Shown here piece after piece: positions 1 to 52,922 of a DNA stretch of 52,922 nucleotides. The DNA is from Chloroflexota bacterium (GTDB lineage: Bacteria; Chloroflexota; Anaerolineae; Anaerolineales; Anaerolineaceae), in the NCBI GenBank assembly GCA_021779955.1, contig JAJXZS010000013.1, positions 1-52,922 on the forward strand. The letters are read 5' to 3'. A model generated the notes under the pieces. The model did no database searches. It was given only the letters and a program-made list of their open reading frames with translations, and was not told where the DNA came from. Position 1 is the stretch's first letter, and each line of letters begins with the position of its first letter. The position numbers and the translations under genes are program-made.

Positions 1-16
1 CAAAATCGAGGATTTC

Positions 17-535
17 ATGATACTATGTCCGAACTGCCAACATAAAGAATTGCCCGGCGCATTGTTTTGTAGCGAATGTGGTACCCAATTGGTATCATTG
101 GATATCTTGAATACCCGTTCGATTCAAAAAACGCCATCTGAGGGCCTGGCACCGAAAATCAAGATACCGGAAGTCGCGCCTAAAACCCCAGGGGCGCATG
201 GAAACGAGCCGTCCATTTCATTACATATCGTCGACAGCGGGCAGGTTCTACACCTGGCTGAAAGAGCTGAGTTCACCCTGGGACGTACGATCGAAGGGCA
301 GCCGATTCTTCCCGATATCGACCTTTCACCCTTCGAGGCGTTCACCCTTGGCGTATCGCGGTTGCACGCAGCGCTGAGGATCGTCAATCACGAGGTGGTG
401 ATCACCGACCTGGGATCTTCAAACGGCACCCGCGTCAACGGGCAAAAGATTGTGCCGCACGTCGATTACCCGGTTACCCATGGAGATATCATTGCCCTGG
501 GTAAGCTCAAGATTCAAGTTCTGATCACAAAATAA
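17..535 (+). CDS. Zinc-ribbon plus FHA domain protein
   Basis: A 172-residue cytosolic protein. Residues 4-21 hold a zinc ribbon (CPNC then CSEC), followed by a flexible Pro-rich linker to about residue 65. The C-terminal half is an FHA domain, recognised by GR near residue 89, SRLHA near 114 and SSNGT near 133. FHA domains bind phosphothreonine peptides, so the protein probably docks to a target of a Ser/Thr kinase; no kinase is visible here. A GAGG ribosome site precedes the ATG. It leads a compact run with a small protein and a response regulator (14 and 2 nt gaps). The domains are clear but the partner is unknown. Confidence 0.85.
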   Translation: MILCPNCQHKELPGALFCSECGTQLVSLDILNTRSIQKTPSEGLAPKIKIPEVAPKTPGAHGNEPSISLHIVDSGQVLHLAERAEFTLGRTIEGQPILPDIDLSPFEAFTLGVSRLHAALRIVNHEVVITDLGSSNGTRVNGQKIVPHVDYPVTHGDIIALGKLKIQVLITK

Positions 536-549
536 AGGAAGCCGAATTC

Positions 550-789
550 ATGCCATCCCTGGTGATTCACCTTTTAAACGAAGATCCGGTTTTGGGCGAG
601 GTAGATGAGCTGCCTCAAAAATCGGACGTTATCATTATTGTCAAGAATCCAAGGCGAAGAGACGGAAAGGATTTGCCGTATCTCGATGCGAGCGTGACAA
701 ACGTTGTCTGGCCGCTTTCGAGGATCAGCTTCATCGAAATCCTGCCCGGCGAGAAAGACGAAGAGATTGTCAGTTTTGTTCGGGAGTAG
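550..789 (+). CDS. Conserved small protein of unknown function
   Basis: A 79-residue acidic protein that I do not recognise. It has no signal peptide, membrane segment or cysteine motif; the pattern of beta-prone stretches (SLVIHLL, DVIIIVKNP, RISFIEIL) suggests a small beta-rich fold. It follows the FHA gene after 14 nt and ends 2 nt before the response regulator, so it is almost certainly co-translated with both. Its position suggests an accessory role to that regulator, but this is inference only. Confidence 0.65.
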   Translation: MPSLVIHLLNEDPVLGEVDELPQKSDVIIIVKNPRRRDGKDLPYLDASVTNVVWPLSRISFIEILPGEKDEEIVSFVRE

Positions 790-791
790 CT

Positions 792-1529
792 ATGGCCGAA
801 GATATGTTCAAGAACAAAAAGATCCTGGTAGTCGATGATGAAGAAAGAATGGCCCGCTTCATCCGCCTCAACCTTGAACATGATGGTTTCCTGGTCATTG
901 AAGCGTACCGCGGGATGGACGCCATCCGCCTTTTGCGCGAACAATTGCCCGATTTGATTTTGCTCGATGTGATGATGCCTGACATAGACGGATTCGAAAC
1001 CCTGAAAATGATCCGGGAAGTCAGTTCGGTGCCCGTGATCATGCTGACTGCAAAGGGCGAGGAAGACGACCGTGTCAAGGGGCTCGAGATGGGCGCTGAC
1101 GATTACATTACCAAGCCTTTCAGCCCGCGCGAGCTTACCAGCCGTGTCAAAGCTGTGCTGCGCAGGATCGAGGCCAGCGGAGTGGGCAGCGGCGAGGTGA
1201 TCCAGGTGGATGATCATCTGAAGATGGATTTTGGAAGGCGTGAAATCTGGTTGGATGGCAAGCTGGTCAAGCTGCGCCCAACGGAATACAGGCTGCTTTA
1301 TCATCTTGTGCAAAATGCAGGCTGGGTGCTGACGTACGATCAGATCCTCTCCAAGGTTTGGGGATACGAGTATCGGGATGAACCACATTATGTGCGATTG
1401 TACGTTAATTACTTGCGGCAAAAGCTGGAGAAAGATCCTGCCAATCCAAAATATATTTTGACCGAACGAGGGGTTGGATATCGATTCGTGGATTATAAAC
1501 GCGGAGAGACGAGCGAAGAAAAAAAGTAA
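792..1529 (+). CDS. OmpR/PhoB-family response regulator
   Basis: A 245-residue two-component regulator. The receiver domain (about 10-125) has the acidic pair DD at 15-16, phospho-acceptor D59 in LLDVMMP, T86 and K108 (ITKPF). The C-terminal winged helix (about 135-238) has the RPTEYRLL and YVNYLRQKLE signatures of OmpR-type DNA-binding domains. No histidine kinase lies next to it, so it is an orphan here; its neighbours are an FHA protein upstream and thioredoxin downstream. It probably regulates transcription; targets are unknown. Confidence 0.92.
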   Translation: MAEDMFKNKKILVVDDEERMARFIRLNLEHDGFLVIEAYRGMDAIRLLREQLPDLILLDVMMPDIDGFETLKMIREVSSVPVIMLTAKGEEDDRVKGLEMGADDYITKPFSPRELTSRVKAVLRRIEASGVGSGEVIQVDDHLKMDFGRREIWLDGKLVKLRPTEYRLLYHLVQNAGWVLTYDQILSKVWGYEYRDEPHYVRLYVNYLRQKLEKDPANPKYILTERGVGYRFVDYKRGETSEEKK

Positions 1530-1575
1530 ATGGATTATAATTCGGCAAATATCTAAAGATCGAGCAGGAGAGAGA

Positions 1576-1923
1576 ATGTTTACAGAACCAATTCACGTCA
1601 GCGATAGCGCGTTCGAAAAGACCGTATTGCAGTCTTCGATTCCCGTGATCGTCGATTTTTGGGCACCCTGGTGCGGCCCGTGCAAAGCAATCGCACCGAC
1701 GCTGGAGAAGATCGCGAAGGATTACGCCGGAAAGTTGATCGTGGCGAAAGTCAACACCGATGAAGATTCGGAATATGCACTCAAATACGGCGTACAGGGC
1801 ATACCAACGATGCTCTTCATTTCGGGGGGCAAGATTGTTCACCGCACGGTAGGGTCGCTGCCTGAGCGGTTAATCCGCGAGACGGTTGATCAATTCCTCG
1901 ATGTGGTCAAATCTGCATCATAA
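1576..1923 (+). CDS. trxA: Thioredoxin
   Basis: A 115-residue thioredoxin with the classical WCGPC active site (C33 and C36) and the cis-Pro segment GIPTML. It reduces protein disulfides in the cytoplasm. The chosen ATG is preceded by GGAGAGAG; an in-frame extension reaching back into the regulator gene would add 34 residues unlike thioredoxin, so it was rejected. A TATAAT at 1536-1541 between regulator and gene may give it its own transcript. The strong terminator just after the stop closes the unit. Confidence 0.93.
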   Translation: MFTEPIHVSDSAFEKTVLQSSIPVIVDFWAPWCGPCKAIAPTLEKIAKDYAGKLIVAKVNTDEDSEYALKYGVQGIPTMLFISGGKIVHRTVGSLPERLIRETVDQFLDVVKSAS

Positions 1924-1949
1924 AACAAACGCCCGAAAGGGCGTTTGTT
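1924..1949. terminator. Bidirectional terminator, trxA / murA
   Basis: A perfect 11-bp stem (AACAAACGCCC paired with GGGCGTTTGTT) around a GAAA tetraloop lies between the convergent stops of thioredoxin and murA, with T-rich flanks on both strands. Confidence 0.85.
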
Positions 1950-1959
1950 CTTCCTCAGG

Positions 1960-3243
1960 TTATTCTCCTGGAACCCTTTCGATTTTTGCTCCCAGCGATC
2001 TCAATTTATCATCGACACGCTCGTAGCCGCGGTCGATCTGCCCGATGTTGCGGATGACGGACTTGCCACAAGCCGACAGGGCAGCCAAAACCAGTGCCAT
2101 ACCTGCACGGATATCGGGACTTTCCATCTTCTCGCCGGCAAGGGGAGTAGGCCCTTGAACGATACAGCGATGAGGATCGCAGAGCACGATCTGGGCGCCC
2201 ATACCCACGAGCTTGTCTGTGAAGAACATGCGCGAAGGATACATCCAATCGTGGAAGAGCATGGTTCCCTTCGCCTGGGTGCTGATGACGATGGCAATGC
2301 TCATTAAGTCTGTCGGGAAGGCAGGCCACGGCATGACATTGATGGTGGGAATCATGCCGCCAAGGTCCGCTTCGACAATCAACTCCTGGTCTGCAGGAAC
2401 GAAGATGTCGTTACCCTGATTCTCCCAATGAACGCCCATCCTGCCGAAGACGAGGCGAACCATGTCGAGATATTGGACGCCTGCGCTTTTGATGGTGATC
2501 GAACCGTGCGTCACGGCTGCAGCACCGATGAAACTGACCACCTCAAGATAATCAGGACCAATGGTAAATTCGCCGCCATGCAGCTTATCAACTCCCGTGA
2601 TGTGGAGGGTGTTCGAGCCGATGTTTTCGATCTTTGCCCCGAGGACGTTCAAGAAATGGCACAATTCCTGGATGTGGGGTTCTGAAGCTGCATTGCGGAT
2701 AATCGAATGCCCTTCTGCGAGACTTGCGGCCATGATGGCGTTTTCAGTTGCAGTAACGCTTGCCTCATCGAGCAGAATATCGGCGCCTTTCAGCTTGCTT
2801 GCCTTGAAATGGAACGAGCGGTCGTAGCCGATCTCAGCGCCAAGTTTCTGAATGGCGAGCATGTGGGTGTCGACGCGCCGCCTGCCGATCACATCGCCGC
2901 CTGGCGGGGGAAGCTCCAATTCGCCCGCGCGGGCAGTGACCGGACCAGCCAGGAGGATGGACGCGCGAATCTTGCGGCATAGGTCGGGGTCCAGTGTTGT
3001 TGGGACGACTTCTTTGGCATGGACTTTCCAGGTCGAGCCTTGCATGACTTCAATTTCGACGCCCAAGCTCATAATTAGCTTGCGCATCGTCTGGACATCC
3101 TGAATATCGGGGACATTGTGTAAAATCACGGGTTCATCGGTCATCAAACAAGCAGCCAACAGGGGGAGGGCTGCGTTCTTATTGCCTGCAGGAGTCATCG
3201 TGCCAGACAAAGGTGTACCACCTTCGATAATGAATTTCTCCAT
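1960..3243 (-). CDS. murA: UDP-N-acetylglucosamine enolpyruvyl transferase, Asp-type active site
   Basis: A 427-residue MurA, first committed enzyme of peptidoglycan synthesis, transferring enolpyruvate from PEP to UDP-GlcNAc. It has the N-terminal GNKNAALP motif with the binding Lys/Asn (about 20-27), RASILLAGP and GGDVIGRRRVDTH. In most MurA proteins the catalytic-loop residue is Cys (GGCxIG); here codon 2895-2893 is GAT, so residue 117 is Asp. The same change in mycobacterial and chlamydial MurA confers fosfomycin insensitivity. GAGGAGG lies 5 nt before this ATG; the adjacent upstream ATG (3246) is only 2 nt away and less likely. The gene stands alone and convergent to trxA. Confidence 0.93.
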   Translation of the reverse strand: MEKFIIEGGTPLSGTMTPAGNKNAALPLLAACLMTDEPVILHNVPDIQDVQTMRKLIMSLGVEIEVMQGSTWKVHAKEVVPTTLDPDLCRKIRASILLAGPVTARAGELELPPPGGDVIGRRRVDTHMLAIQKLGAEIGYDRSFHFKASKLKGADILLDEASVTATENAIMAASLAEGHSIIRNAASEPHIQELCHFLNVLGAKIENIGSNTLHITGVDKLHGGEFTIGPDYLEVVSFIGAAAVTHGSITIKSAGVQYLDMVRLVFGRMGVHWENQGNDIFVPADQELIVEADLGGMIPTINVMPWPAFPTDLMSIAIVISTQAKGTMLFHDWMYPSRMFFTDKLVGMGAQIVLCDPHRCIVQGPTPLAGEKMESPDIRAGMALVLAALSACGKSVIRNIGQIDRGYERVDDKLRSLGAKIERVPGE

Positions 3244-3468
3244 CATGACCTCCTCAAGGTATAGAGTTATCAGCAATAGTTCTTTTGAAATTATGGGATG
3301 CGATTAAGAGTTTATACTAAGGCGCTGAAATTGTCGAGTGTGCTGACCAAAATACAACTTGCGCTCATTTGAGGTGTTATTTTAAGCATGCGAAGTCGAA
3401 AAAAGTTGTAGACTAATACTATTCTCAAATGCTGGGCAAACACTCATTTTCATATTACAGAGGTTATT

Positions 3469-4596
3469 ATGATCCAAATTGAGCAAGTCGATTTGACAAA
3501 TAAAAAGGCAGTGAATGAATTCGTGCAATTTCAATATGATTTGTACAAAGGTGTGCCCCAGTTTTGTCCTCCATTCTATGCGGATATTAAGTTGATGCTG
3601 AACAAACAGAAGCACCCGTTCTATGAGCATTCGGACGGAGACTTTTTCGTAGCCAGGCAGGACGGCAAAGTAGTTGGGCGTATCGGCGCGCTGGTGAATA
3701 ACCCGTTCAACCAGTATCACGGAACAAAGAAGGCGAATTTCTACCTCTTCGACACGATCAATGATCAGGAAGTCGCGAATAAGCTTTTCGACCGCGCATT
3801 CGAATGGGCGCGGGCGCGAGGACTGAATCAGATGATAGGTCCGAAAGGGTTGGGAGCCTTTGACGGTTACGGCATCCAGACAGAAGGATATGAGCATCAC
3901 CAGATGATGATTATGATGAATTACAACTACCCGTATTACGTCAATCTGGTCGAAAAACTCGGGTTCGAGACAGAAGTCGATTTCATGTCGTGCTATTTAC
4001 CTGTGGAATCATTCATTATCCCCGAACGAATCACGCAAATAGCCGACAAAGTTCTCGAACGTGGGACGTTCAAAATCCTAAACTTCAAGAATAAGGCAGA
4101 AATTCGCAAGTTCGCACCCCAAATCGGCAAAGCATACAACGACACCTTCATCAACAACTGGGAGTATTACCCACTTTCAGATGCCGAGGTAAAGAAACTG
4201 CTGAAGGATCTGCTTACACTGATAGAACCGGCGCTGATCAAGATTATCATGCACGAGGACCAAATCGTCGGCTTTTTACTGGGATTTCCCGATATCACGC
4301 CCGCTTTGCAGCGAGGAAAAGGTCACATTACGCCGTGGTCGATTGTCGACATGCTGATCACGATGAGACAGACCAAATGGATTTCGTTGAATGGAGCGGG
4401 CGTGCTGCCCGAGTACCACGGGCGTGGCGGCAATGCTTTGATGTACTCCGAGATGGGTAAGACCCTTCACAATTCCAGGTTCGTTCACGGCGAGTTAACC
4501 CAGGTGGCCAACACCGCAGTTCAGATGCGCCAGGATATGATCAAAGCCGGCGGTCAACCTTATAAGAATCACCGGGTATACCACAAAGACATTTAA
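3469..4596 (+). CDS. GNAT-fold acyltransferase-like protein
   Basis: A 375-residue cytosolic protein that looks like a two-lobed member of the GNAT acyltransferase superfamily. The N-terminal half has a GNAT-like strand FFVARQDGKVVGRIGALVNN (about 63-82) and the C-terminal part has GVLPEYHGRGGNALMYSEM (about 308-326), the usual acetyl-CoA pyrophosphate-loop pattern (RGxGxA-like). Substrate is unknown. GAGG sits 6 nt before the ATG. It is monocistronic, between murA's upstream region and a terminator. The superfamily call is fairly secure, the activity is not. Confidence 0.7.
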   Translation: MIQIEQVDLTNKKAVNEFVQFQYDLYKGVPQFCPPFYADIKLMLNKQKHPFYEHSDGDFFVARQDGKVVGRIGALVNNPFNQYHGTKKANFYLFDTINDQEVANKLFDRAFEWARARGLNQMIGPKGLGAFDGYGIQTEGYEHHQMMIMMNYNYPYYVNLVEKLGFETEVDFMSCYLPVESFIIPERITQIADKVLERGTFKILNFKNKAEIRKFAPQIGKAYNDTFINNWEYYPLSDAEVKKLLKDLLTLIEPALIKIIMHEDQIVGFLLGFPDITPALQRGKGHITPWSIVDMLITMRQTKWISLNGAGVLPEYHGRGGNALMYSEMGKTLHNSRFVHGELTQVANTAVQMRQDMIKAGGQPYKNHRVYHKDI

Positions 4597-4603
4597 AATC
4601 AAA

Positions 4604-4635
4604 CGAGCGGCCGAAAGGCCGCTCGAATTTTCTTT
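4604..4635. terminator. Bidirectional terminator
   Basis: A 9-bp GC-rich stem (CGAGCGGCC with GGCCGCTCG) and GAAA loop at 4604-4625 is followed by AATTTTCTTTT. It separates the GNAT-like gene from the convergent DoxX gene. Confidence 0.85.
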
Positions 4636-4651
4636 TCAATACCTGAAATGC

Positions 4652-5149
4652 TCAAGCTCCAGGCACACGGGCGCGGGTCACTTGCGAGAGAGCGATCCCC
4701 AGAATCACCGCGACCAAGCCAACGATCAGAAATGCCGGTTCGGGCAATGTAATGCCAAGCGCAGCATCCAGCGAGTATGCTCCAGGGCCGGTGAAAGCCA
4801 GCGCAAGTGCAGCAGCAATGTTCGTCAATGGGAATTCGATGCCGCCCTTAGTGTTCCAAAAGCCGTGAGGGAAGTGAACCTGGATGATCGCGACGAGCAT
4901 CGAAGCAATGATCCCCAATGATCCCAACGGACTGAGAAATCCAAGCACAAGCAGCAAACCTCCGACAAATTCGCTGAGGGATGCAATTCCTCCCCAAAAC
5001 CATGCAGGACGCAAGCCCATCGATCCGATCCACTGCGTTGTCCCTTTCAGACCTGAGCCGCCAAAGAGCCCAAACAGCTTTTGACTGCCGTGACCCAAGA
5101 AGATCACTCCAAGCACGATCCTCAAAATCAATAAGCCAATGTTGAGCAT
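4652..5149 (-). CDS. DoxX family membrane protein
   Basis: A 165-residue integral membrane protein with about four hydrophobic helices, starting LLILRIVLGVIFLGHGSQKLFG, the typical DoxX N-terminus, followed by GGLLLVLGFLSPLGSLG and a short cytosolic tail. Family members are linked to quinone or sulfur redox chemistry and membrane stress, but the exact activity is not settled. The start was chosen because GGAGG lies 7 nt upstream; an ATG nine codons earlier has no such site. A 9-bp inverted repeat sits just upstream of the ribosome site. Confidence 0.85.
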   Translation of the reverse strand: MLNIGLLILRIVLGVIFLGHGSQKLFGLFGGSGLKGTTQWIGSMGLRPAWFWGGIASLSEFVGGLLLVLGFLSPLGSLGIIASMLVAIIQVHFPHGFWNTKGGIEFPLTNIAAALALAFTGPGAYSLDAALGITLPEPAFLIVGLVAVILGIALSQVTRARVPGA

Positions 5150-5162
5150 GCCAATCCTCCAT

Positions 5163-5189
5163 CGATATCTGCTCATTCATCAGATATCG
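5163..5189. promoter_or_regulatory. Inverted repeat upstream of doxX
   Basis: CGATATCTG (5163-5171) and CAGATATCG (5181-5189) form a perfect 9-bp inverted repeat with a 9-nt spacer, ending 14 nt before the DoxX start codon. The spacing fits either a dimeric repressor site or a hairpin in the leader. No regulator gene lies beside it. Confidence 0.45.
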
Positions 5190-5392
5190 CTTCTCAATTC
5201 AACTTCATGATCTATTTGATTGAACCGCCGCAGCAAGGTTACATCGGCTGCCAAATCATCAAATACTGTCGGCTGCACACTTGGAAACTTAGGAGTTATG
5301 TCGGCCAAGGTTGGCAAGCCGGAATCCAATGCGTTGACTTTGCTGATTCGAGTTCCTATAATCAAGCTAGAAAATAGGAGGAAGGTCGATGG

Positions 5393-6979
5393 ATGCCTGA
5401 TCTTACTTCGGTTTTGGGGTTATTGGCACTGATTTTTATCATTGCAGCGATTGTTTCCAATTTTGTAGAACGTGCGCCGATTTCATTTCCGATGATCTTC
5501 CTCGGCCTTGGGTTTATCCTGGGCGGGTACGGCCTGAAGCTCATCGCCCTGAATTTGCACGATCCAGCCCTAGATACGATTGCCACGCTCAACCTGGCAT
5601 TCGTCTTTTTCCTGGACGCGATCAATCTACGTTTCGATTTCATCCAAAAGAACTGGAAGGTTCCGCTGTTGACGACCGGTCCGGGGACGTTGATCACGCT
5701 CGCGCTGATTTCGCTTGGAGCTTATTTCGTTTTGCACCTATCGATCATCCAATCTTTGCTGGTCGGTACAGCGCTCGCCTCGGTCGACCCCGTACTGCTT
5801 CGGGATGTTGTGAAAGATGAGCGCATTCCGCGCTCGATCCGTGAATCATTACGAGTCGAAGCAGGGTCAAACGATATTATCGTTCTCCCGATCCTGCTAA
5901 TATTAATTGCAGTTGCACTTGGACAATCGCATACGGCGGCGGGTTGGCTGGTGTACTTTGGCCGGCTTTTTATCCTCGGCCCGCTCGCCGGGGCTGCAAT
6001 TGGAGCTGGGGGAGCTTTCCTGATCGAATGGATTCGAAAGCGAACGCCAATCAGCCGGCCTTATCGTGCCATTTATGGGATTGGGGTGATGTTCGCCGCA
6101 TATTACGTAGGAACATTGGTCAGCAGCAATGGACTTCTCGCTGTATTCGCTGCAGGAATTGCCACGGCATTACTGGACGACGACCTCTGCGACTGTTTCC
6201 TGGAATATGGAGAAATTTCCTCAGAAATGATGATGCTGCTCGCTTTTCTGTTATTTGGCATCGTCCTATCCGATCTGATCGCCGGTACGTCAATTCTTCC
6301 CATCCTGGCCTTTACGGCGTTGGTGCTGTTTATTGCACGACCAATGGCCATCGGTCTGGTGCTCAGGAAGGCGAACATCAGCAAGCAAGCGCTTTTGTTC
6401 ATGGGATGGTTCGGCCCGCGAGGGTTGAGCTCACTGCTGTTTGCCTTGATTCTTGTCACCTATGGGGTAGCCGGGAATGCGCAAATTTTGACGATCGTGG
6501 GAGTTGTCGTCGTCATCTCGGTGATCTTGCATGGGGTTTCTGCATCACCACTGGCAGCAAGATATGCAAGGATTGTGTCGAATGAAACTTTACCAGAAGA
6601 GCGCGTGGGAACTGCAGCCGGGCTGTATCCGTCGCAACCAGAAGATATTCCAAGAATTTCGGTAGAAGAGCTGGCAGACAGGCTGGCGGGCGATGATCCG
6701 CCAACTTTGCTGGATGTACGATCGCGTTCGTCCTACAGCCGGTCGACAACCAGGATTCCCGGAAGCATACGGGTAGTGCCAGATGAGATCCGTGAATGGG
6801 CGGCCGGAAAGTCGAAGGAGCACGACGTCATCACTTATTGCACCTGACCGGATGAAGCCACGAGCGCCCGTGTGGCGCAGGAACTGGTCAAGATGGGCTT
6901 TCGAGCCTCTGCCTTGAAGGGTGGCTTCAAGGCGTGGAGCGAAGGTCACCCGGTAGAACCAAAAGCGGGGGAAGAGTAA
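5393..6979 (+). CDS. CPA1 Na+/H+ antiporter fused to rhodanese; candidate selenoprotein (in-frame TGA 6845-6847)
   Basis: Reads as 528 codons if TGA codon 485 is decoded. Residues 5-385 form about 12 membrane helices of a CPA1-type cation/proton antiporter, with EAGSNDIIVLPI (the ND ion-binding motif) and a GWFGPRGLSS helix. A cytosolic rhodanese domain follows from about 422 (ISVEELADRL, LLDVRS, RIPGSI) to the active-site loop YCT-TGA-PDEATSARVA and a complete C-terminus (GGFKAW) ending in TAA at 6977. Relatives of this rhodanese type usually carry CxCP here, so TGA falls on the second Cys and selenocysteine is the natural reading. Without recoding the protein stops at 484 residues inside the catalytic loop. 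A fresh nonsense mutation or base-call error cannot be excluded. AGGAGGAAGG precedes the ATG. Confidence 0.7.
6845..6890 (+). promoter_or_regulatory. SECIS-like hairpin beginning at the in-frame TGA
   Basis: The TGA is the first triplet of a hairpin: UGACCGG (6845-6851) pairs with CUGGUCA (6884-6890) over 7 bp including one G-U. Inside, GCCAC (6857-6861) pairs with GUGGC (6872-6876), leaving a 10-nt apical loop that begins with G. Bacterial SECIS elements lie immediately 3' of the UGA, inside the coding region, with a G at the start of the loop. The distance from UGA to loop (14 nt) is slightly shorter than usual, and no energy calculation was made. Confidence 0.4.
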
Positions 6980-7157
6980 TCCAAAAGCATTGGACGAGGG
7001 CAGTATTTCATTTCAACCAAGGAGTGTTTTCGACCTTTTTTTCCGACTTGAAGTGTGATTTCTGAACGACTTTGTTTCTAAGTTTTGCACGTTGACTGAG
7101 TGTTCGGTTCTCCCATTCGGTAACAAAGAAGTGTATAGCTCTCTCTAACGCCCTGGA

Positions 7158-7166
7158 TGCTATAAT
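7158..7166 (+). promoter_or_regulatory. Extended -10 promoter for the amidohydrolase/exporter pair
   Basis: TGCTATAAT is a perfect -10 box with the TGn extension, in the 354-nt gap 6980-7333; no good -35 is present. Transcription would start near 7173, giving a leader of about 160 nt before the M20 gene. I see no open frame in this gap. Confidence 0.45.
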
Positions 7167-7194
7167 GTTTTCAATGACGTTTCATTGCTGAACC

Positions 7195-7216
7195 ATGCTC
7201 CTTCTGCCAGGAGTAT
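7195..7216 (+). promoter_or_regulatory. Leader hairpin upstream of the M20 gene
   Basis: ATGCTCCT and AGGAGTAT form an 8-bp stem (one G-U) around a 6-nt loop, followed by CGTTTTG. It lies about 20 nt into the predicted leader. It could be an attenuator-like hairpin, but the T-run is short and no known riboswitch motif is recognised. Confidence 0.3.
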
Positions 7217-7333
7217 CGTTTTGAATTTGATTGAGAGTAGATTATTGCCAACCAGATCCACGAAACCAGTCCGAGGCAATCTGGGTTTAAAAACAGAGTT
7301 GTACTCTTGCGTTCCCCGAAAAGGAGAGGGTAT

Positions 7334-8587
7334 ATGGCTAATTTCGCGAGTCAATTATCCAGTGAGATTGAACAGATTTTGCCGATGGTTGAGGCAACTT
7401 ACAAGGATATCCACCAACATCCAGAGCTTTCAATGCAAGAGGTTCGAACATCCGGCATCGTCGCACAAAAACTGCGCGATGCCGGTTTCGTTGTAACGGA
7501 ACATGTTGGAAAGACTGGTGTTGTAGGTCTACTTAAGAATGGCGAAGGACCTGATGTGATGATGCGCGCAGACATGGATGCGCTACCTATGCGTGAGAGT
7601 ACGGGTGTGCCGTATGCCAGCACTGCCACCGGCGTCAATAAAAACGGGGAGACGGTGCCGGTATGTCATTCGTGCGGGCATGACCTGCATACATCCTGGC
7701 TGTTGGGTGCAGCGACGGTTATGTCAAAGGCACGCCAAACCTGGCAGGGGACATTGATGGTCGTATTCCAGCCGGCAGAAGAGACTGCCGAAGGCTCACA
7801 GGCAATGCTTGATGATGGCATGATGGATCGATTCCCAAAACCTGATGTCATCCTGGGCCAGCATTTGTTTCAATACCGAGCTGGTTCGGTTGCATACCGC
7901 GCCGGGCAGATTCTGACTTCAGCGGACAGCCTGCAGGTGCGCTTTTTTGGCAAAGGAGCGCACGGCGCAATGCCGCAAAACAGTATCGATCCAGTGGTGA
8001 TGGCTGCGTCGGCTGTCATGAGATTGCAGACCATCGCCTCACGAGAGGTAGCGCCACAGGAATCGGTGGTGGTAACAATTGGCGAGTTTCATGCCGGAAC
8101 AGCCGAGAATATCATCCCCGCCGAAGCCGAAATTAAGTTGAACGTGCGCACCACCAACGAGGCGGTACGAAACCACGTACTGGAAGCGATCAACCGCATT
8201 TGTATTGCCGAGGCGCACGCATCAAATGCACCAAAAGACCCCGAATTCGAAACCATCAACAATTATCCATTGACGGTCAATGATGCTGATGTTACAAAAA
8301 AGGTTTCCGAGGCGTTTCGCAGCTATTTCGGAGAACGAGCGAGGGAAACACAACCTGAAGGAGCCAGCGAAGATTTCAGCCGTTTTGGAAGAGCCTGGAA
8401 AGTCCCATATATGTTTTGGTTTGTGGGCGGCACAGCCCCGGAAAAATACGACCAAGCCATACGAGATGGCACTTACTTGCAGCTGCCGGGGCCGCATTCG
8501 CCTTTTTGGGCGCCTGTATTGCATCCCACGATAGAAACTGGTATCGAGACTTTGCTGACAGCCGGTGGAGTCTGGCTGGCTAAATAA
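7334..8587 (+). CDS. M20 family amidohydrolase / peptidase
   Basis: A 417-residue cytosolic metallohydrolase of the M20D group (N-acyl-amino acid amidohydrolase, hippurate and IAA-conjugate hydrolases). Seen are the MRADMDALPM motif, the metal-binding CHSCGHDLHT cluster, catalytic PAEETAEG and LGQHLF. It probably releases amino acids or related amines from N-acyl conjugates; substrate is unknown. Start chosen at the ATG with AAGGAGAG 6 nt upstream. It is followed 12 nt later by a DHA2-type transporter, so the pair likely handles uptake or export of the conjugate or its product. Confidence 0.9.
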   Translation: MANFASQLSSEIEQILPMVEATYKDIHQHPELSMQEVRTSGIVAQKLRDAGFVVTEHVGKTGVVGLLKNGEGPDVMMRADMDALPMRESTGVPYASTATGVNKNGETVPVCHSCGHDLHTSWLLGAATVMSKARQTWQGTLMVVFQPAEETAEGSQAMLDDGMMDRFPKPDVILGQHLFQYRAGSVAYRAGQILTSADSLQVRFFGKGAHGAMPQNSIDPVVMAASAVMRLQTIASREVAPQESVVVTIGEFHAGTAENIIPAEAEIKLNVRTTNEAVRNHVLEAINRICIAEAHASNAPKDPEFETINNYPLTVNDADVTKKVSEAFRSYFGERARETQPEGASEDFSRFGRAWKVPYMFWFVGGTAPEKYDQAIRDGTYLQLPGPHSPFWAPVLHPTIETGIETLLTAGGVWLAK

Positions 8588-8599
8588 AGGAGACAACCC

Positions 8600-10078
8600 A
8601 TGACTGCCATTCACACGACACCGGCTGTACATGGCCAGGTTGACACATCCGCATTTAAGGGCAACGATAAGTTATTGCTCGGCATCGTCTTGAGCGTGAT
8701 CACATTCTGGCTATTTGCTCAGACCACGCTTAATATCAGCCCAACGATGAAAAGTGACCTGGGCATTGAACAAAACTGGATCAATATTGCCGTCAGCATC
8801 ACGGCGTTGTTTTCTGGCATTTTTATTGTTGTTTTGGGAGGTCTTGGCGATCGGGTTGGACGGGTCAAGATGTCGATGATCGGAATAGGGCTCAGTGTTA
8901 TTGGCTCATTGCTCATCGCAGTTACGCCCACGGGGACTGTGACTTACCTCATGGCGGGCCGTATCATTCAGGGTCTATCAGCGGCGTGCATCATGCCAAA
9001 CACCCTTGGATTGGTGAAAACCTATTGGGCTGGAGCGGAACGCCAGCGCGCAGTCAGTTTCTGGTCAATCGGTTCGTGGGGCGGATCGGGAGCTGCCGCG
9101 TTGTTGGGCGGGCTCGTCGCTGTAACGATCGGGTGGCGTTACATCTTTTGGGCATCCATACTCATTGCCATCGTATCCTTTGTGCTAATTCGAGGAACGC
9201 CAGAGAGCAAAGTCGAGCAGGAAGGAGCGCAGAAGACATTCGATTGGTCAGGCATGATCGCTCTTATGGTGGCATTGATCTGTTTAAACGTAGTCATCGG
9301 TCAGGGATCCCAGCTAGGTTGGGCAAACCCAATTTCGCTGGCATTGGTTGCAGTATTCATAGTGACGGCAATTGCTTTCTTCAGGATCGAAAATTCCAAA
9401 GCCAACGGTTTTGTAGACCTCAACCTGTTCAAAAATAAGACCTACGCAGGAGCGACGCTTTCGAACTTTCTGTTAAATGGTGCTGCCGGGACGTTATTGG
9501 TTTCTCTCAGCCTTGTACAGCAAGGTGCGAACTTGTCTGCGCTACAAGCCGGTTTACTCACCCTGGGCTACTTGATCGCGATCCTGGCGACCATTCGAGT
9601 GGGCGAAAAGCTGCTGCGGATATGGGGACCGCGCAAACCGATGATGCTGGGCTCTGTCATCACAAGCCTTGGTATTCTTTTGACAGTCCAGACCTGGATT
9701 TATGCCTGGCAGTATGAGATCCTGGCCGTAATCGGATTCACCTTCTTCGGCATTGGTCTGGGTTGTTATGCTACGCCTTCCACCGACGCTGCGCTCTCGA
9801 GCGTGCCCAAGGAAAAAGCAGCATCTGCAGCCGGCATTTACAAGATGGCATCCTCCCTGGGTGCGGCATTCGGCGTGGCGATATCCGCGGCGATTTATAC
9901 AGGACTCAGTTCTGATGTGGTTGCCCTGGCTAACTCGTTCATGGTAGGACGCACAGATAATATTTCGGTGCGTTTCGCCGCCATGGTTGCGCTATTGTTC
10001 AATCTGATCATGGTGCTCATCGCCATCATTTCGATCCTGGCGACCGTTCCGCCCGGTATGGAACAAGAGGTTGAGTGA
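8600..10078 (+). CDS. MFS transporter, DHA2 (EmrB/QacA-like) family
   Basis: A 492-residue inner-membrane protein with about 14 hydrophobic helices, typical of drug:H+ antiporter family 2. The cytoplasmic loop between helices 2 and 3 has GGLGDRVGRVKM, the MFS motif A. It has a soluble N-terminus of about 25 residues and lacks a signal peptide. AAAGGAG lies before the ATG, 12 nt after the amidohydrolase stop. It most likely expels small organic compounds; specificity cannot be read from sequence. Confidence 0.9.
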   Translation: MTAIHTTPAVHGQVDTSAFKGNDKLLLGIVLSVITFWLFAQTTLNISPTMKSDLGIEQNWINIAVSITALFSGIFIVVLGGLGDRVGRVKMSMIGIGLSVIGSLLIAVTPTGTVTYLMAGRIIQGLSAACIMPNTLGLVKTYWAGAERQRAVSFWSIGSWGGSGAAALLGGLVAVTIGWRYIFWASILIAIVSFVLIRGTPESKVEQEGAQKTFDWSGMIALMVALICLNVVIGQGSQLGWANPISLALVAVFIVTAIAFFRIENSKANGFVDLNLFKNKTYAGATLSNFLLNGAAGTLLVSLSLVQQGANLSALQAGLLTLGYLIAILATIRVGEKLLRIWGPRKPMMLGSVITSLGILLTVQTWIYAWQYEILAVIGFTFFGIGLGCYATPSTDAALSSVPKEKAASAAGIYKMASSLGAAFGVAISAAIYTGLSSDVVALANSFMVGRTDNISVRFAAMVALLFNLIMVLIAIISILATVPPGMEQEVE

Positions 10079-10199
10079 ACGACTGCAAAGGTGCTCATCG
10101 ATGGCAACAGTGGCGAGTACCGCCTTTCACCAGGGTAGTGTAAAATTAACATAACTATGCTGAAAGTATCTGAAGTAATCCTGCGTTAGAGAATCGCAC

Positions 10200-10832
10200 A
10201 TGCCGCTAAACACATTCCTCGTGGCTCTGGATCTAATCGGAACATTTGTCTTTGCCCTCAGCGGCGCGGCAGAAGCCGTCAAACACCGTTTGGATATCTT
10301 TGGGGTGATGGTCTTATCGTTTGCGGCAGCTACGGCTGGGGGGATATTGCGTGATCTGCTCATTGGGTCGGTTCCACCAGCTGCGATCAGTGATTTACGC
10401 TATATTTTTGTTCCCGTGGTCGCCGGCCTAGTCGTGTTTTTGCTACCCAGGGTTGTGGACCGGTTACGCTTTGCCGTGTTGATATTCGACGCCGCAGGGC
10501 TAACGCTTTTTGTAATAAGCGGGACGTATAAGGCTTTATCATTTGGCTTAAATCCAGTCGCGGCTTGCCTCCTGGGAGTACTGACAGGGATTGGCGGCGG
10601 CGTTGTGCGCGACACGCTCGTTCGAGAGATCCCCACAGTATTGCACCGAGAGATATACGCTGTAGCAGGACTGGCAGGGGCGGTGGTCGTCGTCCTTGGC
10701 CAACATTGGAACCTACCTCCCACGGTTGTTGCGGCAGTTGCAGCGCTCCTCTGCTTTGGTCTGCGAATGATTTCGATCCGCCGTCATTGGCAGCTTCCAA
10801 CCGCGGGACCTAACAATCAGACTCCCGCATGA
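10200..10832 (+). CDS. TRIC-type (UPF0126) cation channel family protein
   Basis: A 210-residue membrane protein with about seven helices arranged as an internal duplication. Each half repeats the family pattern: first LIGTFVFALSG ... FGVMVL ... ATAGGILRD, second FDAAGLTLFVISGTYKAL ... GIGGGVVRD. Bacterial members are homologous to trimeric intracellular cation channels (a K+ route). Located in the cytoplasmic membrane. It appears monocistronic, with a weak GAGA site before the ATG, and is followed by a strong hairpin. Confidence 0.88.
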   Translation: MPLNTFLVALDLIGTFVFALSGAAEAVKHRLDIFGVMVLSFAAATAGGILRDLLIGSVPPAAISDLRYIFVPVVAGLVVFLLPRVVDRLRFAVLIFDAAGLTLFVISGTYKALSFGLNPVAACLLGVLTGIGGGVVRDTLVREIPTVLHREIYAVAGLAGAVVVVLGQHWNLPPTVVAAVAALLCFGLRMISIRRHWQLPTAGPNNQTPA

Positions 10833-10885
10833 ACTCTCCTTACGAAGGCTCAGGGCTCAATAACAAAACGGACAAAACTGAATGA

Positions 10886-10925
10886 TCAAAAACACCGGTG
10901 CAGACTCAAAGTCAGCACCGGTGTT
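10886..10925. terminator. Terminator between TRIC gene and tRNA-Asp
   Basis: AACACCGGTGC (10891-10901) pairs perfectly with GCACCGGTGTT (10915-10925). On the minus strand the stem is followed by TTTTT, ending the tRNA-Asp transcript; on the plus strand TTCTTT follows, so it probably also ends the channel gene. A smaller stem (TCCTCC/GGAGGA, 10935-10949) precedes it on the minus strand. Confidence 0.75.
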
Positions 10926-10956
10926 CTTTGCCATTCCTCCAAAGGAGGATCATTTC

Positions 10957-11032
10957 TGGCGGGAGCGACGGGGTTCGAACCCGCGATCTCGGCCTTGACA
11001 GGGCCGCATGTTAGCCGCTACACCACGCCCCC
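10957..11032 (-). tRNA. tRNA-Asp (GTC)
   Basis: A 76-nt cloverleaf on the minus strand. Acceptor GGGGGCG pairs with CGCTCCC (one G-U), discriminator is G, and CCA is encoded. The anticodon loop CTGTCAA gives anticodon GTC (Asp). The T-arm has GGGTTCGAACCCC. It lies downstream of ndk on the same strand but has its own promoter. Confidence 0.95.
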
Positions 11033-11043
11033 GAACGAACAAA

Positions 11044-11072
11044 AGTTTACCATATGGAAATACGAACGTCAA
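11044..11072 (-). promoter_or_regulatory. Promoter of tRNA-Asp
   Basis: On the minus strand TTGACG (11072-11067) is separated by exactly 17 nt from TAAACT (11049-11044), placing the start a few bases before the tRNA 5' end at 11032. Confidence 0.65.
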
Positions 11073-11088
11073 GGTAACTCGATCGAAT

Positions 11089-11544
11089 TCAGTTGCTGCC
11101 CGAGATCCATTCTTCTGATGCGCGGTCCCATGGAAAGATCTCTTCAGGTTTGAACCAGAGATCGATCTCAGTTTTGGCGTTCTCAATCGAGTCGGAGGCA
11201 TGGGTGAGATTGCGACCCATCTCCAGGGCAAAGTCGTGGCGAATCGTGCCGGGTGCGGCTTCGGTGGGTTTGGTAGCACCCATTGTCTGACGCACTGCAG
11301 CGACCGCCTGGGGGCCTTCCCAGACCATGGCCATGAGGGGGGAACTGGTGATGTACTCGATCAACCCTTCGAAGAAGGGTTTTCCCTTATGGATGGCGTA
11401 ATGCTCTTCTGCAAATGCGCGATGAACGTGAACAAATTTCGCAGCGACGAGTTTCAATCCGCGGTTTTCCAGCCTTTTGATGATCTCACCTATCAATCCA
11501 CGCTGGACGCCATCGGGTTTTATCAATACCAATGTTCTTTCCAC
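11089..11544 (-). CDS. ndk: Nucleoside-diphosphate kinase
   Basis: A 151-residue cytosolic enzyme that transfers the gamma phosphate between nucleoside triphosphates and diphosphates through a phospho-His. Seen are [10 protein letters not shown] at the N-terminus, catalytic H115 in NLTHASDS and the C-terminal SEEWI. The start is a GTG with GCGGAG 5 nt upstream. Length fits the family. It lies 15 nt after the TPR gene stop and is probably co-transcribed with it. Confidence 0.95.
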
Positions 11545-11559
11545 ACTGTTCTCCGCAGG

Positions 11560-14500
11560 TTATTTTGTAAGGTCGAGCAAGAGCGTTTCTGCTTTGTCGT
11601 ACGCCGAGAAAGCCTCGTCAAAGCGATTCGAGTGAGCATAAGCGTCTCCAAGCAATTGCCAGAGTTCAACTTCTGCTCCATGCTGCTCAACGGCAGATTT
11701 CAGAGCCACGATCACTGAAGGCAGATTCGATTCATCGTGCAGCGCCAGAGTATATTCATTGAGCGCAAGCGCCATATCACCTGAAGAGAGGGCTGAATTC
11801 GCGACGCGCAGCGGATCTGGAACCACCGGTGAGGTTTTGGGCAACTCCTTGCTTGCGGGAACCGGCTCGGGTTGAGCAGCTTCAGAAACGGGTTCAGGTA
11901 TCGCTGCTTCTTCGACGGGCTCCGGGATTGCAGCTTCAACGACGGGTTCGGACACCGGTTGCTCTGCGACCGGTTCGGGGGTGACGATCTCGTGCGGAAG
12001 GATTTCTTCAAGGCGTGATTCGACAGGTTCAGGGATCGCCTGGGCGATTTCCGGTTCAACGGGTTGAGAGACCGCTTCTTCTGGAGCAAGGGCAGGTTCG
12101 GGAGCTGAGGGCTTTTCCATCACCGGCTCTGCAGTTTCGGGAGCAACGGGTTCTGCAGATTCTGGAGACGGCTGCTCTGCAGAAGGTTCGACCTGTTCGA
12201 CAAAGAATTCCGATATCTTCGATTCAGGAATAGGCTCGAAGGTTTCTTCAGGTTCGACTTCGGATCCTGATTCCTGGACAGGGGCCGGAATGGATTCGGG
12301 CTCGATAACCGGAGGCTCTTGCTGCGAAACGGAAGGCTCAACAGCTGCTGGAGTCTGCGAAGGAGTCTCGGTTTCATCAGGAAGGATGACCGTCTCATGT
12401 AGAGATTCGACGACTTTATCAACACCTTCGGTCTCCGCGGCTTCACTTACACCGGTCACTGCTTCCTCAGCTTCGGGTTGCGCAAACTCTTCCAGGCGCT
12501 CGAGAGAGATTCCCTCTTCAGCGGCAGAGGTTGCCTCCACTTCAGATGGTTGACCTTCCTCAATTTGCTCTTCGGAGCCTTTGAAACCACGCAACCATTC
12601 CAGCAATTCGTTATTTGTTTCGTCAGTGATCGCGCCAGATTCCTGCGGTCCTGTAACCAGATCTTGGAGGGGTTCCTCGCCAAGTTCATCAGCAGTTGGA
12701 GAGGGCGGTGTCTGGGCAGCTTCAGTCATGACAGCAGCTTCCGGTTCAGGAGTCAGTCCCTCGGCGACAGGTTCAACTGCAGGAGTGGTTTCTTCAGGTT
12801 TATCTGCGTCTGCCGGAGCTTCAGCTTTGGTCAATTGATCGAGAATCGAAGGCCTGGCAGTTACCGGCTGCACCGGAGCAGGTACAGGTGGAGGTGCGAC
12901 AGGTTCAGCTTCCTCTGGAGCGGGTTGAGCAGAAGCAGCAGGTTTAAGAACGTTTTTGATCCATGCCGGGAGCGGAGAATGGATTTCCCTGGCGGGTTGC
13001 TCCGCGGGTTCGGGAGCCTTTTCCATCGAAGATTCCCAATCTGTTGGAAGTGGGTGAGCTTCTGGAGGCAGGTAAGTCGAATCTAGCTTGCCCGAGTGGA
13101 CTTCCTCTTCCGTCAGCGGTTTGGTGAAGGTGAAACCCGTACTATCGATGGCAGATTCGATTTCATCAGGCGTTGCCTGCGACATGGATGCGACAGGGCT
13201 TTCGGCTTCGCCTTCAGCTGCCTGCTCCTTGGGAGCTTCCCAGTCAAAAGGCGAAGATTGATCGTCTGGCGCTATGTAGGCAGTGTCGTTTTTGCCTGCC
13301 TCAAGCTCTTCGTTGGTCAGGTCTTTGGTAGACAGGAAGCTTTTACCCAATACAGGCGATTCATCATCCGCTTCCTTGGGAAAGACATCATTCTTGAACT
13401 TGGATGAACCAACCACCGCCGGGGATGTTTCTGCAGAAGAATCGGTTGGCTCGAGAGATTTCAGCCACTCGGGGATGTCCATGTTCTCTTCGGCAAGTTG
13501 TTCTTTTTCAGATTCGAAGTCTTTCAGCCAATCCGGGAGGTCGTTTTCCTCACCTTTGTTGGGGGAATCATTCCGAAACTGATTTAGCCATTCATTTTCG
13601 TTATTCGTCGAGGAATCGGTAGGCATCATGTCACCTGTTTCTCCCTGTTCGGGCTTAGTCTGTTCCGCTAAAGGTTCTGGCTTACTGTCCTCGGCGTTAA
13701 CCGCGGACTCTTGAGCTTGAGTTGCAACTACTGAACCAACTGTCTCCGGGACTTCAAACTCCGACTCGTCCGGTTCATCCGGTTCATTGGATGAAGGTTC
13801 AAGGTCAGATGACTTTTCTGAGTCATCCTGCGCTTTTGCTTCCGGTGCAGTTTTATGCAACCACTCAGGTAGTTCGCCAGGTTGAATATCTTCTATTTCG
13901 TTTGAGATATTTTCAGTCGATGTATCCGAATTGTCAAGTAATTCCTGTTCAGAATGCGTTGCAGGAATCCAACCAGCTGAACGCATCCAGTCTGGAATAT
14001 TCGTCTCGTCAGCGGTTTTCAGTGGGGCAGTGGTCAGCTCATCACCTTCACCAGCTTTGAGTGAACGTGTTATGGACGCTTCAAGGATGTCATCAGGGAT
14101 CTCCTCGGTTGTGATCGAGGCAATCGCCGAGTCTTCATCTTCAGGAACCTCTTCGATCGAGTAAAGTTTTTCAGCTTCCGTGATCTTCTCCCAGTCAGCC
14201 TCTGAGGTCTTGGGAAGACCCTGGTTCTCTATATAAGAAGAACCTTCTCCCGAAAAGTGGTCAAGGAGTACCTGGTCCTCGGGAATCTCATCACTGAGTG
14301 TGTCCGGTGTTGTGATGAAGGCATAGTACGGGTCGAGTTCAGCCAACCGATCCCGGTGCATCCTGGCTGAATCTGCTTTCGAGGTTCTGGGGATGATCTG
14401 CATCATTAACTGATTGGCCTCAAAGCAGTAAGGCAGGCTGGAAAGCAATTCCTGGCAAGTTTCTGAAGCTTCGGCCAATGCCCCTGAAAAGTAGTACATA

Positions 14501-15015
14501 TCCGCAAGGAGGACATGAAGATCGATGCGCTTCGAATCGGCGGCAAGCGTAGATTGGATCTCAGCAATTGCCTGTTGGTAGAGCTCACCCCGGGCGTACA
14601 TCCGAATCAGCGCGCCGCGCGTGAGACGGATCTTGGGCGGTTGGACGCCATCCCGCCTGCCAAACAAGCGTCTCAGTTCTGCAGTCAGTGCAGGGTTGGA
14701 TGGCTGAACGTCATAGGCAAGCTCCATATGCCAGATTGCTGCATCCAGGTTCCCCTGATTCTCCTTGATAATGCTTAGGCCGATATGGGAGACGAAATCA
14801 TCCGGATAAACCGAAAGCACGCGGTTGAAGATGTCTTCTGCTTCGGCGTACTGCTTGCTTTCGAGTAGAGCCTTTGCAAGGTTGCGATATGTGGAGATAC
14901 ATTTGGGATAGGTCTGCAGAATATACCGGCAATGAACTACCGCTTCGTCGGTAACTCCACGATCGATGAGAGATTCTATTTCTTTGTTGTATGCACGTAG
15001 TGAGATCTTGCTCAT
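11560..15015 (-). CDS. Large TPR protein with Glu/Pro-rich central region
   Basis: A 1151-residue acidic protein with no signal peptide or membrane segment. Residues 1-230 carry TPR-like helical repeats (AEAEDIFNRVLSVYPDD, QAIAEIQSTL). The middle, about 240-1040, is low complexity, rich in Glu, Pro, Ala and Ser, and studded with a recurring short motif P-x-W-[LMI] (PDWMRSAGW, PEWLHK, PDWLKDF, PEWLKSL, PAWIKNV). Two stretches of about 40 residues (TKDLTNEELEAGKNDTAYIAP and TKPLTEEEVHSGKLDSTYLPP) are repeats of each other. The last 90 residues return to TPR-like helices. It is likely a scaffold; function unknown. A GAGGAA site precedes the ATG; ndk follows after 15 nt. Confidence 0.8.
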   Translation of the reverse strand: MSKISLRAYNKEIESLIDRGVTDEAVVHCRYILQTYPKCISTYRNLAKALLESKQYAEAEDIFNRVLSVYPDDFVSHIGLSIIKENQGNLDAAIWHMELAYDVQPSNPALTAELRRLFGRRDGVQPPKIRLTRGALIRMYARGELYQQAIAEIQSTLAADSKRIDLHVLLADMYYFSGALAEASETCQELLSSLPYCFEANQLMMQIIPRTSKADSARMHRDRLAELDPYYAFITTPDTLSDEIPEDQVLLDHFSGEGSSYIENQGLPKTSEADWEKITEAEKLYSIEEVPEDEDSAIASITTEEIPDDILEASITRSLKAGEGDELTTAPLKTADETNIPDWMRSAGWIPATHSEQELLDNSDTSTENISNEIEDIQPGELPEWLHKTAPEAKAQDDSEKSSDLEPSSNEPDEPDESEFEVPETVGSVVATQAQESAVNAEDSKPEPLAEQTKPEQGETGDMMPTDSSTNNENEWLNQFRNDSPNKGEENDLPDWLKDFESEKEQLAEENMDIPEWLKSLEPTDSSAETSPAVVGSSKFKNDVFPKEADDESPVLGKSFLSTKDLTNEELEAGKNDTAYIAPDDQSSPFDWEAPKEQAAEGEAESPVASMSQATPDEIESAIDSTGFTFTKPLTEEEVHSGKLDSTYLPPEAHPLPTDWESSMEKAPEPAEQPAREIHSPLPAWIKNVLKPAASAQPAPEEAEPVAPPPVPAPVQPVTARPSILDQLTKAEAPADADKPEETTPAVEPVAEGLTPEPEAAVMTEAAQTPPSPTADELGEEPLQDLVTGPQESGAITDETNNELLEWLRGFKGSEEQIEEGQPSEVEATSAAEEGISLERLEEFAQPEAEEAVTGVSEAAETEGVDKVVESLHETVILPDETETPSQTPAAVEPSVSQQEPPVIEPESIPAPVQESGSEVEPEETFEPIPESKISEFFVEQVEPSAEQPSPESAEPVAPETAEPVMEKPSAPEPALAPEEAVSQPVEPEIAQAIPEPVESRLEEILPHEIVTPEPVAEQPVSEPVVEAAIPEPVEEAAIPEPVSEAAQPEPVPASKELPKTSPVVPDPLRVANSALSSGDMALALNEYTLALHDESNLPSVIVALKSAVEQHGAEVELWQLLGDAYAHSNRFDEAFSAYDKAETLLLDLTK

Positions 15016-15065
15016 TGATTCCTCATTGAATAGTATGCAACAAACAATTTAATTATGCAAGGGAA

Positions 15066-15101
15066 ATTAAAAACAAACAGCAGATGTAAGTCTGCTGTTT
15101 G
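15066..15101 (-). terminator. Terminator of sigA
   Basis: On the minus strand CAAACAGCAGA, a 6-nt loop, TCTGCTGTTTG and then TTTTTAATTT: an 11-bp perfect stem with a T-run starting 9 nt after the sigA stop. Confidence 0.85.
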
Positions 15102-15109
15102 CGTTTTTC

Positions 15110-16321
15110 TTAATCGCCCAAATAATCTCGCAGTTTTCTGCGAATGGTTGGGTGCCTCAAACGGGAGAGTGCCTGCGCTTCGATCTGGCGGACTCTCTCA
15201 CGGGTGACTCCCATTTTTCGTCCCACTTCTTCCAGGGTATAAGCCTGGCCATCGAGGAGCCCATACCGAAGCTGCAAAATCCTCACTTCACGGGGCGGAA
15301 GGCCGTTCAAGACGTCTTCGAGGTGCTCGCGGAGAAGATTGTATGTGGCCGTATCATCCGGCTGCGGGGTTTCATCGTCTTCGATGAAATCACCAAGGAC
15401 AGAATCTTCTTCATCATCCGTAGGCGTTTCAAGAGACAACGGCCTGCGCGCCACCTGGATCATGTTTTCCACCTTTTTGGGCGGAACGTCGAGGGAAGTG
15501 GCAAGCTCTTCCACGCTCGGTTCACGGCCGAGGCGCTGGGTGAGTTGATGCTGGATGCGAAGCAGTTTGTTGATCTGGTCGCCCATGTGAACCGGGACGC
15601 GAATCGTGCGGCCCTGGTCGGCAATTGCGCGCGTGACTGCCTGGCGAATCCACCAGGTGGCGTAGGTGCTGAACTTGTGACCACGCCGATAATCGAATTT
15701 TTTCGTCGCGCGGATAAGACCGATGTTGCCTTCCTGGATGAGGTCGAGGAAAGGTACGCCACGGCCCATGTATTTCTTGGCAACGCTGATCACTAGGCGT
15801 GAATTGGCCGTGATCAGGTGCTCCCTGGCCAGCCAGCCATCTTCGATCAGCTTTCGCAGCTCCTGGCGGCGCCGGTTGCTAACATTACCGCGCGCGAGCT
15901 CTTCACGCGCCATCCTGCCTCGCTCAATCCGTTGGGCAAGCTCGACTTCTTCATCGGCGTTCAGCAAAGGTACCCGGCTGACTTCCTTCAGATAGAGGCC
16001 GATCGTATCGTCCGTATCGATGTTTTCGAGATCATCTACAAATAATTTACCGCTTTCGGCTGCTTCTTCCTCTGCTGTGCTCAAGTCTTCTTCCGAAGGC
16101 TCGTCGTGGAGGATCTCATCTTCCACGTAGGGGATTCCAGCGCTCATCAGAGCAGCGAATGTCTCTTCCAATTGCTCAACATCCTGCTCTGCTTCAGGGA
16201 AGAAATGCAGAATGTCATCGATCGTCACATACGATTTTTGCCTGCCAAGTTCGACCAACCTGGCAAGGGCAGGATATTCTTCGTCATCATCGTCAACAAT
16301 ATTAATTACTGGATCTTCCAT
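15110..16321 (-). CDS. sigA: Principal RNA polymerase sigma factor
   Basis: A 403-residue sigma-70 family group 1 factor. A short region 1.1-like helix bundle (about 30-70) and an acidic stretch precede region 1.2 ([21 protein letters not shown]). Region 2 has the -10 recognition segment [21 protein letters not shown]; region 3 follows, and region 4 has the helix-turn-helix [24 protein letters not shown] and ends RKLRDYLGD. It directs housekeeping transcription. A promoter and a palindrome lie upstream. It is transcribed alone, ended by a terminator before the TPR gene. Confidence 0.95.
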
Positions 16322-16354
16322 CGAAAAAACCTGCTTTCTACACGCAAAGCTAAA

Positions 16355-16370
16355 GAATGATTAATCATTC
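16355..16370. promoter_or_regulatory. Perfect 16-bp palindrome in the sigA leader
   Basis: GAATGATTAATCATTC is a perfect palindrome a few bases downstream of the predicted sigA transcription start. Just upstream, CTAGCAT occurs twice (16372-16378 and 16383-16389) with an 11-nt period, the second copy overlapping the -10. These may be regulator sites. Confidence 0.4.
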
Positions 16371-16384
16371 ACTAGCATTAATCT

Positions 16385-16413
16385 AGCATACATGTAAGAG
16401 ATTAAAATTTCAA
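16385..16413 (-). promoter_or_regulatory. sigA promoter
   Basis: On the minus strand TTGAAA (16413-16408), a 17-nt spacer and TATGCT (16390-16385) form a good housekeeping promoter, starting near 16378 with a leader of about 57 nt. Confidence 0.6.
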
Positions 16414-16449
16414 GTAATCTTGGTTAGAGCAATGACAGGCAAGCAACGA

Positions 16450-16467
16450 GCGGAAGCCTTCTTCCGC
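16450..16467. other. Hairpin in the sigA-hppA intergenic region
   Basis: The divergent gap 16322-16697 has no gene. Apart from the sigA promoter region it holds this 7-bp stem (GCGGAAG / CTTCCGC, loop CCTT) without a T-run, and an AT-rich stretch up to the hppA ribosome site. No convincing hppA promoter was found by eye. Confidence 0.3.
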
Positions 16468-16697
16468 CCGCATTTATGATCAGCCAATATCTATCTTAAA
16501 ATTTATCGACCTACACTATACAACAATATCAACATCAAAGTCAATAACCTTTGGCATTTCTAATCAAATGCTAATGAAAATTTTAAGCAAATCGCCACTT
16601 TTATTTTCTTGTCACCTGAGCTAAAATTGTGCAGTCATTAATGAGTCTTTAATGTTCTCTCGAGATTGGTCTTACATCCTAATCAGCTGGAGGAGAA

Positions 16698-19025
16698 ATG
16701 GATATTAACTTGCTCGGCCTGGGTGCCAGGCATGGCTTGAATGCTTTCGAGCAGATAGCCATCGTTGCCGTATTGGTCGTTGCTGTTATCAGTTTATTGT
16801 ATGCATGGTTTCTGCGTGGAATTGTGCTCAAGAAAGACAAGGGCACTCCCAAGATGCAGGAAGTATGGGAGGCCATCAAGGTAGGAGCAAACAGTTATCT
16901 ATCCAGGCAATTGCGAACCATTCTTCCCGCTGTTGGTGTCCTCTTTATTGCAATGTTCCTGTCCATATATGTGGTTCCCCTGAGCCAGGAAGCGTTGATC
17001 GAGTTCCCGGCGGATAAATACAATACCGTATTGATCATGGCATTTGGCCGCGCGATTGCTTTCATCATGGGCGCGACTTTCTCTTTGCTCGTGGGTCAGC
17101 TTGGTATGCGCATGGCGATTCAGGCGAGTGTACGCTCGGCATCTGCAGCTCGCAGGAGCTTCAACGAGTCTCTCTCGATTGCGTACTACGCCGGAACGAT
17201 CACCGGTATGTTGACTGACGGTCTCGGATTGCTGGGCGGTACGATAATCTTCATCGTCTTCGGCAAAGCTGCACCGGACGCTCTGCTCGGATTTGGTTTT
17301 GGCGGTACGCTGCTCGCATTATTCATGCGTGTTGGCGGCGGTATCTACACCAAGGCAGCCGACGTGGGCGCTGATCTTGTGGGCAAAGTGGAAAAGGACA
17401 TTCCGGAAGATGATCCGCGAAACGCAGCGGTGATCGCCGACCTGGTAGGAGACAATGTAGGCGATTGCGCAGGCATGGCCGCTGACATCTTCGAGAGTTA
17501 TGAGGTGACGATCGTTTCAGCATTGATCCTCGGCCTTGCGTTGTGGGCCAAAGACGGCAGTTTGAAGTGGATCGTTTATCCATTGATCATCCGTGGTATC
17601 GGTGTGGTGAGTTCGATCATCGGTACATTTACCGTGCCTATCTGGGAGAAGTTCCCGATCAAGTTCCTGAGGTCGCATGATGCGGAAGAATCAATGTTCC
17701 GCTCCTACGAGGTATCGAGCATCAACACCGTGATCTGGTCGTTCGTCGTTGCCACGCTGTACGGTCACGACTGGAGATTGGCCATGCTGACGAGCGTCGG
17801 CGTTGGCCTAGCGGTGGCGTTCAACCCATTGACCTCTTATTTTACGAGCACCAAGTCTTCACCTGTGAAGGAGATCGTTGAATCGACCAAGACAGGCCCC
17901 GCAACCACGATCCTGACCGGTCTCTCGCTGGGCATGGAATCGTCTGTATGGGCACTGGTGGTCATCGCATCGAGTTTCGTCGCAGCTCTGTTGCTTTACG
18001 GCGGCATGGCGCCAATCTATGTGTTGTACGGGGTTGCAATGGTCGGTATCGGCATGCTCAGCCATACCGGCAACAATGTGGCCATGGACTCCTACGGACC
18101 CATTTCAGATAATGCGAACGGCATTGGTGAAATGGCCTGGCATGATCAGACCGACGAAGAGACGCTCAAGGCTCGCCAGATCATGGCCGATCTTGACGCG
18201 GTTGGCAACACGACGAAAGCCATTACCAAGGGTGTGGCTATCGCCTCAGCGGTAATCGCAGCAGTCAGCCTGTTCTCATCGTACATGACAGACATCGCCC
18301 GGGTTCAGCAAGGCCTGATCGCCAATTACGGCTACAACATCCAGGTGCTGACGAATATCGATGTTTCAAGCACCAAGGTGTTCGTCGGATTCCTGCTTGG
18401 TGGTGCGTTGCCATGGCTGTTCAGCTCACTGTCCATTCGGGCTGTATCGCGTGCAGCCAGCCAGATCGTGGAAGAAGTGCGGCGCCAGTTCCGCATTCCC
18501 GGAATCATGGAAGGCACCACCAAACCCGATTATGCTGAGGTCGTTGGAATTTCCACCCGCTCTGCACAGAAGGAACTCATTCCCCTTGCGACGATCGCAG
18601 TACTGATGCCGCTTGCGGTGGGCTTGATCCTTCAGGTTGAAGCGCTTGGCGGCTTCCTCGCCGGAGTCATCTTGAGCGGACAACTGCTGGCTGTATTTAT
18701 GGCCAATGCCGGCGGCGCATGGGATAATGCCAAAAAGATGGTCGAAGACGAGCCTCGCGATCTTGCCGCCAATACAGGTAAGGGTTCCGAACGTCACAAG
18801 GCAGCGGTTGTAGGCGATACCGTTGGCGATCCGCTAAAGGATACGGCGGGTCCTGCTTTGAACCCAATGATCAAAGTGGTCAACCTGGTAAGTCTCATTG
18901 CAGCGCCTGTGATCGTAAAATTCCAACCATTGAATTTTGTGGGATGGATCGTGGTCGGATTGATCATGGTCGCGATGGTCTGGGCACTGTTGACGAGCAA
19001 GAAACCGGTTCCAAAGCTCAGTTGA
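16698..19025 (+). CDS. hppA: Membrane H+-translocating pyrophosphatase, K+-independent type
   Basis: A 775-residue membrane protein with about 16 helices that couples pyrophosphate hydrolysis to proton export. Substrate-binding loops are present: DVGADLVGKVEKDIPEDDPRN followed by ADLVGDNVGD, and VVGDTVGDPLKDTAGPALNP near the C-terminus. The signature GNTTKAITKG has Lys where K+-dependent enzymes have Ala, so it should not need potassium. GGAGGAG precedes the ATG. It is monocistronic, divergent from sigA, ended by a strong hairpin. It would conserve energy from biosynthetic pyrophosphate. Confidence 0.95.
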   Translation: MDINLLGLGARHGLNAFEQIAIVAVLVVAVISLLYAWFLRGIVLKKDKGTPKMQEVWEAIKVGANSYLSRQLRTILPAVGVLFIAMFLSIYVVPLSQEALIEFPADKYNTVLIMAFGRAIAFIMGATFSLLVGQLGMRMAIQASVRSASAARRSFNESLSIAYYAGTITGMLTDGLGLLGGTIIFIVFGKAAPDALLGFGFGGTLLALFMRVGGGIYTKAADVGADLVGKVEKDIPEDDPRNAAVIADLVGDNVGDCAGMAADIFESYEVTIVSALILGLALWAKDGSLKWIVYPLIIRGIGVVSSIIGTFTVPIWEKFPIKFLRSHDAEESMFRSYEVSSINTVIWSFVVATLYGHDWRLAMLTSVGVGLAVAFNPLTSYFTSTKSSPVKEIVESTKTGPATTILTGLSLGMESSVWALVVIASSFVAALLLYGGMAPIYVLYGVAMVGIGMLSHTGNNVAMDSYGPISDNANGIGEMAWHDQTDEETLKARQIMADLDAVGNTTKAITKGVAIASAVIAAVSLFSSYMTDIARVQQGLIANYGYNIQVLTNIDVSSTKVFVGFLLGGALPWLFSSLSIRAVSRAASQIVEEVRRQFRIPGIMEGTTKPDYAEVVGISTRSAQKELIPLATIAVLMPLAVGLILQVEALGGFLAGVILSGQLLAVFMANAGGAWDNAKKMVEDEPRDLAANTGKGSERHKAAVVGDTVGDPLKDTAGPALNPMIKVVNLVSLIAAPVIVKFQPLNFVGWIVVGLIMVAMVWALLTSKKPVPKLS

Positions 19026-19040
19026 TACTCACTGCAAGTC

Positions 19041-19073
19041 AAGCCGGGGAGCAATTCCCCGGCTTATTTATTT
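19041..19073. terminator. Bidirectional terminator, hppA / rluA-like
   Basis: AAGCCGGGGA and TCCCCGGCTT form a 10-bp stem (19041-19065, 5-nt loop) followed by ATTTATTT, between the convergent hppA and pseudouridine synthase genes; it overlaps the latter's stop codon. Confidence 0.85.
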
Positions 19074-19780
19074 AACTCTGCAAGAAGAAGAGCGAAGTCA
19101 GCGGGATACTGCGAAGTAAAGGAGAGAGGCTTTCGCGTGCGCGGGTGAGAAAACTCAATGCGATGAGCATGCAAGGCAACACGAGAGAATTCAGGCAAAG
19201 CCGATAATCCATGGGTCGATTTTGCAGGCAACGAATAGAGCGTGTCGCCAAGGAGCGGGAAGCCGGCGTACAAAGCGTGAGCGCGGATTTGATGCGTATA
19301 GCCAGTTTTAGGGAATGCCCTGACCAGTGCAACCGTCGAGAATTGGGTCAGCAGGACAAATTCGGTTTGGGCAGGTTTTCCACGGTGAGGATCAACCCGG
19401 GTGCGATGGCGCCTGTCTGCATCGACGAACAAAGGTTGATCGATGATCAGCTGCCGCGGGAAGGGGGTGGGCGTAATGACAAGCGCATGATACTCTTTCG
19501 AAACCCGTCGATTTTCGAACTGGTCGTTTAGCGCTCGGTGGCTGAAGGCATTCCTGGCGACAATCAGGATACCGCTGGTTTCCTTGTCCAAGCGGTGGAC
19601 GATGAATACGCGGCCGAATCTCGCGTCCAGAAGTGATTTTACCGACGGCAATTCGGGGTGATAGCCATCCTGGATGACACGCAAACCAGCGGGTTTTTCG
19701 ATGACGAGAAGATCATCGTCTGCATATAAAACCGGCAGATTATCGGGTTCGAAAGACTGAATCTCGGTGCTTGATGGCAT
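19064..19780 (-). CDS. RluA-family pseudouridine synthase
   Basis: A 238-residue RNA-modifying enzyme. The catalytic motif HRLDKETSG contains D65, and the family start YADDDLLVIEKPAG and late HQIRAH motif are intact. It has no S4 domain, so it is a short RluA/TruC-like member; whether it acts on rRNA or tRNA cannot be read. The ATG at 19780 has no visible ribosome site, following the DegV terminator closely, yet no better in-frame start exists downstream. Confidence 0.88.
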   Translation of the reverse strand: MPSSTEIQSFEPDNLPVLYADDDLLVIEKPAGLRVIQDGYHPELPSVKSLLDARFGRVFIVHRLDKETSGILIVARNAFSHRALNDQFENRRVSKEYHALVITPTPFPRQLIIDQPLFVDADRRHRTRVDPHRGKPAQTEFVLLTQFSTVALVRAFPKTGYTHQIRAHALYAGFPLLGDTLYSLPAKSTHGLSALPEFSRVALHAHRIEFSHPRTRKPLSFTSQYPADFALLLAELNK

Positions 19781-19785
19781 ACGGA

Positions 19786-19812
19786 AAAAGAGAGCCGCAC
19801 AAAAGTGCGGCT
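19786..19812 (-). terminator. Terminator of the DegV gene
   Basis: On the minus strand AGCCGCAC, loop TTTT, GTGCGGCT, then CTCTTTTTCC: an 8-bp stem just after the DegV stop codon. Confidence 0.75.
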
Positions 19813-19819
19813 TCCAAAG

Positions 19820-20659
19820 TTATTTGGTGAAGAAGCTGGCGGCAATCACGCCCGGCCCTGCGTGAACTACGATGGCAGGCGGGAGATCAAAAATCTCGAT
19901 CTTGTCGCAGCCAAAGTGATTTTCGAAGTCTTTGCCTAACGCGTTGGCTGTTTCCATGGCGTCAGATTCAAGGAGCGCGAGACAGGAAGTATCGCACTTC
20001 GGACACTCAGCCTTGATGATCTCAACGAGACGGGCGATGGCTCTTTTCTTGGTGCGCTGTGTCTCATACGGCTGGATCTTTCCCTCGGCGAACTGCAAAA
20101 TCGGTTTGACCTGGAGGAGGCTGCCCATTAATGCTGAAGCTGCCCCGATGCGTCCACCTTTGTATAGGTATTCAAGCGTCTCCACGTAGAAGTAAATCCG
20201 AACCCCTTTTCCTTTTTCAAGAATGCGCTCGACGATGGCATCTGCATCGACGCCTTGTTCTGCCCATTCCAAAGACATTTTGACCAGGGTGCCCAAAGCA
20301 GGCCCGACTGTAAACGTGTCGATGACGCGAATGTCGGCGGTCGGGAATTCTTGAGCAGCAACTGTGGCACTGCGGTAGGTGCCGCTGACCTCTTTTGATG
20401 GGCAGAGCACAATCACCGTATTGCCATTCGCGGCAAATTCTTCGTAAATGGGCGTGTACAATGCGGGAGCCGGGGCTGCCGTCTTGGGTAGGGTTGCAGA
20501 AGCTTTGAGTTTGGTCAGAAATTGTTCCGTTGTCAGTTCATAATCGTCGCGATAGCTTTCGGTGCCGAAGACGATGATCTGTGGAAGATAGCCGATCCCC
20601 ATATGCTTTGCATCAGCCGTTGAAATACATGATGTGGTATCAGAAACTATTTTGATCAT
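19820..20659 (-). CDS. DegV family fatty-acid-binding protein
   Basis: A 279-residue cytosolic protein of the DegV/FakB fold. It opens with KIVSDTTSCIS, whose TTS contacts the lipid carboxylate in relatives, and has SKEVSGTYRSA at the second conserved position. Family members deliver fatty acids to the FakA kinase; no FakA is nearby. GGAGAGGAC lies 5 nt before the chosen ATG; an in-frame start 12 codons upstream lacks such a site. It follows the zinc-ribbon gene after 57 nt and is probably co-transcribed. Confidence 0.9.
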   Translation of the reverse strand: MIKIVSDTTSCISTADAKHMGIGYLPQIIVFGTESYRDDYELTTEQFLTKLKASATLPKTAAPAPALYTPIYEEFAANGNTVIVLCPSKEVSGTYRSATVAAQEFPTADIRVIDTFTVGPALGTLVKMSLEWAEQGVDADAIVERILEKGKGVRIYFYVETLEYLYKGGRIGAASALMGSLLQVKPILQFAEGKIQPYETQRTKKRAIARLVEIIKAECPKCDTSCLALLESDAMETANALGKDFENHFGCDKIEIFDLPPAIVVHAGPGVIAASFFTK

Positions 20660-20716
20660 TGATAGTCCTCTCCAAGTGATGCAAATTATTGACAACGGGA
20701 AGTTGCTTGATTCTTT

Positions 20717-21313
20717 TTATTTTAATGAAGAAATCGGTTTTCCGCAATTTGGACAAATGGCCTCTTTTGTGGTGATTACGTAACCACAATAGGGACATGT
20801 CCGGGGTTGAATATCACCAAGGGGAGCGCCGCATGCGATGCAACTTGGCTCGCCGAGCGGGTTGGGCGTGCCGCAATAGTTACAAACATATTTCCTCAAT
20901 CGCTCGGAAAGGTCGAAGCTGGCATTCAATGACCTGGCGGTCTCATCCAGTACTTTATCTACTTCATCAGTTAGCTGAACGCTGGTAAAATCCTGAGCAA
21001 GGTCATCGATACGGCCGAAGAGGTTGGCGGGATTCATCAGGGCTGCTAGGGCAGTTTTTCCAAATGAAGCTGCGACACCAAGCATCGCCTGCTTGCCAAT
21101 CTCCACCGAGATGCCGTCCTCGACTTTTTGCAGAGAAACGGTCAAAGAAGTTGGACCACCCGACTGAGCGTAAGGGCTGGTTCCGATCTGCACGACGACG
21201 AATTTCTCATCGCCTACAGCACGTACGTTGTAACCACCGAGATCGAAATGCGCATGCAATGCTGAAAGGAAATCGTCAATTTGTACTTCACCGTGGTAAA
21301 TTCGAGGAGTCAT
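20717..21313 (-). CDS. Double zinc-ribbon protein
   Basis: A 198-residue cytosolic protein. The N-terminal 115 residues form an uncharacterised alpha/beta domain with a Gly/Ala-rich segment (about 77-97) of membrane-interacting character. Two zinc ribbons end the protein: CNYC/CIAC (144-161) and CPYC/CPNC (173-190). I do not know its function. The ATG at 21313 directly follows a -10 box (TATAAT, 7 nt, ATG) without a ribosome site, which suggests a leaderless mRNA; an ATG six codons earlier would overlap that promoter. Confidence 0.75.
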   Translation of the reverse strand: MTPRIYHGEVQIDDFLSALHAHFDLGGYNVRAVGDEKFVVVQIGTSPYAQSGGPTSLTVSLQKVEDGISVEIGKQAMLGVAASFGKTALAALMNPANLFGRIDDLAQDFTSVQLTDEVDKVLDETARSLNASFDLSERLRKYVCNYCGTPNPLGEPSCIACGAPLGDIQPRTCPYCGYVITTKEAICPNCGKPISSLK

Positions 21314-21320
21314 AGTTTGA

Positions 21321-21328
21321 ATTATAAT
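21321..21328. promoter_or_regulatory. Shared palindromic -10 box (ATTATAAT)
   Basis: ATTATAAT is its own reverse complement and supplies TATAAT to both strands between the divergent zinc-ribbon and SH3 genes. On the minus strand the start would fall at or next to the ATG (21313). No strong -35 is visible in either direction. Confidence 0.45.
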
Positions 21329-21366
21329 CAAAAAGGTTTACAAAGCCAGTTCTCTATGGAGTGTTG

Positions 21367-21990
21367 ATGAAAAAGAACATCACGAGATGGGCAGGATTGA
21401 TTTTCATTCTCGCGCTCATCCTGACTACAGTATATACGTTATCGGATGCCAAACAGGTGCAGGCCCAACAACCCACAGGCTCGATTCCCACAGTTACCGG
21501 TACGCCTTCGGGAGTGATCGCCTCGGTGCGTGAGGATGAGCCAAGAGTCAATGTGCGATCAGGCCCCGGATATTTCTGGGATCCTATAGGTGTGCTTTTG
21601 CTAGGGCAATCTGTGCCTGTGATCGGCAAGACGGCGGCGGGCGAGTGGCTGCTTGTTCAATATCCAGGTGTGCCAGGCGGGCAGGGCTGGGTTTTTGCGG
21701 CAACCATGAACCTGACCAAGGGGACGATCCCGGTTGTGGATTCTCCGCCGCAACCTTCACCTGCAGTTACCTCGACGATCGACCCGACCATGGCTGCCGA
21801 GTTCATCGTCACGCCGATTCCAACGCGTCTGCCCACATATACGGCCCCGGCGCCGATTACCATACCCACCTATTCAGATCCAAGCTCCGCGCAGACGTTC
21901 GCAGGGATTCCTGTGGGCTTGTTGATCATCATGCTGGCGGGCCTGGGGATTGTGGTGGGAGTGGTAACGATCTTCCAGAATCGCGGGTAG
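21367..21990 (+). CDS. Exported SH3-domain membrane-anchored protein
   Basis: A 207-residue protein with an N-terminal hydrophobic helix (about 8-25, signal peptide or anchor), a bacterial SH3 domain at about 50-120 (VNVRSGPGYFWDPIG, WLLVQY, GWVFAATM), a Pro/Thr-rich linker (125-175) and a C-terminal membrane helix (182-202) ending QNRG. The SH3 domain would face the cell exterior and probably binds the wall. GGAG precedes the ATG by 5 nt; a GTG two codons earlier is less likely. It stands alone, convergent with the esterase. Confidence 0.82.
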   Translation: MKKNITRWAGLIFILALILTTVYTLSDAKQVQAQQPTGSIPTVTGTPSGVIASVREDEPRVNVRSGPGYFWDPIGVLLLGQSVPVIGKTAAGEWLLVQYPGVPGGQGWVFAATMNLTKGTIPVVDSPPQPSPAVTSTIDPTMAAEFIVTPIPTRLPTYTAPAPITIPTYSDPSSAQTFAGIPVGLLIIMLAGLGIVVGVVTIFQNRG

Positions 21991-21991
21991 G

Positions 21992-22627
21992 TCAACCGAA
22001 AAAGTCGTTCAATTGCTGAAGACAATACGCGCCAATCTTGTGGCGCGTATTCGATTTGCAGAATATCACTTCTGCCCCAAGGCTTTCGAAGTATTTCGTC
22101 GAGCGCTCAGATTCTGAAAACGGAACGACATCATCCTGCGTACCATGGCTGACAAAGATCCGGTGACCTGCAAGTGAGGGCGGATTAAAGGACGGGTCAG
22201 GTTCGGGGATGAAGCCGGAGACGAAAGCCAGATTACGAATCCAATTGGGGTAATTGAGGAGGAGCAGAGCGGCGAACGCTGCACCCTGGCTGAATCCAAA
22301 AAGGTCGAGATTGGGGGACGAGAACTCGAGCAAAGCCCGGATATTCTGCCATTCCTGTGAGAATTCCTGTACCGAAGCTTGGAATCCGTGCTCATCACGG
22401 GTTTTAGCTGGCGCCCAGGCGTAGCCCTGGTCTTGTGCTGGGAGAATTCCGCGCAGAGAAATCAGCCAACGGTTTCTCCTGACGTTCTGAACAAGGGATT
22501 TCAGCGAATTTTCATCGCCGGAAAGCCCGTGCAGCAGAACCAGAGGGCGATTTTGGAGAAATTCCCGGGGCTTTAATGTGCTGACGATCCAGCCATGGTC
22601 GAGTAACGTCGTCCATGAATCATTCAT
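21992..22627 (-). CDS. Carboxylesterase/phospholipase-type alpha/beta hydrolase
   Basis: A 211-residue soluble hydrolase. Nucleophile Ser is in GFSQG, the acid is the Asp in SHGTQDDVVPF, and the His lies in NTRHKIG near the C-terminus; LLHGLSGDEN forms the oxyanion region. It resembles the short acyl-protein-thioesterase-like esterases; substrate unknown. AGGA precedes the ATG. Its first codons overlap the stop of the small membrane protein gene (ATGAATGA), a sign of translational coupling. Confidence 0.87.
   Translation of the reverse strand: MNDSWTTLLDHGWIVSTLKPREFLQNRPLVLLHGLSGDENSLKSLVQNVRRNRWLISLRGILPAQDQGYAWAPAKTRDEHGFQASVQEFSQEWQNIRALLEFSSPNLDLFGFSQGAAFAALLLLNYPNWIRNLAFVSGFIPEPDPSFNPPSLAGHRIFVSHGTQDDVVPFSESERSTKYFESLGAEVIFCKSNTRHKIGAYCLQQLNDFFG
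22024..22051. other. Strong hairpin inside the 3' end of the esterase gene
   Basis: AATACGCGCCA and TGGCGCGTATT form a perfect 11-bp stem with a 6-nt loop inside the last esterase codons, about 35 nt beyond the convergent SH3 gene. No T-run follows; it may still help end the plus-strand transcript. Confidence 0.4.
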
Positions 22628-22841
22628 GGTGCTTCCTGAGAATCCAATTGATGAGAACGAACAAACCAAGGATCAGAATAACAGGCACAAGGCCTGCGCC
22701 AATGCACAGCAGGGCGGAAAGAGCGGCTCCCTTGCCGTAGAAAATCCAGGTGAATCCAACTCCTGCGACGACCACGAGCAGGATCCCTCCGAGGATCAAG
22801 CGGAAAGTCGTCTGTTTGGCATACTTGCGCAAGTCGCGCAT
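22620..22841 (-). CDS. Small two-helix membrane protein
   Basis: A 73-residue protein with a basic N-terminus (MRDLRKYAK) and two hydrophobic helices (about 15-36 and 42-66), ending RKHHE. I do not recognise a family. The chosen ATG has GGAG 5 nt upstream; a TTG seven codons earlier is possible but lacks a ribosome site. It is translationally coupled to the esterase, suggesting a membrane-linked role for that enzyme. Confidence 0.65.
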   Translation of the reverse strand: MRDLRKYAKQTTFRLILGGILLVVVAGVGFTWIFYGKGAALSALLCIGAGLVPVILILGLFVLINWILRKHHE

Positions 22842-22851
22842 GCGGTCTCCA

Positions 22852-22879
22852 ATTTTAGGCAATGCTAAAATCTATTATA
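22852..22879. promoter_or_regulatory. Promoter and inverted repeat between divergent genes
   Basis: The minus strand has TATAAT at 22879-22874. Just downstream ATTTTAG (22852-22858) and CTAAAAT (22865-22871) form a 7-bp inverted repeat with 6-nt spacer spanning the predicted start. It may be an operator for the membrane protein/esterase pair. Confidence 0.35.
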
Positions 22880-22898
22880 TCGAATCGAGGACAGGAAC

Positions 22899-24278
22899 AT
22901 GGCAGCAATTTATGAAAGTCGGGAGAGTTCGTCGCCCATGATCACCCGGGCGGTGGCAGCCGGATTGAGTCAGCAGCCGTTCATCGGATACGAGTTTCCT
23001 GCATTGCAACGGCTGGCATTGAGGGCCCTGGGAGTTCTGCCGCAGGGGATTGGACGATGGCTGATTCCACGTGTACAGGGCAGCTCGGCATTGGACGACG
23101 ATGTCGTGGCAAATGTGCGCACGGACGATCTCGTCAAGGGAAGGCTCGAGGATTACGCCAATCTGGAGGGAAGGTATCCGGCAGTTGTGCTTGGCGTGGG
23201 GATGGGTGGAGCGACGGCACATCTGAGCCTGGCTTTGAATGCTCCATTCCTTCCGCAAGCGTTCGTAATGACATTGAAGAATGGCTCTGTGGATGGAAAT
23301 GTTCACCGGTACGTCAACCTTTCGAAAGACCTGGCCAGAAAAATTACGTATGCGAACCCTGAGTTGATGAGCATCCAGCATTACGATCCCATTCACGACG
23401 GTTGGCTGGTGCGTTCCGTCAATCATTTACGGCTGAAGCTGACCGGCTTACCTGAAGGTTATAAGCAATTCATCCGTTCGAAACTGAACCCCAGCGGCGA
23501 GGTGATCTACCTGGAAGGCCAGGCCAACTGGCTGCGCTATCGACTGGGGGAGAAAAATGTTTTCCAGGTGGGTGGATGGGGGGATATTTCTGCAGAGGAA
23601 TTCCTGAACGGTTCTGAAAGGATCAAGCGATACTGTGCTCAGGAGAGGCTGACGCAAACGGACTGGCGGCTCGAAGAATATCCGCTGGAAGAGGGTCGCG
23701 AGTCGGAATGGGGCAGCGAAGCCGGGTTGAAGGAATCGCTGCAGTCATTTTGTGAGCAGGAAGGGTACCGGTTTGTCTGTATCAGCTTTGACGATCCGAA
23801 CGATTTTTCGCGACTCGCATTCACTGCCCTTGATAAACAGTTCAAGATGAACGGAGTCGATCCGAGCGGAACCATTATCGAGATGTTCTCGCAGTACGAT
23901 CCCGCTGCGCCAATGCGTTACGGTTTGCTGCCGATCTGGCTGATCTTCAACACGAATGACTCGCTACGTTACCTGAAAACCATGCGCGATGCTTTTCTAC
24001 CCGGCAAACCGATCCTTTTCTCGGCGTTAAGCACTTTTTCGCTGACGCCAGACATGGTCAAATGGCGCGACTGGCAGGACTGCTTCGAAGGATTCGAAGT
24101 GCTGAATATCGGCGCGAGGAGCACCCATTATCCCGCTGACACGCTGGCACTTGTCCAATGGCAGGAACTCCTGCACAAGTGGGGTGAAAAGCATGTGACA
24201 TCGCCGCTGAAACCCATCGATGGGCAGATGCTCAAGAAGGCTGCATCCGAGCTGACTTCAGGCAGCCAGACTGAATAG
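22899..24278 (+). CDS. Conserved protein of unknown function, 459 residues
   Basis: A soluble-looking protein without signal peptide or transmembrane helices. I do not recognise a family. The segment YPAVVLGVGMGGATAHLSLAL (about 92-112) resembles the nucleophile-elbow region of alpha/beta hydrolases but with Met instead of Ser, and residues 300-440 alternate beta-strands and helices (FVCISFDD, ILFSALSTFS), so an inactive hydrolase-like or Rossmann-like fold is possible. A GAGGACAGG site precedes the ATG. Its 3' end overlaps the convergent aminotransferase gene by 21 nt. Confidence 0.6.
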   Translation: MAAIYESRESSSPMITRAVAAGLSQQPFIGYEFPALQRLALRALGVLPQGIGRWLIPRVQGSSALDDDVVANVRTDDLVKGRLEDYANLEGRYPAVVLGVGMGGATAHLSLALNAPFLPQAFVMTLKNGSVDGNVHRYVNLSKDLARKITYANPELMSIQHYDPIHDGWLVRSVNHLRLKLTGLPEGYKQFIRSKLNPSGEVIYLEGQANWLRYRLGEKNVFQVGGWGDISAEEFLNGSERIKRYCAQERLTQTDWRLEEYPLEEGRESEWGSEAGLKESLQSFCEQEGYRFVCISFDDPNDFSRLAFTALDKQFKMNGVDPSGTIIEMFSQYDPAAPMRYGLLPIWLIFNTNDSLRYLKTMRDAFLPGKPILFSALSTFSLTPDMVKWRDWQDCFEGFEVLNIGARSTHYPADTLALVQWQELLHKWGEKHVTSPLKPIDGQMLKKAASELTSGSQTE

Positions 24279-25421
24279 CTCACAAAGCGCTGTGATCAGG
24301 CGGTCGATTTCTTCAGGCGTGTTGTACGCTTGAATGGAGAGGCGCAGGAACATTCTGCCGCTCCATTCGATCACAGGAATTTCGATGCGGTAATCATCCA
24401 TCAACAATGACTTGAGCTTAAGGGCAGGGTAAGCGGACGGTATGGGAAGCGTAACCATTTGGGCGAACCAGCTATCTGAGGCATAAAGCTGCGGCAATTT
24501 GGATATGTCGGCCCAACGATGAAACGCCCGGGCAGCCAGCTCATGGCAGGCAGAGCGAACCGAGTTCCAGTCATAGCGAGCTTGAAATTCAATGGCTGCT
24601 GGAACAGAGAGAGAGGCAGAGAAATCCTGAGTTCCCGTCCATTCAAGATAATCTTGAAAAGTGGAAGGCCCGGGGGTATCAGCTTCGAAACCCCAACTGA
24701 CCACAAGTGGTTCGATCAGGTGCTGGACTGCGGGCCTGGCGTAAAGGAAAGCAGCGCCTTTTGGTGCGCATAGCCATTTATGGAAGTTTCCGGTATAGAA
24801 ATCTGCTTGAAGATCATCGAGATCGAGGGGAATCTGCCCTGGAGCGTGGGCGCCGTCGATCAGCGTGAGGATCCCATTTTGATGGGCGCGGTGACATATT
24901 TCACGAATGGGGAAGATGATCGCTGTAGGCGACGTGATATGGCTGAGAAAGATTACCCTGGTCCTGGATGTGACATCCGCAAAGAATTCATCCACAAACC
25001 GGGCAGGATCGCTGACGGGCAATGAAACGTGGTGCTGCTTGTACACTGCACCTGTTTTCTGATTTAGGAAATGCCAGGTACGGTCCATCGCGCCGTATTC
25101 GTGGTCGGTTGTGAGGATTTCGTCACCGGGTGAAAGGCGCAGACTTCTGGCGACGATATTGATGCCATGTGTTGTATTTGGCACGAAAACCAGGTTATCC
25201 TTATCTGTGTTCAGGTACCTGCCCGCAGAAGTTCTCGCCTCGGCGAGCAGCGCGTTGATCTCGCGTCCAAGGAATTCGACAGGTTGTTTTTCCATTTCCT
25301 GCTGCCAGTTACGAAACACCTCCATTACGGGACGGGGAACTGCTCCGAATGAACCATGATTCAGAAAAATGATATCTGGATCGAGAAAGAAAGACGATTT
25401 CAATGAACCCAACTGGTACAT
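24258..25421 (-). CDS. Class-V PLP aminotransferase / isopenicillin-N epimerase-like
   Basis: A 387-residue PLP enzyme of the aminotransferase class V fold. It starts FLNHGSFGAVP, has NTTHGIN, LIDGAHAPGQ (cofactor-binding Asp), and the Schiff-base Lys in TGNFHKWLCAPKG. This pattern is typical of the isopenicillin N epimerase and cysteine-desulfurase-like branch; the reaction could be racemisation or C-S/C-N cleavage. A GGAG site precedes the chosen ATG; an in-frame start 15 codons upstream is less likely. It is divergent from an MFS transporter. Confidence 0.85.
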   Translation of the reverse strand: MYQLGSLKSSFFLDPDIIFLNHGSFGAVPRPVMEVFRNWQQEMEKQPVEFLGREINALLAEARTSAGRYLNTDKDNLVFVPNTTHGINIVARSLRLSPGDEILTTDHEYGAMDRTWHFLNQKTGAVYKQHHVSLPVSDPARFVDEFFADVTSRTRVIFLSHITSPTAIIFPIREICHRAHQNGILTLIDGAHAPGQIPLDLDDLQADFYTGNFHKWLCAPKGAAFLYARPAVQHLIEPLVVSWGFEADTPGPSTFQDYLEWTGTQDFSASLSVPAAIEFQARYDWNSVRSACHELAARAFHRWADISKLPQLYASDSWFAQMVTLPIPSAYPALKLKSLLMDDYRIEIPVIEWSGRMFLRLSIQAYNTPEEIDRLITALCELFSLAA

Positions 25422-25497
25422 ATTTCGGTCTCCGGGACTGCTATGTTTTGTGAAATGCAAGTACAATAAATCGGTTAATTCGAATCCTGGTAGTGTG

Positions 25498-26793
25498 ATG
25501 GCTCAATTTTTCAGACGTTTAGGTCAATACTTTCAACTGGACAAAGGTGTTCCTGCGCCTCTGCGCGAGAACTTTTACCACTATTACTGGGACATCATGT
25601 GGTGGGGGCTGCTAAACGGATCGACGCTATCCTTTCTCAACTATTTTGCGGTCAGGATGGGTGCCACTTCGACGCAGGTCGGGTTGATCACTGCCATTCC
25701 AGCGCTGGTCAGCCTGGTGTTTGCACTACCTGCCGGCGTCATGCTTGCCCGCTACTCCACCAACCGGGCAACATTCGTCGCAAGCGTACTCGCCCGCGCA
25801 CTTTACCCAGTCTTTATTCTACTTCCGTTCATCAAGTCATCATCGTTTGTGATCTGGGCAATCATTGCCACCACATTCGTCATGACCTTCCCGGCGATCT
25901 TTTCGACTGTGGCTTTCAACGTTGCGTTCGCCGAGAATATCCCGGATGAGTACCGAGCCCATGTTGCAGGTATCCGCAACGCCGCGTTTGCCGTGGTGAC
26001 CATTGGGGTGAGCTTGTTGAGCGGAGCGATCCTGACCTCGATCAAATTCCCGCACGGATACGTTGTCGTTTTTGCGATTGGCTTCCTGGGTTCGGTGTTC
26101 AGTGCGTATCATCTTTCCCGGCTGAAGACCATCCCTGAGTTTTCAGGTTACAAGCAACCCATTCCCGTGCCGACTGGGCCAAAAGAAGGCTGGATCTTCT
26201 CGAGGTTGGGAGAATCTTTCCAGGTGTTTAAAAAGCGAATCCGGCTGGATATGCTCAAGGGAAGAACGGGGCTGCTAATTGCTCTGCTGGCGTTGCTAAA
26301 TTTTTCACTTTCGATTTCAGGACCTGTTTACCCGATTTACCTGGTCAACCAGTTTCACTTTTCCGACCAGGCGATCAGTATTGGCATGGCGAGCTTTTAT
26401 TTCGCGATTTTCGTGGGTTCGTTATTCCTCGAGAAGTTCGAAATACTACTGGGAAGGCAAAAGGTGACCGGCTTAGGGCTGCTGTTGATGGCGATTTTCC
26501 CGGTGATATTGATCTTCATGAAAGGCCCCCTGGTGTATTACGGCGCAAATCTTATCTCGGGATTCGGTTGGGCGCTGACAGGCGGTGAAGTTTACAATTA
26601 TCTCTTCGAACGAATTCCAGCGCAGGACCACACCTCGGGGATCGCCTGGTATAACATGACAACCAACGCCGCGCTGCTGGCGGGCTCTCTGCTCGGACCG
26701 TTAATTTCGAACCTTTCCGGTTTTGTCATCACCATGCTGGTATTTGCCATATTACGCTTTGTCGTGAGCCTGGCAATTTTACGTTGGGGTTAG
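25498..26793 (+). CDS. MFS transporter
   Basis: A 431-residue membrane protein with about 12 hydrophobic helices and a soluble N-terminal stretch (FRRLGQYFQLDKGVPAPLRENF). The loop after helix 2 reads LPAGVMLARYSTNR, a degenerate MFS motif A. Substrate unknown. Upstream in-frame codons run through the divergent gene's start region, so the ATG at 25498 was preferred, though its ribosome site is weak. smpB begins 20 nt downstream. Confidence 0.85.
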   Translation: MAQFFRRLGQYFQLDKGVPAPLRENFYHYYWDIMWWGLLNGSTLSFLNYFAVRMGATSTQVGLITAIPALVSLVFALPAGVMLARYSTNRATFVASVLARALYPVFILLPFIKSSSFVIWAIIATTFVMTFPAIFSTVAFNVAFAENIPDEYRAHVAGIRNAAFAVVTIGVSLLSGAILTSIKFPHGYVVVFAIGFLGSVFSAYHLSRLKTIPEFSGYKQPIPVPTGPKEGWIFSRLGESFQVFKKRIRLDMLKGRTGLLIALLALLNFSLSISGPVYPIYLVNQFHFSDQAISIGMASFYFAIFVGSLFLEKFEILLGRQKVTGLGLLLMAIFPVILIFMKGPLVYYGANLISGFGWALTGGEVYNYLFERIPAQDHTSGIAWYNMTTNAALLAGSLLGPLISNLSGFVITMLVFAILRFVVSLAILRWG

Positions 26794-26806
26794 GATATGT
26801 TAAAAT
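26778..26806 (+). promoter_or_regulatory. smpB promoter, possibly leaderless
   Basis: TTTACG (26778-26783), a 17-nt spacer and TAAAAT (26801-26806) lie across the end of the MFS gene. Only 7 nt separate the -10 from the smpB ATG, and no ribosome site is visible, so the mRNA may start at the ATG. Confidence 0.45.
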
Positions 26807-26813
26807 CAAAACC

Positions 26814-27266
26814 ATGGATATCAAGGTCGTAGCCAAAAACCGTAAGGCAAGCTTCGAATACTTCCTGCTGCAGCATTTCGAGGCAGGAATTGCTTTGCAA
26901 GGGAGTGAGATCAAATCGATTCGAGCCGGGCAGGTCAGCCTGCAGGAAGCCTATGTGCAGGTGAACGAGAAAGAGGCCTGGCTGATCGATGCTCATATTG
27001 CGCCCTACGATCCTGCCAGCTTTGCCAACCATGAACCGAGACGGCCGCGGCGTTTGCTGCTGCACAAAAAAGAAATCCGTGAAATGTGGAATGCTGTCCG
27101 CCAAAAAGGTGTGACGATCATCCCCACTCAGATGTATCTGAAAGAAGGCCGGGCAAAGCTGGATATTGCGATTGCCAAAGGCAAGAAGCTATACGACAAG
27201 CGCGAATCGATCGCAAAAAAGGATATGGAACGCGATCTGGCGCGCGCAGGCAGAATCAAAGACTGA
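26814..27266 (+). CDS. smpB: SsrA-binding protein SmpB
   Basis: A 150-residue RNA-binding protein that brings tmRNA to stalled ribosomes (trans-translation). Family marks are KNRKASFEYF at the start, GIALQGSEIKSIR, and the C-terminal GKKLYDKRESIAKKD. Length is standard. The ATG was chosen over one ten codons upstream because homologues start at this point. No tmRNA gene was recognised in this window. Confidence 0.95.
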   Translation: MDIKVVAKNRKASFEYFLLQHFEAGIALQGSEIKSIRAGQVSLQEAYVQVNEKEAWLIDAHIAPYDPASFANHEPRRPRRLLLHKKEIREMWNAVRQKGVTIIPTQMYLKEGRAKLDIAIAKGKKLYDKRESIAKKDMERDLARAGRIKD

Positions 27267-27317
27267 TTCCTTGAATATTTATCGATTCAATAACCGAAGG
27301 CTAAATGAGGAAGAATT

Positions 27318-28850
27318 ATGATCAGCATTGGTGACCATCGCTTGACTCTCGAGGAATTGGTCCAGGTGGCAAGGTATAGGGAAAAGGCGGCACTGAGCGA
27401 GTCCGCCAATGCGCAGATAGAAGCGTCGCATCAGCGGTTGGAGAGGATCATCCAGTCAGGAAAGCCGGTATACGGCATCAATACGGGGTTTGGCATCTTT
27501 TCAGACCAGCGCATACCCGAGAAAGATTGGGCGAAACTGAGCCGTAATCTCATTCTGAGCCATGCCGTAGCCACTGGAGAGCCGTTCCAGAGGGAAATCA
27601 CGCGGGCAGCCATGCTGGTCAGGGCGAATACGCTAAGCCAGGGATTCTCGGGAGTGCGGCTTGAAATCGTCGACACCTTGATCAAGATGCTCAATGCCGG
27701 GGTTACCCCGATTGTGCCGAGCCAGGGTTCCCTGGGTTCGTCCGGAGATTTGAGCCTGCTTTCGCACATGGCACTCGTGTTCACGACAGATGAGAAGGAC
27801 CTTGACGAGGAATCAGGGTTTGCGGATTTCGAAGGCAAGGTCATGAGCGGCAAAGCTGCGATGCGGCAGGCCGGCATCGACAGGATCACACTGGGTCCAA
27901 AAGAGGGACTGGCAATCAACAACGGCGCCACTTTTTCAGCAGCGCTGGCTGCATTGAACCTGATGGATGCCGCATACCTGATAGAATTGGACGAAGCGTC
28001 CACGGCGTTAAGCCTCGAAGCCATGTTGGGATGTTCTGCCGCTTTCGACGAGCGCCTGCATGCAGCGCGCCACCAGAGCGGGCAGATGAAGAGCGCTGAG
28101 GCCATCCGCAGCTACTTCAAAGGCAGCTCTTATGTGGATTCAACCTGCAGGGTGCAGGATGCCTATTCACTACGCTGCGCTCCGCAGGTGATTGGGGCAG
28201 TGCGTGATACGGTCGAGTTCGCGTCGAAGGTCATCGAGAACGAGATCAATGCCGCGACAGATAATCCTCTGATTTTCGAACCAGAAACGGCAATTTCCGG
28301 AGGCAATTTCCACGGAGAACCTGTGGGAATGGTAATGGACTTCCTGGGGATAGCTGTGGCCGAATTGGGCGCTATTTCAGAAAGAAGAACGTTCAGGTTG
28401 ACTGACGGTAGACTCAATGGAGGACTGCCGACCATGCTCGTGGACAGCGAACACGATGCGGGCCTGAATTCAGGCTTGATGATGCCGCAATATACCGCAG
28501 TCTCACTTGTGCTTGAGAATGAAACACTCGCCACGCCTGACACCGTCCATTCACTGCCGACGTCGGGGGAGCAGGAAGATCATAACGCCAATGCGATGAC
28601 CGCAACGCGCCACGCAAGGCAAATTATCGAAAATGTTGTGCACATATTGAGCATCGAGCTTTACACTGCCAGCCGAGCGATCGACTTGCGCAAGAAAAAT
28701 TCGAGCGGCATTTTGGGTAAAAAAGATGGAGAGGTTTATAATCGAATTCGCCATCAGGTCGAATATCATGCCGAAGACCGGCTGTGGTCTGCGGAAATCG
28801 AGAAAGTAAAAGAGCTGGTCGCCACTCATCAAATCTTGGCCGATCTTTGA
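27318..28850 (+). CDS. hutH: Histidine ammonia-lyase family enzyme with Ser-Ser-Gly triad
   Basis: A 510-residue member of the MIO-dependent aromatic ammonia-lyase family, best matching histidine ammonia-lyase. Seen are catalytic Y52 in VYGINTGFG, NLILSHAVATGEP, QDAYSLRCAPQV, NEINAATDNPL, GGNFHGEP and PTSGEQEDH. The MIO cofactor normally forms from Ala-Ser-Gly; here residues 141-143 read Ser-Ser-Gly (TCG TCC GGA), and the HAL loop PTSANQEDH is PTSGEQEDH. It should deaminate histidine or another aromatic amino acid. No hutU, hutI or hutG lies nearby, so substrate is less sure. GAGGAAGAATT precedes the ATG. Confidence 0.82.
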   Translation: MISIGDHRLTLEELVQVARYREKAALSESANAQIEASHQRLERIIQSGKPVYGINTGFGIFSDQRIPEKDWAKLSRNLILSHAVATGEPFQREITRAAMLVRANTLSQGFSGVRLEIVDTLIKMLNAGVTPIVPSQGSLGSSGDLSLLSHMALVFTTDEKDLDEESGFADFEGKVMSGKAAMRQAGIDRITLGPKEGLAINNGATFSAALAALNLMDAAYLIELDEASTALSLEAMLGCSAAFDERLHAARHQSGQMKSAEAIRSYFKGSSYVDSTCRVQDAYSLRCAPQVIGAVRDTVEFASKVIENEINAATDNPLIFEPETAISGGNFHGEPVGMVMDFLGIAVAELGAISERRTFRLTDGRLNGGLPTMLVDSEHDAGLNSGLMMPQYTAVSLVLENETLATPDTVHSLPTSGEQEDHNANAMTATRHARQIIENVVHILSIELYTASRAIDLRKKNSSGILGKKDGEVYNRIRHQVEYHAEDRLWSAEIEKVKELVATHQILADL

Positions 28851-28864
28851 ACAAGGTGCTAACA

Positions 28865-29953
28865 ATGCGGAAGATGTCACGAAGGGATTTCCTCAAACTG
28901 GGTGCTGCAGCAGGAATCGGCGCGGTTGTGCTGAATGCTGCCAGACCGGCGATGGCGTATCTACCCCAATTTCCGAGCAGCGATCTATTGGGCAGAACGT
29001 TTCACACGGTCGAGGTGAAATCCAAACCAAACCCGGATAGCCAGACGGTTGAGACTCTGTATGAAGACAGCGTGGTCGAGTGGCAGCGCGAAGTGATCGG
29101 AACAGCTCCTTCCCTCTATTCCACCAACCGAAAATGGGTCGAGACGCCCAACGGGTATATCCCATCCATCTCGCTGCAACCTGTGAAATCCGAACTGAAT
29201 ACGCCATTGGCTGAATTGCCAGCTTCGCTCGAGGGCAAGGGAATGTGGGCGGAGATCACCGTACCATTTGTCGATATTTACCTGGCAAACCCGCCCGCAA
29301 GAGCACCTCTGCTTGCGGAGTTGGCCAATCCGAGGTTTTACTACAGCCAGATCTTCTGGATCGATGACATCCGCACCAACGATCAGGGTGAAGCAGAATA
29401 TCACGTCACCGAAAGGCACGGCTCGTATGGTGATGCGTTCTGGGCAGACGCACGGGCATTCAAGCCGATCACGGCTGAAGATGTCGCGCCCATCCGGCCC
29501 GAGGTGACTGACAAGAGCATCCTCGTCGATCTCAACCACCAGACCGTTTCCTGTTATGAAGGGCAGACCGAGGTGCGATTCTGCCGCGTTTCAACCGGCG
29601 CCAAGTACGACATGTACGGCAACGCTGTAGACAACTGGTCGACTCCGGTGGGCGATTATCATGTGATCAATCGCAAGTACCTGTCCATTCACATGGCCGG
29701 AGGGTCTGCAGCAGCAGGATATGAGCTCTTTGGTGTATGCTGGACATGTATCTTCGCCACGCCTGGCGTGGCATTCCATTCGACATTCTGGCACAACAAT
29801 TATGGCGAACCGATGTCGCACGGCTGTGTCAATATGACTCCTGAAGATTCAAAATTCATCTATCGATGGTCGATGCCCGAGGCTCCGTACGACCCGGGAA
29901 AGGTGGAGATTCAGGGTTACTCAGGAACCGCTGTCAAAGTCAGAGAGGGATAG
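28865..29953 (+). CDS. Tat-exported L,D-transpeptidase (YkuD)
   Basis: A 362-residue exported enzyme. The N-terminus SRRDFLKLGAAAGIGAVVLNAA is a twin-arginine signal with cleavage after AMA near residue 31. An SH3-like region is possible at about 40-110. The YkuD catalytic domain lies at about 215-340 with the motif HNNYGEPMSHGCVNM, whose Cys is the nucleophile. It cross-links or remodels peptidoglycan stems through L,D bonds. It follows the ammonia-lyase after 14 nt and precedes ccdA after 9 nt. The ATG at 28865 has AAGGTG upstream; one at 28874 is also possible. Confidence 0.9.
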   Translation: MRKMSRRDFLKLGAAAGIGAVVLNAARPAMAYLPQFPSSDLLGRTFHTVEVKSKPNPDSQTVETLYEDSVVEWQREVIGTAPSLYSTNRKWVETPNGYIPSISLQPVKSELNTPLAELPASLEGKGMWAEITVPFVDIYLANPPARAPLLAELANPRFYYSQIFWIDDIRTNDQGEAEYHVTERHGSYGDAFWADARAFKPITAEDVAPIRPEVTDKSILVDLNHQTVSCYEGQTEVRFCRVSTGAKYDMYGNAVDNWSTPVGDYHVINRKYLSIHMAGGSAAAGYELFGVCWTCIFATPGVAFHSTFWHNNYGEPMSHGCVNMTPEDSKFIYRWSMPEAPYDPGKVEIQGYSGTAVKVREG

Positions 29954-29962
29954 GCGCCTCAA

Positions 29963-30670
29963 ATGGAGTTCGGCTTCGGACTGATCTTCCTGGCTGGTCT
30001 GGTTTCTTTTTTATCTCCATGCGTTCTTGCCCTGATCCCGGTTTATGTAGGTTTGTTGGGCGGCGAAGTCAATCGTTCAGCGCTTGCGGGCAGGCTTCAA
30101 GTCGAGTTGCTCTTGAGGACCCTCGCTTTTGCCGCCGGATTCTCATTTGTCTTTATCCTTTTGGGGATGACGACGACACTAATCGGCGGATGGCTCTACC
30201 AGGTAAAAGATTGGATTGCCAGGATCGGCGGGGTGGTCATTATCGTTTTTGGGCTGCACACCAGCGGTGTGATCACCATCCCGTTTCTCGACCAGCAACG
30301 GTTGATGCAGATCGACCCGGCAGGCAGAAACAAGTATGCAGGCGCATTCCTGATGGGAATCGCCTTTTCAGCAGGTTGGTCGCCTTGCATTGGCCCGATT
30401 CTGGGTTCAATACTGGCTGCAATCCTGGTCGAAGAGACCTCTATTGGCCACGGAGCTTTGGCGTTGGCAATTTATTCTGCAGGCATGGCGCTTCCATTCG
30501 TATTGATCAGCATCGGAATGGGAAAGCTGATCGATCGAATTCGGCACAATACAAAGCTGATCAAAGGTTTTCAGATCGGTATCGGAATTTTGCTGATTAT
30601 AATGGGATTCTTATTGGTGTTTGGTATTACTTCACAATTGAATCGACTCGGACTCTGGTTCAGAATATAG
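29963..30670 (+). CDS. ccdA: Cytochrome c biogenesis/thiol transport protein CcdA
   Basis: A 235-residue membrane protein with about six helices that passes reducing electrons across the membrane to extracytoplasmic thiol proteins. The two reactive Cys sit in duplicated motifs FLSPCVLALIP (helix 1) and GWSPCIGPILG (helix 4). It lies between the transpeptidase and a thioredoxin-like/DUF2085 fusion, so it may serve exported Cys enzymes, including the Cys-dependent transpeptidase; that link is inferred from position. Confidence 0.92.
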   Translation: MEFGFGLIFLAGLVSFLSPCVLALIPVYVGLLGGEVNRSALAGRLQVELLLRTLAFAAGFSFVFILLGMTTTLIGGWLYQVKDWIARIGGVVIIVFGLHTSGVITIPFLDQQRLMQIDPAGRNKYAGAFLMGIAFSAGWSPCIGPILGSILAAILVEETSIGHGALALAIYSAGMALPFVLISIGMGKLIDRIRHNTKLIKGFQIGIGILLIIMGFLLVFGITSQLNRLGLWFRI

Positions 30671-30683
30671 GTGCTCATCAACT

Positions 30684-31703
30684 ATGCTTTCATTGACCTG
30701 CTATTTCAGCAAGAAAGATACTGAACGTAATTCAATCATCGAAGATGTCAGGCCGGTGTGCGAGAAGGTAAACGCAGTGCTGGTGGAAATTGCTATCGAT
30801 GGCGATGCCGACCTGGAGAAGCGATTTGGCGGGCGTACACCGGTGCTGCAGGCCGGCCCGTATACGCTGAATTATCCATTCTCGATGCAAGACGTAGAAG
30901 TCGTGCTCAGCTCGGCTCAGCAACGCGTCGAGCGGATGACGAAAAATACCGATTCGGATGAGGCGAAACGACTCTTACGCGGGCAATCGATCACGCGAGG
31001 AGACCGATTCGGCTTATGGTTCGCCAGGAATTATGTTTATGTGATCCTGGCTATCCTGGTGATCTTCGCCGGTTTGCCGGTTCTTGCACCTGTACTCGAA
31101 AAGACCGGTCATTCAGGCGCGGCCAACGTCATCTATACCATTTACCGGCCTTTGTGCCATCAATTTGCCTTCCGCTCATATTTCCTGTTTGGGGAACAGG
31201 CGGTTTATCCGAGGGCTCTCGCGAACGTGCCCGGGCTGTTGACCTATGAGCAGGTCACCGGAGTGTCGGCTTTCGACATCAACTTTGCCAGAAATTTCAT
31301 TGGCAACCCGGTTCTCGGTTATAAGATGGCGTTTTGCGAAAGGGATTTGGCGATGTACGGCAGCCTGGCCCTTTTTGCGCTGCTGTTCCAACTTACAGGA
31401 CGCAAAATGAAGCAGCTGCCGTGGTATTTGTGGGTGATCATTGCAATCATCCCGATCGGTCTCGATGGTCTGACCCAGCTTCCGTCTCTGTTGGCAAACC
31501 CAATTTCGTGGCTACCATTCAGAGAAAGTACGCCCTTTGATCGTGTATTCACCGGTGTATTGTTCGGATTCTTTAGCGGTTGGTTTATGTTTCCATTGAT
31601 GGAAGAATCGGTGGCACTGACGAGAATGGCTTTGTCGCGCAAGTTTTCCGTGATCAAGAAGATCGAGGAAAGCGTGAGGCAGAAAGAACAGGCTGCCCGA
31701 TGA
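30684..31703 (+). CDS. Thioredoxin-like domain fused to DUF2085 membrane domain
   Basis: A 339-residue protein. Residues 1-85 resemble the glutaredoxin-like DUF836 fold (LTCYFSKKD, ERFGGRTPVLQAG-type strand), but the CxxC is absent: the expected position reads SKKDTE. From about 112 on there are four or five membrane helices of the DUF2085 type with YRPLCHQFAFRS and AFCERDLAMYG. The family's Cys pair suggests metal or redox chemistry but its function is unknown. It starts 13 nt after ccdA, and its stop overlaps the next ATG (ATGA). Confidence 0.75.
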   Translation: MLSLTCYFSKKDTERNSIIEDVRPVCEKVNAVLVEIAIDGDADLEKRFGGRTPVLQAGPYTLNYPFSMQDVEVVLSSAQQRVERMTKNTDSDEAKRLLRGQSITRGDRFGLWFARNYVYVILAILVIFAGLPVLAPVLEKTGHSGAANVIYTIYRPLCHQFAFRSYFLFGEQAVYPRALANVPGLLTYEQVTGVSAFDINFARNFIGNPVLGYKMAFCERDLAMYGSLALFALLFQLTGRKMKQLPWYLWVIIAIIPIGLDGLTQLPSLLANPISWLPFRESTPFDRVFTGVLFGFFSGWFMFPLMEESVALTRMALSRKFSVIKKIEESVRQKEQAAR

Positions 31704-32482
31704 AAGCTGTTCAATCCGATTCGCTCAAGTATTACGAGTTCAATACTTTCTCGACACATGACGTGGTCGTCCGTTTTTACACAAGGCAAGGCGGCATAAG
31801 CCCTGAACCCTGGTCGTCGTTGAATCAGGGCGGCACTGTCGGCGATTCCAGGGCAAATGTGATCGAAAACCGGAAGCGCATCTTTGATGACATTGGCCGA
31901 CCGGTGGAATCGATTTTTGACGTCTGGCAAGTTCATGGAACAGATGCGGTTTGCACAAGTCAGCCAAGAGAGCTCACCTCCGATCATCAGAAGGCGGATG
32001 CGATTTTTACCAATAAGAAAGAGATCACCCTGTTCATGCGCTTCGCCGATTGCGTGCCCATTCTGCTTTATGAGCCTGAAAAGAAGGTCATCGGCATCGT
32101 GCATGCAGGCTGGCAGGGTACCGTCAATGCCATAGTCAAACATGCTGTAAGGAAGATCCAGGAAGAATACGACATTGACCCAGAGAAGCTCATTGCGGGG
32201 ATTGGTCCTTCCATCGGACCTGATCATTATCAGATCGGCAGCGACGTAAGGCTGCGGGCGGAAAAAGCCTTTGGCACAGTAAGTACAAGCGTGATCAGTA
32301 CCTACCGAAAGTCGATTTACCTGGATCTATGGACAGCGAACGAGATTCTCCTGCGGCAATCCGGAGTGAAGAATATCGAAGTAACTGAAGTCTGTACCGC
32401 CTGCCACACAGAGGATTGGTACAGTCATCGCAAAGAGAATGGGATTACAGGTCGATTTGCCGCCGTGGCTTACCTGAGGTGA
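31700..32482 (+). CDS. Laccase-fold purine nucleoside phosphorylase-like protein (YlmD/YfiH family)
   Basis: A 260-residue protein. Signature residues are HGTD (first His), RFADCVPILLY (Cys) and GIVHAGWQGT (second His), which bind zinc in this family, and IGPSIGPDHYQIG. Although often named polyphenol oxidase, characterised members act on purine nucleosides or, in E. coli, edit muropeptide precursors. Its ATG overlaps the previous stop codon; YggS follows after 3 nt. Confidence 0.9.
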   Translation: MKAVQSDSLKYYEFNTFSTHDVVVRFYTRQGGISPEPWSSLNQGGTVGDSRANVIENRKRIFDDIGRPVESIFDVWQVHGTDAVCTSQPRELTSDHQKADAIFTNKKEITLFMRFADCVPILLYEPEKKVIGIVHAGWQGTVNAIVKHAVRKIQEEYDIDPEKLIAGIGPSIGPDHYQIGSDVRLRAEKAFGTVSTSVISTYRKSIYLDLWTANEILLRQSGVKNIEVTEVCTACHTEDWYSHRKENGITGRFAAVAYLR

Positions 32483-32485
32483 GGA

Positions 32486-33202
32486 ATGTCTGAGATTGGC
32501 GAGCGTTTACTTCTTGTCCAGAATGGCGTTAACGCAGCGCTGGAAAAGGCACACCGTGAGGCAGGCTTGGTTAAGCTGGTTGTAGTGACCAAAGGTCAGC
32601 CTGCTGAAAAGATGCAGGCGCTCATCGACGCGGGCGGCCGCTACCTGGGGGAGAACTACCCTGAAGAGACTGCCGAAAAGATCGCTGAACTCAAGAATAT
32701 CGAACAGGTCGAATGGCACATGATCGGGCATATTCAAAGCCGGAAGATCAAGTTTCTGACTAAGTATTTCAATTTTATCGAGAGCGTGGAAAGCCTTGAA
32801 ACCGCTCAGAAGCTGGATGCAAGGTTTCTCGAAGCAGGGCGAAAAATCCAAATCATGCTTGAGGTGAATGTCAGCGGTGAAGTGTCCAAGCAGGGATTTG
32901 CCCTGGCAGAAAAAGAGAATTGGGGCGCCTTTATCGAAGACGTGAACCGAATCGACCGACTGGCTTCCCTGGAATTGGTAGGGTTGATGACGATGCCGCC
33001 TCTGGGAGAACATGCCGAGAGTTCGAGGATTTATTTCAAGCGCTTGAGGGAACTGCTCGCTTATGTCAATGAACACAAAATAGGTGTGAAGATGACTGAG
33101 CTTTCGATGGGAACGAGTTTTGATTACAGCGTGGCTGTCGAGGAAGGCGCGACCATTGTGCGAGTTGGCGAAGCGATTATGGGCGCAAGGATTTATGCAT
33201 AG
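32486..33202 (+). CDS. YggS/PROSC-type PLP homeostasis protein
   Basis: A 238-residue single-domain PLP-binding TIM-barrel protein. The cofactor Lys is K36 in VVVTKGQP; other marks are WHMIGHIQSRK and LSMGTSFDYSVAVEEGATIVRVGEAI. Members buffer free pyridoxal phosphate. The typical Asp after MGxSxD is replaced by phenylalanine-aspartate (TSFDYS), a mild variation. The gene sits inside the ylmD-yggS-yggT cluster known in many bacteria. Confidence 0.93.
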   Translation: MSEIGERLLLVQNGVNAALEKAHREAGLVKLVVVTKGQPAEKMQALIDAGGRYLGENYPEETAEKIAELKNIEQVEWHMIGHIQSRKIKFLTKYFNFIESVESLETAQKLDARFLEAGRKIQIMLEVNVSGEVSKQGFALAEKENWGAFIEDVNRIDRLASLELVGLMTMPPLGEHAESSRIYFKRLRELLAYVNEHKIGVKMTELSMGTSFDYSVAVEEGATIVRVGEAIMGARIYA

Positions 33203-33205
33203 GGT

Positions 33206-33211
33206 TATAAT
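33206..33211 (+). promoter_or_regulatory. -10 box immediately before yggT
   Basis: TATAAT ends 6 nt before the yggT ATG (33218), with no ribosome site between. No good -35 is visible, as that position is within yggS. It may produce a leaderless yggT transcript. Confidence 0.35.
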
Positions 33212-33217
33212 TATCGA

Positions 33218-33460
33218 ATGATTGCCACGATTGTTCGTTACGTTTTTCAGATCCTAACAGTTATCGTTATCGTAGACGTGCTCCTTTCTTATTTCACTTC
33301 ACCTTACAATCGCATCCGGGCTTTTTTGGATCGAATCGTAGAACCCATGCTGCGACCCATCCGAAGGATCATTCCACCCATGGCAAATATCGATTTCAGC
33401 CCGGTCATATTGGTAATTCTGCTGCAGATCATTGAAAGCATCCTCGTGAGAATACTTTAG
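33218..33460 (+). CDS. YggT family membrane protein
   Basis: An 80-residue protein with two hydrophobic helices. The motif NRIRAFLDRIVEPMLRPIRRIIPP between the helices and the ending ILLQIIE are the YggT pattern. Homologues (YlmG) sit beside cell-division genes in Gram-positive bacteria and chloroplasts use one in nucleoid or complex assembly. It lies in the same order after yggS here, with DUF167 4 nt downstream. Confidence 0.9.
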   Translation: MIATIVRYVFQILTVIVIVDVLLSYFTSPYNRIRAFLDRIVEPMLRPIRRIIPPMANIDFSPVILVILLQIIESILVRIL

Positions 33461-33464
33461 GATA

Positions 33465-33785
33465 ATGGCTATGACAGATGATCGACGATTCAAGATGCAT
33501 GATGGTAAGCACGGGGCAGCCATCGCTGTCCGCATCACGCCCAGGGCTTCGAAAAACGAAATAGTGGAAATCTTGAACGATGGAACGATCAAAATCAGGC
33601 TGACCGCGCCACCGGTCGAAGGCAAGGCAAATGCGGCGCTCCTCGTGTTTCTGGCAGAGGTGCTGGATGTGAATAAATCGAAGCTGGACATCGTGGCAGG
33701 GCTGACAGGACGGGATAAGCTCGTGACCGTGATCGACCTCACACCCGAAGAGGTGCACGGGAAGATCATCGCCAATCTGGCATAA
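33465..33785 (+). CDS. DUF167 (YggU) family protein
   Basis: A 106-residue cytosolic protein with the DUF167 pattern: VRITPRASKNEIVEI, LTAPPVEGKANAALLVFLAE and KSKLDIVAGLTGRDK. The biochemical role of the family is unknown. It commonly neighbours yggT and yggS, as here, and ends the unit before a strong terminator. A second ATG two codons in is an alternative start. Confidence 0.9.
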   Translation: MAMTDDRRFKMHDGKHGAAIAVRITPRASKNEIVEILNDGTIKIRLTAPPVEGKANAALLVFLAEVLDVNKSKLDIVAGLTGRDKLVTVIDLTPEEVHGKIIANLA

Positions 33786-33789
33786 AAAG

Positions 33790-33832
33790 ACTCCCTGGCT
33801 GCTGCAGTTCACAAGCCAGGGAGTTTGCTATT
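33790..33832. terminator. Bidirectional terminator, DUF167 / NACHT gene
   Basis: ACTCCCTGGCT (33790-33800) and AGCCAGGGAGT (33814-33824) form a perfect 11-bp stem with a 13-nt loop, followed by TTTGCTATTTTT, between two convergent stops. Confidence 0.8.
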
Positions 33833-36209
33833 TTTGGATGTTGAGTCCTCGTTTGGCAAGCGTAAGCAGTGCTGCATAAGCTGCTTCCTGCAAAGATCCC
33901 TGAGTTCTGACAAAGATGTCTTTGAAAAGATGTAAAGTCGCCTCGGTATTATCGCTCGAGAGCGTCTCGATCGCCGCAACCTGCGTGTTGATATCGCCTT
34001 CCTTCAGGGCGAGCATGAGGATATCGACAGGAAATTCGTCCGCTTGCATGCCCATGCGCTTTTTTGCAGCGAATTTAATAAGCCAGGACTGGGATGCCGG
34101 TTTTGGCCTAGGTTTTGGAATGAGAAGATAATCCAAATTGCCAACACTGATCGTGTGGGCGGATGCATCTCTGACGAGCCATTCGCTGTCTTCGATGTTA
34201 ATCTTGCCGATTTGAGCTTTGGACCAGTCTGCGCCTACGAGGAAAAGGCCGTAGACTGCAGCTTTGCGGGTTTCAGGATTGTCCGGCAAGACGGAAAGCT
34301 CTTTAAGAAGCTCGTAACCATCGACGGAGTTGAAAGCCAACAATTCGGCAATCAACTGGCGAATATCTGGGGTGGCAGAAATGACCAGATTTACGAGCTG
34401 TTTTTGGGCAGTGTGTGACCAGAGCTTTGCCAGTGAAATGCATGCTATTTTTTGAACTTCGGGGGAACTGTCCAAGCTGAGATTAATGAGCAGCTTTTCG
34501 GCTTCAGGAGACGATACAAATGACAATCCAAATGCAGAAAGCTGCCGGTGGGATTCATTGGGGCTTGAGGAGAGATTCTTAAGCAAAGACAATGTTGCCG
34601 GGTCGCCCGATAGCAGGAATGCCTCGATCAACAAGATCTGATGACTGAGCGGGAAGCGACCCTTTTGAATATATGGAACGACTTTGCGAAACAGCGCTTG
34701 CAGATTGGCTTTATTTGTTTCGGGGAAGCTCGTCAGCCAATGGGAGATCATCTGAACATTGCGGAAAAGGGGCAGATCGGCTTCGTCCAGCCATTTAGCA
34801 AGACGGTCATTCAGTTTACCTTCGGAGCAAGCAAATACCATGATACTATCGACGAATGACGATTGGTTCGCAGGCAACCATGAGTTGGGCAGTTTGGGCG
34901 CCTCGCCGCGCGCATAAAGAGCCGAGCAGAGGTGGATATTGGTGATCGAAATTTGACCGGTGATCGATTGGGTCAACACGCCCACTTCCAGCATCTCTGA
35001 GATAATGGTTTTGGCCGTCAGGGGTTCAGGCGTCTTCCCCAATTCCTTTTCTTTGACCACCAGCGGCCTGCGTAATGCTTCGGAAATTTCCTTTGAGAAT
35101 ACAGGATCTTTGCTAACGATATTTTCCAGGTCGTACAGCGAGAGGCCGGAGAACCCATTGGAAATCTGTTTGGATGCAATGGCTGTGAGCGTTTCAAAGG
35201 ATAAAGGATAAGGGACAACATACTCGAGGTATGCAGAGAACATGTCCAGACCTTCTGAGCTCACAAGGTTGCCCGTGAAGGCAGACCAGCAGAGCAGGGT
35301 CATTTCCAGCGGGCTAGCAGGGAGTTTTGCCGACCTGAGCCAGAGTGGAATGAATTGAGAACTCTCAACAGGCTTGAAACATGTCGACCAGGCTGCGTTG
35401 AATTTTGTGATGAATTCCTGCTTTTGGAGTGGAGTCCATGGGGCGACGCAGAATTCAAAGAATCCGTACTCAGCGAGAGGTCCGATGTAATTGGGAACTC
35501 CCGTGGTAATGATCCTGGTGCGCGGGTGTTCGTAAAGGAGATTCTTAATCCAGTGCGTTACCTGGTTTTTGAAATCGGGAAGGACTTCTTCAAGTCCATC
35601 CAGGAAGAGGATGAGATTGCCTTCCCTGGCATATGCATAGATCGAATCGAAAACTGGTTTCTCTTCGTGGTGTTTGAGGAGCAGGGCTACCGTGTGTGCA
35701 AGAGGAGCAAGAACGTCGCCATGTAAAGGTACTGAAATCTCGAGATCTCTACAATGGATGAAGATGGGGAGACTCCCGGAAAACGAAGCTGCAGAAGGAT
35801 CTTTCTGACAAATTCGAGCCACCAGATCTGCCAGTACTGTCGTTTTCCCTGCGCCAGAATACCCGGTAACGACGACTCTTCCACTCCCCAATAGCGCTTT
35901 CTCGAGTGGAACCGTCGGGTAAGGCAAACCCGAAAGCAATTCCGGATTATCGAATAGTTTCGGCAGCGTTTGGAAAAGCACGGGGACAAATTGCTGAGGA
36001 TCGTCGAGACGGGGAGTCTGGATCCTCGCGAGCAACCTGGGGGGAATGAGAACGCTCTGCAAAGGAAAGAGATCGCCTGAAAGATGCGATTTCTTGCTCT
36101 TTACAAGCATCCAGTTTCTGATTTCGGTATCATGTCCCACGGTTCTTGGAGAAACAGGAGCCTTTTTGATTGCGGTTTTTTGCACTTGATTTGTAGGTTT
36201 TGATTGCAT
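33828..36209 (-). CDS. NACHT NTPase with C-terminal HEAT repeats
   Basis: A 793-residue STAND-type protein. After a basic N-terminus, a NACHT domain has Walker A GYSGAGKTT (about 116-124) and Walker B LILFLDGLEEV (about 199-209), followed by a helical winged region to about 480. Residues about 530-790 are HEAT-like helical repeats with phrases such as HRQLSAFGLSFV and VQKIACISLAKLW. NACHT-repeat proteins act as signal-sensing switches, and some bacterial ones are anti-phage, but here no effector domain is visible. Starts 7 nt after the zinc-ribbon coiled-coil gene. Confidence 0.82.
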   Translation of the reverse strand: MQSKPTNQVQKTAIKKAPVSPRTVGHDTEIRNWMLVKSKKSHLSGDLFPLQSVLIPPRLLARIQTPRLDDPQQFVPVLFQTLPKLFDNPELLSGLPYPTVPLEKALLGSGRVVVTGYSGAGKTTVLADLVARICQKDPSAASFSGSLPIFIHCRDLEISVPLHGDVLAPLAHTVALLLKHHEEKPVFDSIYAYAREGNLILFLDGLEEVLPDFKNQVTHWIKNLLYEHPRTRIITTGVPNYIGPLAEYGFFEFCVAPWTPLQKQEFITKFNAAWSTCFKPVESSQFIPLWLRSAKLPASPLEMTLLCWSAFTGNLVSSEGLDMFSAYLEYVVPYPLSFETLTAIASKQISNGFSGLSLYDLENIVSKDPVFSKEISEALRRPLVVKEKELGKTPEPLTAKTIISEMLEVGVLTQSITGQISITNIHLCSALYARGEAPKLPNSWLPANQSSFVDSIMVFACSEGKLNDRLAKWLDEADLPLFRNVQMISHWLTSFPETNKANLQALFRKVVPYIQKGRFPLSHQILLIEAFLLSGDPATLSLLKNLSSSPNESHRQLSAFGLSFVSSPEAEKLLINLSLDSSPEVQKIACISLAKLWSHTAQKQLVNLVISATPDIRQLIAELLAFNSVDGYELLKELSVLPDNPETRKAAVYGLFLVGADWSKAQIGKINIEDSEWLVRDASAHTISVGNLDYLLIPKPRPKPASQSWLIKFAAKKRMGMQADEFPVDILMLALKEGDINTQVAAIETLSSDNTEATLHLFKDIFVRTQGSLQEAAYAALLTLAKRGLNIQK

Positions 36210-36216
36210 ATCGACT

Positions 36217-36921
36217 CTAGTCTGCGTAAAGTATTCTGCCGCAAGAGGGGCAGAGGGTGATTTGCGATGATGATTTTGCTCTCTGGCACTCGGCGGGGGT
36301 CAATTGCGACCCGCAAGCGGTGCAGCATTGCTCCTCGATACCGGCGACTGCAAAACCTTTCTTGGCTTTTTTTAGCGATTCATAGAGAGACAGGCTTTCG
36401 GGATTGATCTGTTGAGTAATTGCAGCTTTTTCTGCATTGGTCTTGCTAATCTCGGTGAGCAAGGTATTCTTTTCGGCGAATAAATGTTGATTGTCTGTGA
36501 GGTTTTTCTCCAGCGCCTCGTCTAGCGCAAGCTTTTTCTTATCAACAACGGCTTGCTGTTCCTCACTGCCGACCATCAAATCGAACTGCTCATTCTCGAG
36601 TTTTTTGAGGTTCAATTTGAGTGAGGCAATTTCCTGCTGCAAGTCGGCAAGCTCTTTGGGGTTATGTACTTTCCCGCCATAGAGCGAAGATTCCGAGATC
36701 TCGATTTTGACCCTTTTTTCGGCAGCTTTTTGCTCGACAGCTCCCATTTGTCTATTCAGGTCGTTAAGAACTCCAACGGATGAATCGAATTCACCGCGGA
36801 TAGCCGTCACGACCTCGCTATTGTTGATTTGCGTTTCGATTTGGCCAATCCTCTGGCCGATTTGATCGAGCCGGCGATCGATCTTCTGAAGCTGGAAGAG
36901 GTAGAAGCTTTGATTACCCAA
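36217..36921 (-). CDS. Coiled-coil zinc-ribbon protein (DUF164/CT398-like)
   Basis: A 234-residue protein. Residues 5-175 form a long helical coiled coil (LQKIDRRLDQIGQRIGQIE, ADLQQEIASLKLNLKKLENE), followed by a zinc ribbon CTAC ... CPSC near the C-terminus. Relatives are linked to nucleic-acid or export-related scaffolding without firm function. The start is a TTG with AAGGA upstream; ATG codons nearby are out of frame or preceded by stops. The 7-nt gap to the NACHT gene suggests they act together. Confidence 0.83.
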   Translation of the reverse strand: MGNQSFYLFQLQKIDRRLDQIGQRIGQIETQINNSEVVTAIRGEFDSSVGVLNDLNRQMGAVEQKAAEKRVKIEISESSLYGGKVHNPKELADLQQEIASLKLNLKKLENEQFDLMVGSEEQQAVVDKKKLALDEALEKNLTDNQHLFAEKNTLLTEISKTNAEKAAITQQINPESLSLYESLKKAKKGFAVAGIEEQCCTACGSQLTPAECQRAKSSSQITLCPSCGRILYAD

Positions 36922-36950
36922 GCGCCATCATCCTTTCATACTCGTTATTT

Positions 36951-36956
36951 ATTATA
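36951..36956 (-). promoter_or_regulatory. -10 box for the zinc-ribbon/NACHT unit
   Basis: TATAAT on the minus strand places the start near 36944, a 23-nt leader before the TTG start. The -35 is weak. Confidence 0.35.
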
Positions 36957-37027
36957 TACAATATGGGGAGTGGGAGTGTAGAATAAGAGTCTAGCCTAAA
37001 GAAATGCGAGGGACCTTGGAAAACGGA

Positions 37028-37996
37028 ATGAGCATTGACACTGTTGCAATCTATGAATTCTCTCAACGTTTGATCCGCAATTTCGAAAGGGTGATCATTG
37101 GAAAGCGGAACACCCTCGAACTTGTGACACTTGGACTTCTGGCGCAAGGACATCTGCTGATCGATGATGTACCCGGCGTTGGCAAGACAATGATGGCCCG
37201 CACACTGGCAAAATCGCTTGGTGCATCTTTTGCGCGTATTCAATTTACGCCGGATATGCTGCCGAGTGATGTTACGGGCATTTCGATTTTCAACCAGGTC
37301 AACCGGGAATTCGAGTACAGGGCAGGACCTGTGATGGCGCAAATCCTGCTGGCGGATGAAATCAACCGGGCTACGCCAAAGACGCAATCCGCGCTGCTGG
37401 AAGCCATGGAAGAGCGGCAGGTCACCGTAGACGGTGTTACACACAAATTGCCAGATCCGTTTCTCGTGCTGGCGACCCAAAACCCGATCGAATATGAAGG
37501 CACCTTCCCGCTGCCCGAAGCGCAGTTGGACCGCTTCTTTATGAAGATTCGGATGGGGTACCCATCAGCGGGCGATGAAGTAAAGATCCTTGAAGCCCAG
37601 CAGCTGCAACACCCCATCTTGCAGCTTGAACCCGTTGTCGAGATCAATGAGCTGCTCGAGATGCAGTTCATGGTCAAGAGGGTATATGTGGCTGATGAAG
37701 TAAAGCGTTATATCGTGGATGTCATCCGCTCGACACGGGATAACCAGGACGTCTATTTGGGATCGAGCCCGCGCGGCAGTTTGAATCTATTCAGGGCGTC
37801 TCAGATCTTTGCGGCAATGAACAAACGCGACTATGTGATCCCTGACGACGTCAAATATTTGGTCGACCCGGTGCTTTCGCACAGGATCATTTTGAATCCG
37901 ACGGCGCGTTTGAGGCATATCACCCCAGCAACGCTGTTGCACGAATTGCTGTTGCAAATCCCTGTGCCAGGCGGTAAGCTGCGCCCCGAGGATTGA
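37028..37996 (+). CDS. MoxR family AAA+ ATPase
   Basis: A 322-residue chaperone-like ATPase. Walker A is GVPGVGKTMM, Walker B ILLADEINRA, with sensor 1 ATQNPIEYEGTFPLPEAQLDRF and sensor 2 further down. MoxR proteins help assemble or activate partner proteins, most often next to a DUF58 protein as here (1 nt gap). The ATG at 37028 has GGAAAACGGA upstream; an ATG at 37004 is possible and would add eight residues. Confidence 0.92.
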   Translation: MSIDTVAIYEFSQRLIRNFERVIIGKRNTLELVTLGLLAQGHLLIDDVPGVGKTMMARTLAKSLGASFARIQFTPDMLPSDVTGISIFNQVNREFEYRAGPVMAQILLADEINRATPKTQSALLEAMEERQVTVDGVTHKLPDPFLVLATQNPIEYEGTFPLPEAQLDRFFMKIRMGYPSAGDEVKILEAQQLQHPILQLEPVVEINELLEMQFMVKRVYVADEVKRYIVDVIRSTRDNQDVYLGSSPRGSLNLFRASQIFAAMNKRDYVIPDDVKYLVDPVLSHRIILNPTARLRHITPATLLHELLLQIPVPGGKLRPED

Positions 37997-37997
37997 T

Positions 37998-39281
37998 ATG
38001 CACATTCGCAAAACCTTTTGGGCGGCTTTGGTCCTTCTGCTGCTGCTCTACATCGCTTCACAATTCATCAAAGACATCGCATTCACACGGGCTGCAGCGG
38101 TTGTTCTGATCCTGATCGTGACGGGGTTTATATGGACGAATGAGACCCTCGGCGCGCTTTCGATCACCCGAAGCGCGCGAGAGTATCGTCAGCAAGCCGG
38201 ACAGATATTCAACGAGCAGTTCAACGTCCACAACAAGGGACGACTGCCCAAATTGTGGATCGAGATCATCGATGAGAGTGGGATTGGAATTACGCACGGT
38301 TCACGGATGATCTCGTGGCTGCGCGGACTCTCGAACTGGCCGTATATCACCCATACCGCATTGAATAAACGGGGAATTTACGATCTTGGTCCAACGAAAG
38401 TGATCGCCGGCGATCCATTCGGGCTCTTTTATCGAGAGCAGATCATTCCTGCCACCGACAAGATTATGGTGCTACCCTATTACGAGCCAATCACCAGCTT
38501 TCCGGCACCTTCTGGATATTTGCCTGGAGGTAAAGCATTGCGCATCCGCAGCCTTGAGGTAACGCCTTATGCTGTCGGCGTGAGAGAGTACCAGCCTGGA
38601 GATCCATTACGCCGGATCGATTGGAAGAGCACTGCAAGGCAAGATAAGTTGATGGTGAAAGAGTTCGAGCAAGATCCTGAGGCGAACGTCTGGATCTTCC
38701 TGGATGCGAGCGAGGATAGCAACGAAGTCGTCAGCGGACCGAGCGTGAAGGCCAGCACAGAAGCCAGCATGGCAATCTATTCTTTGGGCGAACGCCGAAT
38801 GTACAGGCTTCCGAAGGAACCCTTCGAGTATTCCGTCAGCCTTACGGCCTCGCTTTGCGATTATTACGTCAAAGGCGAAAAATCGATCGGACTGATCATG
38901 GCCGGGCAGGGATTGTTCAGGCTCTCCCCAGATCTGGGCGAGCGTCAATTGGACAAGCTTTTCGAGGCTCTGGCCATCGTCAAGCCAGAGGGACGGGAGA
39001 CTTTTGCCGAATTCATCGAAAGCCAGATCACTCCAGTTCCTAAAGGAAGCACGATCATACTGATCTCTGCCTCTGCACGCACAGAATTGGCCTATATCGT
39101 TCGGGGATTGAAGTATCGAAATTACACGCCGATCTTTGTGGGAATCAACAAGCAATCGTTCGGGGCTTCGCTGGGAAACGAGGGGATAATCGCCGAGCTA
39201 CAATTCGCAGGAATCCAGACACTGACAGTCAATTACGGCGATTCGCTGGGCAATATAGGCAACATGGGGTCGTTCGAATAA
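37998..39281 (+). CDS. DUF58 membrane protein with vWA-like domain
   Basis: A 427-residue protein with two N-terminal membrane helices (about 7-25 and 31-48), then a beta-rich extracytosolic-type domain, then the DUF58 signature VREYQPGDPLRRIDWKSTAR and a vWA-like fold (VWIFLDASED) to the C-terminus. Such proteins partner with MoxR ATPases; the target is unknown here, as the usual transglutaminase gene is absent. It directly follows moxR and ends before a strong terminator. Confidence 0.9.
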   Translation: MHIRKTFWAALVLLLLLYIASQFIKDIAFTRAAAVVLILIVTGFIWTNETLGALSITRSAREYRQQAGQIFNEQFNVHNKGRLPKLWIEIIDESGIGITHGSRMISWLRGLSNWPYITHTALNKRGIYDLGPTKVIAGDPFGLFYREQIIPATDKIMVLPYYEPITSFPAPSGYLPGGKALRIRSLEVTPYAVGVREYQPGDPLRRIDWKSTARQDKLMVKEFEQDPEANVWIFLDASEDSNEVVSGPSVKASTEASMAIYSLGERRMYRLPKEPFEYSVSLTASLCDYYVKGEKSIGLIMAGQGLFRLSPDLGERQLDKLFEALAIVKPEGRETFAEFIESQITPVPKGSTIILISASARTELAYIVRGLKYRNYTPIFVGINKQSFGASLGNEGIIAELQFAGIQTLTVNYGDSLGNIGNMGSFE

Positions 39282-39286
39282 GAATA

Positions 39287-39314
39287 AAGCCGCTGACTGC
39301 AATCAGCGGCTTTT
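39287..39314. terminator. Bidirectional terminator, DUF58 / mogA
   Basis: An AAAGCCGCTGA / TCAGCGGCTTTT stem (8 GC-rich bp plus A-T pairs, 6-nt loop) lies between the convergent DUF58 and mogA genes, with T-runs in both directions. Confidence 0.85.
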
Positions 39315-39331
39315 GATATTTACGAGAGTTA

Positions 39332-39841
39332 TTATCCTGTCCGATGACCCTTTTCAGCCTCCGGGTCTGATCGAATTATCGAAATGGCATGGGGGAGCGC
39401 CGGCAGGATCACTTCGAGATCCTCAACCGCGCCAGTTGGACTTCCGGGAAGATTGACGATCAGTGTGCGATGCCGGATGCCGGCCAACTGGCGGGAGAGC
39501 ATCGCGTGAGGGGTTTTCGAGAGGCCATGCTGGATCATGGCTGTGACCAATCCGGGCGTTTCTCTCTCCAACACGCGACGCGTTGCTTCTGGAGTCACAT
39601 CTTTGGGTGAGAAGCCCGTTCCGCCGGCGGTGAGAATCAGCGGTATGTCGAGTTGATCGCAATATTCCAATAGAGTATTCACGATCAAAGTCTGATCATC
39701 TGGCAGGATCGTACTCGAAGCAATTTCCCACTTGTTTTCCTGCAGGACCCGAATAATCTCACGTCCGGTTTCATCAGGGTAGATGCCCCTGGATGCGCGT
39801 TCGGAGATCGTGATCACTGCCGCAGACAATTTGCCGTTCAT
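39332..39841 (-). CDS. mogA: Molybdopterin adenylyltransferase (MogA/MoaB)
   Basis: A 169-residue MPT-binding protein. The motifs AAVITISERASRGIYPDETG, LILTAGGTGFSPKDVTPEATR and NLPGSPTGAVEDLE match MogA/MoaB, which adenylates molybdopterin for metal insertion. It is the last gene of the hsp20-lon-PHP unit; no other moco gene is in the window. The start is 1 nt after the preceding stop, so translation is probably coupled. Confidence 0.93.
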   Translation of the reverse strand: MNGKLSAAVITISERASRGIYPDETGREIIRVLQENKWEIASSTILPDDQTLIVNTLLEYCDQLDIPLILTAGGTGFSPKDVTPEATRRVLERETPGLVTAMIQHGLSKTPHAMLSRQLAGIRHRTLIVNLPGSPTGAVEDLEVILPALPHAISIIRSDPEAEKGHRTG

Positions 39842-39842
39842 C

Positions 39843-41609
39843 CTAGTGCTCCTCGTCGCCCGTGAACTGTTTCCAGGGTCCGTGGATGCCGTCGTTCGTC
39901 ACGCCAAAAAAGTAGCGGTATCCCTGGTCGGTACGGCGGATGAAGTCGTAATGGGTGTCTTTACCCTGGGTATATTCGCGGATCAGGCCATAGTCTCCTG
40001 ACCAGAAGATGGGCGCTTTGTCGAGAGAATCGACCAACTCCTTGTATCGCTCGATGGCATAATGCCACAGCCTGCGCGCAGAAGCCTTGGTAACGTTCTT
40101 GACGATGTTGCCGTTGCGCAGGTCGCGCATGCTGTAATATTCTTTTCCCTGGCGAATAGCCTGAGGGATCACTTCCACACCTGTGCGCGGATCTTCATCA
40201 TGACGATCGTACGCCTCGGGCGCAGCCGCTGGAGCGGGTTGTACAACCTCTGCAACAGGAGTTGAAGCTGCTTGTTGTGCTGCCTGGGCCGTAACCAGTG
40301 CGTGACCGCGTTGGATCAGGCTGACGATTTCGTCACGAACAGCAAGGTTCGTTTCAGTTTCTTCGCGGATATAGATCTTGTTATCATCGAGCGCATAAGG
40401 AGGTTCTTCTCCCCGAGGAACAAGGATGCGGATAATCTTTTTGTTCTTGTAGTTCTGGATATCAAGAGCAAGGTGAAGGGGAGGGCTGATGCGGTCCTGA
40501 ACCACCTTCTCGAGCTGCTTGATGGTTTGTTCGGGATTGTTGATTCCCAGCGGTGCAGTCTTTGCGTCTGGCGACAAGCCAATGAACAGGGTACCGCCAT
40601 TGGTGTTGGCAAAAGCGCAGACATCCGAGAGCACACCATAGAGTTTACCGCCACGGACGGTAACAGAATCGTGAAAATCCTGGATAATGTTCGGGCCTTC
40701 GTCCAATGCGGCCTGGATGAAGTCGAAAGCAGGTTCCTCTTTGTGCCTGTGAGGCCTTGTACGGGAAAAGTCGTTCGACAGGAACAGCTCTTTGATTGCT
40801 TCGAAGGTGAGGTCTGGCAAGAACAAATCTATCGCGCGATCGCCCACGCCGAGATTTTTTTTGCGCAGCGGATCGGCATTCAGCCTGTGCGAATCGGATC
40901 CCTGGATGCAGTGCATCCGGCGGGGATACTCAGGTTTGGTGCCGTTGAAGAAGGCTGCTGTCGAGCGCGGCCCCTTTAGTTCCAGGTCAGTGACTTCGAG
41001 CGCATGGAGGTTGGGGTCTTGCGTATAGGCGATTCGGGTTTGACCGCCGAAATTGATGCCGCGCATCGCCACACCGTTGCTCGAATTGGCATGAGCAGCG
41101 ATGACGATGCCGCCTGCATCGTTGATCATCTTGTATGCAGTGATCACATCCACAGAAGCCCCGATCGCCGGAGTGCCAAGGTCAAGTTGATCTGGTGGGA
41201 TCGAGAGGGCGAGAAGTAAATGCTCGAGTTCACGAACGGTTTTGGATGGCGAAAAAATGCCTATGATGTGAAATCCAAACGTCGCAGTGAACTCGAACCC
41301 TGGCAGGAGCAGGATCTTCGAAGTTAAGCGGCGATATTCATTGAGTTGGGCGAGTTCATCCGGCATGATCCGTTTGAGCTTTTCGAGCAATTCGAGTTGC
41401 TCGATTTCCCCCTGCAATTTGCGGTATCCGGCGATCGTGTTGTGGTCGGTGAACGAAATGATGTTGAGACCACGCGATTCAGCTTTCTGCAGGAGATCCA
41501 GTTGAGTTACTTCAGGTTGCTGATAATCACTTGAAGCCGGTGTATGGATATGAACATCCATGGTGTACCATTGTTTTTGTTTTTTCCCCGTTGGGTGTTT
41601 TTGTGGCAT
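39843..41609 (-). CDS. PHP domain fused to AlbA_2 (Schlafen-type) domain
   Basis: A 588-residue cytosolic protein. Residues 15-290 are a PHP metallohydrolase: DVHIHTPASSDY (H20, H22), TDHNTI (D55, H56), PGFEF, HANSS and GSDSHR supply the metal ligands. Residues about 310-455 match the AlbA_2 ATP/nucleic-acid-binding fold (CAFANTNGGTLFIGL, IYIREETETNLAVRDEI). After an Ala/Pro linker, a third domain (about 480-588) I do not recognise. The combination suggests a nucleotide or nucleic-acid phosphoesterase with a regulatory domain, but the substrate is unknown. It follows lon by 14 nt. Confidence 0.8.
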   Translation of the reverse strand: MPQKHPTGKKQKQWYTMDVHIHTPASSDYQQPEVTQLDLLQKAESRGLNIISFTDHNTIAGYRKLQGEIEQLELLEKLKRIMPDELAQLNEYRRLTSKILLLPGFEFTATFGFHIIGIFSPSKTVRELEHLLLALSIPPDQLDLGTPAIGASVDVITAYKMINDAGGIVIAAHANSSNGVAMRGINFGGQTRIAYTQDPNLHALEVTDLELKGPRSTAAFFNGTKPEYPRRMHCIQGSDSHRLNADPLRKKNLGVGDRAIDLFLPDLTFEAIKELFLSNDFSRTRPHRHKEEPAFDFIQAALDEGPNIIQDFHDSVTVRGGKLYGVLSDVCAFANTNGGTLFIGLSPDAKTAPLGINNPEQTIKQLEKVVQDRISPPLHLALDIQNYKNKKIIRILVPRGEEPPYALDDNKIYIREETETNLAVRDEIVSLIQRGHALVTAQAAQQAASTPVAEVVQPAPAAAPEAYDRHDEDPRTGVEVIPQAIRQGKEYYSMRDLRNGNIVKNVTKASARRLWHYAIERYKELVDSLDKAPIFWSGDYGLIREYTQGKDTHYDFIRRTDQGYRYFFGVTNDGIHGPWKQFTGDEEH

Positions 41610-41623
41610 GTTAATCCTTAAAA

Positions 41624-44161
41624 TTACACTTTCTCTTTTACCGGTTCAGGTTTCTCTACAGACCGGCGCGTCTTTTTTGGCGCAGGTTTGACAAATGCAT
41701 TCTTGAGCACATCGGCGACGGTGTCGACCCCGATGAATTTGATGCTTTTCTTCACATCTTCAGGCAGATCCTCCAGGTCTTGCAGATTTCGCTTTGGCAA
41801 CAAGATGGTCTTTAAGCCAGCCCGATGTGCGGCCAGCATCTTTTCTTTGATCCCTCCCACAGGCATCACCTGCCCGCGCAATGTGATCTCTCCCGTCATA
41901 CCCAGATCTGGCCGGATAGGCCTGCGGGTCAGCAGCGAGACGAGTGAGGTGGCAATCGTCACACCTGCGGAGGGTCCATCCTTGGGTTGTGCGCCTGAGG
42001 GAATGTGAAGATGAATATCGGTTTTGTCGAAGAAATCTTCGGCAATTCCAAGCTGTTTTGCATGGGCACGCACGTAGGTGAGCGCTGCTTTGGCCGATTC
42101 TTGCATCACGTTTCCGACCGATCCGGTAATCTGGAAGCCCTTGCCGCCTGGCATCTGTGATGATTCGATGAACAGGATCTCGCCGCCATATGGCGTCCAG
42201 GCCAGGCCGGTGGCTACACCCGGGATTGAAGTGCGGCGTACAATTTCTTCCGTTTCGACGAAGGTCGGCTTTCCAAGGTAGTTTTCCAGCGCTTTGGGCT
42301 CGATCTCGGCAGATTTGACTTTTTCTTCTGATATCTGAGTGGCGACTTTTCTGCAGACTGTGCCGATGGCGCGTTCAAGGTTGCGGACGCCCGCTTCACG
42401 GGTGTACATACGGATGATCGAGTGGATGGCACTCTTGCGGAATTTGATTTCATCCTTTTTCAAGCCATTCTCGATGATCTGGCGTGGAATCAAGTAGCGG
42501 CTGGCAATTTCGACTTTTTCAGCTTCGGTGTAGCCTGCCAGTTGAATCACTTCCATACGGTCGAGCAGCGGCGCAGGGATCGTATCCATCTGGTTGGCGG
42601 TGGTGATAAACATCACCTGCGAAAGATCGAATGGAACTTCGAGGTAGTTGTCCCTGAAGTCAAAATTCTGTTCAGGATCGAGCACTTCGAGCAAGGCGGA
42701 AGCGGGGTCGCCATGGAAGTCCATGGTCAGCTTATCGATCTCATCCAGCATGAATACGGGGTTATTCGATTCGACGCGGCGGATGGCCTGCAGAATGCGG
42801 CCGGGCATGGCCCCAATATAGGTACGCCTGTGACCTCGAATTTCAGCTTCATCGCTCATACCGCCCAACGAGATGCGAATGAACTTGCGATTCAACGCTC
42901 GGGCGATGCTCTGTCCAAGCGAGGTTTTACCAACGCCCGGAGGTCCAATAAAGCAGAGTATCACTCCCTCGCGGGTTTTGCGGATGAGGTCAAGATTCTG
43001 TTCCTTATGATCGGTCCCACCGCGTTCAAGCCGCAGCTTGCGCACGGCCAAGAATTCGAGGATGCGCTCTTTGATATCTTCCAGCCCATAATGGTCCTGC
43101 TCGAGCACAGCACGCGCATGACGAATGTCCAGATTGTCATCCGTCTGCTTTTGCCATGGAAGCGTAACAAGCCAATCGAGATAGGTACGAATGACGCCGT
43201 ATTCGGCGGCTGCTGGAGGCAGCTTTTCGAGCCGATCGACCTCACGGTTTGCAGTCTCAAGCGCTTCACCACTCAGCTTGGCTTCAGTAATCTTCTTTCT
43301 GAAGTTCTCGGCCTCTTCGGTCTGCTCGTCAGACTCACCAAGTTCTTTCTGGATCGCTTTCATCTGCTCACGAAGATAGTACTCGCGCTGAGATCCCTCA
43401 ATTTCAGAACGGGCTTCATCCTGGATCTTCTGGCCGAGTTCGAGGACTTCGCTCTCACGGGTCAGAATGGCGAAGAGCTTGTGGAATTTTTCGCTCGTTG
43501 AAGTGATCTCGAGGATGTCTTCAGCATCCTGAAGCTCCATCCTCTGCAGGTTTGCGATATTGTACGCGGTGGGCAGCGGGTCTTTGATCGAAAGAACCGA
43601 AGCCACGATCTCACGCGGCAGGGATGGAATCAACTCGGCAATCTTTTCAAAAAGATCACGGCAATTGCGAGCGAGGGCTTCGATCTCGATACCCGTCTCG
43701 ATGATTTCGGGATTGGGCGATATCTCTGCCTTGAGGTAGGGATCCATTTGGGTGTAGCGGCCGATGGTCACCCTGGATACACCCTGAATGAGCACGCGGA
43801 TTGTGCCGTCAGGCGCGCGGAAGAGCCTGTGGATGATACCCAGAGTCCCAACCTTGAACAGATCGTCAGGCCCAGGATTCTCAAGATCGGGGTTCTTTGA
43901 GGTGACCAGGCCGACAAGACGGTTGCTTACGGCTACGTCATCGATAAGTTTGATCGAGCGAGGTTGTCCAATGGTTAACGGCAATGCGGTTTGGGGATAG
44001 ACCACCAGCCCCCTCAAAGGCAGGATGGGCACCTCGGAAGGCATCTGGTTTTCAGTCTTTTCGCTGACGACCTCCAGGTCATCCGATGGAATTTCTCCAC
44101 CATCATACTCTGCGAGCATCTTTGATATTTCGTCGTTATTTTCCGGATTGATATTGTTCAT
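41624..44161 (-). CDS. lon: Lon protease
   Basis: An 845-residue ATP-dependent serine protease. It has the N-terminal substrate domain starting VPILPLRGLVVYP, Walker A GPPGVGKTSL, the hydrophobic Walker B VFMLDEIDKL, and a proteolytic domain with S731 in KDGPSAG and K774 in GGIKEK (Ser-Lys dyad). It degrades misfolded and regulatory proteins. It begins 12 nt after hsp20; both are typically heat-inducible and likely share one transcript. ATG at 44161 has CAGG upstream; a TTG two codons earlier is less likely. Confidence 0.96.
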   Translation of the reverse strand: MNNINPENNDEISKMLAEYDGGEIPSDDLEVVSEKTENQMPSEVPILPLRGLVVYPQTALPLTIGQPRSIKLIDDVAVSNRLVGLVTSKNPDLENPGPDDLFKVGTLGIIHRLFRAPDGTIRVLIQGVSRVTIGRYTQMDPYLKAEISPNPEIIETGIEIEALARNCRDLFEKIAELIPSLPREIVASVLSIKDPLPTAYNIANLQRMELQDAEDILEITSTSEKFHKLFAILTRESEVLELGQKIQDEARSEIEGSQREYYLREQMKAIQKELGESDEQTEEAENFRKKITEAKLSGEALETANREVDRLEKLPPAAAEYGVIRTYLDWLVTLPWQKQTDDNLDIRHARAVLEQDHYGLEDIKERILEFLAVRKLRLERGGTDHKEQNLDLIRKTREGVILCFIGPPGVGKTSLGQSIARALNRKFIRISLGGMSDEAEIRGHRRTYIGAMPGRILQAIRRVESNNPVFMLDEIDKLTMDFHGDPASALLEVLDPEQNFDFRDNYLEVPFDLSQVMFITTANQMDTIPAPLLDRMEVIQLAGYTEAEKVEIASRYLIPRQIIENGLKKDEIKFRKSAIHSIIRMYTREAGVRNLERAIGTVCRKVATQISEEKVKSAEIEPKALENYLGKPTFVETEEIVRRTSIPGVATGLAWTPYGGEILFIESSQMPGGKGFQITGSVGNVMQESAKAALTYVRAHAKQLGIAEDFFDKTDIHLHIPSGAQPKDGPSAGVTIATSLVSLLTRRPIRPDLGMTGEITLRGQVMPVGGIKEKMLAAHRAGLKTILLPKRNLQDLEDLPEDVKKSIKFIGVDTVADVLKNAFVKPAPKKTRRSVEKPEPVKEKV

Positions 44162-44173
44162 AATCAAACCTGT

Positions 44174-44620
44174 CTACTTTTCATTATTTGATGAGGATGG
44201 AAGTGAAATAGTGATAGATGGATGCTTGGGCAGATGGACGGTCAAAAAGCCATTTGCATAATCGCCCTTCACTCTATCGATATCGACACTTCCCGGAATT
44301 TCGACTTTGAAAGAGAATTCGCCAAACGGAATTTCCATTTGGTGAAATGTGAGGAACTCCATATCATCGATCCTACGACCCTTGATATAGACGAACCGCG
44401 AATCGAACGACACGTCGAAATCGTCTTCGCACATACCGGCAATTTCGACCCTGACGATATACTCTTGTTCGGTTTCCAGCAGATCGTAAGGAGGGTTCCA
44501 AGCGTTGAGGGTGGATGCCAACTGCCAATTGACAACCCCCGAAAGGTAATTTGGATTCACGTTCTCGAAAACATCGTTCTGAAGTGGTTCTTCAATCCTC
44601 GTAAATTTGATAATGATCAT
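44174..44620 (-). CDS. Small heat shock protein (Hsp20/alpha-crystallin)
   Basis: A 148-residue ATP-independent chaperone that holds unfolding proteins. The alpha-crystallin domain covers about 40-140: NPPYDLLETEQEYIVRVEIAG, FVYIKGRR, GEFSFKVEIPG and YANGFLTVHLPK. GGAG lies 5 nt before the ATG at 44620; a GTG two codons earlier is an alternative. It heads the lon unit. No CIRCE element was recognised in the 85 nt upstream. Confidence 0.93.
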   Translation of the reverse strand: MIIIKFTRIEEPLQNDVFENVNPNYLSGVVNWQLASTLNAWNPPYDLLETEQEYIVRVEIAGMCEDDFDVSFDSRFVYIKGRRIDDMEFLTFHQMEIPFGEFSFKVEIPGSVDIDRVKGDYANGFLTVHLPKHPSITISLPSSSNNEK

Positions 44621-44706
44621 ATACACTCCAATCCCATGGGCAGAGGACCGTCACTCATAACAACTACAAATATAACATTATTTGATGAGATGGGAGAAAG
44701 AAATAG

Positions 44707-44779
44707 CGCCCCCGGTGGGATTCGAACCCACAACCAACAGCTTAGAAGGCTGGTGCTCTGTCCGTTGCGCTACGGGGGC
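44707..44779 (-). tRNA. tRNA-Arg (TCT)
   Basis: A 73-nt minus-strand cloverleaf with acceptor GCCCCCG pairing with CGGGGGC, discriminator G and no encoded CCA. The anticodon loop CTTCTAA gives anticodon TCT (Arg, AGA). The T-arm is GTGGGTTCGAATCCCAC. It lies upstream of hsp20 on the same strand. Confidence 0.95.
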
Positions 44780-44807
44780 AAATTGTCTGGTTACCAAGTG
44801 TCAGGTA

Positions 44808-44813
44808 ATTATA
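44808..44813 (-). promoter_or_regulatory. -10 box for tRNA-Arg
   Basis: TATAAT on the minus strand predicts a start near 44801, about 22 nt before the tRNA. The -35 (TTCTTT at 17 nt) is poor. Confidence 0.4.
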
Positions 44814-44883
44814 CTAAAGAACATTAGCTCAAAGAAGGTCGATTCTCAAGAATCGATAACTTGATAAGAAAGCTCAGGCTTTC

Positions 44884-45837
44884 CTACGGCATCACGATGA
44901 CCACTTTGCCCCTTGCATGTTTCTTGTTCAAATACATCAGGGCTTGGGCTGTCTCACTCAGCGGATACCTTTTGTCGATCACAGGCACGATCTTCCCAGT
45001 TTCCAGCAACGCTTTCAATACTTCCAAATCGTCCGGATTGACCCTGGCGATTCCCAAATTGCCCAGTCTTTGCCCCGCTTCTTTGGATAGCAAAGGTGCA
45101 ATAAGCATGGATTGAAAGATTTGACTAAAGCTCCCTCCGACTGCCACATAAGCACCATTGGTGGTCAAGCAACGCTTGTATCTTGATAGTGGATGATATC
45201 CGTTTACCGCGAGAATCAGGTCATAGCGCAGCTGACTTTTGGTGAAATCCTCATGAATATAATCGATCACCTGGTCTGCGCCAATCGAACGAATCCGTTC
45301 CATATTGGCTGTGCTGCACACGCCCGTGACATTTGCCCCGAAAGATTTCGCAATCTGAACGGCGAACATGCCCACTCCGCCACCCGCTCCTTGAATCAAA
45401 ACCTTCTGGCCTGCCACGATCGCCCCCTTAGCGCGAAGTCATTGCAAGGCTGTGATACCCGCAACGGGTACGGTTGCAGCTTCTTCAAAGGTGCAATTGG
45501 CCGGCTTAAGGGCAAGGTTTTGTTCACGGGTCAATGCGTATTCGGCAAAACCGCCTAAGCCCACACCAAAAACCTCATCTCCTGGGAGGAACCGGGTTAT
45601 CCGACTGCCAACTGATTCAACCCTGCCGGCAATATCCCTACCCAATCTCGAGTCTTTTGGCTTCAACAACCCGTTGAAGACACGAAAGAAACCTCCTTTG
45701 ATTTGGAGGTCAATTGGATTGACAGAAGCTGCCATTACTTTGACGAGGATTTGATTTTCAGTCGGGAAGGGTTTCTCGATGTCTTCGACACGGATGCCGT
45801 CTGGCAATCCATATTTCAAGCAGACAATTGCTTTCAC
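44884..45837 (-). pseudogene. MDR-family NAD(P)H quinone reductase-like, interrupted by one TGA
   Basis: The frame is open from a GTG at 45837 (AGGAGAACCTC upstream) to 44884 except for TGA at 45441-45439. The N-terminal half has VMAASVNPIDLQIKGG and AGRVESVGS; after the stop the frame continues with AGQKVLIQGAGGGVG (Rossmann NAD(P) site) to GKVVIVMP, giving about 317 codons in all. It belongs to the zinc-less medium-chain reductases. The stop falls in ALQ-(stop)-LRAKG, where relatives have a small residue or Gly, so a single nonsense change (for example GGA to TGA) is likely. A sequencing error is possible; recoding is unlikely here. Confidence 0.8.
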
Positions 45838-46007
45838 GAGGTTCTCCTATGGCTCTGTGAATATCATAAGAATGTTTTCCAGAAGCTTACCAGTAGGAGA
45901 CATATAAAGATAACGACACATTATCTACGTAATGATTGAATTTTAGTTTCAGTAAGGCACGCAAAATAGCCGGTATCATCCCCCTTGAATTCTGATGACA
46001 AATCTAT

Positions 46008-46442
46008 TTATCCGTGAAATGGACGGATGCCCTTATACACTTGCAGTCCCGAGAGCGTTCGCAAGATTGTCTCGGCAGGTTTGCCGATTTTTTGGGAGAG
46101 TTCGACCGGAGTCATGGGATTGTTCCCATTGGCGAGAAAAACGCGAAAGATGGCGTCGATCATGGTGGTGTTGGGGGTGACAAAGTTGGGCAGCTTGGCG
46201 CAGTGGTTCATCAGTACGGTCTGCAAACCATCGACAAGGGTGATCTCCGCAGTTTCTGGATCCACCCAATCGATCATGACATTATCTGCGCCTTGCTCGA
46301 ATATTTTCTGATGCTCATCACAAAGGCAACCAAACAAAAAGATGTGCCAATTGCTGTCGTGGGATTTCCACCAGTCAAAATCAATGTGGTAAAGAGTCTG
46401 CAAAGTTGGCTTGATAAAACTGAATTGTTTGGTCTCGCTCAT
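46008..46442 (-). CDS. Conserved protein of unknown function with winged-helix-like C-terminus
   Basis: A 144-residue cytosolic protein. The first 85 residues are an uncharacterised alpha/beta part with a CLCDEHQ segment; the last 55 (DAIFRVFLANGNNPMTPVELSQKIGKPAETILRTLSG) look like a winged helix. AGGGGAG lies before the ATG at 46442 (a GTG lies one codon upstream). It follows the 520-residue protein by 9 nt, and both look like partners of one uncharacterised, possibly DNA-binding, module. Confidence 0.65.
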   Translation of the reverse strand: MSETKQFSFIKPTLQTLYHIDFDWWKSHDSNWHIFLFGCLCDEHQKIFEQGADNVMIDWVDPETAEITLVDGLQTVLMNHCAKLPNFVTPNTTMIDAIFRVFLANGNNPMTPVELSQKIGKPAETILRTLSGLQVYKGIRPFHG

Positions 46443-46451
46443 CACGCTCCC

Positions 46452-48014
46452 CTAAGATTTGGAGTCATCAAGTTTGAAATAGAGATCCCCCATATGTGAC
46501 GCCCAAGGTTTGCTAAAGAGCATCTGCAGAACCGCGCTGGGCGGGCACCGCCTGACCACATTTACAGCCGAATAGAGTTCCTGTGCATGGATATGGCCTT
46601 GTGGGTTCAGTTTTGCGAGATCGCGCATAATGGGCATGACCACTTTCTCAAGCGGGTATTTCTCGTCAGAGTAGCGATCCCAAACAGGATCGAGTAGTGC
46701 AAAATCAGGCGTCATCACGACCATGCGCTCATCATATGAACATGTGACCTGCTGCTTGAGCGTGGCAAATACGATACCGCCATCTGCTCCAACAAGCACC
46801 GTGCGAATCCATTCACGCGAATTGTGGGCATTTGCGGGCTCGATCACCACCTCGCCACCATTTGCACCACGCGAGACTTTGATCAGACTGCCTGGAATGA
46901 TGCCCTGCTGGGCATACCAATCGGCGAGACCGAAGATGTAATGATGCGGGCGCACCACCCAACCGGGGAATTTGGTTTTTGTTTTACCGTCGATAAAATC
47001 GAATTTGATGCGTGGAGTTTCGTATGCCGTCGGAAAAAGCTTCTTGAGTTTGCTCGTCAGCGGCAGCGTTCCAGCACGCAGATGCGGATAGATCAGACTG
47101 ATTGTGACGCTATCGATTCCGTCGATCCCATCTCCAGGTTCGAGTTCATCCGCCAGACTGAAGTCGAAGGGCGATAAGCGTTTAATGCCGTCGCTTAAGA
47201 CTGGAATTTCGCCTGAATAGTGCAGGAAGACGGGGCAATTCTGAACTTCTTGTGGCTCCATCCGCTTGAGGAACCACATGGTTACTCCGGCCGGACCGAC
47301 TTCGTCGAAGCGGCTGTCTTCCTGCATGGCAAGGCTAAAGGAAAATTCGGTCAGTTTTGCGTTGACGTTGGTGGGCAGTTCGATTTGCTTCATCAGATCG
47401 AGAGAAGACAAAGGTCCGCCTTCTGCCATCTCCAAAACCGCCTCTGCCAGGTTAAGATGGCCAGGACTGATATCGACAAGAAGAGAGCGAGGGAAGTATC
47501 GCCCGGCAATACAGACGAGATCTTCATTCTTCTCGAGTACTGTATCCAGGATCTTCGATACATCATTGCCATGGTTCTTGACAACTGTATCGTAATCGAG
47601 ATTGGGATCTTTGTCTTCGTAAAGAGTGGGGTTGTTCAACTTATGTTCGGCGAGATTACTGGCGAATTGAGCTTTTCCGTCGCCCTCGAAATCGATTTCG
47701 ATCACCTGAAGGTCTTGATAATCGGGATTATTACCCTGACGGACAGCCGTAACCGTTCCCTTTGCCATGTTTCGCATGGGAAAAACCAGTTTCTGACCGG
47801 TTTTGTACTGGTTCTTTGGCAGATAAAGATCGCCGGCAGATGCCTTTGCCTTTTCGATCTTCTTTTTCTCTTCACTTATTTTGTTCTTGATCAGGAAATT
47901 GGCCAGTTCGGAGATTGTCTGGGGTGTCTCGATCTCAAGCAAGTGATTGTAGATCGTTTCGAGATCCGATTCGCTGATTTTAAGGTCTTGCCAAAAAGAT
48001 TCTTTCAAATTCAT
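46452..48014 (-). CDS. Conserved protein of unknown function, 520 residues
   Basis: A cytosolic protein with no membrane segment. Its N-terminus (LETIYNHLLEIETPQTISELANFLIKNK, about 15-45) is helical, like a HARE or winged-helix module, and the last 80 residues (HAQELYSAVNVVRRCPPSAVLQML, YFKLDD) have a similar helix-turn pattern. In between is a large mixed domain I cannot assign. GGAAAG precedes the ATG at 48014; an in-frame GTG five codons upstream is less likely. A palindromic promoter lies upstream. The domain pattern hints at transcription or DNA metabolism; no firm function. Confidence 0.62.
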   Translation of the reverse strand: MNLKESFWQDLKISESDLETIYNHLLEIETPQTISELANFLIKNKISEEKKKIEKAKASAGDLYLPKNQYKTGQKLVFPMRNMAKGTVTAVRQGNNPDYQDLQVIEIDFEGDGKAQFASNLAEHKLNNPTLYEDKDPNLDYDTVVKNHGNDVSKILDTVLEKNEDLVCIAGRYFPRSLLVDISPGHLNLAEAVLEMAEGGPLSSLDLMKQIELPTNVNAKLTEFSFSLAMQEDSRFDEVGPAGVTMWFLKRMEPQEVQNCPVFLHYSGEIPVLSDGIKRLSPFDFSLADELEPGDGIDGIDSVTISLIYPHLRAGTLPLTSKLKKLFPTAYETPRIKFDFIDGKTKTKFPGWVVRPHHYIFGLADWYAQQGIIPGSLIKVSRGANGGEVVIEPANAHNSREWIRTVLVGADGGIVFATLKQQVTCSYDERMVVMTPDFALLDPVWDRYSDEKYPLEKVVMPIMRDLAKLNPQGHIHAQELYSAVNVVRRCPPSAVLQMLFSKPWASHMGDLYFKLDDSKS

Positions 48015-48049
48015 CGATCTTTCCGCCACTTAGAGGATTGATAGCATTA

Positions 48050-48078
48050 ATTATACCTTAGGTATCATCGAATATTAA
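48050..48078 (-). promoter_or_regulatory. Promoter with palindrome in the spacer
   Basis: On the minus strand TTAATA (48078-48073), a 17-nt spacer and TATAAT (48055-48050) precede the 520-residue protein gene. The palindrome ATACCT-T-AGGTAT (48053-48065) fills the spacer and overlaps the -10, a typical repressor position. Confidence 0.5.
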
Positions 48079-49487
48079 GGGTACTCTTGATTGAGCCAGG
48101 TGAGGGGATTTACCTGTACGCCATTGACCCACAGGTCCCAATGAAGATGTGCCCCCGCTCCCGGGTATTCATTTGCGCCATTCACACGGCCCGTATTACC
48201 AACGAGCCCGATCGTCTGACCTTTTGTGACTTTATCGCCCACTTTTACGTCGATCTCGGATTGATGGAAGAAGCCGCTGTAGACGCCATGACCATGGTCA
48301 ATGAAAGTGGCATTGCCTCGAACGGTCAGAAGGCCGGTAAATACCACTACACCATCCGCAGGAGCTGTGACCGGCAGGCCCATCCCGCCTGCAAAGTCGA
48401 GTCCTGAGTGGAAGTAGGTATAGCCGCTGCCATTGTATGACCGTCTGTCACCAAACATCGATGTATATTCGTCAAAAGCACCAGGACGTTGGAAGATGCC
48501 GCTCCAATACTGAACAGGATTGGCCGTAGAGCACAGGCTCTTGACGAAATCATCTTCGGGCTGGGTGACCGCAGGATCGATCGTCGCAGGGTCCACTGTC
48601 AGGGGTGTATCTTTGGGATAGCTACCGCTTTTGAGCAGGATCGGCTGGGAGATCGTAAAGCCTTTTCCATTGCCATATTTGCCGTCCAGGGTAAATGTAT
48701 AGAAACCCGGCTCGGCCATGGCATGGATGCCCTGTAAGGCAATGAATTGATTTTCACCCTGCGAGAAGAAAGCAAGCTTGTTTCCGGCCAGAGTCCCTTC
48801 AAGAGTCAAGGGAACCGAGGAATCGACCTCCACCTCGAATGTTTCACCCTGCACCAGCGGCAAGGGACTTATCGACACTTTGGTCAGTGCGGGATCAAAT
48901 GGAGTGAGGGCAGTCTCGCCATCACCGAGTACCTTGTAAAAATCACTTCCGGCCAAGAATGCCGCAGTGGATGAGATGCGGTTCGCCAGTTCAAGCACCC
49001 ATGGATTGCTGTTCGTCAGAGCGGCTGCTTCGAGAAATGTTTGTCCCTCAGCAAGTTCGCGATAGGACGATTGCATGGATTCCTGGTTTGGCGTTGGAAG
49101 GATCAGACTCGCACCTGCATATACTTCGGAGGGCGAAGTGATGCGGTTGATCTGGATGATGAAATTCTTCGACACACTGTATTCTTTGGAGATCGAATCG
49201 AGGGTATCGCCAATTTGAGCGGTAACAGTCGTGAGCGTACCTTGAATCCCCTCAAGACCCGGAATCAGCAGTTGATCGCCTGGCGCAAGGAAGTCCTGGT
49301 TCTGTATCCGGTTCAGCCGAATAATGTCTTCGACGGGAACGCCAAACCTTTCAGCGATAGTCGTGAGGGTATCCCCTGGCTGAACGATGTAAATTGGATA
49401 ATTTTGATTCGTCTCGGCGAGGGCAGGGGTCAGAATGGATGCCAGAAGGCAAATTGCGAGGAAAATTGAAACGATTTTATTCGACAT
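48075..49487 (-). CDS. Exported LysM/M23 peptidoglycan hydrolase
   Basis: A 470-residue exported protein. A signal peptide (about 1-24, ending ALAE) is followed by two LysM domains (about 33-76, YIVQPGDTLTTIAERFG; about 88-131, AQIGDTLDSISKEY) that bind glycan. A central Ig-like region follows, then an M23 zinc metallopeptidase with HSGLDFAGG and HLHWDL as metal ligands. It would cut peptide cross-links of peptidoglycan. Starts within the DUF192 gene's last codons. Confidence 0.92.
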   Translation of the reverse strand: MSNKIVSIFLAICLLASILTPALAETNQNYPIYIVQPGDTLTTIAERFGVPVEDIIRLNRIQNQDFLAPGDQLLIPGLEGIQGTLTTVTAQIGDTLDSISKEYSVSKNFIIQINRITSPSEVYAGASLILPTPNQESMQSSYRELAEGQTFLEAAALTNSNPWVLELANRISSTAAFLAGSDFYKVLGDGETALTPFDPALTKVSISPLPLVQGETFEVEVDSSVPLTLEGTLAGNKLAFFSQGENQFIALQGIHAMAEPGFYTFTLDGKYGNGKGFTISQPILLKSGSYPKDTPLTVDPATIDPAVTQPEDDFVKSLCSTANPVQYWSGIFQRPGAFDEYTSMFGDRRSYNGSGYTYFHSGLDFAGGMGLPVTAPADGVVVFTGLLTVRGNATFIDHGHGVYSGFFHQSEIDVKVGDKVTKGQTIGLVGNTGRVNGANEYPGAGAHLHWDLWVNGVQVNPLTWLNQEYP

Positions 49488-49851
49488 TCGAAAAGCTCAG
49501 TTGGTCTCCAATGGAATAATCATCGAAACGGTCTGTCGAAGTTTCTAAAATATATCTGGCAGGGCTCTTTGGGAAGTAGGCGAGCGCCCACTTTTTTGCC
49601 ACCTTGACGTCTACAACCTGCCTGTTCGAGTCGATCCATACAGCCGTTATATCGAAATTCATGAAGAGCATATGGATCGATGTATTCAGCGTGCTGTCAG
49701 ATTGCTCATCGAGGAGAATCCCATAATTGGCCGGCAGGGAAGGTGCAAACATCAGTCCTCTGAACCGCTCTACAAAACGAGTGCAGTTCCTGGCAACGAG
49801 GGGCTTGGTGCTTTTGGTGATGTTTGTAATCTGGATTAGATTTGTCTTCAT
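49477..49851 (-). CDS. DUF192 family protein
   Basis: A 124-residue protein of the DUF192 beta-barrel family, marked by RGLMFAPSLPANYGILL, FMNFDITAVWIDSNRQVVDVK and KSPARYILE. Function unknown; some members are secreted, though no clear signal peptide is seen with this start. The start was taken at ATG 49851, matching the family length. Its end overlaps the M23 peptidase start by 11 nt, so translation is probably coupled. Confidence 0.85.
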   Translation of the reverse strand: MKTNLIQITNITKSTKPLVARNCTRFVERFRGLMFAPSLPANYGILLDEQSDSTLNTSIHMLFMNFDITAVWIDSNRQVVDVKVAKKWALAYFPKSPARYILETSTDRFDDYSIGDQLSFSNVE

Positions 49852-49911
49852 TGTGATTTCGGCTAGAATAAGGATATTGGATAAGTTTACCATAAGCAGA
49901 GGATTGGACTG

Positions 49912-50688
49912 ATGAGAATATCGACCTGGAACGTGAATGGTTTCCGTGCGATCGTCGGTAAAAATTTTGGTGAGGCGGTTCAGACGCTGGACGCTGATGT
50001 GCTTTGCCTGCAAGAGATAAAGGCGAAGATAGATCAAGTGCCAGATGAGAACCGTAAATTGGACGCTTATAACGAGTATTGGAATTCTGCCGAACGCCCT
50101 GGATATTCAGGCGTGGCTGCTTATGTTCGCAATTACACTCCCGGAATCCATTTTGGCTTGGACGACCCAATGTTTGACGGGGAGGGCCGCGTGATCCAGA
50201 TGGATTTTGGAAAATTTGTCTTGTTTAACATTTATTTCCCCAATGGGCAGCGCGGACTCGAGCGGGTGCAATACAAACTCGATTTCTACCGAAAATTGCT
50301 CGATCTATGCAATCGCCTGCATGAGGAGCATAAGTGGGTGATCATTACAGGTGATTTCAACACGGCGCATAACGAAATCGACCTGGCAAATCCCAAAGAA
50401 AATGCCACGACATCGGGTTTCCTGCCGGAAGAACGCGCGATGATCGATGTCTACCTGAACAATAATCTTATCGATGTCTACAGAGTCCTTTATCCCGATA
50501 GAATTCAATACACCTGGTGGGCTTACAGGGTCAATGCGAGGGCAAGAGGGATCGGATGGCGGCTGGATTACTTTCTCGTATCGTCAGAACTGGCACCAGC
50601 GGTTACAGATGTGTTGATCCATGATGAGATTCTGGGGTCAGACCATTGCCCTGTCACGATGATCCTTGATGAGGTGAAAATCCCGTAA
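49912..50688 (+). CDS. xthA: Exodeoxyribonuclease III
   Basis: A 258-residue AP endonuclease/3'-5' exonuclease for base-excision repair. Active-site motifs are NVNGFRA, LQEIKAK (metal-binding Glu), GDFNTAHNEIDLANPK and the final GSDHCPV His. Length matches the family. It is divergent from DUF192 with a shared 60-nt gap. A second AP-endonuclease-type gene (51455-52291) lies 0.8 kb away on the opposite strand. Confidence 0.95.
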   Translation: MRISTWNVNGFRAIVGKNFGEAVQTLDADVLCLQEIKAKIDQVPDENRKLDAYNEYWNSAERPGYSGVAAYVRNYTPGIHFGLDDPMFDGEGRVIQMDFGKFVLFNIYFPNGQRGLERVQYKLDFYRKLLDLCNRLHEEHKWVIITGDFNTAHNEIDLANPKENATTSGFLPEERAMIDVYLNNNLIDVYRVLYPDRIQYTWWAYRVNARARGIGWRLDYFLVSSELAPAVTDVLIHDEILGSDHCPVTMILDEVKIP

Positions 50689-50692
50689 TCTT

Positions 50693-50718
50693 TTGAATTC
50701 TCTCTAATCAGGTATAAT
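50693..50718 (+). promoter_or_regulatory. Promoter of the NarL-type regulator
   Basis: TATAAT (50713-50718) with TTGAAT (50693-50698) only 14 nt upstream; a start near 50725 gives a short leader. The spacing is short, so the -35 is uncertain. Confidence 0.4.
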
Positions 50719-50748
50719 AGGGAAAGATTCGATTCAAAGGTTTGGTCA

Positions 50749-51402
50749 ATGGCAAAACAAAAGATCCTATTGGTAGACGACCATGAAGTCGTGAGATTAG
50801 GCTTGAAAGCTCTGCTCGAGCATCATCCGCAATATGAGATTGTCGGAGAGGCTGGCACAGCCAAAGAAGCTGTAGATCTGGTTGGCAGGACGCATCCCGA
50901 CGTCGTTTTGATGGATATCCGCCTGCCTGGCGCATCTGGAATCGAGGCTTGCGAGGAGATCACAAAGTCCTATCCTGGAACGCGTGTGATCATGCTGACG
51001 AGTTATGCCGAGGATGAGATGCTCTTCTCGGCGATTCGGGCTGGAGCTTCAGGCTATGTGCTCAAGCAAATCAGCGGCGATGCGCTGGTCAATGCCATCG
51101 ATGCGGTCAGCAGGGGAGAAGCGCTGCTCGATCCGGCTGTGACTCAGAGGGTTTTTCAGGAGGTAAGGCGGGCAGTCAAGGATGAGGAAGCTTCCGCCTT
51201 CGCCAACCTGAGCCAGCAGGAAAAGCACGTTTTGATGCTTGTTTCTGAAGGGAAAACCAATCGAGAAATCGCAAAAACCCTGTTCCTGGGTGAAGGAACT
51301 GTGCGAAATTACGTCAGCTCGATCCTTTCAAAGTTGGGCGTGAGCAACCGGGCTGAAGCAGCCGCTTATGCAGTCGAGCACAATCTCAAAGAGTATCTAT
51401 AG
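50749..51402 (+). CDS. NarL/LuxR-family response regulator
   Basis: A 217-residue two-component regulator. The receiver domain (5-120) has DD at 10-11, phospho-acceptor D56 in [10 protein letters not shown] in LTSYAEDE and K in VLKQI. The C-terminal LuxR helix-turn-helix (about 150-210) has [35 protein letters not shown]. It closely resembles DevR/DosR-type regulators. No histidine kinase is adjacent. A strong terminator follows. Confidence 0.93.
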
Positions 51403-51421
51403 AAAACCAAGACTAAAAGAG

Positions 51422-51451
51422 ACGGCGATCCCGAAGAGGATCGCCGTTTTT
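51422..51451. terminator. Bidirectional terminator
   Basis: ACGGCGATCC (51422-51431) pairs with GGATCGCCGT (51438-51447) around a 6-nt loop, followed by TTTTTG, between the convergent regulator and endonuclease IV-like genes. Confidence 0.85.
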
Positions 51452-51454
51452 GTA

Positions 51455-52291
51455 CTAGAGTGACTCCCATAATTTCTTCATGTAGAGAGCATCTTCTTCC
51501 ATGATGGGGCTTTCGCACATGATGCGACCACCAGCTCCAGCCGATTTCAGCGCCTTGAACAATTCACCCACCTTGAGATCGGATTCCTGCAATGGAACGT
51601 GATTCTTTTCGCCTTTGGAGGTGTATTCGATACCACTCAGATGGATGTGCAGATGTTTGAGTTTGTCGCGGCCGAGCGATTGCGCGTAGTGCTCCAGTAT
51701 CTTCTTCCATTCGGCTTCAGAGTTGTTGCTGCCGTCGCCGGGTCTGGCGTGCAGGTGTGCAAAGTCGATACAGGGAAGCACCTGATCGAGTTCGCCGGCC
51801 ATGACAAGCGTATCTTCGAGAGAGCCGAGCATGGCAGATTTACCCATGACTTCAGGCCGCAACGTCACAGGATTTTTCGTCTTTTTGAGCTCATCGATGC
51901 AACCAGAGAGTCGCTTGATGGCAATCGGTAATACTTCTTCTGGAGTTTTCTGGAAGTAAGAGCCTGGATGAAAGACGATATCGGTTGCACCGGCGAGGTT
52001 ACCGTAATAGGCTGCGTCCATCAGGCGTTTTCGCGATTTTGGCCATTCTGTCTCATCTGCGTTCAAATTAATGAAATAAGGAGCATGGACGCTGATCGCG
52101 ATCGAAAGCTTTTGCGCTTCCTGCTTGATTTGGGCGCAGGTCTGCTCTGAAACGCGAACCGACTGAACCCAGCCCAATTCAAGCGCTGTCAAGCCCAGCG
52201 ATGCAATCGTTTGGACGGCACCCAAAGACCCTCCCGGCTTCTTGGGGGTTGCAATCGGAGATCCAACAGTGCCAAACAGGAATTCAGACAT
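51455..52291 (-). CDS. Endonuclease IV-like (AP endonuclease 2 family) TIM-barrel protein
   Basis: A 278-residue metal-dependent TIM barrel. Zinc-ligand positions are preserved: VHAPYFINL, VFHPGSY, PCIDFAHLHARPGDG and HLHIHLSG, with CESP near the end. The Glu normally found in ENTAGQ is in RPEVMGK. It most likely cuts abasic DNA, although xylose-isomerase-like relatives with other activities share this fold. It is third in a unit with ybeY and dgkA. Confidence 0.82.
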   Translation of the reverse strand: MSEFLFGTVGSPIATPKKPGGSLGAVQTIASLGLTALELGWVQSVRVSEQTCAQIKQEAQKLSIAISVHAPYFINLNADETEWPKSRKRLMDAAYYGNLAGATDIVFHPGSYFQKTPEEVLPIAIKRLSGCIDELKKTKNPVTLRPEVMGKSAMLGSLEDTLVMAGELDQVLPCIDFAHLHARPGDGSNNSEAEWKKILEHYAQSLGRDKLKHLHIHLSGIEYTSKGEKNHVPLQESDLKVGELFKALKSAGAGGRIMCESPIMEEDALYMKKLWESL

Positions 52292-52306
52292 GGGATACCC
52301 TCCTGG

Positions 52307-52681
52307 TCACGGAAGACCGAACAGGTTCAGAATTCGAGGGAGAAAGACAATCACCCCAACGACCGCGGAAGTGATGGCAGTGATCAGAACGGCAGCGGCA
52401 GAACAGTCCTTCGCAATCTTGGCGACCGGGTGGATTTCAGGTGAAGTGAGGTCGACAAGAGCTTCCAATGCGGTGTTTGCTGCTTCAAACGCCCAGACAA
52501 TGCCAAGGCAGATGACAATCGCCAGCCATTCGAAAGCTTGTATCCGGAAATAGAAACCACCTGCTACTACGAAAATGGTAATGGGTATGTAGATCCAGGT
52601 GTTTTTTTCGTACTTGAGGATGGTTTTGATCCCAGAAAAAGCATATCGCAGCGAGTGCCAGCGCGAGATGGACTTATTCAT
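52307..52681 (-). CDS. dgkA: DgkA family diacylglycerol/undecaprenol kinase
   Basis: A 124-residue membrane protein with three hydrophobic helices. Signature EAANTALEALVDLTSPEIHP followed by AKIAKDCSAAAVL matches the undecaprenol kinase branch typical of bacteria with a wall. It phosphorylates lipid carriers for wall precursor recycling. Its ATG overlaps the ybeY stop by 8 nt. The start 43 codons upstream lies inside ybeY and is rejected. Confidence 0.9.
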   Translation of the reverse strand: MNKSISRWHSLRYAFSGIKTILKYEKNTWIYIPITIFVVAGGFYFRIQAFEWLAIVICLGIVWAFEAANTALEALVDLTSPEIHPVAKIAKDCSAAAVLITAITSAVVGVIVFLPRILNLFGLP

Positions 52682-52922
52682 TTTCCTCGTCCCCGGAGAT
52701 CTTGTTGATCTGAACATGATTTTGCGCCAGCACCCGGCTTTGCAGCTTCCACATGGAAGCCTTGTTCGCGGCAGAATCGTGGTCGTAACCCAGCAAATGA
52801 AGGACGCCATGAACCACCAGGAGCATCAGCTCGTTCTCCACGGGGTGGCCGGCATCCCTGGCTTGCTGCAGCGCACGGGGATAAGAAATGACGATGTCTC
52901 CCAAATATCTCGTGCCGCTCAC
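52674..52922 (-). CDS. ybeY: Endoribonuclease YbeY, partial (5' end outside window)
   Basis: The C-terminal 82 residues of YbeY, a zinc ribonuclease for 16S rRNA maturation and ribosome quality control. Seen are LGDIVIS and the metal-binding HGVLHLLGYDH. The reading frame is open at the window edge, so the N-terminus lies beyond 52922; the first codon (GTG) is not a real start. It overlaps dgkA. Confidence 0.93.
   Translation of the reverse strand: MSGTRYLGDIVISYPRALQQARDAGHPVENELMLLVVHGVLHLLGYDHDSAANKASMWKLQSRVLAQNHVQINKISGDEENE

Follow-up and report, generated by a model that had tools for sequence, protein, structure and literature searches.

A predicted selenocysteine-containing rhodanese fused to a CPA1-type antiporter in Chloroflexota

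Rhodaneses with a C-x-U active loop, in which U stands for selenocysteine (Sec), are already catalogued as selenoproteins: the part of PMC13188914 covered here lists 'rhodanese-like domain-containing protein form 3' (NF041203), together with a small number of transporters for which Sec is predicted, and a CxU rhodanese also appears in the covered part of PMC9312934. The words antiporter, exchanger and sodium do not occur in the main text of PMC13188914, nor does antiporter in the covered part of PMC9312934, and the covered passages of PMC1794560 and PMC1088965 that mention rhodaneses describe no antiporter fusion. A literature search limited to open-licence papers returned nothing relevant on an antiporter-rhodanese protein or an antiporter selenoprotein.

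We analysed a 52,922-nucleotide stretch of DNA from a Chloroflexota bacterium (assembly GCA_021779955.1, contig JAJXZS010000013.1; hereafter 'the window'), in which a rhodanese domain with a predicted CxU loop is joined to a CPA1-type antiporter. A preliminary description of this DNA had called a Cys/Sec rhodanese on an ion antiporter unusual. The CxU rhodanese itself is, as noted above, a catalogued kind, and for the fusion we found no report in the open-licence literature. Within that literature, what appears to be new here is the predicted Sec rhodanese-antiporter fusion and a pair of fusion-specific cysteines, C266 and C268, in its antiporter half.

Gene structure and domain content

The reading frame from the ATG at position 5393 holds a single internal stop before its terminal TAA, the TGA at codon 485, exactly as first described (Table 1). 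When read through, the sequence around this codon runs ITYCT, the TGA, PDEATSARVA and, further on, GGFKAW. The read-through protein scored 128.6 bits against Pfam PF00999, well above the gathering cut-off of 26.2, which places it in the CPA1 family, and a solved CPA1 relative (4cz8) matched at E 1.2e-4. Its score against the PRK05326 potassium/proton antiporter model of NCBIfam was 138.2 bits, below the equivalog cut-off of 355 for NF003716, and we therefore assign no transported ion to the fusion. The best NCBIfam rhodanese match was NF041203 (rhodanese_LYCAU, 'rhodanese-related (seleno)protein'; 95.9 bits, residues 415–524); since the curated cut-off of 115 was not reached, the fusion is filed as a relative of that family and not as a member. 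A single-sequence AlphaFold2 model of the fusion was unusable (mean pLDDT 42, pTM 0.26).

Table 1. Positions of the gene, its domains and its proposed recoding elements within the window
Feature	Position	Strand	Comment
Probable ribosome-binding site AGGAGG	5376–5381	+	11 nt 5' of the ATG; inferred from the sequence
Predicted antiporter-rhodanese selenoprotein CDS	5393–6979	+	528 residues with Sec485; TAA at 6977–6979
Na_H_Exchanger (CPA1-type) domain	5438–6556	+	Residues 16–388; Pfam PF00999, E 3.4e-37
Cys266-Asp-Cys268	6188–6196	+	Predicted cytoplasmic loop, helices 9–10; 22/22 fusions, 0/26 unfused antiporters
Rhodanese domain	6659–6943	+	Residues 423–517; Pfam PF00581, E 1.9e-12
Cys483 codon	6839–6841	+	Opening residue of C-T-U loop; Cys in 22/22 fusions
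Proposed Sec codon UGA 485	6845–6847	+	TGA in 22/22 column-spanning fusions
bSECIS-like hairpin	6864–6878	+	Stem GCGCC/GGCGC, loop CGUGU; loop 21 nt past the UGA

Conservation and predicted decoding of the TGA codon

The antiporter-rhodanese fusion is encoded in 24 of 400 genomes of the same phylum, the window's own included (long match, E < 1e-70). The next-best match in these genomes lay at E 1.6e-42, and a further search over 47 genomes found no fusion beyond those 24. Two of the fusions (L033 and L034) are cut short ahead of the rhodanese loop, at the edge of a contig or close to it; the 22 that span column 485, with identities of 36–55%, all carry TGA there, in the context [YW]C[TA]U, followed by 42 to 206 open codons. 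The chance of finding 42 open codons after the TGA, estimated from base composition, was 0.16–0.37 in the three copies tried, so that a lone open stretch of this length is not rare and one copy alone would prove little. Because the same TGA recurs across all 22 fusions, we regard a base-calling error in the window as very unlikely. Over the 40 codons past the TGA, three close pairs (L038–L040) gave dN values of 0–0.011 against dS values of 0.15–0.29.

We extended the alignment to 46 standalone rhodaneses, namely those among the matches listed in the 400-genome search. Thirty-nine of these have TGA at the column, one (L093) has Cys and six have another residue; for fusions and standalone proteins of the phylum together, the count among the matches listed is 61 of 68 rows with TGA. 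Four homologues at a greater distance have Cys at this position: L093 and three named plasmid homologues (L128, L129 and L130) with loops reading YCVCPSE, YCTCPSD and YCVCPNE, the latter three picked from those among the matches listed (3 of 31 matched records). No Cys aligned with column 485 in the best solved-structure rhodanese matches, among the matches listed. The homologues mostly have Cys or TGA at the column, and the preliminary statement that relatives usually read CxCP(N/D)E needs amending, in that TGA is the commoner state among the relatives fetched within the phylum.

Four of the six standalone proteins with another residue (L105, L120, L121 and L124) have an in-frame TGA at another place in the loop. 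Of the loops of L105 and L120 (genomes G241 and G375) and of L121 and L124 (G081 and G089), two read Y-U-N-M-x-H and the other two YC-T/S-G-x-T-U-G. Separately, in four of the 46 standalone proteins among the matches listed (L083, L087, L101 and L113, from genomes G270, G121, G129 and G209) the first loop Cys is also replaced by TGA, which predicts a double-Sec (UxU) site encoded by TGA-x-TGA. In the rhodanese tree L087 falls beside L091 and L108, which are CxU copies, and away from the other UxU copies, so that the UxU change seems to have more than one origin. The motif UxU does not occur in the main text of PMC13188914.

Downstream of the TGA, the 54 following bases from 61 sequences could be aligned free of gaps, and in this alignment columns 20–24 pair with columns 30–34 around loops of CGUGU, CGUGC, CGGGU, CGGGC or GGUGC. 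The stem is paired in 99.3% of 295 cells, with two-sided changes at four of its five pairs. None of 500 shuffles reached any of five measures, a strong result that is not to be read as a probability because the shuffles ignore relatedness, and stems slid to other positions were at most 61% paired. The two-sided changes in L037, L041 and L102 alter both encoded residues while preserving the pair, a pattern not readily explained by selection on the protein alone. Serine at position +6 is encoded by AGC in all 22 fusions, as against 175 of 587 upstream serine codons. A stem of this kind is missing from the matching place in the Cys-type homologues L093, L128, L129 and L130.

Published geometry rules for bSECIS elements call for a loop of 3–9 nt, a stem of at least 4 pairs, a G within the first two loop positions and a distance of 16–37 nt from the UGA (PMC13188914, covered part). 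The window's hairpin has a 5-nt loop, a 5-pair stem, a G at position 2 and a distance of 21 nt. Folded alone it has an energy of −7.6 kcal/mol; the stability rule (MFE of −7.5 kcal/mol or lower) is passed by 37 of the 61 sequences, including 19 of the 22 fusions, and missed by 24. The outcome depends on the stretch that is folded: over +1 to +54, +4 to +42, +13 to +42, +16 to +42 and +16 to +54, the window's pair probability was 0.05, 0.59, 0.44, 0.99 and 0.00, and a value of at least 0.5 was reached by 50, 44, 56, 57 and 38 of the 61 sequences and by 16, 13, 20, 20 and 9 of the 22 fusions, in the same order. We infer that a ribosome stalled at the UGA would keep the first bases from entering rival folds. 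An Rfam scan of positions 6700–7060 gave matches at chance level only.

The machinery for Sec insertion is present in the window's own genome, where SelA (455 bits), SelB (324 bits) and tRNA-Sec (73 bits) were all recovered. The SelB gene (L004, G000:C19:22236-24111) lies in two pieces in different frames because of a run of unknown bases between them in the assembly. Among the other 23 fusion genomes, tRNA-Sec scored above 60 bits in 18 and a doubtful 47–49 bits in 3, and was not found in 2; SelA was found in 21 and not in 2; and each of the 23 has at least one of the two, SelA or a tRNA-Sec hit of more than 60 bits. The tRNA-Sec cut-off was passed by 327 of the 400 phylum genomes, so that the machinery is common in the phylum, its presence is permissive rather than diagnostic, and co-occurrence is weak evidence. 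The 19 comparison genomes (5 with SelA) were picked mostly for lacking a tRNA-Sec hit and form an unfair control. Two small genomes (G007 and G048) have a tRNA-Sec hit just above the Rfam gathering score and no SelA match; hits near the 47-bit cut-off, such as these, look like false positives.

From these sequence comparisons we consider it very probable that UGA 485 encodes selenocysteine. This was also the initial reading of the codon, and it is supported by the TGA in 22/22 fusions, the compensatory hairpin and the presence of SelA, SelB and tRNA-Sec in the genome. Two of the three refuting conditions set out with the first description, absence of the Sec genes and homologues lacking Cys at the column, were checked, and neither refuted it. 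That the TGA is instead a true stop, which would leave a 484-residue antiporter followed by a decayed rhodanese remnant, strikes us as extremely unlikely: TGA is indeed an ordinary stop in these genomes (it ends L023 and L027, for example) and a single open run of 42 codons is not rare, but the TGA is retained along with an intact C-terminus in all 22 fusions, dN is low relative to dS past it in the three close pairs, and the hairpin is conserved through compensatory changes. The same use of UGA to terminate genes speaks against a changed code which, like near-cognate read-through, would place an amino acid other than Sec at this position. We judge such non-Sec decoding very unlikely, given the Sec machinery in the window's own genome, SelA or a strong tRNA-Sec hit in every other fusion genome and the Cys found at this column in more distant homologues; on its side are the window's hairpin, which is favoured in some of the folded stretches and not in others, and a tRNA-Sec that is doubtful or not found in 5 of the 23 other genomes. 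Since the assembly is a draft bin with 3.19% contamination and the gene occurs in none of 15 other genomes of the genus, a sequencing error or contaminant contig was weighed as well. This we find barely credible, as 21 further genomes carry the same TGA, an EPSP-synthase-family neighbour on the contig has close counterparts within the genus and the GC content of the gene (0.50–0.52) is like that of its surroundings.

Fusion-specific cysteines and a proposed thiol/selenol switch

Only four Cys/Sec columns (266, 268, 483 and 485) are conserved in at least 15 of the 22 fusions, and each of them is conserved in all 22. Columns 266 and 268 hold no Cys in any of the 26 unfused antiporters compared from this phylum, a set made up of 6 loci from the 400-genome search and 20 picked non-randomly among the matches listed. 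The two fusions that end before the rhodanese loop (L033 and L034) also carry the CxC. Residues D132, N160, D161 and R316 are common to all 48 antiporters (22 fusions and 26 unfused).

The C266-x-C268 motif sits in the loop that joins hydrophobic segments 9 and 10. NhaP-type antiporters have 13 helices, with the N-terminus outside and the C-terminus inside, and under this topology loop 9–10 and the rhodanese are both predicted to be cytoplasmic. With helix borders set by hand, the mean K+R content was 1.05, 2.32, 4.86, 3.95 and 1.50 for the loops assigned to the inside and 0 to 0.36 for those assigned to the outside, so that the charges of the loops other than 9–10 agree with the 13-helix arrangement; loop 9–10, with a K+R of 0.14, is acidic and uninformative on sidedness. 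The matching loop VIII–IX of NhaA presumably belongs to its pH-sensing face, which we take as a lead only.

We propose that the gene encodes one selenoprotein, in which a 13-helix CPA1-type cation/proton antiporter would carry a C-terminal cytoplasmic rhodanese with the active loop Cys483-Thr-Sec485. SelB and Sec-tRNA would decode UGA 485 under the direction of the hairpin. The Cys/Sec pair of the rhodanese might take up sulfane sulfur or oxidising equivalents, or remove them, cycling among selenenylsulfide, persulfide and reduced states, and could exchange with Cys266/Cys268 on the same membrane face in a way that changes antiport, which would thereby follow the cell's thiol/persulfide state. 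Under selenium shortage, translation may end at codon 485 and give an antiporter without a complete rhodanese.

The arguments for and against a CxU-to-CxC thiol/selenol switch on ion transport seem to us evenly balanced, and we place the whole explanation, Sec decoding and switch together, at the same midpoint. The fuller description of a selenium-dependent, sulfur- or redox-gated antiporter, in which CxU-CxC exchange of sulfane sulfur or a selenenylsulfide would set ion/proton exchange according to persulfide/redox state and, via UGA decoding, selenium supply, is tentative and a little short of an even chance. Redox or sulfur control of transport had been raised in the preliminary description; it gains support from the fusion-specific CxC (22/22 against 0/26) and is still a proposal. 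Somewhat under even, yet to be taken seriously, is the possibility that Sec is inserted and the rhodanese does not gate, the rhodanese being a selenium sulfurtransferase or thiol reductase anchored in the membrane, which shares a polypeptide with the antiporter for location, and the CxC serving another purpose, for instance metal binding. All of the evidence for Sec fits this equally well, CxU rhodaneses also stand alone in the phylum (TGA in 39 of 46 among the matches listed), and L128 combines a Cys rhodanese with a VTT-domain membrane protein of unrelated type; it leaves unexplained why C266 and C268 occur in 22/22 fusions and in 0/26 unfused antiporters.

If this explanation is right, an ion antiporter would join the short list of predicted Sec transporters, and the four residues C266, C268, C483 and U485 would form a concrete, testable circuit connecting ion homeostasis with the chemistry of selenium and sulfane sulfur. 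Gene callers that apply the standard code stop at the TGA and so lose the rhodanese half of these genes; the conserved hairpin offers a pattern for finding genes missed in this way.

Origin, neighbourhood and comparison with known systems

At E 1e-30 the fusion was found in none of 60 relatives examined, 15 of them of the same genus. The EPSP-synthase-family neighbour on its contig is 75–79% identical in 9 of 12 same-genus genomes examined, and the gene has therefore, on this sequence evidence, probably been acquired horizontally, within a contig that is native to the genome. A rhodanese-domain tree of 66 of the 71 rows (leaving out L105, L120, L121, L124 and L126) placed the fusions in two groups of 11, compatible with one or two origins, and the same-family standalone CxU rhodaneses that were fetched (L085, L088, L092 and L127) lie far from the window fusion.

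Around the window fusion and 20 of the 23 other fusion loci, the only families present in more than 3 loci were the fusion itself and an ABC-exporter-like family (5 loci), the latter named by eye from a rough picking of open reading frames that took antisense frames in some loci. None of the neighbour genes at these 21 loci supports a sulfur or redox role. With no neighbour widely shared, the proposed circuit would be contained in one polypeptide. Just upstream of the window fusion, and divergent from it, lies a gene for a DoxX-family membrane protein (Pfam DoxX; 4652–5176, minus strand). Some DoxX proteins act in sulfur oxidation.

The CPA1 Na+/H+ and K+/H+ antiporters (PF00999 and PRK05326 models) are the closest relatives of the membrane half, which shares D132, N160-D161 and R316 with 26/26 unfused proteins; it differs from them by the C-terminal predicted Sec rhodanese, by the fusion-specific CxC and by scores below the PRK05326 cut-offs. 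KefB and KefC are glutathione-gated K+ efflux systems that work through a nucleotide-binding domain and glutathione adducts, and are not known to use a rhodanese or Sec. The likeness of the fusion to them is by analogy, in that both would be cation antiporters under the control of thiol chemistry via a cytoplasmic domain. Cys rhodaneses with a YCxCP loop have the same loop with Cys replacing Sec, and L128 is likewise a membrane-protein fusion, but its VTT membrane domain is unrelated and all four Cys-type homologues lack the bSECIS-like stem. With the CxU rhodanese selenoproteins of NF041203 the fusion shares a single rhodanese domain, the C-x-U loop and a predicted UGA-encoded Sec, and it is set apart from them by its score of 95.9 bits, below 115, and by the joining of the rhodanese to a CPA1-type antiporter.
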